From positions 1-50,093 of IMG/VR virus record IMGVR_UViG_3300047557_002037: a stretch of 50,093 nucleotides of DNA; one strand, given 5' to 3'. The position numbers and the translations under genes were made by a program. This document shows, piece by piece, positions 1-50,093 of this stretch. Origin of the DNA: a virus. Numbering within the stretch: position 1 is the stretch's first letter; each line of letters opens with the position of its first letter. The notes beneath the pieces are model-generated. The model worked only from the letters and a program-made list of their open reading frames with translations, had not been told where the DNA came from and did no database searches.

Positions 1-1
1 A

Positions 2-250
2 TTAAAATTCGCCAAAGCCTATGGACTTAAAATGATAAAAAACGAAGAAGAGCTTTATAACAAATACATGGCTTTTAATCAAATAATGTTAGAAGATCAC
101 AAAGCTATTGAAATCGCTGCCATTATGGTCGTTCAGGGTTTAAGTTTTTATAGAACAGTAATGGATGAAAACGACTATCAAAAAATAGTTGACAGTATAT
201 ATAATAATCGAAACAATGTAAAAACTTTTGAAGGTCCAGATATATTATGA
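2..250 (+). CDS. Unknown small protein, probably 5'-truncated by the window edge
   Basis: An open frame runs from the second base of the window to the stop at 248-250. The first internal ATG is at 32, giving 72 residues, but no stop codon precedes it in frame and no clear ribosome-binding site lies in front of it. The gene may therefore begin upstream of the window. The product is acidic and helical-looking, with no motif I recognise. Its stop overlaps the next start as ATGA, which suggests translational coupling in an operon. Confidence 0.6.
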   Translation, partial: LKFAKAYGLKMIKNEEELYNKYMAFNQIMLEDHKAIEIAAIMVVQGLSFYRTVMDENDYQKIVDSIYNNRNNVKTFEGPDIL

Positions 251-660
251 AACCAGAAACCCCCGCGGAAGGAATCTTGAAAACTAACGACTTCGGCGAT
301 AGTAAATATTATCAGGTTGTCTGCGGTTGCGGTCAGCCCGATCACAGCCTTTCTGTAGAAGTTGAAGCAGATGAATGCGGAGTGAATGTCAATACCTATG
401 CTACAGTAAAGACAGACTATTGGACAGAATCCGTTAAGAAGCGTTATGATATCAACGATCCTTATCTACAAGAATTGGATTGGACTCTAAAAGATATTTG
501 GAACGGGTTTGTCACTAGATTAAAACTCACATGGTCAGTATGGACTAAAGGTTATATTCAAGCAGAAACCACTATTACCATGAGTGAGCAACAAGCTCTT
601 AACTACGCAGAAACTCTCAAATCCGCAATCAAAGATGTCAAAGATTTCAAAAAGTCCTGA
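247..660 (+). CDS. Conserved hypothetical phage protein
   Basis: This 137-residue protein starts at an ATG inside an ATGA overlap with the preceding gene. It has an early Cys-Gly-Cys-Gly segment (VCGCGQPDHSLSVEV) followed by mixed strand-helix sequence rich in aromatic residues around WTLKDIWNGF. The C-terminus is a lysine-rich helix. I do not recognise a family. The CGCG segment might bind metal, but no second cysteine pair is visible. Confidence 0.7.
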   Translation: MKPETPAEGILKTNDFGDSKYYQVVCGCGQPDHSLSVEVEADECGVNVNTYATVKTDYWTESVKKRYDINDPYLQELDWTLKDIWNGFVTRLKLTWSVWTKGYIQAETTITMSEQQALNYAETLKSAIKDVKDFKKS

Positions 661-1216
661 AAGGCATTCTTTCCAAAAGGAAGGTTATGTCAAGCGTCAG
701 GCAGAAAAAGGCGAACCCGTCGACGAAGATTATCTAGACTATTTTCAAAAAATAATCGAAGATCACGATCGCAAATTTGAAGACCCAGAAACCCACAAGA
801 ACAATATGGAATACGATCTCCTAACCACCGATTGGATTTTGGAGAAAGTTCGTGCCAGAGACGACTATGCCCAGAACTTATATGCGGCCATGTGCAATAA
901 CGGTTTCATCAAATTGGATGTTATTCCTATCCTTAAACAGGAAGAATGGAGTTGCTCTTGGCGCTATGCCGGAGGTATAATCGCAGACATGCAGGAAAAG
1001 GGTGATTATGTCGATTGGTACTGCTCCGGCATCCGAGATGTTGGTTTGTACGATCACTACAAAGATAACGAAGAACTTACCGAAGAACAATCGGCAAGAT
1101 TAGAAATAACTAAAAGATATGTCGGCGAAGGCTGCATAACCGACGAGATCCGGAATGATCTCCAACGTCTTGGTTGGGCAGTGGCGCCCGGTGGAGATTG
1201 GGAAAAATTTGTTTAA
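635..1216 (+). CDS. Conserved hypothetical phage protein
   Basis: I chose the ATG at 635, giving 193 residues and a 26-nt overlap with the upstream gene. A GTG at 584 would extend the protein by 17 residues and cannot be excluded, since neither start has a strong ribosome-binding site. The middle contains a Trp- and Cys-rich segment, EEWSCSWRYAGGIIADM, followed by YVDWYCSGI, which looks like a folded core. The ends are acidic and helical. No function can be assigned. Confidence 0.7.
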   Translation: MSKISKSPERHSFQKEGYVKRQAEKGEPVDEDYLDYFQKIIEDHDRKFEDPETHKNNMEYDLLTTDWILEKVRARDDYAQNLYAAMCNNGFIKLDVIPILKQEEWSCSWRYAGGIIADMQEKGDYVDWYCSGIRDVGLYDHYKDNEELTEEQSARLEITKRYVGEGCITDEIRNDLQRLGWAVAPGGDWEKFV

Positions 1217-1239
1217 CTTAAAGGAGATTATTTTCTAAA

Positions 1240-1434
1240 ATGACCTGGGAACTTTATGAGGTCTGGACCGAAGATGAATTCGGTCATCAGGAATTGGTAG
1301 ACACTACCAAAAGCTATCGAGAAGCTGAAAAATTGGCACAACAAGCACTTGTAGAAGGTGCATATATGACAGTTATTTTTAAAGAAACCGAAGACGGTGA
1401 TACAGAAGAAGTCGAACGGTTGACATTGGGCTAA
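1240..1434 (+). CDS. Small acidic hypothetical protein
   Basis: This is a 64-residue acidic protein preceded by a good Shine-Dalgarno (AAAGGAG, around 1220-1226). The sequence pattern (W-E-L-Y-E-V at the start, then a helix and a strand) suggests a small alpha/beta fold. It has no recognisable family. The 3' end of this gene contains the -35 box of the promoter that probably drives the next gene. Confidence 0.7.
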   Translation: MTWELYEVWTEDEFGHQELVDTTKSYREAEKLAQQALVEGAYMTVIFKETEDGDTEEVERLTLG

Positions 1435-1448
1435 ATTGATGTTACAAT
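1420..1448 (+). promoter_or_regulatory. Sigma-70 type promoter inside the 3' end of the preceding gene
   Basis: A perfect -35 box TTGACA (1420-1425) is followed by a 17-nt spacer and a 5/6 match to the -10 box, TACAAT (1443-1448). The predicted start near 1455 leaves a leader of about 24 nt with an AGGAG site (1467-1471) before the ATG at 1479. It fits early expression of the 394-residue gene by host RNA polymerase. Confidence 0.75.
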
Positions 1449-1478
1449 ATAAGTATTGTTAAAAATAGGAGCAACTAA

Positions 1479-2663
1479 ATGGCTAAGGCAACTACCAAAA
1501 CTCGTGTAACCAAAAAGCATGTTGCAGAACATCGCTCTAAGTCTCAACGTGATCTAAGTCCCAAATGGGACGGTCACGAATCTTGGTCCACCGATGAGTT
1601 TTATCGCCATTTTCGTCATTCAATGGATTACTATCGTTTGGAATTCAACGGTCGTGATCTCAAGCCCAAAGTCATAAATTGGATGGGTGTCAACGGTTAT
1701 ACCAAGGAGCAAATCAAGGCATTCAAAGATACCAAAGACTTCCGTTGTAATACTACAATGGGCTCTATCGCAGCCAATCTACTTCGAGGTATGCCTCCTG
1801 TACGTGCAGACTTCAATGAAGGTCGTAATACTGCCCAATGGCTGGGTCAACAGATCGCTAAAATTCTAGAAGACGGTAAAGATGACTACGAACCCGAAGT
1901 GACTGAAGAAAAAGTCGCTGTTCCTGCTGTATCTATTCAAGAACGTGTTCGTGAAGCCACTTTTGGAATGACCGAGGAAATCGAAGATACTATCGATTCG
2001 TTCTCACGTGATCCAGAATCTTTCGATCCCAAAGCATTTAAAATTCTAAATCTTTTGCGAGGAAAGCAAGCCAAAGCCGCACACGCTCGCATCATCAAAG
2101 ACTTTTATCAGCGACAACATGACGAATACATTGAGCTTCAAGAAGGCAAATGTGATCAACTCAAAGAAGCATATAGTCATTTGAGCAAAGCTCAAGTTAA
2201 GAAAATCGTTGCTTTCTATCAAGAGATTTTGAGCGCCTGCGATATGCTGATGCAAGAAGCTAAGATTAATCGCAAGCCACGTGTTAAGAAGTCTAAACCC
2301 GTTGAGAAGATCGTCGAGAAACTCAAATATATGAAACAGGACGACAAGCTGAAATTGGTTTCTATTAGCCCTGCTGACATCGTGGGTGCTAAAGAACTGT
2401 GGGTTTTCAATGTAAAAACTCGCAAGCTGGGCAAATATGTTGCAGGTGAGTTTAACGATCTCGGCGTCAAAGGCACTAGTGTTACTGGTTTTGATGAGAT
2501 TAAATCCGTGCAAAAGACCCTACGCAAACCAGAAGAACAGCTCAAAGAGTTCAAGGCTGCGGGCAAAGTAGCTCTACGCAAGTTTCTTGAGGATATTAAA
2601 GCAGTAGATATCAAACTCAACGGACGTATCAACGAAGATACTATCCTTTTAAAAGTACAATAA
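1479..2663 (+). CDS. Conserved 394-residue phage protein of unknown function
   Basis: The start is well defined by AGGAG seven nt upstream. The N-terminus is basic (MAKATTKTRVTKKHVAEHRS). A middle region with W-D-G-H-E-S-W and R-H-F-R-H-S-M-D-Y-Y segments is followed by helical, lysine-rich sequence (about residues 180-280). The C-terminal third has a short strand-rich part containing VSISPADIVGAKELWVFNV. It resembles proteins common in aquatic T4-like phages that lack a known role. The sigma-70 promoter upstream points to early expression and the terminator downstream makes it a single-gene transcription unit. A nucleic-acid-binding role is possible but unproven. Confidence 0.75.
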   Translation: MAKATTKTRVTKKHVAEHRSKSQRDLSPKWDGHESWSTDEFYRHFRHSMDYYRLEFNGRDLKPKVINWMGVNGYTKEQIKAFKDTKDFRCNTTMGSIAANLLRGMPPVRADFNEGRNTAQWLGQQIAKILEDGKDDYEPEVTEEKVAVPAVSIQERVREATFGMTEEIEDTIDSFSRDPESFDPKAFKILNLLRGKQAKAAHARIIKDFYQRQHDEYIELQEGKCDQLKEAYSHLSKAQVKKIVAFYQEILSACDMLMQEAKINRKPRVKKSKPVEKIVEKLKYMKQDDKLKLVSISPADIVGAKELWVFNVKTRKLGKYVAGEFNDLGVKGTSVTGFDEIKSVQKTLRKPEEQLKEFKAAGKVALRKFLEDIKAVDIKLNGRINEDTILLKVQ

Positions 2664-2680
2664 CATAGTAAATTTACAGT

Positions 2681-2707
2681 AAAAAGCAGGCTTCGGCCTG
2701 CTTTTTT
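2681..2707 (+). terminator. Strong intrinsic terminator with a TTCG loop
   Basis: The stem GCAGGC (2686-2691) and GCCTGC (2696-2701) closes a TTCG tetraloop. It is flanked by five A residues upstream and six T residues (2702-2707) downstream that extend the stem and form the U-tract. It ends the transcription unit of the gene at 1479 and lies just before a late-promoter box. Confidence 0.95.
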
Positions 2708-2714
2708 ATTGGCT

Positions 2715-2723
2715 GATAAATAC
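2715..2723 (+). promoter_or_regulatory. T4-like late promoter box (GATAAATAC)
   Basis: GATAAATAC matches the T4 late -10 element. The last A of TAAATA is at 2722 and the ATG of the next gene is at 2730, so the predicted start lies 0-2 nt before the start codon. It directly follows the terminator, as expected for a new late unit. Confidence 0.7.
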
Positions 2724-2729
2724 TTAACT

Positions 2730-3830
2730 ATGAGTAAAAACAATATCGATCAAGCATTGGCAGCACTTGCAGATGCTCTTAAAGGGATTGAACTTAACAG
2801 TTCATTAGACTACAAAGAAATAGCTCGCAAGTTTCCACTGCGGTCACTGAGCGGTGATCACATCAATGGCGGTAAAATACAAAACTTCGCCAGTGCCGGT
2901 ATCGCTGATTTATCAACAAACACACAATTAACCATAACTAATGATGGTGTACATGTGACTAATTTAAAAGTTGATAATTTAGAAAAGCTGTCAGTCAGTG
3001 GAACTATTAAAGCAAAAACTTTAGAAGTAGACGAATTAAAAGCAGAAATAAAATTTGAAAAAGATCAACCTATAGTTTTTTCTAGTGATAATTTAGAAGG
3101 TAAAGGATTACTTTGGTCCGGTAAAGGAAACACCAAACAATTTATTTTTGCATCAAATCCAGATAGATTTTTTGTATCAGAAAATATCGATTTTGCTCGC
3201 GGAAAAAGTATCAGCATTAATAACATAAAACTAATCGACGAAAAAGAATTAGGACCAACTATTATTAAAAGTAGTTTACAACAGGTAGGTCGATTAAAAG
3301 GATTGATAGTCGATGGTGATTTAACATTAGATCAATACATAGTCTATAATAGTTCAACCAATAGATTAGGCTTAGGTACCGAAGATCCCAATGCTGCCCT
3401 TAGCATCGCCGAAGACGGAATTGAAGTAATCGTTGGAACAAAAAACAGTGTAAGAGGTTTTATAGGCACACATGCCAGCAACGATTTTGATATAGTAACA
3501 GATAACACTGCAAGAATATCTATAAGTTCTAGTGGAAATATCACATTAGGAAATACTAAAATATCTCCAGTGCAAATCTCCGTTCACGGTAAAATGGCTA
3601 TTAAAGTATCTACTCCGGACCCAGAAGTAGATCTTCATGTCAATGGTTCCGTAAAATTTAATAACAGATTACAGAAAGTTGACAGATCATATCCCAGCAG
3701 TGGATCATATAATGCCGGTGATATCGTATGGAATTCTGAACCTAGGATTAATCAATATGTAGGTTGGATTTGTGTACAAGCAGGTAGTCCCGGAATTTGG
3801 GAACCTTTTGGTAAAATTGGAAATTCTTAA
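2730..3830 (+). CDS. Tail fibre or spike-like virion protein, first of a tandem pair
   Basis: I chose the ATG at 2730 (366 residues) because the alternative TTG at 2709 lies inside the terminator and late-promoter region. The N-terminal part is unique and strand-rich. From about residue 125 on it is closely similar to the next gene, sharing ASNPDRFFVSENID-type and EKELGPT motifs, NRLGLGTEDP and a DNTARISI strand. The C-terminus carries the aromatic motif GDIVWN...YVGWIC..AGSPG.W, common at the tips of phage tail proteins. A virion structural, probably receptor-facing, role is inferred from this and the late promoter. Confidence 0.75.
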   Translation: MSKNNIDQALAALADALKGIELNSSLDYKEIARKFPLRSLSGDHINGGKIQNFASAGIADLSTNTQLTITNDGVHVTNLKVDNLEKLSVSGTIKAKTLEVDELKAEIKFEKDQPIVFSSDNLEGKGLLWSGKGNTKQFIFASNPDRFFVSENIDFARGKSISINNIKLIDEKELGPTIIKSSLQQVGRLKGLIVDGDLTLDQYIVYNSSTNRLGLGTEDPNAALSIAEDGIEVIVGTKNSVRGFIGTHASNDFDIVTDNTARISISSSGNITLGNTKISPVQISVHGKMAIKVSTPDPEVDLHVNGSVKFNNRLQKVDRSYPSSGSYNAGDIVWNSEPRINQYVGWICVQAGSPGIWEPFGKIGNS

Positions 3831-3832
3831 TT

Positions 3833-4675
3833 ATGGCTGACAAAGATAAACTAGAAATACTAACGACTCTTATCAAAGAACTTTTGTCAGAAGGCAAAGA
3901 AATTGATTCTTCCGAATTTCCTTTCGTGATCATAAAAGGAGATATAGACGGAAAAGGGATCATATGGAGCGGTCAAGGACACAACAAGCAATTAATATTT
4001 GCCAGCAAACCTGATAGATTTTTCATATCTGAAAACATTGATCTCGCTAAAGAAAAATCTATATCAGTCAACAACATTAAAGTTTTAGACGAAAAAGAAT
4101 TAGGACCCACAGTTACCAAAAGTAATCTTAGAGAAGTAGGAAGATTAAAAGGTTTATTAGTTGACGGAGGAGTAAGGATCAATGAGTATCTGATCTATGA
4201 TGCTAACACCGATCGACTTGGATTGGGGACCGAAGAACCAAAAGCATCTTTGAGTATCGCAGATCAAAACATAGAATTAATATTCGGTGCATCTGAACCT
4301 AATGTAGGTAGCATAGGAACTTTTAATTCTGCAGATTTAGAATTAGTAACAGACAACACAGCAAGAATAACAATACAAGCCGGTGGTAATATTGTATTAG
4401 GGAATCCGTCTCAGGGAGAAATAAAAGTAAGTGTGCTAGGAAAATTGGCGATAAATGTTTCTAATCCAGATCCTAGAAGTTCTCTACATGTAAATGGTCC
4501 TATAAAATTCAATGACAAGTTACATTTAAATGGTAACGAACCTCCTATCAGCGGAGCATTTAATGAGGGTGACATTGTTTGGAATACCTATCCACAGCCT
4601 GGAAAATTCGTAGGTTGGGTATGCACACAAGCAGGTAATCCTGGTTTATGGAGCGGGTTTGGAAGAATTGAGTAA
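3833..4675 (+). CDS. Tail fibre or spike-like virion protein, second of a tandem pair
   Basis: This 280-residue protein is a paralogue of its upstream neighbour, lacking most of the N-terminal unique region. The shared order is a G-K-G-(I/L)-(I/L)-W-S-G segment, PDRFF(V/I)SENID, DEKELGPT, GRLKGL(I/L)VDG, RLGLGTE(D/E)P, a beta-rich stretch, then GDIVWN and VGWVCTQAGNPG.W. Only two nt separate the genes, so they are probably co-transcribed from the late promoter at 2715. The pair could form hetero-oligomers or represent diversified adhesin tips; this is inference. Confidence 0.75.
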   Translation: MADKDKLEILTTLIKELLSEGKEIDSSEFPFVIIKGDIDGKGIIWSGQGHNKQLIFASKPDRFFISENIDLAKEKSISVNNIKVLDEKELGPTVTKSNLREVGRLKGLLVDGGVRINEYLIYDANTDRLGLGTEEPKASLSIADQNIELIFGASEPNVGSIGTFNSADLELVTDNTARITIQAGGNIVLGNPSQGEIKVSVLGKLAINVSNPDPRSSLHVNGPIKFNDKLHLNGNEPPISGAFNEGDIVWNTYPQPGKFVGWVCTQAGNPGLWSGFGRIE

Positions 4676-5271
4676 TGTCCAAAGCCTTGGTGATCGGTAA
4701 CGGCGAAAGTCGTAAATCTATCGATATTGAAAAATATAGAAACACTCATACACTAATAGGATGTAATGCTCTACATCGAGATATTGTTGTAGATCATCTT
4801 ATCTGTTGTGATCGAAGGATGGTTGCAGAAGCCGTCGAAAATCCTCAAACTAAAAATACATTGATCTATGTAAGACCTCATTGGTTTCATTTCTTTCGAA
4901 AAATCAAAAAGAATAAAAACATAAAAGTCGTTCCCGAGCTTCCTTTCAAAGGAGAATCAAAAAAAGATGACCCTGAACATTGGGGCAGCGGTTGTTTCGC
5001 TGTGCTATTGGCAGCTTCTTCGGATGTCGAAGAAATCGAATTAATAGGCTTTGATTTGTATCCTATCGATAAATCAGTGAACAACATATACAAAGGCACA
5101 TCAAATTATTCTAGAATCGATTCGCAACCAGTTGATCCATCATATTGGATATACCAAATTGGAAGAATTTTTCAAAATTATCCTAGTAAAAAATTTATCA
5201 TAAGAAATAAAGATTCATGGAACGTACCCGAAGAATGGAGAAAAAATAACGTCCTCTTCGTTGCATTATAA
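4675..5271 (+). CDS. Rossmann-like protein, DUF115/glycosyltransferase-like
   Basis: This 198-residue protein starts with ALVIGNGESRKSIDI, a nucleotide-binding-like Rossmann start seen in phage DUF115 (MptE-like) proteins and some sugar transferases. A central EHWGSGCFAVLLAA helix and an E-I-E-L-I-G-F-D-L-Y segment fit the same fold. The start overlaps the upstream stop by one base (TAATG). Its position before kdsA and a glycosyltransferase makes a role in glycan metabolism plausible. The exact reaction cannot be read from the sequence. Confidence 0.6.
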   Translation: MSKALVIGNGESRKSIDIEKYRNTHTLIGCNALHRDIVVDHLICCDRRMVAEAVENPQTKNTLIYVRPHWFHFFRKIKKNKNIKVVPELPFKGESKKDDPEHWGSGCFAVLLAASSDVEEIELIGFDLYPIDKSVNNIYKGTSNYSRIDSQPVDPSYWIYQIGRIFQNYPSKKFIIRNKDSWNVPEEWRKNNVLFVAL

Positions 5272-5275
5272 ATAT
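5267..5275 (+). promoter_or_regulatory. Perfect T4-like late promoter (TATAAATAT)
   Basis: TATAAATA at 5267-5274 is the exact T4 late consensus and overlaps the stop codon of the preceding gene. The predicted start near 5280 gives a leader of about 100 nt before the QueD-like gene, and that leader has marked secondary structure. Confidence 0.8.
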
Positions 5276-5297
5276 TCAGGTAGTACAATAGTTCTAT

Positions 5298-5374
5298 AGA
5301 GGACTTAAATGACTTTCAACCCTCTTTAAATATTCTGCAAGTCATCAAACTTACTCGCTTATATGCATAGGAGG
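5298..5374 (+). promoter_or_regulatory. Candidate pseudoknot leader with switchable Shine-Dalgarno
   Basis: AGAGG (5298-5302) can pair with CCTCT (5321-5325). ATGACTT (5309-5315), in the loop of that stem, is exactly complementary to AAGTCAT (5339-5345) downstream. Together they form an H-type pseudoknot of 5 and 7 bp. CCTCT can instead pair with GGAGG (5370-5374), the Shine-Dalgarno of the QueD-like gene, so the two pairings exclude each other. That is the layout of a translational switch. The AGAGG...ACCCTCT part recalls preQ1-I riboswitches, but the loops and tail are longer than that class, so I do not assign it. Complementarity is seen; regulation is inferred. Confidence 0.5.
5309..5329 (+). 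CDS. Possible 6-codon leader ORF (MTFNPL)
   Basis: An ATG at 5309 is preceded by AGAGGA (5298-5303) at a 5-nt spacing and opens a 6-codon frame ending in TAA at 5327-5329. Its Shine-Dalgarno is the 5' strand of the leader stem and its start codon lies inside the second pairing element. Translation would therefore disrupt the structure. It may be a leader peptide or a chance frame. Confidence 0.3.
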   Translation: MTFNPL

Positions 5375-5380
5375 CAAGAG

Positions 5381-5902
5381 ATGGCGAAATATATTTCAAC
5401 TAAAACTTATGGCAATGAACAAGGTCTAAGCTGTTGCTTTAGACAATGGCGTTCAACTCATTCACATTGCTCATTACTTCATGGTTACTCAATTGGTGTT
5501 CGAGCACAGTTCGAAAGTGAAACACTAGATGATCGTAATTGGGTCATGGACTTTGGCGGGCTTAAAGCATTCAAAGCATGGCTTGAATATATGTTTGATC
5601 ATACTTTGGTAATCGCAGAAGATGATCCTTACTTAGATATCTTTAGAGGTATGGCGGCATATGGTCTTCAAGATCGTGGTGGCATGTGTGATTTACGAAT
5701 TGTACCGGCTGTTGGCTGTGAAAAGTTTTCAGAATTAGCTTTTAAAGAATTAGATAAGATCGTTAAAACATTCCAAGCAGGAGAAAGCTATACTGTAAAT
5801 GATAAAACTTTCGAATGTCGTTATCCAGTAGGCCAAGGTGTACGTGTTCGTTCGGTAGAAGTATTTGAGCACGGAGCTAACTCCGCAATCTACGAAGCCT
5901 AA
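5381..5902 (+). CDS. queD: QueD-like 6-pyruvoyl/6-carboxytetrahydropterin synthase family protein
   Basis: The start at 5381 is fixed by AGGAGG (5369-5374) six nt upstream and gives 173 residues. Typical family elements are the Cys-x3-His-Gly segment (C30, H34 in SHCSLLHGY), MDFGGLK, FDHTLVIAEDDP, GCEKFSE and the VEVFEHGANSA end. QueD makes carboxy-tetrahydropterin on the way to preQ0 and queuosine. However, two of the three zinc-binding histidines seem replaced: the usual A-A-H is C-C-F (F20), and His-Gly-His is His-Gly-Tyr (Y36). This matches a divergent phage branch, so the activity is uncertain. No queC, queE or folE lies in the window. It is probably expressed late through the structured leader. 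Confidence 0.75.
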   Translation: MAKYISTKTYGNEQGLSCCFRQWRSTHSHCSLLHGYSIGVRAQFESETLDDRNWVMDFGGLKAFKAWLEYMFDHTLVIAEDDPYLDIFRGMAAYGLQDRGGMCDLRIVPAVGCEKFSELAFKELDKIVKTFQAGESYTVNDKTFECRYPVGQGVRVRSVEVFEHGANSAIYEA

Positions 5903-5903
5903 A

Positions 5904-5939
5904 AAAATGTACGCATAAATAATAATATGCGTACATTTT
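5904..5939 (+). promoter_or_regulatory. 13-bp hairpin burying the kdsA start codon
   Basis: Bases 5904-5916 and 5927-5939 are perfectly complementary over 13 bp and enclose a 10-nt AT loop (5917-5926). The 3' arm begins with the kdsA ATG and ends in TTTT. On a read-through transcript the start codon would be sequestered, and the hairpin could also weakly terminate the QueD-gene transcript. A late-promoter box spans the loop. Confidence 0.75.
5914..5922 (+). promoter_or_regulatory. T4-like late promoter box (CATAAATAA) inside the kdsA hairpin
   Basis: The last A of TAAATA is at 5921, so the expected start is at 5927, the A of the kdsA ATG. A transcript from here would lack the 5' arm of the hairpin and have a free start codon. 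Confidence 0.6.
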
Positions 5940-6757
5940 CAATCAATCGAATATTAGCCAGCAACGAAAATAAAATCTTTCTTATTGCTGGCCCCTGTCA
6001 GATAGAAAGTCAAGACCATTCCGAGTTTATGGCAGGTAGTATTAAAGAAATCTGCGATAGTCTAGACGTAGATTTGATTTATAAAAGCAGTTTTGATAAA
6101 GCCAATCGTTCGAGCATCAATACCAAACGAGGTATAGGTATAGACGAAGGATTAAAAATTCTTAACGGTATCAAACATGAATTTGGTATCCCTGTATTGA
6201 CTGACATACATGAAAACTATCAAGCCGGGCTAGTAGCCGATGCCGGCATAGACGTTATACAAATTCCTGCCTTTTTATGTCGCCAGACTGATTTATTATT
6301 GGCCGCTGGTCAAACAGGATGTGTGGTCAATGTTAAAAAAGGTCAATTTCTTGCACCTCACGATATGAAAAACGTTGCAGCCAAGATTGCTTCAACAGGC
6401 AATGAAAGAATAATGTTATGCGAAAGAGGATATACTCATGGATACAATAATCTTGTGGTCGATATGCGCAGTTTACCTATTATGGCAGATACTGGTTATC
6501 CCGTTATCTTTGATGCCACACATTCTGTTCAGCAGCCTGGAGGATTGGGATCGGTCAGTGGCGGAGACCGCGAAATGGTACCCTACCTGGCGAGGGCTGC
6601 TATAGCCACGGGGTGTTTAGCGGGTGTGTTTATAGAAACACATCAAGATCCCGATAATGCACCTTCAGATGGTCCTAACATGGTTAGGTTAGATAAATTA
6701 AAAAAATTATTAGAAGATTTGGTAACGATAGATGGAATTGTCAAAAGAAGAACGTAA
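5927..6757 (+). CDS. kdsA: 3-deoxy-manno-octulosonate-8-phosphate synthase
   Basis: This full-length 276-residue TIM-barrel enzyme condenses phosphoenolpyruvate with arabinose-5-phosphate to KDO-8-phosphate, a precursor of the LPS inner core. Family motifs are [10 protein letters not shown] (residues 19-28), [64 protein letters not shown] and GGDREMV. Cys24 in GPC matches the metal-binding cysteine of metal-dependent KDO8P synthases, so it is probably of that class. It has no Shine-Dalgarno; the start lies in a hairpin with a late promoter in the loop. It overlaps the following glycosyltransferase by 26 nt. It could modify host LPS or supply a sugar for a virion or host glycan. Confidence 0.95.
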
Positions 6758-7532
6758 ACGTCTTAAAAGAGAAGCCAAGGCAGCAAAAGCAGCTCAAAAA
6801 AATTTAGAAGTATTACAATCTCTCGATCCAAATACAAAAGTTACTGTGCTGTGTGTGAGATTCGGTAACAAATATGGTAGGGAGTATGTTGAAAGATTAA
6901 GAAATATGATCTCTCGACATCTTTCCATACCTTACGAATTTGTATGTTTAACTGATGATCAGCATCCTATAGACGGTGTAAGATCTATATATCAACCAAA
7001 CGCAAACTATCACAGAGGATGGTGGCATAAGGTTCATATGTTTGATCCTAATTTGCCATTGCGGGGTAGAATAATTTATTTCGATCTCGATGTGGTCATA
7101 CATAGCAATATTAATAAATTGGCATTGTATCTTCCGGATCAATTTGTAGGCATACATGATTTCAATAGAAAATTTTATGCATCCTGGAAATATCTCAATA
7201 GTTCTGTACTAGCATGGAATCACGGAACACAAAATCACATCTGGGAACAATTCAAATCAAAACCTGCAGACGCTCAAAGAATGCAGGGAGATCAAGATTG
7301 GATTTGGAAGTTATGTCAAAATAAAATTAAATTTTGGCCTAAAGAATGGATAATGAGCTACAAATGGGAAATAAGATCAAGAGAAGAACTGCATGTGTTA
7401 AATGGTAAGAGACAGTTCAAAACCGTTAAAGACGATGTAAATACTCATCCAGAATGTTCTGTAGCTGTATTTCATGGCGAGCCAAATCCCTGTGAAGTAA
7501 AGGATAAATTTGTCATTGACAACTGGCGTTAA
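6732..7532 (+). CDS. Glycosyltransferase, GT-A fold (GT8-like)
   Basis: This 266-residue protein starts with a short basic helix ([17 protein letters not shown]) and then a GT-A-type domain. [18 protein letters not shown] and YEFVCLTDD form the nucleotide-binding half. The metal-binding DxD motif is D118-L-D120 in [13 protein letters not shown]. Later segments QGDQDWIW and AVFHGEPNP are typical of phage-borne transferases of this type. Donor and acceptor are unknown. It overlaps kdsA by 26 nt, which ties the two together in a glycan cassette. The 3' end contains the -35 box of the uvdE promoter. Confidence 0.8.
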
Positions 7533-7544
7533 AAGTCGTATAAT
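7516..7544 (+). promoter_or_regulatory. Perfect-consensus sigma-70 promoter for uvdE
   Basis: TTGACA (7516-7521), a 17-nt spacer and TATAAT (7539-7544) form an exact consensus promoter. Six nt separate the -10 box from the ATG at 7551, so the expected +1 is the A of the start codon. There is no Shine-Dalgarno, so the early uvdE message is predicted to be leaderless. Confidence 0.9.
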
Positions 7545-7550
7545 AATAGT

Positions 7551-8576
7551 ATGACTAAACGTATTGGTTTTGCCTGCAAATGGATCGATCGACCTGATCA
7601 AGTAAACGGTATTAAGCCTAAAGATGACTGTAAAAAGTATAATACCGGAAGTACCACTGTTGCTTGGTTAAATAGACAAAGTAGAGACGCAGCCTGTGAG
7701 AAGCTCTGGGATCTGATGAAACAGAACATCGAAAGCTGCCGACTGCTAGTAGAGCGAGTTGGAGAATTAGATGAAGATCTTAGAATGGTACGACTCAGTA
7801 GTGATATCCTTCCTGTATACACTGAGCCAACTTGGAGCTGGTTTTGGCGGACTCCCGATGTCAGATCAGCTTGTGAAAGAGGATTTCAGCAAGTGGGAGA
7901 TGCAGCTCGCTCGCGTGATGTTCGGCTTAGTTTTCATCCTGGTCAGTTTACTGTCCTTGCTAGCGATAACGAAGATATTGTAAATCGTTCAATCGAGGAA
8001 TTCGAATATCACGTGGACATGGCTCGCTGGATGGGGTATGGTAAAACGTTCCAAGACTTTAAAATCAACGTTCACATCGCAGGCCGACGAGGACCCGATG
8101 GTATACGTTCTGCGCTGGCTCGCATGACTCCAGAAGCCCGCAATACATTAACGATCGAGAATGACGAAATTTCGTGGGGTACAGATGCTAGTCTAGAACT
8201 AATCAAAGACTGCGCACTGGTATTAGACATACACCATCATTGGATACACACCGGAGAATATATTGAAGCGAATGACGACCGTGTTAAAAGGATTATTGAT
8301 AGCTGGCGTGGTCAGCGGCCTGTTATACATTATAGTGTTTCACGGGAAGAGCATCTTAATGACCATCCCATCGACACCCTTCCCTCCCTTGATGCGCTAA
8401 TGGAGAGTGGACATAAAAAAGCAAAACTCAGAGCTCATTCAAACTTCTACTGGAACACAGCAGCGAATAAATGGGCACTGAGTTTTAGGGATAACTTCGA
8501 CATCATGTGCGAGAGCAAAGCAAAAAATCTTGCTTCGTTCGCACTCTACGAAGAAGCTAAAAGATTAGGCCTTTGA
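7551..8576 (+). CDS. uvdE: UV damage endonuclease UvdE/UvsE
   Basis: This 341-residue TIM-barrel nuclease cuts 5' to UV photoproducts and some other lesions, starting an alternative excision repair route. Family motifs include RIGFACKW at the N-terminus, MVRLSSDILPVY, RLSFHPGQF, FKINVHIAGRRG, LTIENDE, VLDIHHHWIH and IHYSVSRE. These hold the His, Asp and Glu residues of the metal centre. Length is normal for bacterial homologues. It has an exact-consensus host promoter and probably a leaderless message, so repair would start early in infection. The last 12 nt overlap the convergent - strand gene. Confidence 0.95.
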   Translation: MTKRIGFACKWIDRPDQVNGIKPKDDCKKYNTGSTTVAWLNRQSRDAACEKLWDLMKQNIESCRLLVERVGELDEDLRMVRLSSDILPVYTEPTWSWFWRTPDVRSACERGFQQVGDAARSRDVRLSFHPGQFTVLASDNEDIVNRSIEEFEYHVDMARWMGYGKTFQDFKINVHIAGRRGPDGIRSALARMTPEARNTLTIENDEISWGTDASLELIKDCALVLDIHHHWIHTGEYIEANDDRVKRIIDSWRGQRPVIHYSVSREEHLNDHPIDTLPSLDALMESGHKKAKLRAHSNFYWNTAANKWALSFRDNFDIMCESKAKNLASFALYEEAKRLGL

Positions 8577-8870
8577 TTTCGGCTTACGACCTGCTTTCTT
8601 AGCAACTGCTTCTTTGGCTTTAACTGCGGCTTTCTTAGCACCAGTCTTAGCTTTCTGAGCAACTACTTTAACATCAGCAGCATCAACCTTGCCGTCCTTG
8701 TTAGCGTCGGCAGTGGCTTTAACGCCTTCTACGACATTTTGGACAGCGGCCTTTGCATCGGCAGCATCAACTTTTCCATCTTTGTTTACGTCTAAGCTCT
8801 TAGAGCTGCGATTGTAATAAATGAAAGCGCCAATGACTACTACGGCGATTGCTAAAAGTACGATTTCCAT
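8565..8870 (-). CDS. Membrane-anchored protein with two EF-hand/dockerin-like loops and a lysine-rich tail
   Basis: The start at 8870 is supported by AAGGAG on the - strand (8879-8884), giving 101 residues. Residues 1-20 are a hydrophobic anchor (EIVLLAIAVVVIGAFIYY). Two calcium-loop repeats follow, LDVNKDGKVDAADAKAAVQ and ADANKDGKVDAADVKVVAQ, each with the DxNxDGxxxxxD pattern of EF-hands and dockerin repeats. The last 30 residues are Lys/Ala-rich and histone-like. No holdase, protease or other enzyme domain is present. A late promoter on the - strand (8890-8898) lies upstream. Function unknown; calcium-dependent envelope binding is one possibility. Confidence 0.85.
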   Translation of the reverse strand: MEIVLLAIAVVVIGAFIYYNRSSKSLDVNKDGKVDAADAKAAVQNVVEGVKATADANKDGKVDAADVKVVAQKAKTGAKKAAVKAKEAVAKKAGRKPKSKA

Positions 8871-8889
8871 GGTTAAATCTCCTTGTGGT

Positions 8890-8898
8890 TTATTTAGC
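8890..8898 (-). promoter_or_regulatory. T4-like late promoter box on the minus strand (GCTAAATAA)
   Basis: Read on the - strand the sequence is GCTAAATAA, followed by a short leader with AAGGAG before the ATG at 8870. It lies two nt from a + strand box (8901-8909), making a back-to-back divergent pair. Confidence 0.55.
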
Positions 8899-8900
8899 AG

Positions 8901-8909
8901 GGTAAATAT
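8901..8909 (+). promoter_or_regulatory. T4-like late promoter box (GGTAAATAT) for the superoxide dismutase gene
   Basis: The last A of TAAATA is at 8908, so the expected start is 8914, the A of the dismutase ATG. There is no Shine-Dalgarno in between, so the message is predicted to be leaderless. Confidence 0.6.
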
Positions 8910-8913
8910 AAAC

Positions 8914-9471
8914 ATGCTACATTTTATTAAAAGTCTAACAGAAAACAAAGATAAAAGAGAAATTTACCAAGAAAAACTTAAATTTGGTAAAGATGAACTT
9001 GCACCGGTAATGAGTGAAGATACTCTAAAATACCACTATGACGGCCTCGCTGCCAAGTATTCAGATCGATATAACAAAGGTGAAGGTGATCCGGATTTCA
9101 ATTATGGTGGTGCTATGTTGCACAACATTTTCTTTGCTAACTTGGCCCCGCCCAGAGCAGCTAATAAACCAGAGGGGCTCAGTAAATCTATCATAGATGA
9201 AAAGTATGGAAGTTTTGAAAAATTTAAAGAAGCTGTGGAAAAAGAATTTATGGCAGCTCAAGGATCCAATTGGATCTATATGGATACCAGTGGCACACTG
9301 CACACGATACATAATCACGAATATAAAAAGACGATGAAAATCTCTTTATTGATAGATGCTTGGGAGCATGCATGGGCATTAGATTATCAACAGGACAAAG
9401 CAAAATACTTAAATAATATTTGGAGAATCATCAACTGGGAAGTTGTTGACATCCGTTTACAAGGAGCGTAA
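8914..9471 (+). CDS. Fe/Mn superoxide dismutase
   Basis: I chose the ATG at 8914 (185 residues) because the longer frame covers the divergent promoters and the start of the opposite gene. All four metal ligands of the Fe/Mn family are visible: H41 (LKYHYDGL), H70 (MLHNIFF), and D148 and H152 (DAWEHAW). The gateway Tyr is kept (Y49), but the usual second-sphere His-His of the KHHQxY motif is replaced by Leu-Ala-Ala. The position of the metal-tuning Gln appears to be His (THTIHNHE region). The enzyme should convert superoxide to peroxide and oxygen; metal preference cannot be told. It lies directly upstream of the Fe-S assembly genes. Confidence 0.9.
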   Translation: MLHFIKSLTENKDKREIYQEKLKFGKDELAPVMSEDTLKYHYDGLAAKYSDRYNKGEGDPDFNYGGAMLHNIFFANLAPPRAANKPEGLSKSIIDEKYGSFEKFKEAVEKEFMAAQGSNWIYMDTSGTLHTIHNHEYKKTMKISLLIDAWEHAWALDYQQDKAKYLNNIWRIINWEVVDIRLQGA

Positions 9472-9474
9472 AAT
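9446..9474 (+). promoter_or_regulatory. Candidate sigma-70 promoter for the isc genes
   Basis: TTGACA (9446-9451), a 17-nt spacer and TAAAAT (9469-9474) lie at the end of the dismutase gene. The predicted start near 9481 falls inside the small membrane ORF, leaving a leader of about 120 nt before iscU. It would allow early expression of the Fe-S genes separately from the dismutase. Confidence 0.5.
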
Positions 9475-9589
9475 GTTAGATATACTATTTTGGGTAGCAG
9501 TAGGAGCATTTATCGGTTGGAACTTTCCTCAGCCTTTCTGGGCTAAGATCGTTCAGGAAAAGATCCAATCTATGATCGCTAAAAAATAA
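9473..9589 (+). CDS. 38-residue single-pass membrane peptide
   Basis: An ATG at 9473, six nt after AAGGAG (9461-9466), opens a 38-codon frame. It begins with a hydrophobic segment (ILFWVAVGAFIGWNF) and continues with a charged helix (AKIVQEKIQSMIAKK). The ribosome-binding site and tight spacing to its neighbours support a real gene. Similar tiny Trp/Pro-containing membrane peptides occur in aquatic T4-like phages, without a known role. Confidence 0.7.
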   Translation: MLDILFWVAVGAFIGWNFPQPFWAKIVQEKIQSMIAKK

Positions 9590-9601
9590 AAAGGATATAA
9601 G

Positions 9602-10006
9602 ATGGCATATTCAAACAAAGTTATTGATCACTACGAGAACCCTCGCAATGTAGGTAGCTTTGCTAAGGATGATCCGGAGGTGGGCACCGGTATGGTAGGT
9701 GCTCCTGCCTGCGGAGACGTAATGAAGCTACAGATCAAAGTCAACGAAGAGGGCATAATCACAGATGCGAAGTTTAAAACTTATGGCTGCGGTTCGGCGA
9801 TCGCGTCGAGTTCACTGGCAACAGAATGGCTCAAAGGACGCAACCTCGACCAAGCCGCTGAAATTAAAAACACACAGATCGCCGAAGAATTGGCTCTTCC
9901 GCCCGTTAAGATTCATTGCAGTATTTTGGCAGAAGATGCGATCAAGGCAGCTATAGAGGACTATAAGAAAAAACATGATCACCATAACACAGTCGGCGCA
10001 GTCTAA
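9602..10006 (+). CDS. iscU: Fe-S cluster scaffold protein IscU
   Basis: The 134-residue product has every key residue of IscU at the same number as in E. coli: C37 and D39 (APACGD), C63 ([11 protein letters not shown]), H105 and C106 (KIHCS), and the LPPVK chaperone-recognition motif at 99-103. IscU receives sulfur from a cysteine desulfurase and builds [2Fe-2S] clusters for delivery to apoproteins, with HscA/HscB help. No desulfurase (IscS), HscA or HscB is seen here, so host partners would be needed. AAGGA at 9591-9595 is the ribosome-binding site. The gene overlaps the next by 32 nt, an arrangement that favours coupled synthesis. Confidence 0.97.
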
Positions 10007-10286
10007 GATATCGGATATATTAGCAGAAGAAAATAATCCTAAGCTCAAAGTTCGAGCATTTGTTCAGGGTGGTGGATGTTCTGGATTCCAATACGGATTT
10101 ACATTAGACGAAGATATCAACGAAGATGATTTTGAAATCGACGGAATACTTATAGATTCTATGAGTATGCAATATATGACTGGTGCTGTTATTGATTACA
10201 AAGATGAAATACACGGTAGTCAATTTGTCATACAAAATCCTAATGCACAAACTACCTGTGGCTGCGGTAGCAGTTTTTCAGTATGA
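9975..10286 (+). CDS. iscA: A-type Fe-S carrier protein (IscA/ErpA-like), first copy
   Basis: This 103-residue protein has the three conserved cysteines of A-type carriers: C35 ([11 protein letters not shown]) and C95, C97 ([11 protein letters not shown]). Such proteins accept clusters from IscU and hand them, often as [4Fe-4S], to target enzymes. GFQYGF and the [12 protein letters not shown] segment are closest in pattern to ErpA-like carriers. The ATG lies within the end of iscU and the stop overlaps the next gene by 4 nt. Confidence 0.93.
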
Positions 10287-10609
10287 TTAATCTCACTCCC
10301 CTAGCAGCCGAAAAAGTTCGAGCTAATTTAGAAAAAAGAGGTAAAGGCTTAGGACTGCGCATTGGAGTAAAAACCACAGGTTGTAGTGGTCTTGCTTATG
10401 TTCTCGAATACGTAGATGTTGCTCCCGTAACTCGAGATCAATTTGTTTATGAGTCTAACGGAGTAAAAGTTTGGATTGACGGCCGTAGCATGCCATATAT
10501 CGACGGGTTAACCATGGATTGGCAAAAGCAGGGTCTCAATGAAGGATTTGAGTTTATCAACCCAAACGAGAAAGATCGCTGCGGATGTGGCGAAAGTTTT
10601 AGAATTTAG
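10283..10609 (+). CDS. iscA: A-type Fe-S carrier protein (IscA-like), second copy
   Basis: This 108-residue protein also has all three cysteines, C34 ([13 protein letters not shown]) and C100, C102 (RCGCGESF). The GCSGLAY.LEYVD and YIDGLTMDW segments match IscA proper rather than ErpA. It differs clearly from its upstream neighbour, so the pair looks like two distinct carriers rather than a recent duplication. The start overlaps the previous stop as ATGA. The 3' end overlaps the convergent - strand gene by 11 nt. Confidence 0.93.
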
Positions 10610-10886
10610 ATACCGGCAAGTCTACGCTGGCTGGTAGATCCCAGATTTTCTTCTGCTCAATTCCTTTTCGTTGTGCAAATCTTTTAGCATCACATCCGGC
10701 GCAGCAATGAAAATAATTATTGCTTAATCTTTTTCGATCTATATGTTTTAGATCTCTAGAAAAAATTCTATCACAATTGTCACATCTAAAGACCGCTAAG
10801 GTCTTTTTTCTTTTATAGACATGCTCGTTCCCGCATTTACTGCGTCTAACGTATTGATTTTCTTGTATCTCTGTTTTTAAAAACAT
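10599..10886 (-). CDS. Small Cys4 zinc-ribbon-like protein
   Basis: The ATG at 10886 gives 95 residues; a TTG one codon earlier is less likely. The middle holds two Cys pairs, FRCDNCDRIFSRD and FHCCAGCDAKRFAQRKG, with basic residues between, as in treble-clef or zinc-ribbon folds. Closely similar proteins occur in many aquatic T4-like phages. Nucleic-acid binding is plausible, but no nuclease residues are evident. A late box (10890-10898) lies directly before the start, with no Shine-Dalgarno. Confidence 0.8.
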   Translation of the reverse strand: MFLKTEIQENQYVRRSKCGNEHVYKRKKTLAVFRCDNCDRIFSRDLKHIDRKRLSNNYFHCCAGCDAKRFAQRKGIEQKKIWDLPASVDLPVSKF

Positions 10887-10889
10887 CAA

Positions 10890-10898
10890 GTATTTACA
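10890..10898 (-). promoter_or_regulatory. T4-like late promoter box on the minus strand (TGTAAATAC)
   Basis: The box ends four nt before the ATG at 10886, so the predicted start falls within one base of the start codon. It is divergent to the + strand box at 10919-10927. Confidence 0.5.
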
Positions 10899-10918
10899 TT
10901 AGGCTTATAAAACTTTGG

Positions 10919-10927
10919 GCTAAATAT
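10919..10927 (+). promoter_or_regulatory. T4-like late promoter box (GCTAAATAT) for the tail operon
   Basis: GCTAAATAT lies 30 nt before the ATG of the giant tail gene and drives away from the divergent - strand box. The predicted leader is about 25 nt and has no strong Shine-Dalgarno. Confidence 0.6.
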
Positions 10928-10956
10928 TAGAGCTTTAGCTCAATTGGGATTAAAAT

Positions 10957-13900
10957 ATGGCACGTAAAATCATTGATATCGGTACCGTAGGTAATGACGG
11001 AACCGGTGATAGTATACGAGATTCTTTTAGAAAAGTTAATGATAACTTTAGAGAATTATACAGCTCTCTAGGATTAGGAGAAAGATTGACCTTTATTGGT
11101 CTGGATGATACACCTAGCTCCTACGTAGGTCAAAACGAAGCACTGACTGGTAACACTCCAATACTCACTGTTAATAATACAGAATCCGGAGTTGCCTTTA
11201 AAAAATTAGTGCCCGGCAACGGTATCAGTATCGACTTTATTACTAATCCTAATGAAATAACTATCAACTCAGATTTCGCAGAAATTTCAGCTGATCCGAC
11301 TCCGCAATTAGGCGGAGATCTATCGATGAGATCTGGTAGTATACAGTATCGAATTATTGATGCTGGTACAAATATATCTCCATTACAGCCCATATTCAAA
11401 CATGAATTAGTAAACAAAGCCTATGCCGACAGCAAGATATCTAGGGCTGGTGTGAACGCTATTAATCCAGAAACTGGAAATGTGGATTCATCTTTTGGTA
11501 GAATGAGCGGTCCATTGATCTTATCGAGAGATCCAGAACCAGACGACGACACAGTCTATGGAGGATTGATAGCTGCTACCAAACGTTATGTAGACAATGC
11601 AGCTTTCGGATCATCGGTTAACTTGTATGTGGCATTATCGGGTGCTGACGAAAGACCTGGAGTTTCTAAAGCATTGCAAGGTCGTGCTTTGGCCTATGCC
11701 TACAGAACATTAGAAGCGGCACTAAAACGTGCAGAAGAATTAGTTAACGAAGCTAGAGTAGAAATAGGGCCTTATAAAAAGGTTCTAACATATAATAATG
11801 GTGCTGGAGAATGTACATTAGAAGCTATTGAGCCATCTCCGACCTCTGGAAGCGGATTCGTTGGTTCTATTAGGATGAGTGTAGACACTATTAGAATAAA
11901 TGCTGTAGGTGTTAACTATTATCCCGGTGATGTCTTAACGATAAATGGCGGAACAGGTACAGGTGCGTGTATCATTGAAGTTTTAGAAACACTGACCACT
12001 CCGGGAGCTATATCCAGTTTCAGAGTAATATCTACAGGTAATTATATCACATTACCACCTACCACCGGAGCATCTGCTACTATTACAACATCAGCAGCAC
12101 CGCCCGGAGTAGGCGCTATCGGCACTTCAGCAACATTCAATCTCACGTTCAGAGTCAATTCTGTCAGTATCGTCAATGGCGGTAGTGGTTATTCTTTGGT
12201 TTCCGTTAGAATCACCGGAGGAGGTGGTAGCGGAGCATTTGGTACTGCTGTAGTTACCGGGGGTGCGATCACCAGTTTAACTATCGTAGATCGAGGATCG
12301 GGATTTACTTCTTTGCCTACGTTAGATGTCGACCTTCCTAGATTTTTGATCAAAACAGAAGGTTATAGAACAGACTTCACAGGAGACGTCACTACCAATA
12401 CCTCAGAAGCTATACGAGGAAGGGATATCAGAGAGGGATTGTTCTTGAGAGGAGAAAACTCAGGAGCTCTCGCCCAGATATTAGCTCATAGTGGCTCTTT
12501 AGACAGTGAAGGTAGAGAAATATTCGATGTTGATATTAAATTCGGAGCATTCGAATTAGGAGAAGTCATTGCCTATGGCGATATCGCGAAAAATATACAG
12601 ATCAGCATCCTGATCGAAAGCGGAGAATACTATGAAAATTATCCGTTAAAAGTTCCTGCTAACGTTTCTATCGTAGGCGATGAATTCCGAAGAGTTATCT
12701 TTAGACCAAAACCAGGAACTTCTAGCTCACCGTGGGCGTTCCAAAAATTCCGAAGAGATTTAGTCATCGATGGTTTATCCGTCACTGATGCTACTACAGA
12801 ATTCGCCTATCATTATCTTCAAGATCCTAGCCAGCCGGTATATCCGAAAATACAGAACAAGGGAGATTATACTTCGGCAGCAGCTCTGTTAGATCTAAAT
12901 AGATCTTTCTTGCAAGAAGAAATCATAGCATGGATGGATTACAACATCTCTAATAATGTGGCTCCTTTTACATCATCATTTGAGTACAACAGTGATTTAT
13001 GTAAAAGAGATGTAGGACTGCTAGTCGATGCTTTTGTATTCGATTTAAAATATGGCGAATACAACAGAACAGTTTCTGCAGGTTTAAAATATTATGAAAG
13101 TCAAAGTGCATTAGTAGCTATTACTACTCAACTATCACAATATCTAGCTGTGCTAACGCATCTGGAAGATCTGATGCAGGACATCATAGACAATACAGTA
13201 ATAGTTGGTACCAAACAATCAGTATTTCCTCAGATCACAGATTTAGCTTATCAATCTGAATTGGGTTCTGATTCTGTCATTTCAGATCTTATAACTGTGT
13301 TAAAAGATGTAATAGACGGATCTGGCAGCGTAAATTATCCAAAAGAAAATCAGGAAATGGACGTATTCTTAGCCAACGACACTGTTCGTTGGCAGGCTAT
13401 TTCTGCTATCGGCCATGGTGGATTCATGGGAGTACTAGATCCCGAAGGGCAGATCTTATCTAGATCACCGTACTTCCAAGAGTGTGCTAGCTTCTCAAGA
13501 AGCAAGGATCGACAGGTATTCGCCGGCGGTATGTTCGTCGACGGTTTCGCAGGAAATCTTGAATTCAACATCGATACCGTGGTAACTCCTACACGATTAG
13601 AAGTCAGTGATTTATCGAGATTTCCACAGCTTCCTTGTTCATTTATCGTAGCAGACACTGTCTATCGAGTAAACTATATTAGAGACTTTGTCTATGATAA
13701 AGATGGATCAACGGCAACTTTGATTTTAGATGAAACTACTCCTTGGCCTTATTCTGTATTCTCATACGATTCGGCGGCTTGCTATCGAGACGTTGGATTG
13801 ATTCTAGATGGTCTAAGCTATGACATAGTGTTCGGTACAAATTTCTGGACTAGACAAAATGGTCTAACTTATCGATTAAGTCAAGCTGCACCTGTTATAG

Positions 13901-16900
13901 ATGATCAAAGATTGATCACACTAGAGTCGATAGCATACGCTCACGAATTAGTGAATGCAGAAATAACAGCATATCCTACGATACAAACACAGGTAGATCT
14001 AAGTAATTCCACTATCGCAGATATCATAGAAAGAGGCACAGCCGCTGCCCCGGCGCTGAGTTTTACCTTACCACCGGGCGCATCTGCCAATGTAACAAAT
14101 TCATACAATCTACTTTTAGCTAATAGAAACTACATGGTGGCAGAATTGGATGGATGGGTCAAAGCACAGATCGCAGGAAATATCGCACCATGGACCAGTA
14201 GTGATGTATATAACTCTGCTCGATTTCAGTCCGACATAAGATTTATTATAGAATCTTCCATACACGATCTAATCTATGGAGGAAACGCAGCCACTAGATT
14301 AGCAGCTTTGAAATTTTATAATAATCTAACAGGAGCTTTGGTTCTTTCTGCAGGATTTCCTGCTAGATATGCTGCTGCTATCACATACCTTAGCTATCTA
14401 GCTCAGCGTGTTTTACAGAATCTAGCACCGGCGGTTACTTATTCTACACTGCCTCGAGTAACAGGATCTGCAGGATCTGCTGCAGAAGCTACGATAATCA
14501 ATAATCTTTTAACAGCCGTGAGCAGTGCGACCGGCGCTGCCAATTACGCTGTAGCACAGACATTCGTAGTATTATCTGCTCCCAGTACCAGCGGATACGC
14601 AGCCGGTGCCATAGCTGTTAGAAATATCATACAGGCCGAGAAAACCACTATCCAACAGGCAGTAGTTGATTATGTAGATTTCAACGGTAATAGATATGAA
14701 CTGCTAATGCCTGGTAACAGATCTATGCTGGCCAACGATTTCACCCAAATCAATGACATGGGTTACGGAGCTATCGCAGCCAACGGTGGACTAATAGAAT
14801 TAGTTTCTATGTTTACCTATTACTGCTATATCTCTTACTATTCGTTAACGGGTGGTCAGATTCGTTCTGTAGGAGGTTCAAGTGCTCACGGCATATATGC
14901 GCTGGTCGCAGAAGGTGCAGACCCATTAGAAGTTCCTACTCCAACTACTATATATGAAGAACTGGCTCAACGTGTGGATTGTTATTTTCCCAGTTCAGTT
15001 TATGCTAACACACTGAACGGTCTATTTATATTCATCAATAATTATGAATACACACCGCTGGCTGGATCAGAACTTGAAGTAAATCACAGCGGAGTTATAT
15101 TTAGATATCCTGTTACGTCTGTGACTACCACAGATCTTCCCACAGGTGTGGCAAGATTGAATCTCAGTTCAGGAACTAGCGCATCAGAAACACAGGGTCT
15201 TTTTGCTGTAGTACCCAATGCTACAGTGATGACTCTGAGATGTTTAAGTCAAGTTTATCTAACTGGTAATCTTGAAGATGTAGCTGTTAGACCTTCGACT
15301 GGTCTTAAGTTAAGAGAAACTCCAGACACTGTTTATCGTGTCTTACAATTCGTTTCTGAAGAAGACGACAATGGACCTTTCGAATTGTTGTTTAACACTG
15401 CGACTCCCACAGTTATTAAAGTATTGGTCACAGTTACAACCATCAACTCCGACGTATGTACTACCAGCTATAATCACAAATTAAGAATAGGTGATAAGTT
15501 TATACCTACCAGCACCAGCAACGGATTAACTTCAGGGGTTACTTATTTCATAGTCAGTATTCCGCAATATAATCAATTTAAAGTTTCTACCAGCCCAGGC
15601 GGTAGTCCCACAACATTAACCAATGGTACTGGATTAACTATAAAAGGTGTTAAAACTCACAAACTGTTAGAAAACTACACCATAACATTTTCTACATCCA
15701 ATACTTTACCGAATCCATTATTAGCCGGTGAAGCATATTGGGTATCTGCTAACGATCTCACAGATACAGAATTTTCAGTGTCCACCGTTAAAAATGGTAC
15801 CCCGGTGTCAATAACCACTGCAGGAACAGGTACACACAGATATAATATATTCGGCCTAACAAGAACTGTTCTAAGAGAAAACTATAACTATATAGATCTC
15901 ACAGTTTATAACCCAGGAGATTTTGTAACCAGCGGAACTGTTGTTACTATCAGCATAGCCAGTCCTGCAGTGGTGACTTGGAACAGCCACGGATTCACCG
16001 GCGGCGAAGTTATTAAATTTACAACTACCGGAACCTTACCTACTGGATTATCTCCTCTAACTCGTTACTTTGTTCTAAGTGCCGGTATTGGTTTGAATTC
16101 ATTCCGTATCAGTGCTGAACCTGGAGGTACACCTGTAGACACTACCGGTTCACAATCAGGTACACAACGAGCTGGCTTGGTTACTGGTAGAGTTGGAGAT
16201 AGTACATTCGCTGTAGTAGCAGTCGGTACAGAAGAAGTCACTCGAGTGGCTGGTTCAAAATTTGTATTCTTAGGAAAAGAATATGTGATCAGCAACTATG
16301 AACCAGAATCTGTAACCAACGAAGCTTACGCTAGAATCACATTATCATATCCTCTAGAAGATGCTATAAATCAATTTGGAACTAGCTATACTATCAAATC
16401 AGCTGTTCCTATAGCTACCAGCGGATCACTGGGAACATTAACTATTAGGATTTCTCTAACACGAGTAACTTCACATGATCTGTTAGAAATCGGTACAGGT
16501 TCATATGCAGACACGAACTATCCTAGTGAAATCTACGGATCCTCTGTTAATCCCCTCAGCGAAGAAACAGAGAACGAGGAAAGAGATGTCGGACGTTGTT
16601 TCTATGTAACTACAGATCAGTTCGGTAATTTCAAGGTTGGTCCTTATTTCAAAGTAGACCAAGGTACAGGTACTGTTACATTCTCAAGTTCGATTTCGTT
16701 GAGTAACTTAGACGGTATTGGTTTCAAACGTGGTGTTCCTGTATCTGAATTCTCAACTGATTCTGGAATGACAGACAATGCCACAGATACCGTACCTACA
16801 GAAAATGCTGTAAGAAAATATATCGATAGAAGATTAGGCCTGTCACATGACGGATTCATAACTCCATCGGCAGAAATAATACCTCTAACTACAGGTGGAT

Positions 16901-18399
16901 TCATGGCGTTGGATGGTCAGCTGGCTATGAAAGCTGACATGAATTTAGGTTCTTTCAAAATTTTAAATCTTGCCGATCCAACTAATCCACAAGATGCTGT
17001 AAATTTAAGAAGTCTTACATTATCAAATTTCCAAAACTGGGCAGGATCTAATGTACAGGCTGGACAATTTATAGTTTTCACAGGTATAGGAAATACCATA
17101 ATAAACGCAGGATTAACTGGGGATATTACATTTGAATTACGCACTGGCGTAGATTCAACATTGAATAATCTCGATGTTCAACTAAATGCCGGAGTAGTTA
17201 CTAACACAGAAGTCAGCGCATCGGCGGCGATAGCGCAAAGTAAATTAACATTAAATCTAGCCACAGGTTTAGCCAGTGCACCGGTAGGAACCGCAGCAGC
17301 GAAACAGGCCGCAAGCGGACTTTCAACGTTCAGTACCAGTGACTTCGATGTCACAGACGGTTGGGTCAGCTTAAAAGCTAATTCTGTAGCACTAGGAGAT
17401 CTGGTCCAAGCATCTACTAAGACTGTGTTAGGTAATGCAGGTCTATCTACTGCTAACGTAGCCGAAGTAGCATTTACCACTGTGGTCAACGATGGCGGTG
17501 CTCTTAAAAAATCTCAGTACTCCACTACAGGATTCTTGAGAAGAACCAACGGTGTAAGTTTCGCATCGGATGGTGATTATACTGTAATCGAAGCAGCGGC
17601 TGGTAGTTCGGGAACTGTCGAAGCCAGCAAGATAGTGATAAGAGACAGCAATGGAGATTTCGGAGGAAGAACCGTTGATCTACAGTCTCTTAAGATTGAT
17701 ACACAATTAGCTATCGATACAGCTACGATCGCCACAGGTGGTTATGTAAGATACTACGGTTATAATTCTGCAGGTGGTATCCTAGTACAAGATGGAACAT
17801 TGGCAGCTGATAAGAAAACAGCTTATTGGAACGATGCGCATGACTTTAGAACACAAAATGGCGTATCATCTGCTCCGATCACTGCTTCAGCGATCACTGT
17901 AACAACTGTACAGGCTACAGCATTAACTACAGGAAGTGCTACATCAGGAGGCACTATAACAGGTAGATGGACTCTAACTGGTACAAGTCCGAATGAATCA
18001 AGACTACAGGCCACATATTCCGCCGACCTTGCAGAATACTACGAAGGCGACAAAGAATACGAAGTAGGAACAGTTCTTGTATTCGGCGGTGACAAAGAAG
18101 TCACAACTACCAATCAACAAGGAGATACTCGTGTAGCAGGTGTTGTATCTAATACCGCAGCATTCGCTATGTTCGAAGGATGTCCGGGTTTGAAAAATCT
18201 AGTAGCACTACAAGGTCGTGTTCCGTGTAAGGTCGTTGGTAAGATCAAAAAAGGAGACATCTTGATTACATCAAGAATTCCAGGAGTAGCTGTAGCCGCT
18301 ACAGACGATGTTAAGGTTGGAACTGTGGTAGGTAAGGCTTTAGCAGAATACGATTCAGATCATATCGGTACTATTGAAATTGCGGTAGGGAGAACATAA
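10957..18399 (+). CDS. Giant tail fibre/baseplate-associated protein (2480 residues)
   Basis: The N-terminus (IIDIGTVGNDGTGDSIRDSF, then KVNDNFRELY) is a module repeated at the start of neighbouring tail genes and probably anchors the protein in the baseplate or fibre base. Gly/Ser/Thr-rich beta repeats follow. Three related helical blocks start near nt 12979, 13759 and 14202, each with Y-(N/D)-S-x6-D-(V/I) and DL.YG or similar. The C-terminus has SADLAEYYEGD, VLVFGG, DTRVAGVVSN and VGKALAEYDS, the pattern of the intramolecular chaperone/Peptidase_G2-like tips that self-cleave during fibre trimerisation. Late expression and the neighbours support a receptor-binding or tail role. Confidence 0.85.
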   Translation: MARKIIDIGTVGNDGTGDSIRDSFRKVNDNFRELYSSLGLGERLTFIGLDDTPSSYVGQNEALTGNTPILTVNNTESGVAFKKLVPGNGISIDFITNPNEITINSDFAEISADPTPQLGGDLSMRSGSIQYRIIDAGTNISPLQPIFKHELVNKAYADSKISRAGVNAINPETGNVDSSFGRMSGPLILSRDPEPDDDTVYGGLIAATKRYVDNAAFGSSVNLYVALSGADERPGVSKALQGRALAYAYRTLEAALKRAEELVNEARVEIGPYKKVLTYNNGAGECTLEAIEPSPTSGSGFVGSIRMSVDTIRINAVGVNYYPGDVLTINGGTGTGACIIEVLETLTTPGAISSFRVISTGNYITLPPTTGASATITTSAAPPGVGAIGTSATFNLTFRVNSVSIVNGGSGYSLVSVRITGGGGSGAFGTAVVTGGAITSLTIVDRGSGFTSLPTLDVDLPRFLIKTEGYRTDFTGDVTTNTSEAIRGRDIREGLFLRGENSGALAQILAHSGSLDSEGREIFDVDIKFGAFELGEVIAYGDIAKNIQISILIESGEYYENYPLKVPANVSIVGDEFRRVIFRPKPGTSSSPWAFQKFRRDLVIDGLSVTDATTEFAYHYLQDPSQPVYPKIQNKGDYTSAAALLDLNRSFLQEEIIAWMDYNISNNVAPFTSSFEYNSDLCKRDVGLLVDAFVFDLKYGEYNRTVSAGLKYYESQSALVAITTQLSQYLAVLTHLEDLMQDIIDNTVIVGTKQSVFPQITDLAYQSELGSDSVISDLITVLKDVIDGSGSVNYPKENQEMDVFLANDTVRWQAISAIGHGGFMGVLDPEGQILSRSPYFQECASFSRSKDRQVFAGGMFVDGFAGNLEFNIDTVVTPTRLEVSDLSRFPQLPCSFIVADTVYRVNYIRDFVYDKDGSTATLILDETTPWPYSVFSYDSAACYRDVGLILDGLSYDIVFGTNFWTRQNGLTYRLSQAAPVIDDQRLITLESIAYAHELVNAEITAYPTIQTQVDLSNSTIADIIERGTAAAPALSFTLPPGASANVTNSYNLLLANRNYMVAELDGWVKAQIAGNIAPWTSSDVYNSARFQSDIRFIIESSIHDLIYGGNAATRLAALKFYNNLTGALVLSAGFPARYAAAITYLSYLAQRVLQNLAPAVTYSTLPRVTGSAGSAAEATIINNLLTAVSSATGAANYAVAQTFVVLSAPSTSGYAAGAIAVRNIIQAEKTTIQQAVVDYVDFNGNRYELLMPGNRSMLANDFTQINDMGYGAIAANGGLIELVSMFTYYCYISYYSLTGGQIRSVGGSSAHGIYALVAEGADPLEVPTPTTIYEELAQRVDCYFPSSVYANTLNGLFIFINNYEYTPLAGSELEVNHSGVIFRYPVTSVTTTDLPTGVARLNLSSGTSASETQGLFAVVPNATVMTLRCLSQVYLTGNLEDVAVRPSTGLKLRETPDTVYRVLQFVSEEDDNGPFELLFNTATPTVIKVLVTVTTINSDVCTTSYNHKLRIGDKFIPTSTSNGLTSGVTYFIVSIPQYNQFKVSTSPGGSPTTLTNGTGLTIKGVKTHKLLENYTITFSTSNTLPNPLLAGEAYWVSANDLTDTEFSVSTVKNGTPVSITTAGTGTHRYNIFGLTRTVLRENYNYIDLTVYNPGDFVTSGTVVTISIASPAVVTWNSHGFTGGEVIKFTTTGTLPTGLSPLTRYFVLSAGIGLNSFRISAEPGGTPVDTTGSQSGTQRAGLVTGRVGDSTFAVVAVGTEEVTRVAGSKFVFLGKEYVISNYEPESVTNEAYARITLSYPLEDAINQFGTSYTIKSAVPIATSGSLGTLTIRISLTRVTSHDLLEIGTGSYADTNYPSEIYGSSVNPLSEETENEERDVGRCFYVTTDQFGNFKVGPYFKVDQGTGTVTFSSSISLSNLDGIGFKRGVPVSEFSTDSGMTDNATDTVPTENAVRKYIDRRLGLSHDGFITPSAEIIPLTTGGFMALDGQLAMKADMNLGSFKILNLADPTNPQDAVNLRSLTLSNFQNWAGSNVQAGQFIVFTGIGNTIINAGLTGDITFELRTGVDSTLNNLDVQLNAGVVTNTEVSASAAIAQSKLTLNLATGLASAPVGTAAAKQAASGLSTFSTSDFDVTDGWVSLKANSVALGDLVQASTKTVLGNAGLSTANVAEVAFTTVVNDGGALKKSQYSTTGFLRRTNGVSFASDGDYTVIEAAAGSSGTVEASKIVIRDSNGDFGGRTVDLQSLKIDTQLAIDTATIATGGYVRYYGYNSAGGILVQDGTLAADKKTAYWNDAHDFRTQNGVSSAPITASAITVTTVQATALTTGSATSGGTITGRWTLTGTSPNESRLQATYSADLAEYYEGDKEYEVGTVLVFGGDKEVTTTNQQGDTRVAGVVSNTAAFAMFEGCPGLKNLVALQGRVPCKVVGKIKKGDILITSRIPGVAVAATDDVKVGTVVGKALAEYDSDHIGTIEIAVGRT

Positions 18400-19892
18400 T
18401 GGCATTTAACAATAATATTACTCCGGGAGCACCTCCACTATTATGGAGTAATGTCTATGAAGCATTTACTAAAATTAATGAAAATTTTGATATCTTAGTA
18501 GCTACCGTAGGAGACGGATCGGGTCTAACTCCGATAAATTTTGAAACTTTAGATACCAGTGTAAGTCCCGCAACCGACTATCAATATAATCTAGGATCTG
18601 TTACACACAGATGGAAAAGTCTTTATGTAGGAGAATATATCGATGCACTGCAACTCAATGGTGTTTGGTTAGGAACAGCTCAGATCAAAGGCGTTGGAAC
18701 TACCGTAAATCTTCCAGCTAATTCTACGATAGGTGGAGATCCATTAACCGGAGTTGGTACTAGTCTAATCATAGATCCAGAAAAAACTTTTTTCAAAACT
18801 ATAGAAGTAGATAATAATCTCAGTGTTGTAGCAACTACATTTGGTGATACTTTAAATCTATTAAGTGGCAGTGGAATTAATCTAACCGTAAATTCAGCAT
18901 CTGATTCTATAGAAATAGATAACACCGGAATATTAACCGTTGCGGCAGGTAACGGTATTTCCGTAACCACAGTGTCAGGAACAGCTACCGTAACCAATGA
19001 CGGTGTACGTAGTCTTCAAAGTACCACAGCATTACCCGGTGGAAGAACTACAGGTTCAGGTATCAATATATCAGGAAGCACAGGCGATAATTTGAGAATC
19101 ACTAATACTGGAGTTATTGGTATCTCCAACGGTGTGGGTATCACAGTATCTACAGACACTGCCACGGGTATCGTTACTATTACCAATGCTGCTCCGGCAG
19201 GTAACACTTTTGCACAAGTAGAAGTCAACGGTGATTCAGCGAACAGATTGGTCGCAGATGGTACTAGCGACGTGTTGAATATCACAAGCGGTCAAGGTAT
19301 CACTCTTGCAAAAACAGTAGCGACTGATACATTAACAATATCCGTGAATCCTGTATTTGATCTACAAGGCAGTGTTTTTGCAGACGATTCAACATTACTA
19401 GTAGATGCTGTGTCAGGAATTATTCCTGCAACTGTAGTCCAAGGAACATTTACAGGATCAGTTATTGGAAATGTCACAGGTAACGTTTCCGGTACAGCCG
19501 GAGTTGCCACTACTGTTACCTTAGTATCTACGGACACTACAGCAGCTACACATTATATAACATTTGTAGATTCAGCGACGGGTAATGAAAATGTTAGAAC
19601 AGATACATCTCTAACATACAATCCTAGTAGCAATACATTAACAGCAGGAACTTTTGCTACAGGATCACTGACGATAACTGGCAGTACCATAGGAACCACA
19701 GATTCCAGCGGTATCGTTATCAACGAATCCACTACATTTAACACAGATGTTACTTTTGAGAATGATATCAACGTATCTCAGATTATCAGGGTCCAAGGCA
19801 GCAGAGTGATAAATCTCACAGAATTAAAATCTATTGTGGCGGCCAGCTCTAGTTTTGCTGCCTTCCAAACAAGAATAGCAGCATTAGCGTAA
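18399..19892 (+). CDS. Tail fibre-like protein
   Basis: The 497-residue protein starts at an ATG sharing one base with the upstream stop (TAATG). Its N-terminus has a variant of the shared tail module (SNVYEAFTKINENFDILVA). The rest is Ser/Thr/Gly/Asn-rich beta sequence with the NGISVTTVSGTATVTNDGV type repeats seen in trimeric beta-helical fibres. The C-terminus ends in FQTRIAALA. Probably a fibre subunit stacked on its larger neighbour. Confidence 0.75.
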   Translation: MAFNNNITPGAPPLLWSNVYEAFTKINENFDILVATVGDGSGLTPINFETLDTSVSPATDYQYNLGSVTHRWKSLYVGEYIDALQLNGVWLGTAQIKGVGTTVNLPANSTIGGDPLTGVGTSLIIDPEKTFFKTIEVDNNLSVVATTFGDTLNLLSGSGINLTVNSASDSIEIDNTGILTVAAGNGISVTTVSGTATVTNDGVRSLQSTTALPGGRTTGSGINISGSTGDNLRITNTGVIGISNGVGITVSTDTATGIVTITNAAPAGNTFAQVEVNGDSANRLVADGTSDVLNITSGQGITLAKTVATDTLTISVNPVFDLQGSVFADDSTLLVDAVSGIIPATVVQGTFTGSVIGNVTGNVSGTAGVATTVTLVSTDTTAATHYITFVDSATGNENVRTDTSLTYNPSSNTLTAGTFATGSLTITGSTIGTTDSSGIVINESTTFNTDVTFENDINVSQIIRVQGSRVINLTELKSIVAASSSFAAFQTRIAALA

Positions 19893-19903
19893 TGGAGCGA
19901 TAA

Positions 19904-22834
19904 ATGGCAAAACAAACGATCAACGTAGGCACAACAGCTAATGATAAAAAAGGCGATAGCCTTCGAGCTGCATTCCAAAAAGTCAATAATAATTTTACAG
20001 AACTTTATACTGCATTAGGTTTAAATTCTGACACAACATTAAATTTAGGTGCTTTTGAATTTAACGGTAGTACTATGAGTACTACAGATTCAACTTCTAT
20101 TACTATAGATCAAGCAACAACTGTTACCAGCGATTTAACTGTAGGCGGAGATATACTACCACAGACTGCCAACGGTGGAGATCTAGGATCTGCGGCTAAA
20201 CCTTGGCGTAGTCTGTATGTCAGCAACTCAACAGTATATCTCGGTGGTGTACCCTTAAGTTTAGAAGCAGGTACAAACACACTGAAAGTTAACAATGTTC
20301 CTATCAGCCAAAGCATAACCTATAACGATATTCCCAGTGCTCCTACAGACATTAGTGATTTAACAGACAATACAGGATTATTAGGTCAAGGTGGTGGCGG
20401 ATTACCAACTATCACTATACCAGCAACACCTATAGTACTTTACAAAGGCCTACAGGCCAGTTATGGTGTTGTACATTCTAACAACAATTCAAACGAACTT
20501 AATGTCAACAAGATAGTCATACACAAGCCAGCGACAACCACAGTGACCATAGATCCAACAGGCAGTAACGATACCTTCCAAGTCAGCGGATTAGGTAGCA
20601 GTGATGTCCTAGCCATGTTTGTGATCTACGGTGATGTCAATGGTGCTAAACCTCTGTCTGATCTACAAAACTTCACACGATCATTGATAGACAATGTTAT
20701 TTTAGTTGGGGGTGAGGCAGGAGTGTTCCGCACAGTCAACGGTATGAAAAGTGCGTTTTATGAAGCATATCCAACACTGGCCGCGGCCGCAGGTGGTTTG
20801 TACACTGCTTTCCAATTCTATCAAAATAGTGCACCTACACTAAACGGTGGTCCAACCACAGTGAGAGAAGGCAGTGGTGCGGTATTTGAAATTTCTAATG
20901 TTGGTGACGGCACCTACTTTACCTCTGGTACCTTAAATCCTGGTACCAACTATCGTGCGGGACATAAGATCAAGGTGTTAGGTACTGATTTAGGTGGCGT
21001 GACTCCAGACAATGACTGTATTATAACCGTGGACTCTGTTGGCGGAGATGGCGATGTATTTGGATGGAGTTTATCGGGTACAGCGGCAGGCAGTACTTTT
21101 ACAACATATTCTCCCGTAACTGGTACCAACTACAATGTAGGTTCAGGATTTACTGTGGATAGTGTAACCGATACTGGTATTAATGTAAACAGTATCGGAT
21201 CTAACTATGTTGTAGGTGATGTTTTAACTCTGTTAGGAGAAAACATCACCAACGGAGCAACTCCAGCAAACAATATTACTATAACAGTCAATGCTGTTGA
21301 CGGCCTTGGCCAAGCATATGGTTATACTATTTCTGGAACACGCCCAGACGAATGGCCCACAAATAACATCAACGACGGTGGCGTGGATCAATACGACACC
21401 GCCAACTATATCAATACTAATCTTGCCAATGAAATCAACTACAACGGCGGTAACACAGTTGTAGATGGCACGGCAGCATTTGGTGCAGGCAGCACATATA
21501 GTTTCGTCTATGACACAGCGATATTTGGCTTATTTGTCACAGGCAGTAGCGCAACATCAATCAGCACCAGCGGCAACAGTGGCGCAGACGGGGGAAGCAC
21601 TACAGAAACAGGATATGTGTTCGGAGGCGGTACAGCCGCAGAGACGTTTGACAATGCTGCCACACACATCAATCTTGTTGGTGATCCTTATGTTGGAGAA
21701 GCAGTATCGTTCTTAAAAACCAACGACGGCAGTGAAGTTGACATCTTAATTCCAGATGACGGTGCGGGTGCTGGTGTAGGTATCACCAGAGATGGTAACA
21801 ACGGTATCTACAACCCCTACAGAGAAGGATCGTGGGACAGCGATGTTAGCCCAGGCGGCACACTATGGAACATAGATGGCTGGACAGATTTAACTGATGT
21901 TGAGTCAAGAAACTATGTTCCGTTGTACGAAGCATTTGGATTTGGCGGATTAGGTAACAAGATCGTTGGCACAGAGTGCGTGATGTATTTGCCAGACAAC
22001 GACAAATACTATGCTGTTAAATTTAGTCAGTGGACACAGGGTAATGCGGGCGGCGGGTTTGCCTATACTCGTAGAGAATTAGATCTCACAAGTTTAGCAG
22101 AAGGTATTCGTTTTGCTGACGGAACTGTATTAAAATCTGCAGAAGGATTAGGTTCAGTCAAACTCCGAAGTCCGGGCAATCGTAGAATTGAAGAAGTCTA
22201 TGGCTATAAATCTGTTTCAGTGACATCAAGACAGACAACCAACCTAACTACTACCGCATCACGAAATGCCACAGATGAGTATAGATTTTGGATTGACAGT
22301 ACTACAACAACCATAGATACAATATTGAACAATACCACTGCCGCAGGTATCTGGGACACTACAACTATAGAGTTCAGTTTAGATGAAGTCACTTGGTACA
22401 AATATGCATTTAATTCAACTGGCAGCGGCAATGAAATAGGCTACGGAGTTACTCTTCCCGAGAATAATTTAAACTACAATCAAGGTGATACTATCTACTT
22501 CAGATATGGTACAGGTGGAGAACCTGTGGTATGGTGGAATAGAAATGAACTGCCAGGCGGTGGCACAAATTTCCGCGGTGCTACTATAGACTATCACGCT
22601 TACACAGGTGAGAGCACTATCATCGGAACTATACACATAGTTAGAGACAGCGGCGAGGAACATATCGCCCACACGGAAGTACAGAGCGGAACATCAGACG
22701 GCGAAAACGATGATCTATGGTTAGTAACCACCGAGGGTGAAATCAAGTATCGTCGCATAGACGGTGAAAGCAAAACATTAAAAGTACAGTGGACTGCCAA
22801 AGTGTTTTACGGTTCAGAATATTACGACGATTAA
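19904..22834 (+). CDS. Tail fibre/baseplate protein with the shared N-terminal module
   Basis: This 976-residue protein starts with INVGTTANDKKGDSLRAAFQ and NFTELYTALG, the same module as the 2480-residue protein. GGAG-like sequence (TGGAGCG) before the ATG supports the start. A long middle part contains three to four related GTNYxxG-type beta domains (for example LNPGTNYRAGHKIKVLG and SPVTGTNYNVGSGFTVDSV). A WDS/WNIDGWTDLT region and FRYGTGGEPVVWWNRNELPG follow toward the C-terminus. The composition and position fit a trimeric tail protein with distal binding domains. The N-terminal module suggests it attaches at the same site type as its relatives. Confidence 0.75.
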   Translation: MAKQTINVGTTANDKKGDSLRAAFQKVNNNFTELYTALGLNSDTTLNLGAFEFNGSTMSTTDSTSITIDQATTVTSDLTVGGDILPQTANGGDLGSAAKPWRSLYVSNSTVYLGGVPLSLEAGTNTLKVNNVPISQSITYNDIPSAPTDISDLTDNTGLLGQGGGGLPTITIPATPIVLYKGLQASYGVVHSNNNSNELNVNKIVIHKPATTTVTIDPTGSNDTFQVSGLGSSDVLAMFVIYGDVNGAKPLSDLQNFTRSLIDNVILVGGEAGVFRTVNGMKSAFYEAYPTLAAAAGGLYTAFQFYQNSAPTLNGGPTTVREGSGAVFEISNVGDGTYFTSGTLNPGTNYRAGHKIKVLGTDLGGVTPDNDCIITVDSVGGDGDVFGWSLSGTAAGSTFTTYSPVTGTNYNVGSGFTVDSVTDTGINVNSIGSNYVVGDVLTLLGENITNGATPANNITITVNAVDGLGQAYGYTISGTRPDEWPTNNINDGGVDQYDTANYINTNLANEINYNGGNTVVDGTAAFGAGSTYSFVYDTAIFGLFVTGSSATSISTSGNSGADGGSTTETGYVFGGGTAAETFDNAATHINLVGDPYVGEAVSFLKTNDGSEVDILIPDDGAGAGVGITRDGNNGIYNPYREGSWDSDVSPGGTLWNIDGWTDLTDVESRNYVPLYEAFGFGGLGNKIVGTECVMYLPDNDKYYAVKFSQWTQGNAGGGFAYTRRELDLTSLAEGIRFADGTVLKSAEGLGSVKLRSPGNRRIEEVYGYKSVSVTSRQTTNLTTTASRNATDEYRFWIDSTTTTIDTILNNTTAAGIWDTTTIEFSLDEVTWYKYAFNSTGSGNEIGYGVTLPENNLNYNQGDTIYFRYGTGGEPVVWWNRNELPGGGTNFRGATIDYHAYTGESTIIGTIHIVRDSGEEHIAHTEVQSGTSDGENDDLWLVTTEGEIKYRRIDGESKTLKVQWTAKVFYGSEYYDD

Positions 22835-22849
22835 TCAGGGGCAAACAGA

Positions 22850-25186
22850 ATGGCAACAATACGCAAAATAGTAACCAGCAAGATAGACGGCGACAGTTCT
22901 AATAATACCACCACTAACGAAATACGCCCTTACGGCGAACTTGCTGTCTATGTTGGAGACAACGACAAGTTAGAACTACTGATGTTTGACGGTGTTCGTA
23001 CACATGTACGAAGCAAAGTGCTAAACAAAGGCACATTCTACGGTGGCGATGCTGATAGTGCTGACGGAGCAGGATACGATTCTATCAAGTTGGTGCCCGA
23101 CGAAGAACTAAGACGAAGTGGAAGTCAGCAATATATCATCGTTGAACCTACAGGCGGCGAACCAGGACATGTACACATCAGAGCAGGTGGTACAATAGAT
23201 AGCAGTACCGCTGACCTATTCTTAGGTGGCGAATTAAACAATGTTCGTGTCAGTGACACCAGCAACAGCGTAACAATATCCGCAGATGCTAACGATAACG
23301 GTGCTACTCGCAGTTGGATATTTGACACCAATGGTATTTTATCAGTTCCAGCAATTAACAACGAAAATTTGTTTATCCAAGGTGCTGAAATAGGATCAAC
23401 AACCTCAGGTATTGGTATAACAGCGACTAACGGCATTACATTAACTACAGACGCATTAGGAACAGCAAAGTTTTGGCAGTTTGGCACAGATGGTAGTTTA
23501 ACTATCCCCAGAGATATCAAGAGTGACCAAGAAATCAACATCGATATCAACTTGAGTGATTCAACATTACGCCGTTGGCGATTTGGTGAGGATGGTGACC
23601 TAAGACTACCCGGTGCGTTAACAACAAATGGTTATATTAAGGCCCTAGGACCAACTGATGGTGATGGTAATGGTGACAATCTTACTGTACAGGCAGGAGA
23701 AACTGTAACAGGTGACGGTGGTGATCTTACTGTACACGCAGGCGATACAGTAACAGGCGTTGGTGGTGATCTGACAGTAAGATCAGGAGTTGCTGTAACT
23801 GGTAACGCTGGAGTTCTTAATGTTAGAGCCAGTGACACAGTAACTGGCGACGGTGGTATGCTTAATATCAGAGCAGGTGATGCTGTAACCGGTGATGCTG
23901 GTGATATCGATATTAGAGCAGGTGACACCATAACCGGTGACGGTGGTAGCATAACTATCACTGCCGGATCAACAGTCAACAGCGGTCCTGGTGGTTCAGT
24001 AACGATCACATCAGGCAGCAATACCAATGGTGCTGCAGGCGATATCGATTTAGTTGCGGCCACATCTTCATCCGGTGCCGACGGTGTTATCAACCTTACT
24101 ACTGCTGTTGGTTCTTGGACATTCGGAGCGACTGGTAATTTAACATTCCCAATCGGATTAACCATAGAAAACTTCAGCGGAACACCAATGATACGATCCG
24201 ACAATGGCACAGCCGCGGTATTAGGTGGAGCCTCTGCGACTACGGGTGAAGGTATAATCATCCAGGCAGGTAATGGCGGAGCAGACGATGGTGTGGATCC
24301 TATGACCGGTGGAAGCGGTGGTGGTATGATCATCGCAGGAGGCACCGGCACTGGAGATTTCGCCGGTGGTAGCATACAAATTTTTGGCGGCTTTGATGCC
24401 AATGGCAATTTCGCTGAGGTCACGATAGGCAATGGTGCGGGACAATTTCACTTCTACGGTAACGGTACTTTAGAATTCCCAGACTCAACAGTTCAAAGCA
24501 CAGCCTGGACTGGCACACTGACTGTCAACGATTCCGGACTGACTATCAACGGTGGCACTGGTACTATCTACCAAGGACCTTCGGGTGTTCTACAGGTTGG
24601 GGACAAAAAGGGCGGTGTGTATCACGCAGCCTCAACCAGCAGCAATGGCCTGTTTACATTTGGTATGAATGGCGGCGGCATAATGAGTGCTGCGGTAGAA
24701 GGTAGTCTTTTTGTAGGTAATAATTTACCTTCAAACAATGGTGGCGTTACCACAGCGTATGGAGGATGGCTAGTTGTAGAGAACGGCGGTAAGTTTGGTA
24801 CTGATGTAGATACCTTAGGCAATGTGAGCATAGGTAAAGGCGTGTTTGAAAAGTTCCAGGCTAAACAGGATGCCACGGGCACAGTAGAGCACGATTGTCT
24901 AAACGGACATATTTTCTATCATACATCACCCGACGCCAACTGGACTGCTAATTTTACTAATTTGAATATCGCTACCAGTTATGCTACCTCAGTTACCGTA
25001 GTCATAGCACAAGGTGGTACAGGCTACTATCCTAACGCTGTACAGATTGGCGGTGTAGCGCAGACTATCAACTGGCAAGGCAATGTCAATCCTACACCTA
25101 GCACTAACAGAACCGATGTTGTAACATTCAGCATATTAAACAACTCTGGAACATATACAGTTCTCGGTCAATTGACAGGATTCTAA
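22850..25186 (+). CDS. Tail fibre protein with a 15-residue repeat domain
   Basis: The 778-residue protein begins with a basic segment (ATIRKIVTSKIDGD) and beta-rich regions containing GEPGHVHIRAGG. Residues 277-412 are nine tandem repeats of about 15 residues with the pattern (D)-L-(T/N)-(V/I)-x-A-G-(D)-x-V-T-G-D-G-G, suggesting a stacked beta-solenoid shaft. The C-terminal part has FPDSTVQSTAW, a common fibre element, then GHIFYHTSPDANWTANFTNL and a final strand domain. The HVH triplet could bind metal, as HxH does in the T4 long tail fibre tip, but a single copy is weak evidence. Confidence 0.75.
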   Translation: MATIRKIVTSKIDGDSSNNTTTNEIRPYGELAVYVGDNDKLELLMFDGVRTHVRSKVLNKGTFYGGDADSADGAGYDSIKLVPDEELRRSGSQQYIIVEPTGGEPGHVHIRAGGTIDSSTADLFLGGELNNVRVSDTSNSVTISADANDNGATRSWIFDTNGILSVPAINNENLFIQGAEIGSTTSGIGITATNGITLTTDALGTAKFWQFGTDGSLTIPRDIKSDQEINIDINLSDSTLRRWRFGEDGDLRLPGALTTNGYIKALGPTDGDGNGDNLTVQAGETVTGDGGDLTVHAGDTVTGVGGDLTVRSGVAVTGNAGVLNVRASDTVTGDGGMLNIRAGDAVTGDAGDIDIRAGDTITGDGGSITITAGSTVNSGPGGSVTITSGSNTNGAAGDIDLVAATSSSGADGVINLTTAVGSWTFGATGNLTFPIGLTIENFSGTPMIRSDNGTAAVLGGASATTGEGIIIQAGNGGADDGVDPMTGGSGGGMIIAGGTGTGDFAGGSIQIFGGFDANGNFAEVTIGNGAGQFHFYGNGTLEFPDSTVQSTAWTGTLTVNDSGLTINGGTGTIYQGPSGVLQVGDKKGGVYHAASTSSNGLFTFGMNGGGIMSAAVEGSLFVGNNLPSNNGGVTTAYGGWLVVENGGKFGTDVDTLGNVSIGKGVFEKFQAKQDATGTVEHDCLNGHIFYHTSPDANWTANFTNLNIATSYATSVTVVIAQGGTGYYPNAVQIGGVAQTINWQGNVNPTPSTNRTDVVTFSILNNSGTYTVLGQLTGF
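23678..24085 (+). repeat. Nine in-frame ~45-bp coding repeats
   Basis: The repeats encode the 15-residue units of the fibre shaft; one unit has 16 codons. They are degenerate at the DNA level and keep frame throughout. Codons for the A-G-D and T-G-D-G-G parts are the best conserved. Such arrays allow length change by recombination. Confidence 0.85.
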
Positions 25187-25187
25187 G

Positions 25188-25895
25188 ATGCTGAGCTCAT
25201 TCACAGGTTCATTCAAGTTTGGTCGTAGGCGAGTGACACCTGCTGCTGGTATTGTTACTTCAAATCTAGTTTTAAGACTAGATCCAGATAATGCCAGCAG
25301 TTATCCTGGTAGCGGCACAACTTGGACCGACCTAGCGGCACCTGCACAGAATCTTACCTTATACGGATCACCTACCTACACTTCTGGTACGCCAAGTTAT
25401 TTTACATTTAATGGTACTACACAGTATGCTAATACTGCCACAACTGGCATAGTCAACACTACAGCCTACACTAAATCAGCCTGGTTCTACCTAAACGGTT
25501 ATCAGGATAATAACATATTCAGCGGCGACGGACACTTTATCTATATGGGTCCATCAGCAGGAGTAACTAAAAAGATCTACTGCGGACATGCAAACTGGGG
25601 CAGTTTTACAGCCTATCCGTCTACAGCAACTATAAATCTAAACACTTGGTATAATGTTACACTGACATTCAGTACCGCCAATGGTATGACCCTGTATATC
25701 AACGGTGCCCAAGATTCAACCTACACAGCACAAAAAACAGCACATCCGGGAACTGGTACTGCCAGCGTGGCTGCATATGGTTCTGGTAACTTGTTAAATG
25801 GTAGAGTTGGTAAGGTTCTGGCCTATAACACAGAACTAACAGCAGCACAGGTTCTGCAAAACTATAACAATGACAAAGCTACCTACGGATTATAA
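25188..25895 (+). CDS. LamG/concanavalin-like lectin-fold tail protein
   Basis: The 235-residue protein shows the LamG/ConA-like jelly-roll pattern: LVLRLDPDNASSYPGSGTTW, WTDLA, YFTFNGTTQYANT, AWFYLNG, NTWYNVTLTFS, MTLYINGAQDSTY and a closing GRVGKVLAYNTELTAAQVLQNY. This is a carbohydrate-binding fold found in phage adhesins. It lies two nt after the fibre gene, so it may be the distal receptor-binding tip or a fibre accessory. Specificity cannot be predicted. Confidence 0.8.
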   Translation: MLSSFTGSFKFGRRRVTPAAGIVTSNLVLRLDPDNASSYPGSGTTWTDLAAPAQNLTLYGSPTYTSGTPSYFTFNGTTQYANTATTGIVNTTAYTKSAWFYLNGYQDNNIFSGDGHFIYMGPSAGVTKKIYCGHANWGSFTAYPSTATINLNTWYNVTLTFSTANGMTLYINGAQDSTYTAQKTAHPGTGTASVAAYGSGNLLNGRVGKVLAYNTELTAAQVLQNYNNDKATYGL

Positions 25896-25896
25896 C

Positions 25897-25905
25897 GGTA
25901 AATAT
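25897..25905 (+). promoter_or_regulatory. T4-like late promoter box (GGTAAATAT)
   Basis: It overlaps the end of the preceding transcription unit and lies 19 nt before the ATG at 25925, with an AGAGAG purine run between that could serve as a ribosome-binding site. Confidence 0.55.
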
Positions 25906-25924
25906 ACTAAAGAGAGCGTAAATT

Positions 25925-26500
25925 ATGGCCATACAAACGATCAATATAGGTAATGTGGTAAACGACGGATTGGGAGATGATCTCCGTACCGCATTCCAAA
26001 AGGTCAACGGAAACTTTGCAGAGCTAACTGCTAGTTTAACTGTGACCGTTGGAGCAGCACAATCTACAGGAATCAGTCTATTCAAAGAAAAAACAGGATC
26101 TGAGCTAGTATTTAAAAATCTCGTAGCTGGAACCAAGATGTTATTAGACGACACAGGTACTGCTGTGATCATCAACAACACTGCTCCCGATGCATTCGTT
26201 CGTATCGATACAGATTCTGGTAGCGTATTAGCCAGCAGTTTTCAGCAGATAACGTTTGGCGGAGCCGCAGCTCCTGGATCTACCACTAGTAGAAAAGACA
26301 TAGAAGTTTCTACTTTCGGTTCAACTGTGTCATTTAAAACCGTGTTACCGGTCACAGATATTTTAACTTCATACGATTTTGGTAAGATCAACGGATCTTT
26401 TAACAATGCTCTACAGGCATTGTATGCTGCATCAAACATGGATTTTGGTACTATAACTCTTCCTGGTACGGTTAGCATAGATTGTGGTACCATAATTTAA
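25925..26500 (+). CDS. Short tail/baseplate protein with the shared N-terminal module
   Basis: The N-terminus (INIGNVVNDGLGDDLRTAFQ, then KVNGNFAEL) is the tail module also found at 10957 and 19904. In this 191-residue protein it makes up a large share of the whole. A beta-rich rest (ELVFKNLVAGTKMLLDDTGTAVIINN) follows. It may be a connector or plug that occupies the same docking site as the long fibres. Confidence 0.75.
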   Translation: MAIQTINIGNVVNDGLGDDLRTAFQKVNGNFAELTASLTVTVGAAQSTGISLFKEKTGSELVFKNLVAGTKMLLDDTGTAVIINNTAPDAFVRIDTDSGSVLASSFQQITFGGAAAPGSTTSRKDIEVSTFGSTVSFKTVLPVTDILTSYDFGKINGSFNNALQALYAASNMDFGTITLPGTVSIDCGTII

Positions 26501-26512
26501 GGAGCGGTCCAG

Positions 26513-28990
26513 ATGATAACCTGGATAACACCTGCAGGTAGTTTAGGTCTACTAACAGAAAGAATCATTATCGATATACCCCTGTCTGCTACTTCCAATG
26601 TAGGCTCTGTTAGTTTTTCATTGATAGCAGGTTCACTGCCTAGAGGACTTAGATTATCTAATGGTTCTATCAAAGGATCTCCTACAGAAGTAAAAGTTTA
26701 CACAGAAAGTAAATTCGTTATACGTGCCGCGGACGGTCAAGACATAGAAGATCGAACATTTACTCTCGCGGTGGATGGATCAGATGCTCCTATTTGGCTT
26801 ACCGCAGAAGGATTTCTAAATGTTGGTCCTGCCAAAGCGTATTTTGTATTAGATAATGCAGAAGTCGATTTTCAATTAGAAGCAGACGATACCGATTTAA
26901 TCGTAGGTGATTCTTTAGAATTTTATCTAGTTCCCAATGGTGGATTGCTACCTCCTGGATTAAGTCTAAGTCGGGACGGTAGGATCACAGGCTTTACTGA
27001 TCCTATATTTGCTCTTGAATATTCTAGAGATCCGTTTGGCGGTTATGATACAGCACCATTAGATGTTGTGCCTTTGGATTTTATCGAAGCAAGATCTAAT
27101 GGTTTTGATACTTTTGTTTATGACAATCAAACCTATGACTATAACGAACCCAGTCGCATTCCTAGACGATTGAGTAGGATTTATACTTTCATAGTGGCTG
27201 TGACCGATGGCGTCTACACCGAAAATCGACTGTTCAAAATCTATGTAGTCACTGAAGAATTTTTACAAGCAGACAACTCTATCGTACAAGTAGATACCAA
27301 TCTGTTTACCTCAGACGCTAACAGTGCTAGAACACCTATATGGATTACCGAAAGCAATCTAGGAAGATTTAGGGCGAATAATTATGTTACTATATTTCTA
27401 GATGTATATGACCCACCAACATTAACAGGAACTATAACTTATTTCTTGTTACCTAACAATCCCGACACCACTGTCAGCGAAATACCTCCGGGTATGTCTT
27501 TAGACAGTATCACTGGAGAGATCGCAGGTAAAGTTCCCTATCAGGCAAGGATCAGCAAGACTTATAATTTCACTATAAGAGCTGTAAACTTTCCTGCTAC
27601 TCTGGCCTATACTACCTATACCCTAAAAGGACAATGGAATTCTGCTACTACCTATTTGGTAAATGATGCGGTGATCTATCTAGATATATTGTATATCTGC
27701 AATGTAGCTCATAGAAATAGACTGCCTACAGATCAAGATTTCTGGACCGCAGGAGTAAGTTTCGCGGATAAAACTTTTACAGTAGATATTATCGGCGAAA
27801 TAGAAAGTGCTATCAATTGGATTTCTGGAGAAGATCTAGGAACTATCAAGCCTAATCAACCTAGCCAAAAATTCGTAGAAGCAGAAAGTCTGCTATATGG
27901 CGGTAGAGTAGCTTATGAATTTGTCAGCGGAACATTACCGCCAGGCCTTTCTTTCCTCCCTACGGGTATCATACAAGGAAAAGTAAAACAGTTTGCCGAC
28001 GATGCAGGACCGGGTCTCACTAGATTTTATGAACGAACAGATAGTATAAATCCTGCAGAAGACAGTTCTACTTTATCTAAAGACTTTACTTCTTCTACGT
28101 TTGACGGCGGAGTGACAACCTTTGATAAAAAATTCACTTTTACAATACGAGCCAGAGACAGTGTGAATTTTGCCACACTTAATAAAACATTCTCCCTAAC
28201 TGTAGAAGCTGAAACCACTAAGACATTTGCAAACCTTTATCTCAAGGCATTTCAGTCTAAAAATAAGAGATTGAATTGGTATGATTTTATCACGGATGCT
28301 ACTATCTTTAGACCAGACGACATATATAGATATGGAGATCCCAATTTTGGTATCCAGACAGGATTACGAGTTCTAGTGTATGCTGGCATTGAAAGTACCG
28401 CAGCAGTAAAATATGTACAGGCTATGAGCCGTAATCATTATAGAAAGAGATTACAGTTTGGTGATATCACAGTAGCCAAAGCCAAAGACACTGTCACACA
28501 AGAAACCATATACGAAGTAATCTATGTAGATGTCGTAGATGTTTATGAAAAAAATGGAAAAAGTATCAATCAAACTATAGAATTATCAAATACTATCAAG
28601 AGTAAAGTTTTGATTAGCTATGATGCTATCAAGGTTGACAGCGATATTCCTTTCGTCAGCGATAGCGATCATCAGCGTATATTTCCTAATTCCATTAAAA
28701 ACATGAGGAAAAGGATATCATCAGTGGGAGATGCTGATAGAGAATTTCTTCCCCTATGGATGCGCAGTATACAAGATACATCCACTTTTGAAAAGGGCTA
28801 CACCAAAGCATTACCCCTGTGTTTTTGCAAACCGGGAAGATCCGCCTTCGTTTTGAGTAGGATTAAAGCATCGAATTTCGATTTCAAAACCATTGACTTT
28901 CTAGCAGATCGATATATAATAGATATTATCGACGGAGAAATAGAGGATAAATATCTTGCATTTCCGCAACGTGGAGAAAAATTACCGTGA
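26513..28990 (+). CDS. Baseplate/tail protein with repeated putative-Ig domains
   Basis: AAGGAG (26499-26504) precedes the ATG. The 825-residue product has several Ig-like beta units of the phage 'putative Ig' type, each marked by a (L/I)PPG(L/M)S or LPRGLRL turn and a G-x-I-x-G strand (SLPRGLRLSNGSIKGSP; LLPPGLSLSRDGRITG; EIPPGMSLDSITGEIAG; TLPPGLSFLPTGIIQG). The C-terminal third is different: EFLPLWMRSIQ, ALPLCFCKPGRSAFVLSRI and KTIDFLADRYIIDI. This combination is found in aquatic T4-like phages as a baseplate or tail protein. It overlaps the next gene by 4 nt. Confidence 0.8.
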   Translation: MITWITPAGSLGLLTERIIIDIPLSATSNVGSVSFSLIAGSLPRGLRLSNGSIKGSPTEVKVYTESKFVIRAADGQDIEDRTFTLAVDGSDAPIWLTAEGFLNVGPAKAYFVLDNAEVDFQLEADDTDLIVGDSLEFYLVPNGGLLPPGLSLSRDGRITGFTDPIFALEYSRDPFGGYDTAPLDVVPLDFIEARSNGFDTFVYDNQTYDYNEPSRIPRRLSRIYTFIVAVTDGVYTENRLFKIYVVTEEFLQADNSIVQVDTNLFTSDANSARTPIWITESNLGRFRANNYVTIFLDVYDPPTLTGTITYFLLPNNPDTTVSEIPPGMSLDSITGEIAGKVPYQARISKTYNFTIRAVNFPATLAYTTYTLKGQWNSATTYLVNDAVIYLDILYICNVAHRNRLPTDQDFWTAGVSFADKTFTVDIIGEIESAINWISGEDLGTIKPNQPSQKFVEAESLLYGGRVAYEFVSGTLPPGLSFLPTGIIQGKVKQFADDAGPGLTRFYERTDSINPAEDSSTLSKDFTSSTFDGGVTTFDKKFTFTIRARDSVNFATLNKTFSLTVEAETTKTFANLYLKAFQSKNKRLNWYDFITDATIFRPDDIYRYGDPNFGIQTGLRVLVYAGIESTAAVKYVQAMSRNHYRKRLQFGDITVAKAKDTVTQETIYEVIYVDVVDVYEKNGKSINQTIELSNTIKSKVLISYDAIKVDSDIPFVSDSDHQRIFPNSIKNMRKRISSVGDADREFLPLWMRSIQDTSTFEKGYTKALPLCFCKPGRSAFVLSRIKASNFDFKTIDFLADRYIIDIIDGEIEDKYLAFPQRGEKLP

Positions 28991-29571
28991 CAAGCAATAT
29001 CAATTTCGCAGCAATTAACGAAAACTTTCCTGTAGCTGGCCAGGATAACGACACACAGGTGTTTCGTGATAATTTCGATACTATAAAATCTAACTTTTCA
29101 GCAGCTAAAACTGAAATCGAAGATCTTCAAGATAACTCAGCTAGATTAGATCAGTCCAATGATTTTAACTATAACATAGTTACCGCACTAACTCTGCAAG
29201 ATGCGTATCTATATAAGAGAGATTATGGTTCTTCTATTGTTGCTCTGACACAGGAAATATCTTTCAAACAGGCGATGTATCACATAATTAAATTCGCTGG
29301 TAATTGCAGTTTGTCTTTTATCGAATTTCCCACAGCAGATGTTGATGCATTTGGATTTGGAAAAATTGGAAAAGCAACTTTAGAACTTTACAGCGACAGT
29401 GCATCTACCAGAACTATCACATTTACCACTACCGGCACTACAGTGATCAAAAAATCTCCAGGATTTCCTGGAACACTTACAGTAAGTTCGGCTACCAATC
29501 CTGTGATCATAGAAGTTTGGCAACACAGCACAGATGTTATTTTCTTAAATTATGTAGGATCGTTCAGCTGA
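28987..29571 (+). CDS. Baseplate/tail-associated protein, GTG start
   Basis: The GTG at 28987 overlaps the upstream stop as GTGA, giving 194 residues. INENFPVAGQDNDTQVFRDN, followed by FDTIKSNF, is a rearranged form of the N-terminal module shared with the other tail genes. A helix and a beta domain with TRTITFTTTGTTVI follow. It is probably a structural baseplate or fibre-connector protein. Confidence 0.7.
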   Translation: MTSNINFAAINENFPVAGQDNDTQVFRDNFDTIKSNFSAAKTEIEDLQDNSARLDQSNDFNYNIVTALTLQDAYLYKRDYGSSIVALTQEISFKQAMYHIIKFAGNCSLSFIEFPTADVDAFGFGKIGKATLELYSDSASTRTITFTTTGTTVIKKSPGFPGTLTVSSATNPVIIEVWQHSTDVIFLNYVGSFS

Positions 29572-29801
29572 TGTTTCATCCGCTCGAAGGCGATCTTAGC
29601 CATTTAAAAGATCAAGATGTTGAAAACAAATTGATCGAATTGAACAAAAAATATCATGCTGCTGCCCGTTTGGGTAGCAGAGATCTCTTGACACAATTAT
29701 CAACTTTCATTACAATATATAGAGAAGAACTCAGTAAGAGGCACGCTCAAAAAATGAAACAAGCAGATGATGATTTAGGTCAATTGATCAATGTCGACTA
29801 A
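29571..29801 (+). CDS. Small conserved T4-like phage protein
   Basis: The ATG at 29571 shares one base with the preceding stop (TGATG) and gives 76 residues. The sequence is an all-helical coil (FHPLEGDLSHLKDQDVEN, then LNKKYHAAARLG and IYREELSKRHAQKMKQ). It is a type conserved in aquatic T4-like phages at the same position. It contains an early promoter for the genes behind it. Function unknown. Confidence 0.75.
   Translation: MFHPLEGDLSHLKDQDVENKLIELNKKYHAAARLGSRDLLTQLSTFITIYREELSKRHAQKMKQADDDLGQLINVD
29688..29716 (+). promoter_or_regulatory. Sigma-70 type promoter at the head of the replication/nucleotide operon
   Basis: TTGACA (29688-29693), a 17-nt spacer and TACAAT (29711-29716) lie inside the preceding small gene. 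The predicted start near 29723 would serve the DnaE-like gene, the co-chaperonin gene and possibly genes further on. It separates an early unit from the late tail operon. Confidence 0.7.
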
Positions 29802-30252
29802 CACACTAGAACAGCTCATCGAGGGCGTTGTTAAACACGGTCCCGAAATAATCAAACACTGTTTAATTTCGGATGATATAGCACAATACAAACAGCGCCT
29901 TTATCAAGAGCATTTAAATTATCCAATTCCACCAGAATCGATCGATATCAAAAACTGGTTCATTCCCGATCAATATAAAAACATGGATATCGAGGAATTT
30001 TTAGTCGATCGGTGCCCTAAAGAAAACTATGATCGATTGATCAAAGAACTAGAACTTTATAGAAAAAACGATATGTTAGATGTGTTAAAAACCATGAAAT
30101 ATATCGTAGATGAATTAAGAAAAAACAATATTGTATGGGGAGTTGGCAGAGGTAGTTCTGTGGCCAGCTATGTGCTCTATTTGATAGGGGTACATAAGAT
30201 AGACAGTGTTAAATATAGATTACCAATAGAAGAATTCTTCAAGGAGATATAA
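29791..30252 (+). CDS. Fragment-like protein resembling the DnaE (Pol III alpha) palm
   Basis: The 153-residue protein ends with a segment strongly like bacterial replicative polymerase DnaE: YIVDELRKNNIVWGVGRGSS, then VASYVLYLIGVHKIDSVKY and a final L-P-I-E-E-F-F. The GRGSS of the palm is at residues 119-123. The PHP, fingers and catalytic aspartates of a full polymerase are missing. The N-terminal two thirds are helical (QYKQRLYQEHLNYPIP) and resemble the preceding DnaE region only loosely. It may be a domesticated nucleotide- or clamp-interacting domain, or interfere with host Pol III. Similar orphan pieces seem to recur in T4-like aquatic phages. Confidence 0.65.
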   Translation: MSTNTLEQLIEGVVKHGPEIIKHCLISDDIAQYKQRLYQEHLNYPIPPESIDIKNWFIPDQYKNMDIEEFLVDRCPKENYDRLIKELELYRKNDMLDVLKTMKYIVDELRKNNIVWGVGRGSSVASYVLYLIGVHKIDSVKYRLPIEEFFKEI

Positions 30253-30253
30253 A

Positions 30254-30484
30254 ATGGGTAGAACATATACCAGTGTAAGAGGAAAAGAAATTGACATGGA
30301 GAAATTATCACTTCGCCATGAAAAAACACCTGCTGTAGGAAATATGAAAGTTAATGCTCGTGGTGATGAGTTAGGAGAAGGCGGCAAAATCGTCCGCACT
30401 CGTGAACAAGTTTTGGCAGATTATTATGCTCAGAATCCTAATGCATTAAAGGAAGAAGTATCTGCTAGAGCTAACAAAAAGTGA
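30254..30484 (+). CDS. Small conserved T4-like phage protein
   Basis: AAGGAG (30241-30246) precedes the ATG. The 76-residue product has the conserved start GRTYTSVRGKEIDMEKLS and a central VGNMKVNARGDELGEGGKI segment, typical of a phage family of unknown function. A basic C-terminal helix follows. It sits between the DnaE-like gene and the co-chaperonin in an early-looking operon. Confidence 0.75.
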   Translation: MGRTYTSVRGKEIDMEKLSLRHEKTPAVGNMKVNARGDELGEGGKIVRTREQVLADYYAQNPNALKEEVSARANKK

Positions 30485-30491
30485 GGAATAG

Positions 30492-30890
30492 ATGACGACT
30501 CAATTTGAAGTTCGTAAAATTCAAGTTCGACCATTATCGAGAGACCTGTTAGTCTGTGATATGGATTTAGGTGAACAGCGTACAGCATCGGGTATCATCA
30601 TCAACAGCGATGATGGTAAAGCACACGGTGTTAAACCTCGCTGGGCTCGAGTTTATAAAGTAGGCGGTCAATGTGAATTGGATGTCAAGCCAGGACAATG
30701 GGTTCTCATCGAACACGGTCGATGGACTCGTAAGATCAAGATCGACGACGGCGAGGGTGTCAAGGAAGTTCAAAAAGTTGAGGTTTCATCAGTGATGCTG
30801 GTGTCTGAAGAAAAACCCAACGATGCCTATATTGGGCAAGAATTTTCAAACGGTTCTAGCATTAACATCAAACCAGACGATTTTTTATAA
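30492..30890 (+). CDS. 31: GroES-like co-chaperonin, T4 gp31 type
   Basis: This 132-residue protein has the GroES layout: VRPLSRDLLVCDMD strand, a mobile-loop region (LGEQRTASGIIINSDD) with the hydrophobic ASGIII tripeptide that binds GroEL, KPRWARVYKVGG, and a final VKPGQWVLIEHGRWTRKI strand. T4 gp31 replaces host GroES so that GroEL can fold the major capsid protein; the same role is likely here. It is about 20 residues longer than T4 gp31. The start follows GAGGAATAG and the stop shares the A of the next ATG. Confidence 0.85.
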   Translation: MTTQFEVRKIQVRPLSRDLLVCDMDLGEQRTASGIIINSDDGKAHGVKPRWARVYKVGGQCELDVKPGQWVLIEHGRWTRKIKIDDGEGVKEVQKVEVSSVMLVSEEKPNDAYIGQEFSNGSSINIKPDDFL

Positions 30891-31129
30891 TGGGTTTCAA
30901 AAAGAATTGGGATGTTGCCAATATCTCTAATCAAATACACTCCCTAGCCAGGGAGTGTTCAAGTCCTTATAATGATGGTTTTACATCTTTCGAATGTAAA
31001 AAAGATCTTTATCAACTCAAGTACATCATAGATCGATCACTGTCTGAAGCTCCAAACTTCGGTGATATTGAACAACAGTGGTTGACAGAACAAGAACAAA
31101 AGCGTATCATTAAGATTCTAAAGTCTTAA
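30890..31129 (+). CDS. Small conserved T4-like phage protein
   Basis: The ATG at 30890 overlaps the co-chaperonin stop by one base. The 79-residue product has the conserved pattern GFKKNWDVANISNQI, then ECSSPYNDGFTSFECKKDLY and a helical C-terminus. This pattern is recurrent in aquatic T4-like phages next to gp31 or mazG. Function unknown. A candidate promoter for mazG lies in its 3' end. Confidence 0.75.
   Translation: MGFKKNWDVANISNQIHSLARECSSPYNDGFTSFECKKDLYQLKYIIDRSLSEAPNFGDIEQQWLTEQEQKRIIKILKS
31082..31110 (+). promoter_or_regulatory. Candidate sigma-70 promoter before mazG
   Basis: TTGACA (31082-31087), a 17-nt spacer and TATCAT (31105-31110, 5/6 match) lie in the preceding gene. The expected start near 31117 leaves a 23-nt leader with AAGGAG before the mazG ATG at 31140. 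Confidence 0.5.
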
Positions 31130-31139
31130 GGAGATACCA

Positions 31140-31541
31140 ATGACTAACCCTTTCCGCGATCAGGAAAAATTCATGCGAGCCTGCGATCAAACAGTGGATC
31201 GAGGAAACACTGATCAATTTAACATGTACTTAAAACTGATCGAAGAAGAAGCAGAAGAACTCAATCAGGCTATCATCAACAAAGATCGAGTAGAAATGCT
31301 CGACGCACTAATTGACATGTTGGTTGTTACCATTGGTGCCATACACAGCATGGGAGCAGATGCCGAAGGCGCATGGAAAGAAGTCATGCGTACTAATTTT
31401 GCTAAGATTGATAAAGATACTGGCAAGGTTCGCAAGCGTGAGGATGGCAAGGTTCTTAAACCCCTAGGCTGGGAACCTCCTAATCTCAGATCTTATATCG
31501 ATAAAGAAACAAGTATTATCAAACAAGGTTATGAACAATGA
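31140..31541 (+). CDS. mazG: MazG-like nucleotide pyrophosphohydrolase
   Basis: The 133-residue all-helical protein carries the MazG metal motif: KLIEEEAEELNQAI (E-x2-E-E) and, about 15 residues later, EMLDALIDMLVV (E-x2-D). These residues bind magnesium and hydrolyse nucleoside or nucleotide pyrophosphate bonds. MazG proteins in phages are linked to nucleotide recycling or (p)ppGpp-related signalling, but the substrate cannot be told here. It overlaps the next gene as ATGA. Confidence 0.85.
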   Translation: MTNPFRDQEKFMRACDQTVDRGNTDQFNMYLKLIEEEAEELNQAIINKDRVEMLDALIDMLVVTIGAIHSMGADAEGAWKEVMRTNFAKIDKDTGKVRKREDGKVLKPLGWEPPNLRSYIDKETSIIKQGYEQ

Positions 31542-31981
31542 AAGTTGGCTTTACTTGTTCAACGTTTGACCTGTTTCACGCAGGTCATATTATTATGCTT
31601 AAAGAAGCAAAATCTCAATGCGATTATTTGATCGTTGGTTTACAAACCGACCCGACCATCGATCGCAAAGAAAAAAATAAACCAGTACAGAGCATCTTCG
31701 AAAGATATGTTCAATTACAGGCCTGTAAGTATGTTGACGAAATTGTTGTTTATGCTACGGAAAAAGACCTTGTAGATATCTTGCTTTCGTATCCTATTGA
31801 TGTTAGAATACTAGGAGATGAATACGAACACAAAAACTTTACAGGTAGACAAGAATGTATTACCAAAGGCATTAAATTTTATTTTAATAAAAGAGAACAT
31901 ACTTTTTCTACAACAGAATTACGTCAACGTGTTATCGACGCCGAAGCAGAAAAATTTATGTTAAAGGCTAATCAAAAATGA
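31538..31981 (+). CDS. tagD: TagD-like cytidylyltransferase (glycerol-3-phosphate type)
   Basis: The 147-residue protein has the nucleotidyltransferase fold start VGFTCSTFDLFHAGHIIMLK with the H-x-G-H site at residues 14-17. It also has the C-terminal nucleotide-binding TFSTTELRQR and a central ERYVQLQACKYVDEIV motif. Length and pattern match TagD-type enzymes, which make CDP-glycerol or similar from CTP. In a Gram-negative phage the product could feed a modified glycan or lipid head group. It overlaps mazG and the next small ORF by 4 nt each. Confidence 0.85.
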   Translation: MKVGFTCSTFDLFHAGHIIMLKEAKSQCDYLIVGLQTDPTIDRKEKNKPVQSIFERYVQLQACKYVDEIVVYATEKDLVDILLSYPIDVRILGDEYEHKNFTGRQECITKGIKFYFNKREHTFSTTELRQRVIDAEAEKFMLKANQK

Positions 31982-32136
31982 ACGATTTAAAATTTACCAC
32001 TGCCGGAGAATATATAAAAGATCAAGAAGATCGAAAAGAGCCTCCCGAGGCCTGTTATATTGTCGAAGGCGAGTGGTCTAAAGAGGAAAATAATGAAAGA
32101 ACTATGGGTAGAGAAATACCGTCCAAAAAAGATTGA
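31978..32136 (+). CDS. Probable 52-residue ORF overlapping the clamp-loader gene
   Basis: An ATG at 31978 sits in an ATGA overlap with the TagD-like gene. It opens 52 codons, ending at 32136, 44 nt into the clamp-loader gene in another frame. The start sequence MNDLKFTTAGEYIKDQED is acidic and helical. The junction type supports translation, but the ribosome-binding site is weak. The alternative is an untranslated spacer holding the clamp-loader's ribosome-binding site (AGAGGA). Confidence 0.45.
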   Translation: MNDLKFTTAGEYIKDQEDRKEPPEACYIVEGEWSKEENNERTMGREIPSKKD

Positions 32137-33010
32137 CGGTTATGTGTTCAGAGATGAGCACCAACGTAAACAAATTGAAACATGGATCAAGGATAAGAGC
32201 ATTCCTCATCTATTGTTGAGCGGCAGTGCTGGTATAGGTAAAACTACTCTAGCAAAAATCTTAATCAGTGAATTAGGAATTGAAGATTATGATGTATTAG
32301 AACTGAATGCTTCGCGTACTAATTCTGTTGAAGATGTCAGAGATAAGATCACAAACTTTGTTCAGATGATTCCATTTGGACCTTTTAAGGTGGTGTTACT
32401 AGATGAGGCAGACTACTTATCGCCCAACGCACAGGCCGCTCTACGTGGCGTTATGGAAGAATATCACGCAACCGCTAGATTTATTCTTACTTGTAACTAT
32501 CCTAATAGGATTATTCCTGCCATCCATTCTAGATGTCAAGGATTCCATGTTGAACGGACTGATCTCACTGAGTTTACTGCTCGTGTCGCTACTATTTTGG
32601 TCGAGGAAGCTGTAGAGTTTGATCTTGACACCCTAGACAACTATGTTAAAGTTACATATCCAGATCTGAGAAAATGTATCAACTTAGTCCAACAGAATGT
32701 CTCTGAAGGTAAACTAAACGCTCCTAACAAAGGAGATCAAGGAGAAGCTGACTGGAAGTTTGACATGGTCGAACTTTTTAAAGCAGGTAAGATCACAGAA
32801 GCACGTAAACTGCTCTGTGGTAAGATTCGTGCAGAGGAAATGGAGGATGTCTTTATTTGGTTATACAATAATCTAGAAATTTTCGGCAGCGAAGAAAATC
32901 AAGATAAAGCTATCATGATTATTAAACAGGGATTAGTTGATCATACATTGATCGTAGATCCAGAAATTAATTTAGCAGCTACTTTGGTTAGGTTATCAAA
33001 ATTAATATGA
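32093..33010 (+). CDS. 44: Clamp-loader ATPase subunit, T4 gp44-like
   Basis: I chose the ATG at 32093, 5 nt after AGAGGA, giving 305 residues; a TTG at 32060 is less likely. The protein has the RFC/gp44 signature: [13 protein letters not shown] box, Walker A GSAGIGKT (44-51), Walker [20 protein letters not shown], sensor-1 [11 protein letters not shown] and HSRCQGF (arginine finger SRC). It loads the sliding clamp onto primed DNA. In T4 it acts with gp62, which I cannot identify in this window. The stop overlaps the ferredoxin ATG. Confidence 0.92.
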
Positions 33011-33330
33011 CACACTTAGTTACTGAAAATTGCATTAAATGTAAACACACAGACTGCGTAGAAGTCTGTCCAGTTGACTGTTTTTACGAAGGTCCAAACT
33101 TTCTTGCTATCAATCCAGACGAATGTATTGATTGTGCAGTCTGCATTCCAGAATGTCCAGTTAATGCTATTGTGCCTGATAGCAATACAGATATCGATGT
33201 AGTATTCTGGACTGATCTTAACAGGCGTCTTAGCAATCAATGGCCTAACATCAATAAGAAGAAACTTCCTCTTCCTGATCATGCCGAATGGGCCGATAAA
33301 CCAGGAAAGATTGATCTGTTAGAAGAATAA
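33007..33330 (+). CDS. fdxA: FdxA-type (7Fe/8Fe) ferredoxin
   Basis: The 107-residue protein shows the two-cluster pattern of bacterial FdxA ferredoxins. Cysteines 9, 12, 17, 21 and 25 ([17 protein letters not shown]) and 40, 43, 46 and 50 ([11 protein letters not shown]) are followed by proline. The 17-C-x3-C-P and the C-x7-C spacing indicate a [3Fe-4S] plus a [4Fe-4S] cluster. The C-terminal tail with W-D-L-N-R-R-L and [15 protein letters not shown] also matches FdxA. Such proteins carry electrons at low potential. It is a bacterial-type, not the plant-type [2Fe-2S], ferredoxin of cyanophages. It is embedded between the clamp loader and nucleotide genes. Confidence 0.9.
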
Positions 33331-33824
33331 TGAGTGATCAAAAAAGATCTAATCTTGCTAAAGGCAAAGACAGCTATGATTCTAAGATCGGCGATAATTT
33401 AATAACATTTTTCAATAAAAATGTTACACCGTATCCTACAGAAGTAGGAGGTCCGGCTTTTGATCTGATTCCTATCGAAAAACAAAAGGACATCATGGTC
33501 AATGTTGCCCGCATGCACGGACAACAAGAATATAATCGCATCATGGAATTAGTAGCTGTATTGCAAAAACAGGCGGCCAGCATCAAGCGTAGATTAGAAA
33601 TCACAGACTGGGTGCATTCTGCAAAGTACGACTTTCAAACATATCATGGACAGATATATTGGTTGTGCTATGATCATAGAAAAAAATTTACAAGACTAGT
33701 TATGCATGGTCCAAACGATTGGACTACTGGCGCTCCTGACGAATGGGAATATATTTGTCGAGTAAAATGGATGGGCGATTATACTTGGTTAGAAGTTGAT
33801 GGAGAAGGAAATCCTGTAGAATGA
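33330..33824 (+). CDS. DUF2452-like conserved phage protein
   Basis: The 164-residue protein starts at an ATG sharing the A of the ferredoxin stop. It has a helical KDIMVNVARMHGQQEYNRIM segment, then a beta part with QIYWLCYDHRKKFTRLVMHG and EWEYICRVKWMGDYTWLEV. I think this resembles the DUF2452 family, but I cannot verify it. Function unknown. It is in the same run of nucleotide and replication genes as dCMP deaminase. Confidence 0.6.
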   Translation: MSDQKRSNLAKGKDSYDSKIGDNLITFFNKNVTPYPTEVGGPAFDLIPIEKQKDIMVNVARMHGQQEYNRIMELVAVLQKQAASIKRRLEITDWVHSAKYDFQTYHGQIYWLCYDHRKKFTRLVMHGPNDWTTGAPDEWEYICRVKWMGDYTWLEVDGEGNPVE

Positions 33825-34321
33825 AAGAAAAATTTAAACAGGCATATATGAAAACTGCGGAAACATTCGCAGAACTTAGTCACGCCCGTAGACTTCATGT
33901 TGGCGCTATTGTAGTTAAAGACGATAGAATCATCAGTATTGGTTACAATGGTATGCCTGCAGGCTGGGACAACGATTGTGAATATAAAGATTACATGAGT
34001 AGGGATGCAGGCGGCTGGCTTAATCCTGATGAGATTGAAGAGCGTTGGCAATATCTAGAAGAAGATGGTACAAGATACACATTAAAAACTAAGCCGGAAG
34101 TACTACACGCCGAAACTAATGCTATCTCAAAACTAGCCAAGAGTACAGAATCAGGGGATGGTGCTGCTATCTTTATTACTCATAGTCCTTGCTTAGATTG
34201 TGCTAAACTTATCTATCAAAGTGGAATTAACAGTGTATTCTATCGCAACCATTATCGCAGCGAAGATGGGATTGAATTTCTTAAAAAGTCCGGTGTAACT
34301 GTGGAGAAATTAGATGAATGA
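33821..34321 (+). CDS. cd: Deoxycytidylate (dCMP) deaminase
   Basis: The 166-residue enzyme has the zinc-dependent deaminase motif H96-A-E98 and P123-C124-x2-C127 (SPCLDCAK), where the Glu is catalytic and His/Cys bind zinc. VGAIVVKDDRIISIGYNGMP is the standard N-terminal strand-helix. It converts dCMP to dUMP, the precursor for dTMP synthesis, and is often allosterically controlled by dCTP and dTTP. It is homologous to T4 gene cd. The start overlaps the preceding stop as ATGA. Confidence 0.93.
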   Translation: MKEKFKQAYMKTAETFAELSHARRLHVGAIVVKDDRIISIGYNGMPAGWDNDCEYKDYMSRDAGGWLNPDEIEERWQYLEEDGTRYTLKTKPEVLHAETNAISKLAKSTESGDGAAIFITHSPCLDCAKLIYQSGINSVFYRNHYRSEDGIEFLKKSGVTVEKLDE

Positions 34322-34556
34322 AAGATATATGATAGTCAGTTATATTCAAAAACCTAACGGTAAACATGATGAAATAACTGAATTTAAAAGACACTATAGA
34401 ATGAGTCACGTGCAAAGTGCTAAGGTCATACTTGACCTTAAAGAAAAGAAAGTGGTCAAAAACGGTTTGAATCCCGATGCAGGTTATGACGACATGATCG
34501 AGTTTTATAAAAGACTGTTGGGGGATCGATTGACCCCCCACCTTCCTAAAGATTAA
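34314..34556 (+). CDS. Small conserved T4-like phage protein
   Basis: The ATG at 34314 lies inside the end of the deaminase gene. The 80-residue product has MIVSYIQKPNGKHDEITEFK, RHYRMSHVQSAKVILDLKEKKV and a D-D-M-I-E-F-Y-K-R-L-L end. Proteins of this type are found near dCMP deaminase in T4-like phages, with no known role. The stop overlaps the convergent phoH stop by 4 nt; I see no terminator between them. Confidence 0.7.
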   Translation: MNERYMIVSYIQKPNGKHDEITEFKRHYRMSHVQSAKVILDLKEKKVVKNGLNPDAGYDDMIEFYKRLLGDRLTPHLPKD

Positions 34557-35293
34557 TTATCGCCGTATATCGCTAATATCTCCTTTACTGCCTCGTGGCG
34601 TTCGACATCTTCTATCGTGAAGTGTACTAAATCAACGTATCTGTGGCCATCAAAATTATTATAGAGTTGTAAAAATTCCAGTAGGCCGTTGTTGCTGGGT
34701 CGGTCCGCTTGTTGTAGATCCCCCGTGACTACCATCTTCGATCCCGATCCTAATCTTGTCAACAACATTTTCATCTGTGACGGTGTGGCGTTTTGCATTT
34801 CATCTGCAATAATTACCGCATTTTTAAAAGTTCTGCCGCGCATGTATGCTAGAGGACTGGTTTCGATCACCCCCTCTCTGACAAAGTTTTCTATATCTCT
34901 AGCACAAAAGTTTTCAGCGAAAACATCGAAAATGGGCTTGGTCCAGGGTTCCATCTTTTGATTTAAATCCCCGGGCAAGAATCCGTGTTGTTCATCAACA
35001 CTTACAGCAGGTCGAGTAATTATGATCTTATCAGCATCACCGTATTTTAATTGATCGATCGCCCACTGAACGCCCAGCATGGTTTTACCTGTACCGGCTG
35101 GGCCGATAGCAAATACAATCATTTTGTTGGGATCGTTTAGTTTAAGTAGATAAGTCTCTTGACTTAGATTTTTGGGATAGATTTGAACTCGTTTGCGTTT
35201 CTCGTTTAATCTGTGATCAATATTTATTACGTTGCTGTTGAATCGTGGGTCATATTGCTCTTTTTGCTGAACTTGCGCTCTTTTTCGCTTCAT
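34553..35293 (-). CDS. phoH: PhoH-like P-loop ATPase
   Basis: The 246-residue protein has an N-terminal basic tail, then Walker A GPAGTGKT (64-71), KIIITRPAVSVDEQHGFLPG, AYMRGRTFKNAVIIADEMQN (Walker B) and MVVTGDLQQAD. This is the signature of PhoH ATPases, which are common in marine phages. The cellular role, possibly in RNA or phospholipid metabolism or the phosphate response, is unsettled. AGGAGG lies before the ATG, and the leader has a hairpin. It is the only enzyme-like gene on the - strand. The start is chosen at the ATG after TAACCTTAT. Confidence 0.95.
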   Translation of the reverse strand: MKRKRAQVQQKEQYDPRFNSNVINIDHRLNEKRKRVQIYPKNLSQETYLLKLNDPNKMIVFAIGPAGTGKTMLGVQWAIDQLKYGDADKIIITRPAVSVDEQHGFLPGDLNQKMEPWTKPIFDVFAENFCARDIENFVREGVIETSPLAYMRGRTFKNAVIIADEMQNATPSQMKMLLTRLGSGSKMVVTGDLQQADRPSNNGLLEFLQLYNNFDGHRYVDLVHFTIEDVERHEAVKEILAIYGDN

Positions 35294-35323
35294 ATAAGGT
35301 TAGCCCTCCTTTAATGTGTTAGG

Positions 35324-35350
35324 CACGGACCCTAAACCGTAGTGTCCGTG
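35324..35350 (-). promoter_or_regulatory. Leader hairpin of phoH
   Basis: CACGGAC (35324-35330) and GTCCGTG (35344-35350) form a perfect 7-bp stem with a 13-nt loop in the phoH leader, between the late box and AGGAGG. It could protect the message or control translation. No U-tract is present, so it is not a standard terminator. Confidence 0.55.
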
Positions 35351-35363
35351 ATCGAACACAAAA

Positions 35364-35372
35364 GTATTTAAC
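35364..35372 (-). promoter_or_regulatory. T4-like late promoter box on the minus strand (GTTAAATAC)
   Basis: The core TAAATAC is at the right distance upstream of phoH for a leader of about 65 nt containing the hairpin. It is divergent to the box at 35414-35422. A TATAAT-like sequence (35387-35392, - strand) is also present but has no good -35. Confidence 0.45.
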
Positions 35373-35413
35373 AAAGCGGTAAAAATATTATAAGTTACGT
35401 TTAAATTTTGAAG

Positions 35414-35422
35414 GATAAATAC
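35414..35422 (+). promoter_or_regulatory. T4-like late promoter box (GATAAATAC)
   Basis: It lies 13 nt before the ATG at 35436, with AAAGGGAG (35423-35430) in between as ribosome-binding site. It drives the two unknown genes and perhaps the lysis block. Confidence 0.7.
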
Positions 35423-35435
35423 AAAGGGAGAAATT

Positions 35436-35966
35436 ATGGCTGATATAAAAGACATTATAGCTAACATTGAACAGGTCTACGGTTCTAATAATAGCTTAAA
35501 TTTACTCAAAGATTTCGAAAGAGTTATCGATGAGCTAGACGTCTACGTCTATGATAATTGGTTAGACGGAGAACTAGTTTCTGGTCCTAAAGAAAGTCGA
35601 TATTTTGTTGAGTGCGTTTTCATGTGGCCTAGAGACAAAATGCCTGAACCTGCTGGCGGCAAGCGTTTGTTAGAATACGGATGTAAAGTGCAGGTAGCAG
35701 AAAGTCAGATAGCTAAAGTAAGAAAAATCAAAACTCCTGACGATATTCGTCCAGGAACTCGTAAAGGCAAGATCGATCACGAACCCATCTGGATGGTTAA
35801 GATCTCTATGCCAAAAAAATTAATGAGCGACATTAATAGAGGCTATACAGAGCTAGATAGAAACAAAATCGAAGATATCGTTAGTGCATCTGGAGTGAAT
35901 GCTCATATCGATCCAGCAGAAGTACAAGCACAGGAAATGGCAAATGCAGAACAACCAGCAGCTTAA
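35436..35966 (+). CDS. Conserved late protein of T4-like phages, unknown function
   Basis: The 176-residue protein starts after AAAGGGAG. It is mostly helical at the N-terminus (IEQVYGSNNSLNLLKDFERV), with a strand-rich middle (VYVYDNWLDGELVSGP, then FVECVFMWPRDKMPEP) and an E-P-I-W-M-V-K-I-S strand. The A/E/Q-rich end overlaps the next gene. A late promoter suggests a structural or assembly role. No specific family is recognised. Confidence 0.7.
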   Translation: MADIKDIIANIEQVYGSNNSLNLLKDFERVIDELDVYVYDNWLDGELVSGPKESRYFVECVFMWPRDKMPEPAGGKRLLEYGCKVQVAESQIAKVRKIKTPDDIRPGTRKGKIDHEPIWMVKISMPKKLMSDINRGYTELDRNKIEDIVSASGVNAHIDPAEVQAQEMANAEQPAA

Positions 35967-36690
35967 TGAAGGACTTCGTCCATTAGATCTTCAAGAAATG
36001 GTGCATACCATTTTTGAAATAGACAGTTTTAAGTCTAAAATGGGCGAGGATCGTGATGTATGTGTAGTCAGTTTTAAAATCAAAGATAGATCACCTGCTA
36101 AAGATTTAATGGAATTTATCGAGAAAGGTTATTCTTTTGTATTAGATGCAGATGTCAGTTCCGGAGAAGATAACAGCGGAGAATATTCTGTATTTGTAGA
36201 AATCAGCAGAACTCCTAAATTATCTGAACAGATCAAAGAATTAACCTACGGAGTTCGTAAACTCACTGGCATCGATGAATTTAAATTCAAATATTATAAA
36301 GAAAATCAAATATACGAAGTTAATACAGAGAATCTAAAGAAGATTCCTCTTACTTCTGAAGACTATGACGGTTTCATGAATCGGTTAAGAACAGAAAGTG
36401 TCAAACGATTCTTTAGTAAAACATTAATGGATGACCTAACATTAGATCAAGATATCATAACTATACATAAACCGTTTGATAAAAAGATACAGTTAAAAAT
36501 TGTCAAGGAAGATAAGCCGGATTCTATATTAGAGGGCATCGAAGACAATCTAATCATCGATGATCATTCTATGGGAGAAATCTTTTGGCTAACTAAAGTA
36601 TTAGGCGATTACAATATTAACAAAGTTGGTGAAAATTTTGTTTTCAATAATGCTGATCGATCTATGTTATTAAAAAGGATAGAACAATGA
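35944..36690 (+). CDS. Conserved late protein of T4-like phages, unknown function
   Basis: I chose the ATG at 35944 (248 residues), 23 nt inside the previous gene; a longer frame from 35899 is less likely. Distinct segments are GEDRDVCVVSFKIKDR, DLMEFIEKGYSFVLDADVSS, YSVFVEISRTPKLSEQIKEL and a C-terminal GEIFWLTKVLGDYNINKVG. The N-terminal half looks like a mixed alpha/beta domain used for protein-protein contact. It is found with the preceding gene in related phages, so they may form a complex. Function unknown. Confidence 0.7.
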   Translation: MQNNQQLNEGLRPLDLQEMVHTIFEIDSFKSKMGEDRDVCVVSFKIKDRSPAKDLMEFIEKGYSFVLDADVSSGEDNSGEYSVFVEISRTPKLSEQIKELTYGVRKLTGIDEFKFKYYKENQIYEVNTENLKKIPLTSEDYDGFMNRLRTESVKRFFSKTLMDDLTLDQDIITIHKPFDKKIQLKIVKEDKPDSILEGIEDNLIIDDHSMGEIFWLTKVLGDYNINKVGENFVFNNADRSMLLKRIEQ

Positions 36691-37313
36691 GTTTTACATT
36701 CGAATTCACAAAAGAACAATTAAAAGAAATGATTCCTAAAAATCCCTATGTGGATCAATGGTACAAGGCTTTGAGCGAAATTCTTCCAGAATATGAAATC
36801 AATACTCCCCAGCGTGTGGCAGCATTCATAGCACAATGCGCACACGAAAGTGGTGGATTTATTTTCTTAAAAGAAAATCTAAACTATCGTGCTGCTAGTT
36901 TACGTAAAGTTTTTCCTAAGTATTTTCCAGATGATGCCACAGCAGCCGCATACGCTAATAAACCAGAAATGATCGCTAATAGAGTTTATGCAAATCGTAT
37001 GGGAAACGGCGATGAGGCCAGCGGAGATGGTTGGAGATTCTGTGGTCGTGGACTAATTCAATTAACTGGTAAGAACAACTATACATTTTTCGCAGCATCT
37101 ATAGGAGTTAGTTTGGAAGAATGCGCCGAATATTTAGAAACATTCGAAGGTGCTGTACAATCAGGTTGTTTCTTCTGGGAACAAAATAAACTTAATCAAT
37201 GGGCGGATGCCGGAGATATTCTTACATTAACTAAGCGTATCAATGGTGGCACTATCGGACTTGAGGACAGGATTAAACACTACAATCACGCCCTACACGT
37301 CTTCGGAGTGTAA
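36687..37313 (+). CDS. GH19-type endolysin (lysozyme/chitinase fold)
   Basis: The 208-residue protein shows the glycoside hydrolase family 19 pattern used by phage lysins. AAFIAQCAHESGGF holds the catalytic Glu, ENLNYRAASLRKVFPKYF follows, and GDGWRFCGRGLIQLTGKNNY is the substrate groove. FEGAVQSGCFFWEQNKLNQWAD and ITLTKRINGG complete the fold. It should cut peptidoglycan glycan strands at lysis. There is no signal peptide, so it would need a holin. Its position right before the spanin-like pair confirms the lysis role. It overlaps the previous gene as ATGA. Confidence 0.9.
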   Translation: MSFTFEFTKEQLKEMIPKNPYVDQWYKALSEILPEYEINTPQRVAAFIAQCAHESGGFIFLKENLNYRAASLRKVFPKYFPDDATAAAYANKPEMIANRVYANRMGNGDEASGDGWRFCGRGLIQLTGKNNYTFFAASIGVSLEECAEYLETFEGAVQSGCFFWEQNKLNQWADAGDILTLTKRINGGTIGLEDRIKHYNHALHVFGV

Positions 37314-37315
37314 AA

Positions 37316-37771
37316 ATGTTTTCATGGTTAATGGATGCAGTCCTTAGCTCAATACCTGCCTGGATGTGGCTAGTAGGAGCAGGGACTGGATTAGTTGCCT
37401 TCTTTTTCGCTAGTATTTTCAGTCACTTTCCCCCTGTTCGACCTTACATGATGCTGGTAAAACCTCTAGGAGGTTTAGCTGCATTGGTTTGTGTATTCAT
37501 GTACGGTGGTAGCGGAGTACAGGCTATGTGGGAAGAAAAGGTTCGCATAGCACAAGAAGAAGCTGATCGAAAAGCAGTATTAGCCGAACAACTTAACAAA
37601 GATTTAGATAAAGAAAGAAAAAAGAAAGCAGAAGTGCGTGTAGAATACAGAGACCGAATAAAAACTGAAATTAAAGAAGTTGAAAAAATCATCGATGCTA
37701 AATGTGAAATTGATCCAAAAGTTTTAGAACTTCTTAATAAAGCTGCTACTAATCCGGAGAAAGCGAAATGA
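37316..37771 (+). CDS. Membrane protein with coiled coil, probable i-spanin-like
   Basis: The 151-residue protein has two hydrophobic segments (WLVGAGTGLVAFFFASIFSHF and VKPLGGLAALVCVFMYGGSG), then a long charged coiled coil from about residue 65 (QEEADRKAVLAEQLNKDLDK onward). Inner-membrane spanins (Rz) have one N-terminal anchor and a periplasmic coiled coil; here there are two anchors. It ends as the lipoprotein gene begins, with a 4-nt overlap, as in Rz/Rz1 pairs. A combined holin and spanin role is possible. Confidence 0.65.
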   Translation: MFSWLMDAVLSSIPAWMWLVGAGTGLVAFFFASIFSHFPPVRPYMMLVKPLGGLAALVCVFMYGGSGVQAMWEEKVRIAQEEADRKAVLAEQLNKDLDKERKKKAEVRVEYRDRIKTEIKEVEKIIDAKCEIDPKVLELLNKAATNPEKAK

Positions 37772-38037
37772 AATTTTTAATTTTGTTAGCTCCATTGCTT
37801 TTAACTGGATGTTTGTTTAAACAGCCTGTTCCTGTAAAACAAGTATGGCCCGATGTTCCTAAAGAATTATTAGAAGCCTGTCCGGATCTTAAAAAAGTTG
37901 ATCCAGAAAAAAATAAACTCAGCGATATTTTAAATGTAGTCAGCGAAAATTATTCTACGTACTATGATTGTAAAGCCAAAGTAGATGATTGGATAGTATG
38001 GTATAATGGTCAGAAAAAGATATATGAAGGAAAATAG
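37768..38037 (+). CDS. Outer-membrane lipoprotein, probable o-spanin (Rz1-like)
   Basis: The 89-residue protein has a short signal with lipobox L-L-T-G-C at residue 16 (FLILLAPLLLTGCLF), after which the mature protein would be lipidated. The mature part includes a proline-rich stretch, EACPDLKKVDPEKNKLSD, then VVSENYSTYYDCKAKVDDWI and YNGQKKIYEGK. This pattern is common in phage Rz1-like proteins. With its neighbour it would fuse inner and outer membranes in the last step of lysis. Confidence 0.8.
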   Translation: MKFLILLAPLLLTGCLFKQPVPVKQVWPDVPKELLEACPDLKKVDPEKNKLSDILNVVSENYSTYYDCKAKVDDWIVWYNGQKKIYEGK

Positions 38038-38039
38038 CC

Positions 38040-38324
38040 ATGAGTTTTATTAGAAAACTTGAAGAAGGAGCGGCTAAAAAACTAAGACGTATTTTTTTAG
38101 ATTCCAACAAACGTGCAGAATATGCAATCAATGATGTTGCTAGATTAGAAAAAGAATTAGCCAACGCTAAAATAAAAGCGTATAATGAAGCTAAGGCTGC
38201 ACACGAAGCGGCTATGCGAGCAGCAGAAAAAGCTCAAAAAGTTGCTGCTGAATTATTGCTAGAAGTTAGAGCCAGCGAAGAAAGATTAAAATTACAAGAA
38301 GAACTGTTAAACAACGGAAAATAA
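38040..38324 (+). CDS. Small coiled-coil protein in the lysis region
   Basis: The 94-residue protein is almost entirely a highly charged Ala/Lys/Glu helix (RLEKELANAKIKAYNEAKAA, then AAMRAAEKAQKVAAELLL). It has no hydrophobic segment long enough to cross the membrane. It may interact with the spanin coiled coil. No family recognised. Confidence 0.7.
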   Translation: MSFIRKLEEGAAKKLRRIFLDSNKRAEYAINDVARLEKELANAKIKAYNEAKAAHEAAMRAAEKAQKVAAELLLEVRASEERLKLQEELLNNGK

Positions 38325-38687
38325 ATGTCACCAGTATTTGATACAGACAATGATGGTAAGATTGGTCGCCGAGACATAGACGCCAGCGATCGCTTACTAG
38401 AATTGGAACTTAGAGAAGAAAAAGCCGATAGCCAACGTAGAATGGCTTGGGTAGCAATCATCTCTATGATCGTCTTTACGGTTCTATTGTTCAGTCCTGT
38501 TGTGTCAGATGCTAGAGTTTCTGCGTTGGCAGATTTGTTAGGATTATTTTACATAGCTCAAGCGGGAGTAGTAGGTGCTTATATGGGTGTTACCGCTTGG
38601 ATGAGCAAAGGAGAAACTTCCATCATTAGAAAGTTATCTTCTGAACAGGTTACAAAGGTGCCGCAGCCTAAACAACCGGAATTATAG
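38325..38687 (+). CDS. Two-pass membrane protein with an EF-hand-like loop, holin candidate
   Basis: The 120-residue protein starts with a calcium-loop sequence (DTDNDGKIGRRDID, residues 5-18), then a charged helix. Two hydrophobic segments follow: MAWVAIISMIVFTVLLFSPVV and ADLLGLFYIAQAGVVGAYMG. The C-terminus is basic. The topology fits a two-pass holin, and the gene lies in the lysis block. The calcium loop is unusual for a holin and could link pore opening to ion conditions, which is speculative. Confidence 0.6.
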   Translation: MSPVFDTDNDGKIGRRDIDASDRLLELELREEKADSQRRMAWVAIISMIVFTVLLFSPVVSDARVSALADLLGLFYIAQAGVVGAYMGVTAWMSKGETSIIRKLSSEQVTKVPQPKQPEL

Positions 38688-38722
38688 TAGTAGTTTACTC
38701 GATAGTTTTTTTAGATTTTTTG

Positions 38723-38731
38723 GGTAAATAA
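38723..38731 (+). promoter_or_regulatory. T4-like late promoter box (GGTAAATAA)
   Basis: It lies 30 nt before the ATG at 38762, with GAGGAG as ribosome-binding site between. A T-rich stretch (38706-38720) precedes it, but I see no stem that would make it a terminator. Confidence 0.5.
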
Positions 38732-38761
38732 CATTACAGTTAATTAGAGCGAGGAGCGAAG

Positions 38762-39049
38762 ATGGACGATAGAAAGTTACTCAAGTGGGTGTTTATAGTT
38801 TTACTAGCACCTCTTGCGTTAGCATATTTTAGCGATGGGGAGAGATTTAGATATCCTTGTCAAGATCCCAAGAACTGGGATAAGGAAATGTGCAAATTAC
38901 CTCATTGCGATGTTACCCGCACATGCCCAGAACACATTTTTAAAGGTCAACGCGACCCAAGACTAGGACCAGGAAAAGATGAACCGACTAAAACAATTAC
39001 TACTCCAACTCAAGGATTTAATATACAAGGAGCAAACTGTGGAAAATAA
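38762..39049 (+). CDS. Small Cys-rich membrane-anchored or secreted protein
   Basis: The 95-residue protein has an N-terminal hydrophobic segment (LLKWVFIVLLAPLALAYF), then a periplasm-like region with five cysteines before the last one (FRYPCQDPKNWDKEMCKLPH, then CDVTRTCPEHIF, and a final ANCGK). Disulfides are plausible. GAGGAG precedes the start. The end overlaps the next gene by 11 nt. No family recognised; it may have an envelope or lysis function. Confidence 0.65.
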   Translation: MDDRKLLKWVFIVLLAPLALAYFSDGERFRYPCQDPKNWDKEMCKLPHCDVTRTCPEHIFKGQRDPRLGPGKDEPTKTITTPTQGFNIQGANCGK

Positions 39050-39569
39050 TAACGTATCTCAACGATATACCGAAGAGGAGCTAATGGCTCGACTGAAATT
39101 CTTTATTGGTATCTGTCTAGCATTAACATTATTTGGTATCGTATTTGTCGTGTTATATTCTTTAATTTTCGTAACACAACCCCTTAATGCTATTAGTCCA
39201 ATCGATCAAAAGTTTTTTGAACTGATTATTCCTATTGCTACATTCTTAACAGGCACACTGTCTGGAATTATGTTAGCTGGCGGGGATAAAGATTTAAAAG
39301 CTAAAGCATTAGAAGCGGCTACAAAAGCCCCGACTGTTAGCGGAAACCCAAGTTCAACTCCCCCAGCAGGTGGAGGATTTAGTGCAAGTGCAAACTTCGG
39401 TGGGGCTAGCATGAGCTTTAATAAACCGCTGACACCGGCTTTCGGTGGAGCACCATTGGGCGGTAACACTATGAGTACAGTTCCAGCGTTTGGATCAGCA
39501 CCAATGGCTCCTATGATGAGCAGCACAGGCAAGCCTATGCCTGTTCAACCAGATCAACCAGAACTATAA
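39039..39569 (+). CDS. Two-pass membrane protein with Gly/Pro/Phe-rich tail
   Basis: The GTG at 39039 has AAGGAG (39027-39032) six nt upstream, which makes it a better start than the ATG at 38979; the product is 176 residues. Two hydrophobic segments (FFIGICLALTLFGIVFVVLY and LIIPIATFLTGTLSGIMLAG) are followed by a low-complexity tail of Gly, Pro, Ser, Ala and Phe (PAGGGFSASANFGGASMSF). Similar in topology to its upstream neighbour at 38325, it is a second holin or antiholin candidate. The disordered tail may be periplasmic or cytoplasmic; I cannot tell. Confidence 0.6.
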   Translation: MENNNVSQRYTEEELMARLKFFIGICLALTLFGIVFVVLYSLIFVTQPLNAISPIDQKFFELIIPIATFLTGTLSGIMLAGGDKDLKAKALEAATKAPTVSGNPSSTPPAGGGFSASANFGGASMSFNKPLTPAFGGAPLGGNTMSTVPAFGSAPMAPMMSSTGKPMPVQPDQPEL

Positions 39570-39581
39570 AGGAGAGTTCAA

Positions 39582-39809
39582 ATGAAACATTATATTTTCG
39601 CAGCAGGTTTAGCATTAGCAGTAGCATACCCCACAGTATATGCTGCCGATGATAAGAAACCAGAAACAGTTAAAGTCTGTGTAGATGTTCAAGGTAAAGA
39701 TGGAAAACCAGTAATTGATCCAAAAACCAAAAAACCAAAACAAGACTGTAAGGAAGTAAAGAAACATAAAAAACATGAAGGCACAGCAGTTCCTGAAAAG
39801 AAAAAATAA
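39582..39809 (+). CDS. Small secreted Lys-rich protein
   Basis: GGAGAG lies before the ATG. Residues 1-21 form a classical signal peptide (KHYIFAAGLALAVAYPTVYA with an A-x-A-type cleavage site), followed by a mature protein of about 50 residues that is lysine-rich and has two cysteines (VKVCVDVQGKDGKPVID, then KQDCKEVKKHKKHEG). It should be periplasmic. A role in envelope disruption or binding of polyanions is possible. It is the last gene before a terminator. Confidence 0.65.
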   Translation: MKHYIFAAGLALAVAYPTVYAADDKKPETVKVCVDVQGKDGKPVIDPKTKKPKQDCKEVKKHKKHEGTAVPEKKK

Positions 39810-39833
39810 CAGCTCAGTAAATCTTCATTAAAT

Positions 39834-39860
39834 AAAAGGACTGCTTGACGTAGTCCTTTT
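39834..39860 (+). terminator. Intrinsic terminator with a promoter -35 box in its loop
   Basis: AAAAGGACT (39834-39842) and AGTCCTTTT (39852-39860) form a 9-bp stem with a 9-nt loop, followed by more T residues (39861-39863). The -35 box of the dnaJ promoter (39845-39850) lies in the loop, so terminator and promoter are physically merged. Confidence 0.85.
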
Positions 39861-39873
39861 TTTATCATATAAT
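39845..39873 (+). promoter_or_regulatory. Near-consensus sigma-70 promoter for dnaJ
   Basis: TTGACG (39845-39850), a 17-nt spacer and TATAAT (39868-39873) are followed by six nt and the ATG at 39880. The expected +1 is therefore the A of the ATG, without a ribosome-binding site, as for uvdE. The -35 lies in the loop of the upstream terminator. Confidence 0.85.
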
Positions 39874-39879
39874 AGTACT

Positions 39880-40731
39880 ATGGATTATTACTCAACTCTT
39901 GGACTTAAAAGAGGTGCATCTGAAGAAGAAATTAAAAAGGCTTATCGCAAACTAGCGATGCAGCATCACCCCGACCGAGGCGGTGATCAAAATAAATTTA
40001 AAGAAATATCAACTGCCTACGAAGCACTTAGCGATCCAGAAAAGAAAAGGATAATCGATCTAGGGGGAGATCCTAATGCGCAGCCGGGTATGGGATTTGG
40101 TCAAGGTTCGAGTCCGTTTGAATTCCATTTTGGAACCGGAGATTTAAATGATATATTTGGAAGTTTTGGGTTCGGAGGAGCAGGATTTGGAAGACAACCT
40201 CTTAGAAGGAATAAAAGTCTTAATATCAATGTAGAAATCACATTAGAAGATGTTCTCAAAGGAAAAGATTTAAACGCCGAAATAAACATGCCTGGTGGCA
40301 GAAACAAGATGATCAACATACAGATCCCACCCGGAATAGAACATGGACAACAAATTAGATATGAGGGTATGGGGGACAATTCAATTTCTAATCTTAGACC
40401 CGGAGATCTTTTTGTAAATGTTCTAGTCAAAGATCATTCGAGATTTAAAAGAGAAGGAACATCTCTTATATTAGAAAAAGAAATTTCAGTATGGGATGCT
40501 ATCCTAGGATCGGCATTAGAAATAGAAACATTGGATCAGAAAACTCTATCAATAACTGTACCTGCAGGTACACAACCCGAAACTGTTTTTAGTTGCAGGG
40601 GTGAAGGTATTCCTAATATGAGAACCAGACAGAGGGGAAATCTTTTAATAAAAATAAAAGTAAAAATACCTAAAAATTTAAACAACGAACAATTATCAAT
40701 CATACAGCAATTTAAAATAAATGGAATTTAA
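39880..40731 (+). CDS. dnaJ: DnaJ/CbpA-type co-chaperone
   Basis: The 283-residue protein has a J domain at its N-terminus (MDYYSTLGLKRGASEEEIKK), with HPD at 30-32 that stimulates the ATPase of DnaK. A Gly/Phe-rich linker (GFGQGSSPFEFHFGTGDL) follows, then two beta-sandwich C-terminal domains (LNINVEITLEDVLKGKDL; GTQPETVFSCRGEGIPN). There is no cysteine-rich zinc domain, so it is the CbpA/DnaJ-B type. It should bring substrates to the host DnaK. The promoter is close to perfect and the message is probably leaderless. The next gene starts 11 nt before its stop. Confidence 0.93.
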   Translation: MDYYSTLGLKRGASEEEIKKAYRKLAMQHHPDRGGDQNKFKEISTAYEALSDPEKKRIIDLGGDPNAQPGMGFGQGSSPFEFHFGTGDLNDIFGSFGFGGAGFGRQPLRRNKSLNINVEITLEDVLKGKDLNAEINMPGGRNKMINIQIPPGIEHGQQIRYEGMGDNSISNLRPGDLFVNVLVKDHSRFKREGTSLILEKEISVWDAILGSALEIETLDQKTLSITVPAGTQPETVFSCRGEGIPNMRTRQRGNLLIKIKVKIPKNLNNEQLSIIQQFKINGI

Positions 40732-41215
40732 ATTAGGACCACACGAAACTCTGATACAATCTAGCACGGCTTGGGACTTTTCTATAGACGAAAATTCACA
40801 AGCATTAGAAAAAGCCATGATAGATTTTATGTTAGAAGCCAAAGGCATAGGATTGGCTGCAAATCAAATCGGACTTACTAAGCGTGTATTTGTTATGGGC
40901 AGTCATAATATCAAAGGATTTCCAGAACCATTTGCATTATTCAATCCTAGGATATTAGAACGCAGCACCGAAGAGGTGTTGGATGACGAAGGCTGTCTCA
41001 GCTATCCGGGACTTTTTTTAAAAGTAAAACGTCCTGCATGGGTAATAGCTGAATATCAAAATAGCAAGGGCGATGTCATCGAAGCTAGATTCGAGGGATA
41101 CCTGGCCAAATGTTTTCAACATGAACTAGATCATCTGGACGGTATATGTTTTGTTGACAGAGTATCCCAGATGAAATTACAATTAGCTATGAAGAAATTA
41201 AAAAAGGTAAAATAA
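40721..41215 (+). CDS. def: Peptide deformylase
   Basis: The 164-residue protein shows the three PDF motifs: GIGLAANQIG (42-51), EGCLS (90-94) and HELDH (134-138). Cys92 and the two His bind the catalytic metal, and Glu135 is catalytic. It removes the formyl group from new proteins. Marine phages often carry a short PDF, which may help the turnover or function of proteins made late in infection. It overlaps dnaJ by 11 nt and clpA by one. Confidence 0.95.
   Translation: MEFKLGPHETLIQSSTAWDFSIDENSQALEKAMIDFMLEAKGIGLAANQIGLTKRVFVMGSHNIKGFPEPFALFNPRILERSTEEVLDDEGCLSYPGLFLKVKRPAWVIAEYQNSKGDVIEARFEGYLAKCFQHELDHLDGICFVDRVSQMKLQLAMKKLKKVK
41154..41183 (+). promoter_or_regulatory. Candidate sigma-70 promoter before the ClpA-like gene
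   Basis: TTGACA (41154-41159), an 18-nt spacer and TACAAT (41178-41183) lie inside the deformylase gene. The expected start near 41190 leaves a leader of 25 nt before the ATG at 41215. The chance of a random match is not negligible. Confidence 0.4.
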
Positions 41216-43590
41216 TGATTGAACCTAGTAAGCACTTACAAGAAATTTTTGAAAAATCTGTGCAGGTAGCCAGAGAATTAGATCACGAATACATAACCAT
41301 AGAACATATCGTATTTGGTGTTCTGTGCGATCAAGAATCATACAATCTGTTAGAAAGTTTTGGTGCTGATGCTAATTTTATCAAAACTAATCTAGACCAT
41401 TATCTAAAAAACAATCTCAAAGATATCAAAAATACATCAGCTAATGCTAAACCTAAAAAAACTAATTCTGTAGAACGTGTACTGAATCGTTGTTTTACAC
41501 AGGTTTTATTCAGTGGCAGACAGCGTATGGAAGTAGCTGATGTTATCATCAGTGTATTAAGCGAAAAAAATAGTTTTGGTTATTATTTTTTAACCAAAGG
41601 CGGAGTTACCAAAGAAAAATTCATCAAATATTTCCAGGATAACATTCTCCAAGAAACCAACGATGACGAACCAGAAGTAGAAACTCGAGCCATAACCTCT
41701 AACCAAGTAGACAGAATCTTGAATCAATTTTGCACAAATCTATCTTTAAAAGCTAAACAAAGAAAAATCGATCCTGTTATTGGACGAGATGATGAAATTG
41801 AAAAAATACAACTTGTGCTGGCTAGACGAAATAAGAGCAATGTGTTAATGGTAGGGGATCCAGGAGTAGGTAAGACTGCTATTGCAGAAGGCCTGGCTAG
41901 AAAGATTCACGAAAAGAAAGTTCCTAAGTTCATCCAAGATCATCAAGTTTATACCTTAGACATCAGCTCATTGTTAGCTGGATCGAAGTATCGCGGAGAT
42001 TTCGAAGAGCGTGTTAAGGCCGTTATGGCAGCACTAGAAAAGAAAGGTAAAATTATTCTTTTTATCGACGAAGCTCATATGATGCAAGGTACGGGGGCAG
42101 CTAATCAAAGCTCTAACGATATGAGCAATATGCTCAAACCTATTCTTACCAAAGGAGTTATCAAACTCATAGCATCTACCACTTGGGAAGAATATCGAAA
42201 ATACTTTGAAAGTGATCGAGCTCTTATGAGACGATTCCAGCGTGTTACTATCGAAGAACCTAGTGCAGAAATGACCGTTAAGATTCTTAAAGGTCTTAAA
42301 AAATATTATGAACAACATCATCGTGTTAAAATTTCAGATGCAGCTATCGAACAAGCAGTAAAATTATCTGTAAAATATATGGCTGATAAAAAGTTGCCAG
42401 ATAAAGCTATAGATATCCTAGACTGTGCTTCGGCAAGATACAAACTCAAAGACGATGAAGGCATGGAAGGTGTAGATCAGATCGTTGACATCGAGCAAGT
42501 GACATATGAACTTAGTAAAATGATCAACATGCCTTTGGAAACTGTGGCTCAAAAAGAAAGCAAAAATCTTTCAGATCTAGAAGATCAAATGAAGGGAGTG
42601 GTCTACGGGCAGGATAAAGCCGTAGAAATACTTTTAGATAAAATCTTTGTAGCTCAGGCAGGAATGAAATCTCCTAACAAGCCCATTGGTAGTTTCTTGT
42701 TTCTAGGTCCAACTGGCTGCGGAAAGACCGAAACAGCCAAACAACTTGCTGATAAAATGGGCATGCAGTTGATCCGTTTCGACATGGGAGAATATCAAGA
42801 GAAGCACAGTGTGGCAAGATTAATTGGTGCACCGCCGGGTTATGTCGGTTACGAAGATAATGCAGGTATGCTGATCACCAAACTGCAAGAACATCCTAAC
42901 AGCATTCTTCTTCTAGACGAAATCGAAAAAGCCCATCCAGATGTTTCTAATATTCTTCTAGCATTCATGGATAATGGATTTGTCACTGGATCTAACGGTA
43001 AAGTAGCCGATGGCCGCAATACCATTCTTATCATGACCAGCAACTTAGGTGCTGCAGATAACGAAAAGAATACTATCGGTTTCGGAGATTTAGAACGAGA
43101 TGGTGAGGATGATAAAGCTATTAAAAAGTTTTTTGCGCCCGAATTCCGTAATCGTTTAGATGCTGTGATTAAATTCAACAAACTCAGTGAAAAAGTTGTA
43201 GAGCAGATCGTCAAGAAATTTGTTGGAGATCTTAATACTCAACTCAAAGATAAAGGAATTGAAATCATCCTATCTGCTAAGGCAACACGTTGGTTGGCAG
43301 AAAAAGGCTATGATAAGAAGATGGGTGCTAGACCGTTAGCTAGATTAATCGACAACGAACTTAAGAGTCCTCTGAGCCGCAGAGTGTTATTCGGAGATCT
43401 TGTAAACGGGGGCAGAATCAATGTAGACATCGTTGATGAAAAATTAGACTTTACTGTAACCGAAATGCCTAAACCGATGACCAAAGAAGAAAGAAAAGCA
43501 GCCAAAGCAGCAGCCAGAGCGGCAGCGGCCAAAGAAGTTTCTGAGGCGGAAGAAAATGTTAACGACAAAGACCAAATTAACCAATCGTAA
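41215..43590 (+). CDS. clpA: ClpA-like AAA+ unfoldase
   Basis: The 791-residue protein has an N-terminal Clp-N-like domain (IEPSKHLQEIFEKSVQVARE, EYITIEHIVFGVL), then two AAA+ domains. Walker A is GDPGVGKT (214-221) in D1 and GPTGCGKT (498-505) in D2. ARRNKSNVLMVGDPG, GSKYRGDFEERVKAV, FIDEAHMMQGTG and VARLIGAPPGYVGYED are standard. There is no ClpB-type middle coiled coil. A ClpP-docking loop, I621-G-F623 in NTIGFGD, is present. It would deliver proteins to a host ClpP. The C-terminus has a 40-residue Lys/Ala tail not usual for ClpA. It overlaps the next gene by 35 nt. Confidence 0.92.
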   Translation: MIEPSKHLQEIFEKSVQVARELDHEYITIEHIVFGVLCDQESYNLLESFGADANFIKTNLDHYLKNNLKDIKNTSANAKPKKTNSVERVLNRCFTQVLFSGRQRMEVADVIISVLSEKNSFGYYFLTKGGVTKEKFIKYFQDNILQETNDDEPEVETRAITSNQVDRILNQFCTNLSLKAKQRKIDPVIGRDDEIEKIQLVLARRNKSNVLMVGDPGVGKTAIAEGLARKIHEKKVPKFIQDHQVYTLDISSLLAGSKYRGDFEERVKAVMAALEKKGKIILFIDEAHMMQGTGAANQSSNDMSNMLKPILTKGVIKLIASTTWEEYRKYFESDRALMRRFQRVTIEEPSAEMTVKILKGLKKYYEQHHRVKISDAAIEQAVKLSVKYMADKKLPDKAIDILDCASARYKLKDDEGMEGVDQIVDIEQVTYELSKMINMPLETVAQKESKNLSDLEDQMKGVVYGQDKAVEILLDKIFVAQAGMKSPNKPIGSFLFLGPTGCGKTETAKQLADKMGMQLIRFDMGEYQEKHSVARLIGAPPGYVGYEDNAGMLITKLQEHPNSILLLDEIEKAHPDVSNILLAFMDNGFVTGSNGKVADGRNTILIMTSNLGAADNEKNTIGFGDLERDGEDDKAIKKFFAPEFRNRLDAVIKFNKLSEKVVEQIVKKFVGDLNTQLKDKGIEIILSAKATRWLAEKGYDKKMGARPLARLIDNELKSPLSRRVLFGDLVNGGRINVDIVDEKLDFTVTEMPKPMTKEERKAAKAAARAAAAKEVSEAEENVNDKDQINQS

Positions 43591-44236
43591 ATTCTACGGA
43601 AAGTGGCTTTATAAAACTACGATTAAATTAGAAGGATGTTCTCTTTTTAGAACAAAAACTCTTAGTGACATAAAAGATTTCTGTCAGAGTCCTGAACCAA
43701 CAGAACACAGATATTCTGTTTATACCAGGGCTTATAAAAACAAAGATGAAATATTAGAGATCTGTTTATGTTTAGAAAAATACGATAAAAAATCTTATGC
43801 GACTAGAATAGAACAAAATTATATAGATTTTTATTCCAACGACAAAAAATTCTACGAAGAAATTTCTTTAAAGTTTGAAAATATTCTGAAACATAGATTT
43901 GAACCGGACGAATCCACAAAAAACATTTTAGATCAAAATAATAGTTCAATCACTGTTAAAAAATTACCGAAAAACAGATATAATTATAGAGTTTTTCTTT
44001 TACCTCATAAAATGAACGGTGATAAAGAGGAAAAAGAAAAATACATAAACTGGTTAAAAAATCAAAATCCACGTGTCACCTGTACGCCTGCTATAGAAAA
44101 ATGGTTTATAAGTACAGATTGGAATTGGGATCGACGATACATATTGGTCGAGGATGAAGCTACTCTATTGATGTTGAAATTACGCAATTCCGATGTTGTT
44201 GGGCGGATTTACAACTTTGTTGTAGCCGATAAATAA
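43556..44236 (+). CDS. Conserved phage protein of unknown function
   Basis: The 226-residue protein starts inside the clpA gene. It is basic and aromatic, with an N-terminal FYGKWLYKTTIKLEGCSLF, a central NYIDFYSNDKKFYEEISL, VFLLPHKMNGDKEEKEKYI, and the C-terminal WFISTDWNWDRRYILVEDEA, followed by L-L-M-L-K-L-R. It resembles proteins widespread in aquatic T4-like phages whose role is not known. An RNA- or DNA-binding function is possible given its charge. Confidence 0.7.
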   Translation: MLTTKTKLTNRKFYGKWLYKTTIKLEGCSLFRTKTLSDIKDFCQSPEPTEHRYSVYTRAYKNKDEILEICLCLEKYDKKSYATRIEQNYIDFYSNDKKFYEEISLKFENILKHRFEPDESTKNILDQNNSSITVKKLPKNRYNYRVFLLPHKMNGDKEEKEKYINWLKNQNPRVTCTPAIEKWFISTDWNWDRRYILVEDEATLLMLKLRNSDVVGRIYNFVVADK

Positions 44237-44239
44237 AAG

Positions 44240-44605
44240 ATGTCCACCGAAAGCATAGTTTTATTATCTAACGCCACAGACGATAGTCGTCCCTCTACGT
44301 GGCAGTATTCAGCTAAAAACAAAGGTGCAGGATATCATAAAACCGGAGATGGAGTACATACTGCGGTTTTTGAATTTAATAATTTTAAAGGAATTGTAAA
44401 AATACAGGCTACTTTAGAATTATATCCTGCAGATGATGATTGGTTTGATGTAGAATACGACAGTTCAGATGTAAATTTAACAGCATTAGATAGCACTCCT
44501 ATCACAAACAATGCTACCTGTACATTTACAGGAAAATTTGTTTATATACGTGCCGCATATCAGCTAGAACAGGGCACAATACAAGAAATCCGATATAATT
44601 ACTAA
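44240..44605 (+). CDS. Small beta-rich probable virion protein
   Basis: The 121-residue protein is all-beta in appearance (GVHTAVFEFNNFKGIVKIQ, then ATLELYPADDDWFDVEYDSS and TGKFVYIRAAYQLEQGTI). It starts 3 nt after the preceding stop. The pattern is like small phage decoration or binding domains, but it has no family I can name. The next transcription unit starts right after it. Confidence 0.6.
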   Translation: MSTESIVLLSNATDDSRPSTWQYSAKNKGAGYHKTGDGVHTAVFEFNNFKGIVKIQATLELYPADDDWFDVEYDSSDVNLTALDSTPITNNATCTFTGKFVYIRAAYQLEQGTIQEIRYNY

Positions 44606-44617
44606 CAGAGTAAGTTC

Positions 44618-44626
44618 GATAAATAT
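44618..44626 (+). promoter_or_regulatory. T4-like late promoter box (GATAAATAT)
   Basis: It lies 23 nt before the ATG at 44650 with an ACGAGGA ribosome-binding site between. It probably starts the long late cassette that runs to at least 49 kb. Confidence 0.7.
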
Positions 44627-44649
44627 AGTATAGCCTTACGAGGAATACT

Positions 44650-45753
44650 ATGAGAGACCTATTATCTAAATTAGACGCATTAATTAACGAAACTGAGCTT
44701 AAAGATCCGGCAGATCTAGAATCCAAGCGCAAAGCTCTAGATGAACTAGAAGCTGATCCAGTAGCTAGTAAAGATCCAACTATTTCAGCAGCTATCGATC
44801 AACGCAGATCGGATCTAGAAAAAGAAGCTAAAGCAAAAGGATTTGCTGAAGAATTTGAAATCGGCGATGCTTTTGGAATTAGTTTTTCCGAAGATTATGA
44901 AATCGCTACAGAAATCGTAGGATTTTTAGAAGATGGTATTGTTATCGAATTAGATGATACTGCTCTAGAAATGTTAACCAACGAAGGATTAACCTTTTTA
45001 GAAGGCGATGTAATCTATGAAGAAAAGCAAAAAGGTCTCGACGGTAAGGCATGTTGGAAAGGTTATAGACGCATGGGAACCAAAATGAAAGGTGGCAAGC
45101 GTGTAGACAACTGCGTCAAAGTTGGTGAAGATATTGAAGAAAGTGGCTTACAATATTATACCGGAAAGAAAAAATATGGTAAAGAAGGTATGGCAGCTCT
45201 CGCACAAGCAGGTCGCGACGGTGCATCAGAAGAAGAACTAGGACGCATTAAAGACAAATTCAAGAAAGAAGATCACGGTCCAGAAAATCCAGATGCACCT
45301 TATAATGTCGGAGAATACGATCGAGAAGGTGACATAGCTAAAGATCAATTGCGCACAGTAAACGATGCTGCTAAAGAATTATATAGTATTATCGCTGCCG
45401 ACGAAAATCTTCCAGAATGGGTACAGGCCAAGATCACCAAGGCTATGGACTACCTAGATACAGCACGTGATTACATGAAGGCCAACAAGTATGCCGAAGA
45501 TATGGATATGGATGAGGCCAAATATCGCGGTAAAGAAGTTCCCCTAGGTAAAAAACTTCCAGGCGATGTTAAAAAATCAAAAGTATATGTACGCAAACCA
45601 AACGGAAATATTGTCAAAGTAAATTTTGGCGATAAGAAGATGCGTATTAAAAAATCAAATCCCAAGAGACGTAAATCATTCAGAGCACGTCATAACTGTA
45701 AAAATCCAGGACCACGTTGGAAAGCACGTTATTGGTCATGTAGGAGTTGGTGA
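44650..45753 (+). CDS. Probable virion/internal protein with basic Cys-rich C-terminal motif
   Basis: The 367-residue protein begins with an acidic helical part (RDLLSKLDALINETELKDP) with repeated L-x-E sites. A beta region (EIGDAFGISFSEDYEIATEI) follows. In the middle is DGKACWKGYRRMGTKMKGGK, a motif common in aquatic T4-like virion proteins. The C-terminus is very basic, KSFRARHNCKNPGPRWKARY, then W-S-C-R-S-W. Such a protein could bind DNA inside the capsid or be part of the prohead core. This is inferred from composition and position. Confidence 0.7.
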   Translation: MRDLLSKLDALINETELKDPADLESKRKALDELEADPVASKDPTISAAIDQRRSDLEKEAKAKGFAEEFEIGDAFGISFSEDYEIATEIVGFLEDGIVIELDDTALEMLTNEGLTFLEGDVIYEEKQKGLDGKACWKGYRRMGTKMKGGKRVDNCVKVGEDIEESGLQYYTGKKKYGKEGMAALAQAGRDGASEEELGRIKDKFKKEDHGPENPDAPYNVGEYDREGDIAKDQLRTVNDAAKELYSIIAADENLPEWVQAKITKAMDYLDTARDYMKANKYAEDMDMDEAKYRGKEVPLGKKLPGDVKKSKVYVRKPNGNIVKVNFGDKKMRIKKSNPKRRKSFRARHNCKNPGPRWKARYWSCRSW

Positions 45754-46088
45754 TGTTATTAAGAGAAATGTGGTCAGCCATTGGGGCTCCTCGAAAAGAT
45801 GAAGAAGAAGTCGATTGGCTCGATGATTTGCATTTTTATATCGATAATAATGACGAATTATTAAATCAATATTTTTTTCCTGCTGTTAAAAGACATAAAG
45901 AACACCAAGGAAATCCTAATGTATTCAAGGTTTATATCAGACCAATAGAGCGTTGTCTTGACAGTTATTGTAACAAGTTTGATATTAACGATCGTAACCA
46001 AAAATTTCCTAAAGAAAAAATAATCGACCTTGCCAAGCGTTTCGCTGAAGAACAAGAAAAATTTTTAGAAAAAGGCGATTACGACTGA
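45753..46088 (+). CDS. Small late protein with a packaging-like N-terminus
   Basis: I start at the ATG at 45753, which shares one base with the preceding stop (TGATG), giving 111 residues; codons two upstream are also possible starts. The N-terminus, MLLREMWSAIG, resembles those of the next proteins. WLDDLHFYIDNNDELLNQYF and helical RFAEEQEKFLEKG follow. No enzymatic motif is visible. It could be a packaged or structural protein. Confidence 0.6.
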   Translation: MLLREMWSAIGAPRKDEEEVDWLDDLHFYIDNNDELLNQYFFPAVKRHKEHQGNPNVFKVYIRPIERCLDSYCNKFDINDRNQKFPKEKIIDLAKRFAEEQEKFLEKGDYD

Positions 46089-46675
46089 TGTTACTTAGAG
46101 AATTATTCGAAGCAGAAACCAAGCATGTAACATTCTGTTTTGGTAGAATGAATCCCCCCACTATCGGTCATGAACAGGTTTTTAAAACTATGGCTGGTCA
46201 AGGTGGGGATATAAAAATATTTGTCAGTCAAAGCCAAGATCCTAAAAAAAATCCTTTAGATTATTCTACAAAAATAAAATTTATAAAATCAATGTTTCCT
46301 AGATATGCAGCAAACGTTGTCGAAGATTCTAGTCTTAATACTGTGGTAAAAGTTGCTTCCTATCTTTTTGATCAAGGATATACCGCGGCTACATTTGTAG
46401 CAGGTAGTGATCGTTTAGAAGATATGAAAAAACTTTTAACACAATACAACGGCGTCGAGGGCAAAGCACACGGCTTCTATAAGTTTGAAGTTTTAGATTT
46501 TATTTCTAGCGGTGACCGAGAAGATGGTGCAGAAGGCGTGGCAGGTATCAGTGCTAGCGGTGCCAGAGCTGCTGCTGCTAATGGTGATCTAGAAGGATTC
46601 AAAGAAGCTACAGGAGCTGGCGAATTATCTCAGAAATTATATGATGCTGTACGCAAAGGAATGGGAATAAAATGA
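46088..46675 (+). CDS. Nucleotidyltransferase (cytidylyltransferase/NMNAT-like) with packaging-like N-terminus
   Basis: The 195-residue protein starts MLLRELFEAETKHVTFCFGR, where the first 10 residues resemble T4 Alt and internal-protein leaders. The nucleotidyltransferase site follows: CFGRMNPPTIGHEQVF with T-x-G-H at 25-28. YSTKIKFIKSMFP, FVAGSDRL and the ISASGARAAAANGD loop (in place of I-S-x-T-x2-R) complete the fold. It may adenylylate or cytidylylate a small substrate. In this position, with its leader, it could be a capsid-delivered enzyme. The LRE and LFE sites could be cut by a prohead protease. Confidence 0.8.
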   Translation: MLLRELFEAETKHVTFCFGRMNPPTIGHEQVFKTMAGQGGDIKIFVSQSQDPKKNPLDYSTKIKFIKSMFPRYAANVVEDSSLNTVVKVASYLFDQGYTAATFVAGSDRLEDMKKLLTQYNGVEGKAHGFYKFEVLDFISSGDREDGAEGVAGISASGARAAAANGDLEGFKEATGAGELSQKLYDAVRKGMGIK

Positions 46676-47055
46676 AAGCAAAAGAATTTATACCAGCAAG
46701 CAAACCTAGAAACTTTGTTGCTAAAAATCAAAAGACCGCAGGCGCTGGTTCACACAAAGATTTAAAACGTGCTGAAAAGCAAGGCGATGTTAAACATAAG
46801 AAAGATCGTATTCCCATGGACGAAAGAGTGAGAGATCCAGAAGATTGGGACGAAGGTAACACTGAACCACCAAATAACATGGCTGTATACATCAACGGTA
46901 AGAAGTGGAAAGTATTTGCAGGACGAGGGACTTATGCTGACGATGCTAGAGAAATGAAACAATATTACGATCTCCAGGCATGGGCTCGCAGAAAATCAGA
47001 ACAAACTGGTAAGAAATGGGAAGTGTCTCGAACTGGCGAACCACCTACAGAATAA
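46672..47055 (+). CDS. Late basic protein with packaging-like N-terminus
   Basis: The 127-residue protein starts MKAKEFIPASKPRNFVAKNQ, followed by a motif TAGAGSHKDLKRAEKQGDVK. The C-terminus has a small strand-rich part (MAVYINGKKWKVFAGRGTYA, then ARRKSEQTGKKWEV). These motifs recur in aquatic T4-like phages. The protein is strongly basic and is probably packaged or structural. It overlaps both neighbours by 1-4 nt. Confidence 0.65.
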   Translation: MKAKEFIPASKPRNFVAKNQKTAGAGSHKDLKRAEKQGDVKHKKDRIPMDERVRDPEDWDEGNTEPPNNMAVYINGKKWKVFAGRGTYADDAREMKQYYDLQAWARRKSEQTGKKWEVSRTGEPPTE

Positions 47056-47267
47056 TGGAACTCTCGGAATTAAAACGTCTTGCAGGTATCACAGAATTCA
47101 AAGGTTACCAACCCTACGGCGGTAGTAATATCAGTATCACTGGTAACGAAAAACGACAATTAGAAAAAAAATATAATATACAGCCTGGAACACCCGAATG
47201 GTTTCAATTGTGGTTCAGTTTACCTTATCTAACTGGAGAAAAGCCCGTAGGAGATAATCGTGGATAA
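47055..47267 (+). CDS. Small late protein with L-x-E N-terminus
   Basis: The ATG at 47055 shares the A of the preceding stop (TAATG) and gives 70 residues. The N-terminus is MELSELKRLAGITEF. The rest has KYNIQPGTPEWFQLWFSLPY, a motif recurrent in aquatic T4-like phages. It may be a packaged peptide after cleavage at the L-S-E site. Function unknown. Confidence 0.6.
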   Translation: MELSELKRLAGITEFKGYQPYGGSNISITGNEKRQLEKKYNIQPGTPEWFQLWFSLPYLTGEKPVGDNRG

Positions 47268-47451
47268 GACTTTGAAAGATTATATCGATAGAACAACAGC
47301 TTTATTAGATAATATAGAAAAACAAAAAATCAACAATAATAGAAATATTTGGAATGATGTAGATTCTACCAAGCAAGATATCTATTATGTTAAGCCAGAA
47401 CCCGAACATATAGATTCAGACGAAAAAATCAATCCGCACGGACAGCATTAA
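47260..47451 (+). CDS. Small late hypothetical protein, GTG start
   Basis: TAGGAG (47249-47254) supports the GTG at 47260; the product is 63 residues. It is a helical, charged peptide (VDKTLKDYIDRTTALLDNIE) with a C-terminal hydrophilic tail. It overlaps the upstream gene by 8 nt and the downstream ATG by one. No family recognised. Confidence 0.6.
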   Translation: MDKTLKDYIDRTTALLDNIEKQKINNNRNIWNDVDSTKQDIYYVKPEPEHIDSDEKINPHGQH

Positions 47452-48503
47452 TGAGAGCCAATGAATTCGTAACCGAAAAAAAACGTAAGAGTAAGAGGCC
47501 TCGTTGGGCGGCTTACGGTCCGGGACCTTACGGTGGTTATGGATATGCCGTAGGTTATAGCGGTGATGCAGGTGCAGGGGGAGTAGGGGAAGCTTCTTAT
47601 CCTGGCAACATAGGTATGATGGAATTACACAAGTTCTTTTCTAAAGCCACTGATTTTGAAAAAGATTTATTAAAAGATTTAATTGCGAAAAAAGATTTCA
47701 GCCGTGCTTGGGCACTGATACAAGGTATCACAGGTGTTAAATTACAGGGCAAAGAGTTTGAACATTTTGCAGCAGAAGGTTGGAAAGATTGGGTAGGCGG
47801 TGCTACTTTAGGTGCTGCCGTAGCTGCTGGTGGTCCAGCTGCATATGACGCATACAAAGCCAATCAAGATGACAAAGAAAAAATAGTTTCTGTTGCCAAG
47901 GACGACGATAAGAAAAGTAATTTTGAAAAAGGCATGATCAAAATTGCCAAGGATGCAACTCCTAAAAAAACAGTTACTGACAGTCCTCATGAAAAATATC
48001 TAACCAAGGCTGCTATAGCTGCTGGTATCAAAGGTGAAGAACTAGCACAGTTTTTAGCACAGACCGCACACGAGAGTCATAACTTCAAGTCAATGGTCGA
48101 ATATGGCGGATCGTTAGATTTCAAAAAATACGAACCTAAATTTGTCAAAGATAAAAAGACCGGAAAACTTGTTCAAGTGAACGCTAAAGCTAAAACACTA
48201 GGTAACACAAAAGTAGGGGATGGTGCTCGTTACAAGGGCAGAGGTTATATTCAACTTACGGGTAGATATAATTATAAAAAAGCCGGACAGGCATTAGGAC
48301 TACCTTTAGAAGAAAAACCCGAACTAGTAGAAAAACCAGAAGTAGCTGCTAAGGTAGCTATATGGTTTTGGCAAAATCGTGTACAACCCAAGGTCGACGA
48401 TTTTTACGATACCAAGGCTTCAACTAAACCTATCAATCCCGGACTCAAAGGATTAAAAGATCGTAAAGAAAAATTCAAAGATTTTAAAACGGCAATGAAA
48501 TGA
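47451..48503 (+). CDS. Second GH19-type hydrolase with packaging-like N-terminus
   Basis: The 350-residue protein begins MRANEFVTEKKRKSKRPRWA and a Gly/Tyr-rich spacer (GPGPYGGYGYAVGYSGDAG). A helical part and a short hydrophobic helix (WVGGATLGAAVAAGGPAAYD) follow, then a GH19 domain: AQFLAQTAHESHNFKSM with catalytic Glu, LGNTKVGDGARYKGRGYIQL and VAAKVAIWFWQNRVQP. Residues from 170 on are similar to the endolysin at 36687 but are not a recent duplicate. The N-terminus resembles T4 internal-protein leaders, so this may be a virion-carried muramidase rather than a lysis enzyme. Confidence 0.8.
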   Translation: MRANEFVTEKKRKSKRPRWAAYGPGPYGGYGYAVGYSGDAGAGGVGEASYPGNIGMMELHKFFSKATDFEKDLLKDLIAKKDFSRAWALIQGITGVKLQGKEFEHFAAEGWKDWVGGATLGAAVAAGGPAAYDAYKANQDDKEKIVSVAKDDDKKSNFEKGMIKIAKDATPKKTVTDSPHEKYLTKAAIAAGIKGEELAQFLAQTAHESHNFKSMVEYGGSLDFKKYEPKFVKDKKTGKLVQVNAKAKTLGNTKVGDGARYKGRGYIQLTGRYNYKKAGQALGLPLEEKPELVEKPEVAAKVAIWFWQNRVQPKVDDFYDTKASTKPINPGLKGLKDRKEKFKDFKTAMK

Positions 48504-49024
48504 GAGCACACGAATTTATCATAGAAAAGAAAGTCGAGGATCAACATCCAAATGAAAGACCGAAGGGGCCTGAAACCAAACCTACAATGCCCAAGGGCAC
48601 TGTAAAGGTAGATGTCAGCGATGTCTACGACTGGTATAAATTAGGACAACATGTCAGCGATTTAAAAGGACTTGGCAAACACGACTTTGGCAAGGGACCT
48701 CCGAGTACTATAATGTCGTTTGGTGACGAAGACGAAGAACACGAGTATATTAAAAATCTCAAGAAAACTGGTTTAAATACTACTGATATCGATCCTAAAT
48801 CACACGAAAAGAAAAAAGGACAAAAGACTGATCCTACCTATAATGTTGAAAATTTTGCAGACGGTAAAGTCAAAGGTAAAAGTCGTCCGGGTCGTGTAAA
48901 GCGTTCCGGTGCTAGCTGTAAAGGTTCTGTCACAGATTTGCGTAAACGAGCTAAAAACAGCAGTGGAGAACGGGCTAAAATGTATCACTGGTGTGCTAAT
49001 ATGAAATCAGGCAGGAATAAATAA
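48500..49024 (+). CDS. Late protein with packaging-like N-terminus and basic Cys-containing C-terminus
   Basis: The 174-residue protein starts MRAHEFIIEKKVEDQHPNER, nearly the same leader as its upstream neighbour. An acidic middle (VDVSDVYDWYKLGQHVSDLK) follows. The C-terminus is KSRPGRVKRSGASCKGSVTD, then LRKRAKNSSGERAKMYHWCA, a motif common in aquatic T4-like virion proteins. The basic Cys tail may bind DNA. ATGA overlap with the previous gene. Confidence 0.7.
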   Translation: MRAHEFIIEKKVEDQHPNERPKGPETKPTMPKGTVKVDVSDVYDWYKLGQHVSDLKGLGKHDFGKGPPSTIMSFGDEDEEHEYIKNLKKTGLNTTDIDPKSHEKKKGQKTDPTYNVENFADGKVKGKSRPGRVKRSGASCKGSVTDLRKRAKNSSGERAKMYHWCANMKSGRNK

Positions 49025-49030
49025 TATATT

Positions 49031-49291
49031 ATGAAAATACGTGAAATTTTCGAGACTGCTACAGCAGGCGCTACATCTTCAAGCAGTATTGCCACTGTCG
49101 ATGCACCTCATCTTAGCCCGGGAAAAGCACGTGGCAAAAAAAGCTATATAGGTAGCCCTTCATCGGGTAGCGGCACTAAAGCACCACCTCAGCCCAAAGT
49201 AAATCAGCCTAAAAACAAAGACGGTACAGCTAAAAATGCACTGGACATGAAGGCTAGCTTATTCGGCGAAGGTAATTTCGTTAAAAGATAA
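49031..49291 (+). CDS. Small late protein with packaging-like N-terminus
   Basis: The 86-residue protein begins MKIREIFETATAGATSSSSI, with I-R-E and I-F-E sites near the start. A Pro/Gly/Ser/Lys-rich low-complexity part (APHLSPGKARGKKSYIGSPS) and a conserved end (KNALDMKASLFGEGNFVKR) follow. It is of a type recurrent in aquatic T4-like phages. Its 3' end overlaps the next late promoter. Confidence 0.65.
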   Translation: MKIREIFETATAGATSSSSIATVDAPHLSPGKARGKKSYIGSPSSGSGTKAPPQPKVNQPKNKDGTAKNALDMKASLFGEGNFVKR

Positions 49292-49295
49292 ATAC
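49287..49295 (+). promoter_or_regulatory. T4-like late promoter box (GATAAATAC)
   Basis: It overlaps the stop codon of the preceding gene and lies 25 nt before the ATG at 49321. TTTAGGATT between is a modest ribosome-binding site. Confidence 0.65.
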
Positions 49296-49320
49296 ATTAT
49301 ACACCTTTAGGATTTAAACT

Positions 49321-50093
49321 ATGGACTTCAAATCATTAATTACAAAAATCAGCGAAATGGATGATAAGATTCAAACCGTCGCTGCACCAGAATTACCCAA
49401 GGCTGTGCAACTAAATGAAGATGCACAACTGCGTGTTTTAGCAGGTACTTCTACTTATATCGTAGAAGCTAAGAAAAAAGCTGAAGAAAAGAAAGAAGAA
49501 AAGATGGACGAGGTGTTTGACTCTGATGCTAAAGTAGGCGATAAGAAAAAAACACAACACGGTGTTGCTACTAAAACAGCTACAGGTGTAAAGCATGAGC
49601 GTTCTTATAAAGGTGATGACAGCGACACTGATGACGAAGACGCTCCTAAAGGCAAGAAAAAAGCTAAAAAAGAATCCATAGATACAGAACAGTTCAAAGC
49701 CAAGTTTTCTAAAATGGTAGAAGCTAAGAAAGAAGAAAAACCAAAGGCCAAAAAAGACAAAAAGATGGACGAAGCTGCTAAGCCAGACTTCTTAGATCTA
49801 GATAAGGACGGTAACAAGAAAGAGCCAATGAAAAAAGCTGCTGCTGACAAAGGCGGTGACAAGAAAGATGGCAAGAAAGGTATGTCAGCCAAGCAAGAAA
49901 AATATTTCGGCAAGAAAAATGAAAGTGTAAAAACTTCTAAGAAAGTTGTTGCCGAATCAGTTGAACAAAAATTAACTTTCAAAGATATGGTTAAACTTGT
50001 TCAAGAAAGCGGCGGTCAGCAACAGATCGATGCTGTTGATAAAGAACTATTCAATTGGGCTACTCGTGTTGCCAAGAACAAACTGGGCGAGGG
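49321..50093 (+). CDS. Probable prohead core/scaffold-like protein, 3' end beyond window
   Basis: The frame is open from the ATG at 49321 to the window end (at least 257 residues). The product is Lys/Glu/Asp-rich and low in complexity. Notable segments are MDFKSLITKISEMDDKIQ at the N-terminus, EAAKPDFLDLDKDGNKKEPM (an EF-hand-like D-x-D-x-D-G loop), KGMSAKQEKYFGKKNES, and near the window end ELFNWATRVAKNKLGEG. Several V-x-E or (I/V)-x-E-(A/S) sequences look like prohead-protease sites. Late promoter and composition suggest a prohead core, scaffold or packaged protein. Confidence 0.7.
   Translation, partial: MDFKSLITKISEMDDKIQTVAAPELPKAVQLNEDAQLRVLAGTSTYIVEAKKKAEEKKEEKMDEVFDSDAKVGDKKKTQHGVATKTATGVKHERSYKGDDSDTDDEDAPKGKKKAKKESIDTEQFKAKFSKMVEAKKEEKPKAKKDKKMDEAAKPDFLDLDKDGNKKEPMKKAAADKGGDKKDGKKGMSAKQEKYFGKKNESVKTSKKVVAESVEQKLTFKDMVKLVQESGGQQQIDAVDKELFNWATRVAKNKLGE

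Follow-up and report, generated by a model that had tools for sequence, protein, structure and literature searches.

The queD leader in the window

The window analysed here is a 50-kb IMG/VR virus record of 50,093 nt. It is a fragment in which QueD is the only protein of the 7-deazaguanine pathway present. The product of the queD-like gene matched phrog_2389 (E 2.5e-34), PF01242 (E 1.7e-13) and TIGR03367 (E 3.8e-9, under the curated cut-off). Cellular QueD has AAHR and HGH at its zinc-ligand positions. The QueD proteins of the window and of the related loci L088 and L128 have AYRQ and HGY, so that two of the usual zinc-ligand histidines are seemingly missing, and the Cys is kept. Just 3' of queD, an inverted repeat (GTACGCATA/TATGCGTAC) followed by ATTTTC at positions 5909-5938 is a possible terminator. 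Downstream of queD are genes for a DAHP/KDO-8-P synthase-type enzyme (5927-6757), the UV endonuclease UvdE (7551-8576) and an Fe/Mn superoxide dismutase (8821-9471).

The leader of queD can be folded into an H-type pseudoknot with stems P1 and P2 and three loops (Table 1). Re-reading of P1, P2, loop 3 and the Shine-Dalgarno (SD) sequence showed that every coordinate of the original prediction was right, including those of a 13-nt third loop, which had been described as longer than that of preQ1-I riboswitches. Comparison with relatives suggests that U5316 lies opposite C5338 and that C5317-G5337 and A5318-U5336 prolong P2. The loop 3 consensus was N-U-A-H-A-N-A-Y-UCUGC, and C5320 is a candidate specificity base.

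Table 1. Features of the queD leader, with positions in the window and the basis of each assignment
Feature	Position	Strand	Basis or remark
Sigma70-type promoter, TTGCAT - 17 nt - TACAAT	5261-5289	+	Sequence
P1 5' strand, AGAGG	5298-5302	+	Sequence; co-varies with 5321-5325
Loop 1	5303-5308	+	Conserved N-C-U start
P2 5' strand, ATGACTT	5309-5315	+	All 7 P2 pairs change on both sides
Loop 2, UCAAC (UCANC)	5316-5320	+	Comparison of relatives
P1 3' strand, CCTCT	5321-5325	+	Co-variation with P1 5' strand
Loop 3, TTAAATATTCTGC	5326-5338	+	13 nt; crosses P1
P2 3' strand, AAGTCAT, plus C5346; proposed switching strand	5339-5346	+	Pairs with 5309-5315 (5339-5345 is its exact reverse complement) or with start-codon region
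Alternative hairpin over SD and start codon	5341-5385	+	Predicted fold, -10.8 kcal/mol
SD, GGAGG	5370-5374	+	Sequence
queD-like gene (6-carboxytetrahydropterin synthase family)	5381-5902	+	Domain matches; start codon ATG 5381-5383

The predicted transcription start, about 5296-5298, falls on the first base of P1. A sigma70-type promoter was recognised in 48 of 157 distinct upstream regions of relatives (shuffled regions: mean 9.6, maximum 15), and the end of the -10 box was found most often 7 nt 5' of P1, which indicates that the RNA begins at the putative aptamer. An exact match to a T4-type late promoter (TATAAATA, 5267-5274) was rejected; the motif was not enriched in the window (2 occurrences against 5.3 expected), its distance to P1 was not fixed in relatives, and the sigma70-type promoter fitted better.

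Occurrence and co-variation of the element

A QueD search yielded 80 viral loci, most of which carried the same element 50-80 nt upstream of the start codon. A pattern built from loop 2 and loop 3, which left the P1 5' strand outside, was scanned over IMG/VR. All of the viral matches, at least 178, had a P1 partner with GG-N-CU, and they contained at least 126 distinct cores. QueD was the first gene after the element in 155 of the 159 distinct elements among the matches listed; in L157 and L168 it was second in the operon, behind one extra ORF, and in L185 and L273 the sequence ended before a downstream gene long enough for identification. Judged by sequence comparison, the same knotted RNA is located directly before queD in hundreds of uncultured phages. 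L025 has two adjacent queD-like genes (2495-3522), with the element before the first only.

The QueD proteins encoded below the element showed as little as 30% identity to that of the window, while the unpaired bases UCANC and UA.A.A.UCUGC, which were in the search pattern, remained fixed. The loop bases of the cores are partly fixed by that pattern, a bias that protein-based searches reduce and do not remove; the pattern-free QueD-based searches recovered mostly the same loop bases. Among the matches listed, the second base of loop 1 was C in all 120 cores with a loop 1 of at least 2 nt. The base directly 5' of the P1 3' strand was C in 126 of 126 listed cores, being fixed in the pattern, and was also kept in the QueD-found leaders; the base before it was U in 93, C in 20 and A in 13 of those listed.

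A covariance model with P1 as its only stem, built without the L017 class, gave one strong match per record in 21 of 22 phage records, at 47-64 bits against a background of up to 18. It also recovered the L017 class at 22-25 bits, together with many more divergent members. A divergent version was present at 1400-1500 of L424, a 350-kb phage record, with P1 TGTGG/CCACA and P2 GCAGC/GCTGC. The scan of bacterial genomes with a similar pattern returned nearly all chance matches; the three real ones (L226, L273 and L260), in two MAGs, look like phage contigs. So far the element appears confined to phages. It was absent from the cultured-phage QueD loci examined (L338-L344), and the window leader used as a query found no convincing relative among named phages.

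The folding energy of the single window leader was unremarkable (z -0.07), and the case for the pseudoknot therefore rests on comparison. For 70 aligned relatives the covariation score was 0.506, compared with 0.157 for shuffled alignments and at most 0.118 with the partners slid. In 86 distinct P1/P2 cores, P2 paired in 70% of cells, compared with 48% when strands were permuted (maximum of 1000 permutations, 54%) and 29-44% when they were slid, it being understood that permutation tests run without a tree overstate significance. We also counted phylogenetic contrasts, using a quickly built QueD tree with 151 rows; they are approximate, as leaders may recombine relative to queD. Co-variation was seen in all 14 independent contrasts for P1 pair 3 (p 1.2e-4); for P2 the figures were about 16 of 18 at pair 5 (p 3e-5), about 15 of 17 at pair 6 (p 6e-5) and about 9 of 10 at pair 7 with C-G.

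Compensatory changes in homologous leaders, whose absence the original prediction had named as part of its refutation, were found at all P2 positions and at two of the five P1 pairs. P1 pair 3 was CG, AU or UA with zero broken cases, and pairs 4 and 5 were GC in 126 of 126 cores among the matches listed. Within the P2 extension, C-G was replaced by A-U in the L017 class, and A-U by G-C in L355, L374, L376 and L385. The fourth base of loop 3 was C or U when P1 pair 3 was C-G and A when it was A-U or U-A, with no exception and in 14 of 14 contrasts. A loop 3 placed in the groove of P1, as it is in preQ1-I, would be expected to show such coupling. In L384 a shorter P1 went along with a shorter loop 3. 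Comparison of the relatives thus supports the H-type pseudoknot that had been predicted for the leader, along with its P2 extension, the coupling of loop 3 to P1 and the association with queD.

Predicted alternative pairing with the start site

In folding of 146 elements, a mean fraction of 0.72 of the P2 3' strand paired with the SD-AUG region, compared with 0.54 when the strand was exchanged for that of another element and 0.37 for shuffled sequences, and the value exceeded 0.4 in 99% of the elements. The sequences involved differ between classes, yet they match each time: GTCATC/GATGGC in the window, AAGTCATC/GATGACTT in L093, GCCATTG/CAATGGC in L088, ACCATAT/ATATGGT in L017, GTCATCTT/AAGATGGC in L111, CTCTATT/AATAGAG in L200 and, at the SD, CCTATG/CATAGG in L003. 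The base 3' of P2 and the base 5' of AUG changed together in about 6 of 6 contrasts (p 0.03), only six being independent. By sequence comparison, the P2 3' strand co-varies with the start site. Little start-site pairing was predicted in a few members (L132, L260). In L424, inspection by eye suggests that the strand complementary to the start region is the 5' strand of P1 and not P2, which would follow the same logic.

The window leader had originally been read as a translational switch in which the P1 3' strand, CCTCT, masks the SD. The leader pseudoknot with an alternative at the start site is retained in our model, with a different switching strand. Pairing of the P1 3' strand with the SD was not conserved: 72 of 105 distinct cases had at most two contiguous pairs, and only P1 stems of the CCTCT type are able to form it. 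As a conserved anti-SD this strand was ruled out, the conserved partner of the start codon and ribosome-binding site (RBS) being the P2 3' strand. In the window the predicted fold pairs 5341-5346 with 5380-5385, 5350-5352 with 5376-5378 and 5354-5356 with 5371-5373. The pseudoknot and this hairpin share one strand, and formation of the knot should therefore free the start site, which would make the switch ON. The mutual exclusion of expression platform and aptamer is a prediction, and the ON logic derives from that predicted competition.

In the CCTATG class (L003, L035, L085 and similar members), TGCTATAAT is often present in the loop of the RBS hairpin, and TTTACA lies 18 nt upstream of it. 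The two resemble a complete promoter within the element; in other members the loop is variable.

Pathway context and possible function

FolE and QueE were both encoded in 20 of 20 large phage records (G001-G020, including L030, L034 and L066), QueE with the hallmark QGEG...CNFKC. No TGT-family protein was detected in these 20 records, and a DpdA query, run without a positive control, gave no match in them. No convincing QueC was found in the 20 records either; domain matches were weak, with two records over the cut-off and about 60 residues covered. With neither QueC nor TGT recognised, these phages have no recognised means of making preQ0/preQ1 themselves or of using these compounds. The phage pathway seems to stop at 7-carboxy-7-deazaguanine, which is likely its product. 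A phosphoribosyltransferase was encoded near FolE in the loci examined and may form the nucleotide.

The shape of the knot shifts in step with the start site, and the element is therefore probably an undescribed metabolite-sensing switch that turns queD on. We favour, with moderate confidence, a cis-regulatory RNA of this kind: most likely a riboswitch that represents an undescribed class, is restricted to a large group of uncultured phages and has a guanine-like ligand from the pathway, with ON control of queD. Ligand binding, the identity of the ligand and the sign of regulation are inferred. Transcription would begin at P1, and the nascent RNA would fold into an H-type pseudoknot with a 5-bp P1 and a P2 of up to 7 bp followed by a U.C mismatch and two more pairs, in which loop 2 joins the final bases of loop 3; loop 3 itself would run alongside P1. 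The two stems would flank a pocket, delimited by G5302-C5321, C5320, loop 1 and loop 3, for a small molecule, probably with a guanine-like face and from the 7-deazaguanine/pterin pathway, such as 7-carboxy-7-deazaguanine, preQ0/preQ1 or dihydroneopterin triphosphate. When the ligand is absent, the P2 3' strand would re-pair with the start codon and SD and block translation; when it is present, the strand would be kept in P2, the start site would be free and QueD would be made. ON control of a biosynthetic gene is unusual unless a precursor is sensed, which speaks against this sign. It is possible, and we propose it tentatively, that a phage-only riboswitch senses a 7-deazaguanine or its pterin precursor and turns QueD on, the phage thereby adjusting how much modified guanine is made to conditions in the infected cell. 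Such a switch would be the first of the ON type among riboswitches of the 7-deazaguanine pathway, and its aptamer might be the first one for 7-carboxy-7-deazaguanine or dihydroneopterin triphosphate.

No earlier description of the motif was found in the open-access literature searched, and Rfam 15 gave no match. If the favoured reading is true, it would add a riboswitch class that is widespread and almost confined to uncultured phages. A P2 3' strand tuned to the start codon would make a compact strand-exchange switch. It would also link RNA sensing to phage synthesis of 7-deazaguanines, which shield phage DNA from restriction (PMC6884629).

Three other explanations were weighed. The element could be a divergent preQ1-I riboswitch (RF00522, which comprises types I, II and III): with preQ1 or preQ0 bound, the pseudoknot would hinder the ribosome, giving feedback repression of queD. 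In keeping with the resemblance noted in the original prediction, the element shares several features of preQ1-I (PMC11625349, PMC10622847): the H-type topology, a 5-bp P1 closed by an invariant G-C (the G5-C18 pair at the pocket edge), a C immediately preceding the P1 3' strand (in preQ1-I the specificity C, which follows a U or A), an A-rich loop 3 contacting P1 and a queuosine/7-deazaguanine-pathway gene downstream. Furthermore, repression without SD masking is also possible for a pseudoknot close to the RBS, as reported for Can preQ1-I (PMC11625349), which counts against the ON logic. We nevertheless consider this explanation unlikely. RF00522 matched neither the window, even at E up to 10, nor 10 relatives nor the element positions of the 20 large records, using a model that passed its cut-off in 1 of 14 control genomes. 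The base corresponding to U6 of preQ1-I, the first of loop 1, is unconserved (A 45, T 41, C 40). Loop 3 of preQ1-I ends in A (A29/A30, a ligand contact), whereas here the A-rich first part is kept and the end is YUCUGC; loop 3 is longer, its conserved UCUGC prolongs P2, and P2 is longer and freely variable. The first SD bases are part of P2 itself in translational preQ1-I switches, whereas here the P2 3' strand would act as an anti-start strand. That neither QueC nor TGT was recognised in these phages also argues against this explanation. The preQ1 riboswitches in the table of a review all repress (PMC11625349); preQ1-I is OFF, whereas the phage element is predicted to be ON. The element may function as a preQ1-I aptamer does, except for an inverted output; it was not filed as a member, and the two offer a natural comparison of a similar scaffold with opposite predicted output. 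PreQ1-II (RF01054) and preQ1-III (RF02680) are likewise pseudoknots that govern queuosine-pathway genes via RBS access; they have an HLout topology with extra stems, and neither matched the element, the window leader having matched no Rfam family at all.

A protein operator, to which QueD or another phage protein would bind and autoregulate its translation, is rather improbable. The near-exclusive association with queD and the phage setting would suit it, by analogy with T4 gene 32, where gp32 binds a pseudoknot in its own leader to control translation. The gene 32 leader is not known to contain an invariant pocket or a comparable alternative hairpin at the start site. An RNA core that stays fixed across such divergent QueD proteins speaks against an operator, and fixed loop bases beside a base-paired cavity resemble a small-molecule pocket. 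Very doubtful, in our estimation, is a ligand-free structural leader serving as a 5' stabiliser, an RNA thermometer or a fixed translation attenuator. The ordinary single-sequence folding agrees with it, and the RBS hairpin could by itself be enough to keep translation low; a simple stabiliser or thermometer, however, needs neither mutually exclusive, co-varying pairings nor invariant unpaired bases.

Follow-up and report, generated by a model that had tools for sequence, protein, structure and literature searches.

A candidate terminator–promoter–start-codon element upstream of dnaJ in an uncultured phage

Composite intergenic signals of T4-type phages, the promoter-early stem-loops (PeSLs), were reportedly described by Arbiol et al. 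2010 and Comeau et al. 2014. They are said to be recombination cassettes, present in many near-identical copies per genome and mediating gene shuffling. A PeSL is described as a terminator stem-loop combined with an early promoter between genes (PMC4503421). Leaderless phage messages include that of lambda cI (PMC3160421) and those of middle and late genes of the Thermus phage phiYS40 (PMC3594737). In the leaderless genes of Actinobacteria and Deinococcus-Thermus, the −10 box lies about 12 bp before the start codon (PMC3160421, PMC12340547).

We analysed an uncultured phage record, of which the whole stretch of 50,093 bases is referred to here as the window. Its dnaJ gene is preceded by a terminator stem-loop combined with an early-type promoter, as in a PeSL. 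The −35 box lies in the loop of the dnaJ terminator, whereas in phage KVP40, which we scanned, the −35 sequence TTGAC lies in the 5′ arm of the terminator hairpin and a T-rich tract falls within the spacer. KVP40 (AY283928; L533–L544) has at least three near-identical sites of this kind, with TTGAC in the 5′ arm and TATTAT past the T-rich tract. Scanned with strict patterns, RB49, KVP40, T4, Aeh1, Phi1 and Atu_ph07 showed neither a leaderless-spaced promoter nor a strict merged site. A few merged sites were seen in each relative; we consider the dnaJ element similar in kind to PeSLs without filing it as a member.

As in lambda cI and phiYS40, the dnaJ message is predicted to lack both a leader and a Shine–Dalgarno sequence, but the sources on those systems describe no terminator sharing promoter bases (PMC3160421, PMC3594737). 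The −10-to-ATG geometry of the bacterial leaderless genes equals that of the phage sites (PMC3160421, PMC12340547). At least one such genus, however, probably lacks the −35 box (PMC3160421), while the phage sites have a near-consensus −35 box, placed at dnaJ in the terminator loop. A literature search that did not extend to the original PeSL papers found no description of a terminator loop that holds a promoter box or of a three-way fusion of terminator, promoter and start codon.

Anatomy and gene context of the element

The element follows a lysis block that includes an endolysin gene (36687–37313) and small ORFs, and precedes dnaJ and two overlapping genes (Table 1). Endolysin and spanin PHROG matches, together with a gene order kept in relatives, bear out the upstream lysis block named in the first-pass annotation, and the order lysis–dnaJ–clp is common across the layout classes of dnaJ loci given below. 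The DnaJ domain match starts as early as residue 2, and the ATG at 39880 is therefore the only plausible dnaJ start. The upstream stop codon lies at 39809, which leaves an intergenic region of 70 bp (39810–39879).

Table 1 Features of the dnaJ and uvdE regions (positions in the window)
Feature	Position	Strand	Remarks
uvdE promoter, TTGACA-N17-TATAAT-N6-ATG	7516–7553	+	Spacing as at dnaJ; without terminator
Lysis block, with genes for an endolysin and two Rz-like spanins	36687–38037	+	Transcript that the terminator would end
Spacer from upstream stop codon to hairpin (GCTCAGTAAATCT...)	39810–39833	+	Conserved in relatives
Terminator hairpin	39834–39860	+	11 pairs; loop TTGAC at 39845–39849; pairing kept in relatives despite stem changes
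−35 box TTGACG	39845–39850	+	Five bases form the hairpin loop
Terminator T tract, doubling as part of the promoter spacer	39857–39863	+	T-rich stretch kept in promoter-less loci
−10 box TATAAT	39868–39873	+	17 nt 3′ of the −35 box
Discriminator AGTACT (6 nt), −10 to ATG, without Shine–Dalgarno	39874–39879	+	5–6 nt in nearly all close relatives
dnaJ, predicted leaderless	39880–40731	+	DnaJ domain match from residue 2
Peptide deformylase gene (def)	40721–41215	+	Overlaps dnaJ; predicted common operon
ClpA-like ATPase gene	41215–43590	+	Overlaps def; predicted common operon

The hairpin arms, AAAAGGACTGC and GTAGTCCTTTT, enclose the loop TTGAC and are followed by more T residues, TATAAT and six further bases. 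The first-pass annotation had given a terminator stem of 9 bp; the hairpin stood, but its stem has 11 pairs, a count that takes in an A-T extension and one G-U pair. For positions 39810–39868 the minimum free energy was −14.5 kcal/mol (z = −3.8), and none of 200 shuffled sequences was equally stable. The −35 box had been placed within the loop, and this is so for five of the six bases of TTGACG, with the sixth (G, 39850) closing the stem. The positions given for TATAAT, 17 nt on, and for the ATG, six nt further, proved exact, and the promoter (TTGACG–17 nt–TATAAT) agrees with TTGACA and TATAAT at 11 of 12 positions. The proposed sharing of bases was likewise confirmed: the loop provides five bases of the −35 box, the T tract lies within the 17-nt spacer, and terminator, promoter and start codon together take up about 47 bp.

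At this junction, then, a G+C-rich hairpin with a T tract directly 3′, as in an intrinsic terminator, is found with hexamers near TTGACA and TATAAT at the 16–18-nt spacing of a sigma-70 promoter. An ATG about 6 nt past the −10 box, without a Shine–Dalgarno sequence, is the arrangement of a leaderless gene. We retain the leaderless dnaJ of the first-pass annotation as a prediction, with transcription expected to start at the A of the ATG.

Other origins of the element were rejected. Chance coincidence of the layout was ruled out by conservation in relatives and by shuffling, and Rfam gave no match at the gathering score that would point to a known RNA family. No tRNA was found in the window of which the element could be a remnant, though AGCTCAGT resembles a tRNA D-arm.

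A 12-mer, GCTCAGTAAATC, is conserved 5′ of the dnaJ terminator (39812–39823). The same 12-mer occurs at 9177–9188 within the coding sequence of a sod-like gene, and there most relatives use identical synonymous codons. A viral scan with a 14-mer gave many contigs among the matches listed, in unsorted contexts. By analogy with tR2, for which ribosome disruption of the terminator was measured against spacer (PMC4824070), the spacer from stop codon to hairpin may protect the terminator from disruption by ribosomes.

Conservation of the layout at dnaJ loci

Relatives were sampled as 36 IMG/VR dnaJ loci with 50–79% identity in best segments, and the upstream DNA of the distinct ones was aligned. 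Nearly all aligned relatives keep the hairpin, the −35 box, the T-tract spacer, the −10 box and an ATG at 5–6 nt; the −10-to-ATG spacing annotated in the window is thus kept at orthologous dnaJ genes, and likewise at uvdE. The stems vary (GGACTGC, GGCTGC, GGCAGC, GGGGGTAGG and others), but the −35 box stays and pairing is mostly kept, one pair being GC in 7, AU in 5 and GU in 5 sequences. In L033, a relative at 50% DnaJ identity, a different stem (GGCAGC/GCTGCC) encloses an intact TTGACT. Covariation among close relatives is modest, since their sequences differ little and most of the signal comes from a single pair.

A profile search extended the DnaJ relatives to about 40% identity, and the layout persists with different stems down to that level. 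We classified 94 distinct loci in all, among which related sequences are not independent in the comparisons that follow. Type A, with the −35 box in the terminator loop, was found at 39 of the 94, with the ATG 5–9 nt past the −10 box and exactly 6 nt past it in 31 of the 39; one further locus was borderline type A. Type B, with the −10 box in the terminator loop and the ATG at 20–39 nt, accounted for 20 loci; the layout was seen at L566, L569, L570, L572, L573, L578, L603, L610 and others, and, outside this count, at L074 and L113 at uvdE. Judging from this geometry, transcription from a type B promoter would start within the 3′ arm, and the new transcript would lack a complete hairpin. A promoter only was present at 14 loci, neither signal at 14 and separate signals at one. 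The remaining five (L003, L023, L558, L561 and L565) had a terminator only, without a recognisable promoter; in L003 and L023 the promoter has been lost while the hairpin and the T-rich tract remain. Loci with neither signal or with a terminator only indicate that the promoter is dispensable at some loci.

Where both signals were found, terminator and promoter overlap at 60 of 61 dnaJ loci. Mapped on a maximum-likelihood tree of DnaJ, type A requires 15 changes, of which well-supported branches force 12, and type B requires 8, of which they force 5; the layouts have therefore been gained or lost repeatedly. That the layout is kept across relatives while most letters change suggests that it is selected. 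The predicted end of one transcript, the next promoter and a start codon are packed here into a layout that outlasts replacement of its bases, a clear case in which architecture, not sequence, is conserved in phage regulatory DNA. From sequence alone, such a layout allows start sites and leaderless proteins to be predicted in uncultured phages.

Proposed function and competing explanations

We put at roughly four in five the probability that the composite terminator–promoter insulates the lysis block from the dnaJ–def–clp operon, giving the predicted leaderless message. A polymerase arriving from the lysis genes would transcribe both arms, the hairpin would form and transcription would stop in the U tract. 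A sigma-70-type holoenzyme, probably that of the host, would read the loop as its −35 box and TATAAT as its −10 box, with the 3′ arm and T tract supplying most of the 17-bp promoter spacer, and the new transcript would begin at, or within about 1 nt of, the dnaJ ATG. A transcript starting there would lack both hairpin arms and so would not terminate itself, and since the message would have no leader or Shine–Dalgarno sequence, translation would start on the 5′-terminal AUG. To end the lysis transcript and start a separate dnaJ message, at no extra cost in sequence, is the most likely function of the element. This reading draws on the stability of the hairpin, the near-consensus promoter, the overlap, stem replacement and G-U pairs at dnaJ loci, the terminators kept at five promoter-less loci, the 5–6-nt peak with its lack of Shine–Dalgarno motifs, the viral hairpin excess and the kept gene order. 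The dnaJ loci lacking the promoter and the modest covariation weigh against it, as may the position of the −10 box about 4 nt past the T tract, which would place termination near a bound polymerase.

Operator palindromes are commonly centred on the −35 box, and the inverted repeat at dnaJ would fit a repressor operator, not a terminator, at a protein-regulated promoter. We consider this very improbable, as relatives have wholly different stems that still pair, and a T-rich tract lies 3′ of the stem even where the promoter has been lost. Several sequences also have G-U pairs in their stems, which are expected of an RNA hairpin and not of a DNA operator. The dnaJ loci with a terminator only or no signal imply that dnaJ can be expressed another way, and the gene might be translated mainly from lysis-block read-through, with the promoter weak or unused. 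Even deeply diverged relatives nevertheless keep near-consensus boxes and the spacing to the ATG, and the absence of a Shine–Dalgarno sequence 5′ of the dnaJ ATG would make internal initiation poor, so that we hold read-through to be unlikely as the main source.

The overlap might be due only to the short intergenic space of phages, the two signals being uncoupled and their overlap not itself under selection, as the 70 bp available before dnaJ and the compact composite signals known in T4-like phages (PeSLs) would allow. Against this, all but one of the loci with both signals show the overlap, two distinct geometries recur on the tree, and tandem, non-overlapping pairs are also present in these genomes. 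We judge this possibility to fall somewhat short of even odds; it is compatible with insulation by a composite element and concerns only why the overlap exists.

After termination, E. coli RNA polymerase remains on DNA and re-initiates nearby in vitro (PMC6978380), and whether one polymerase couples termination and re-initiation in vivo is still an open question (PMC6978380, PMC11347151). By analogy, a polymerase halted in the T tract might stay on the DNA and be handed to the embedded promoter, so that lysis transcription would feed dnaJ–def–clp, although we regard such a hand-off as doubtful. Were it true, selection for coupling would have produced both geometries (−35 in the loop and −10 in the loop). 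The element offers a natural test bed for such coupling in vivo.

Leaderless spacing at uvdE and occurrence in other phages

The first-pass annotation had equated the spacing at uvdE with that at dnaJ, and the match is exact (17 and 6 nt at both), with no terminator at uvdE. There the TTGACA (7516–7521) falls within the final part of the preceding gene, with TATAAT at 7539–7544 and the ATG at 7551. A promoter was found at 32 of 55 distinct uvdE loci, 29 of the 32 with 5–6 nt before the ATG, and the upstream genes differ.

Within the window, 2 of 10 promoter-like sites with TTGAC have a 5–6-nt ATG spacing. The spacing class was tested on strong-box promoters of the window and five relatives with large contigs. 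ATG distances peaked sharply at 5–6 nt, where there were 28 sites (including orthologous genes in several relatives, and thus not all independent) against about 2.7 expected from neighbouring distances. A second, broad peak at 20–32 nt comprised leadered starts. Shine–Dalgarno-like motifs preceded 2 of the 28 leaderless starts compared with 49 of 68 leadered starts. The pattern TTGACN-N15–17-TATAAT-N5–7-ATG had 39 matches in thirteen long relatives, and the reversed pattern had none.

Leaderless-class genes include those encoding UvdE, DnaJ, a DNA primase, an SbcD-like nuclease subunit, a QueE-like enzyme, a phosphoesterase and a nucleotidyltransferase, a content consistent with early or middle expression as judged from homology. 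The ‘design rule for early genes’ proposed from the window is supported only in part, and not in the form given: the spacing marks one of two promoter classes, leaderless and leadered, and ‘early’ derives from gene content only. A phage-encoded bS21 favouring leaderless translation was considered and set aside: it was found in 3 of 11 relatives, of which several are fragments, with no link shown.

In a scan of viral sequences in IMG/VR for TTGAC-N5–8-T6-N2–5-TATAAT, a hairpin with a TTGAC loop was present at 43 of the 102 distinct sites listed, against 4.3 expected when the 20 upstream bases were shuffled. With an ATG at 6 nt added to the pattern, the hairpin was present at 47 of 96 among the sites listed (4.5 expected). 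When the ATG pattern was searched in genome contigs of bacteria and archaea, a sample rich in AT-rich lineages, the hairpin was present at 2 of 101 among the sites listed (0.9 expected). Most such promoters in the general viral sample listed are leadered (ATG at about 21–23 nt), and the three-way fusion is therefore a minority form, conserved in the dnaJ group. Carriers of the layout are a group of large, mostly environmental phages.

Other arrangements were seen during these scans. A recurrent merged site, AAAAGCCRGTC...TTGACYGGCTTTTTT...TATAAT, precedes a leadered gene in five relatives, G001, G002, G004, G006 and G010 (L118–L168), with the −35 box running into the 3′ arm. In G006, two promoters about 500 bp apart (18662 and 19162; L127) have the −35 box inside a long stem-loop with no strong T tract.
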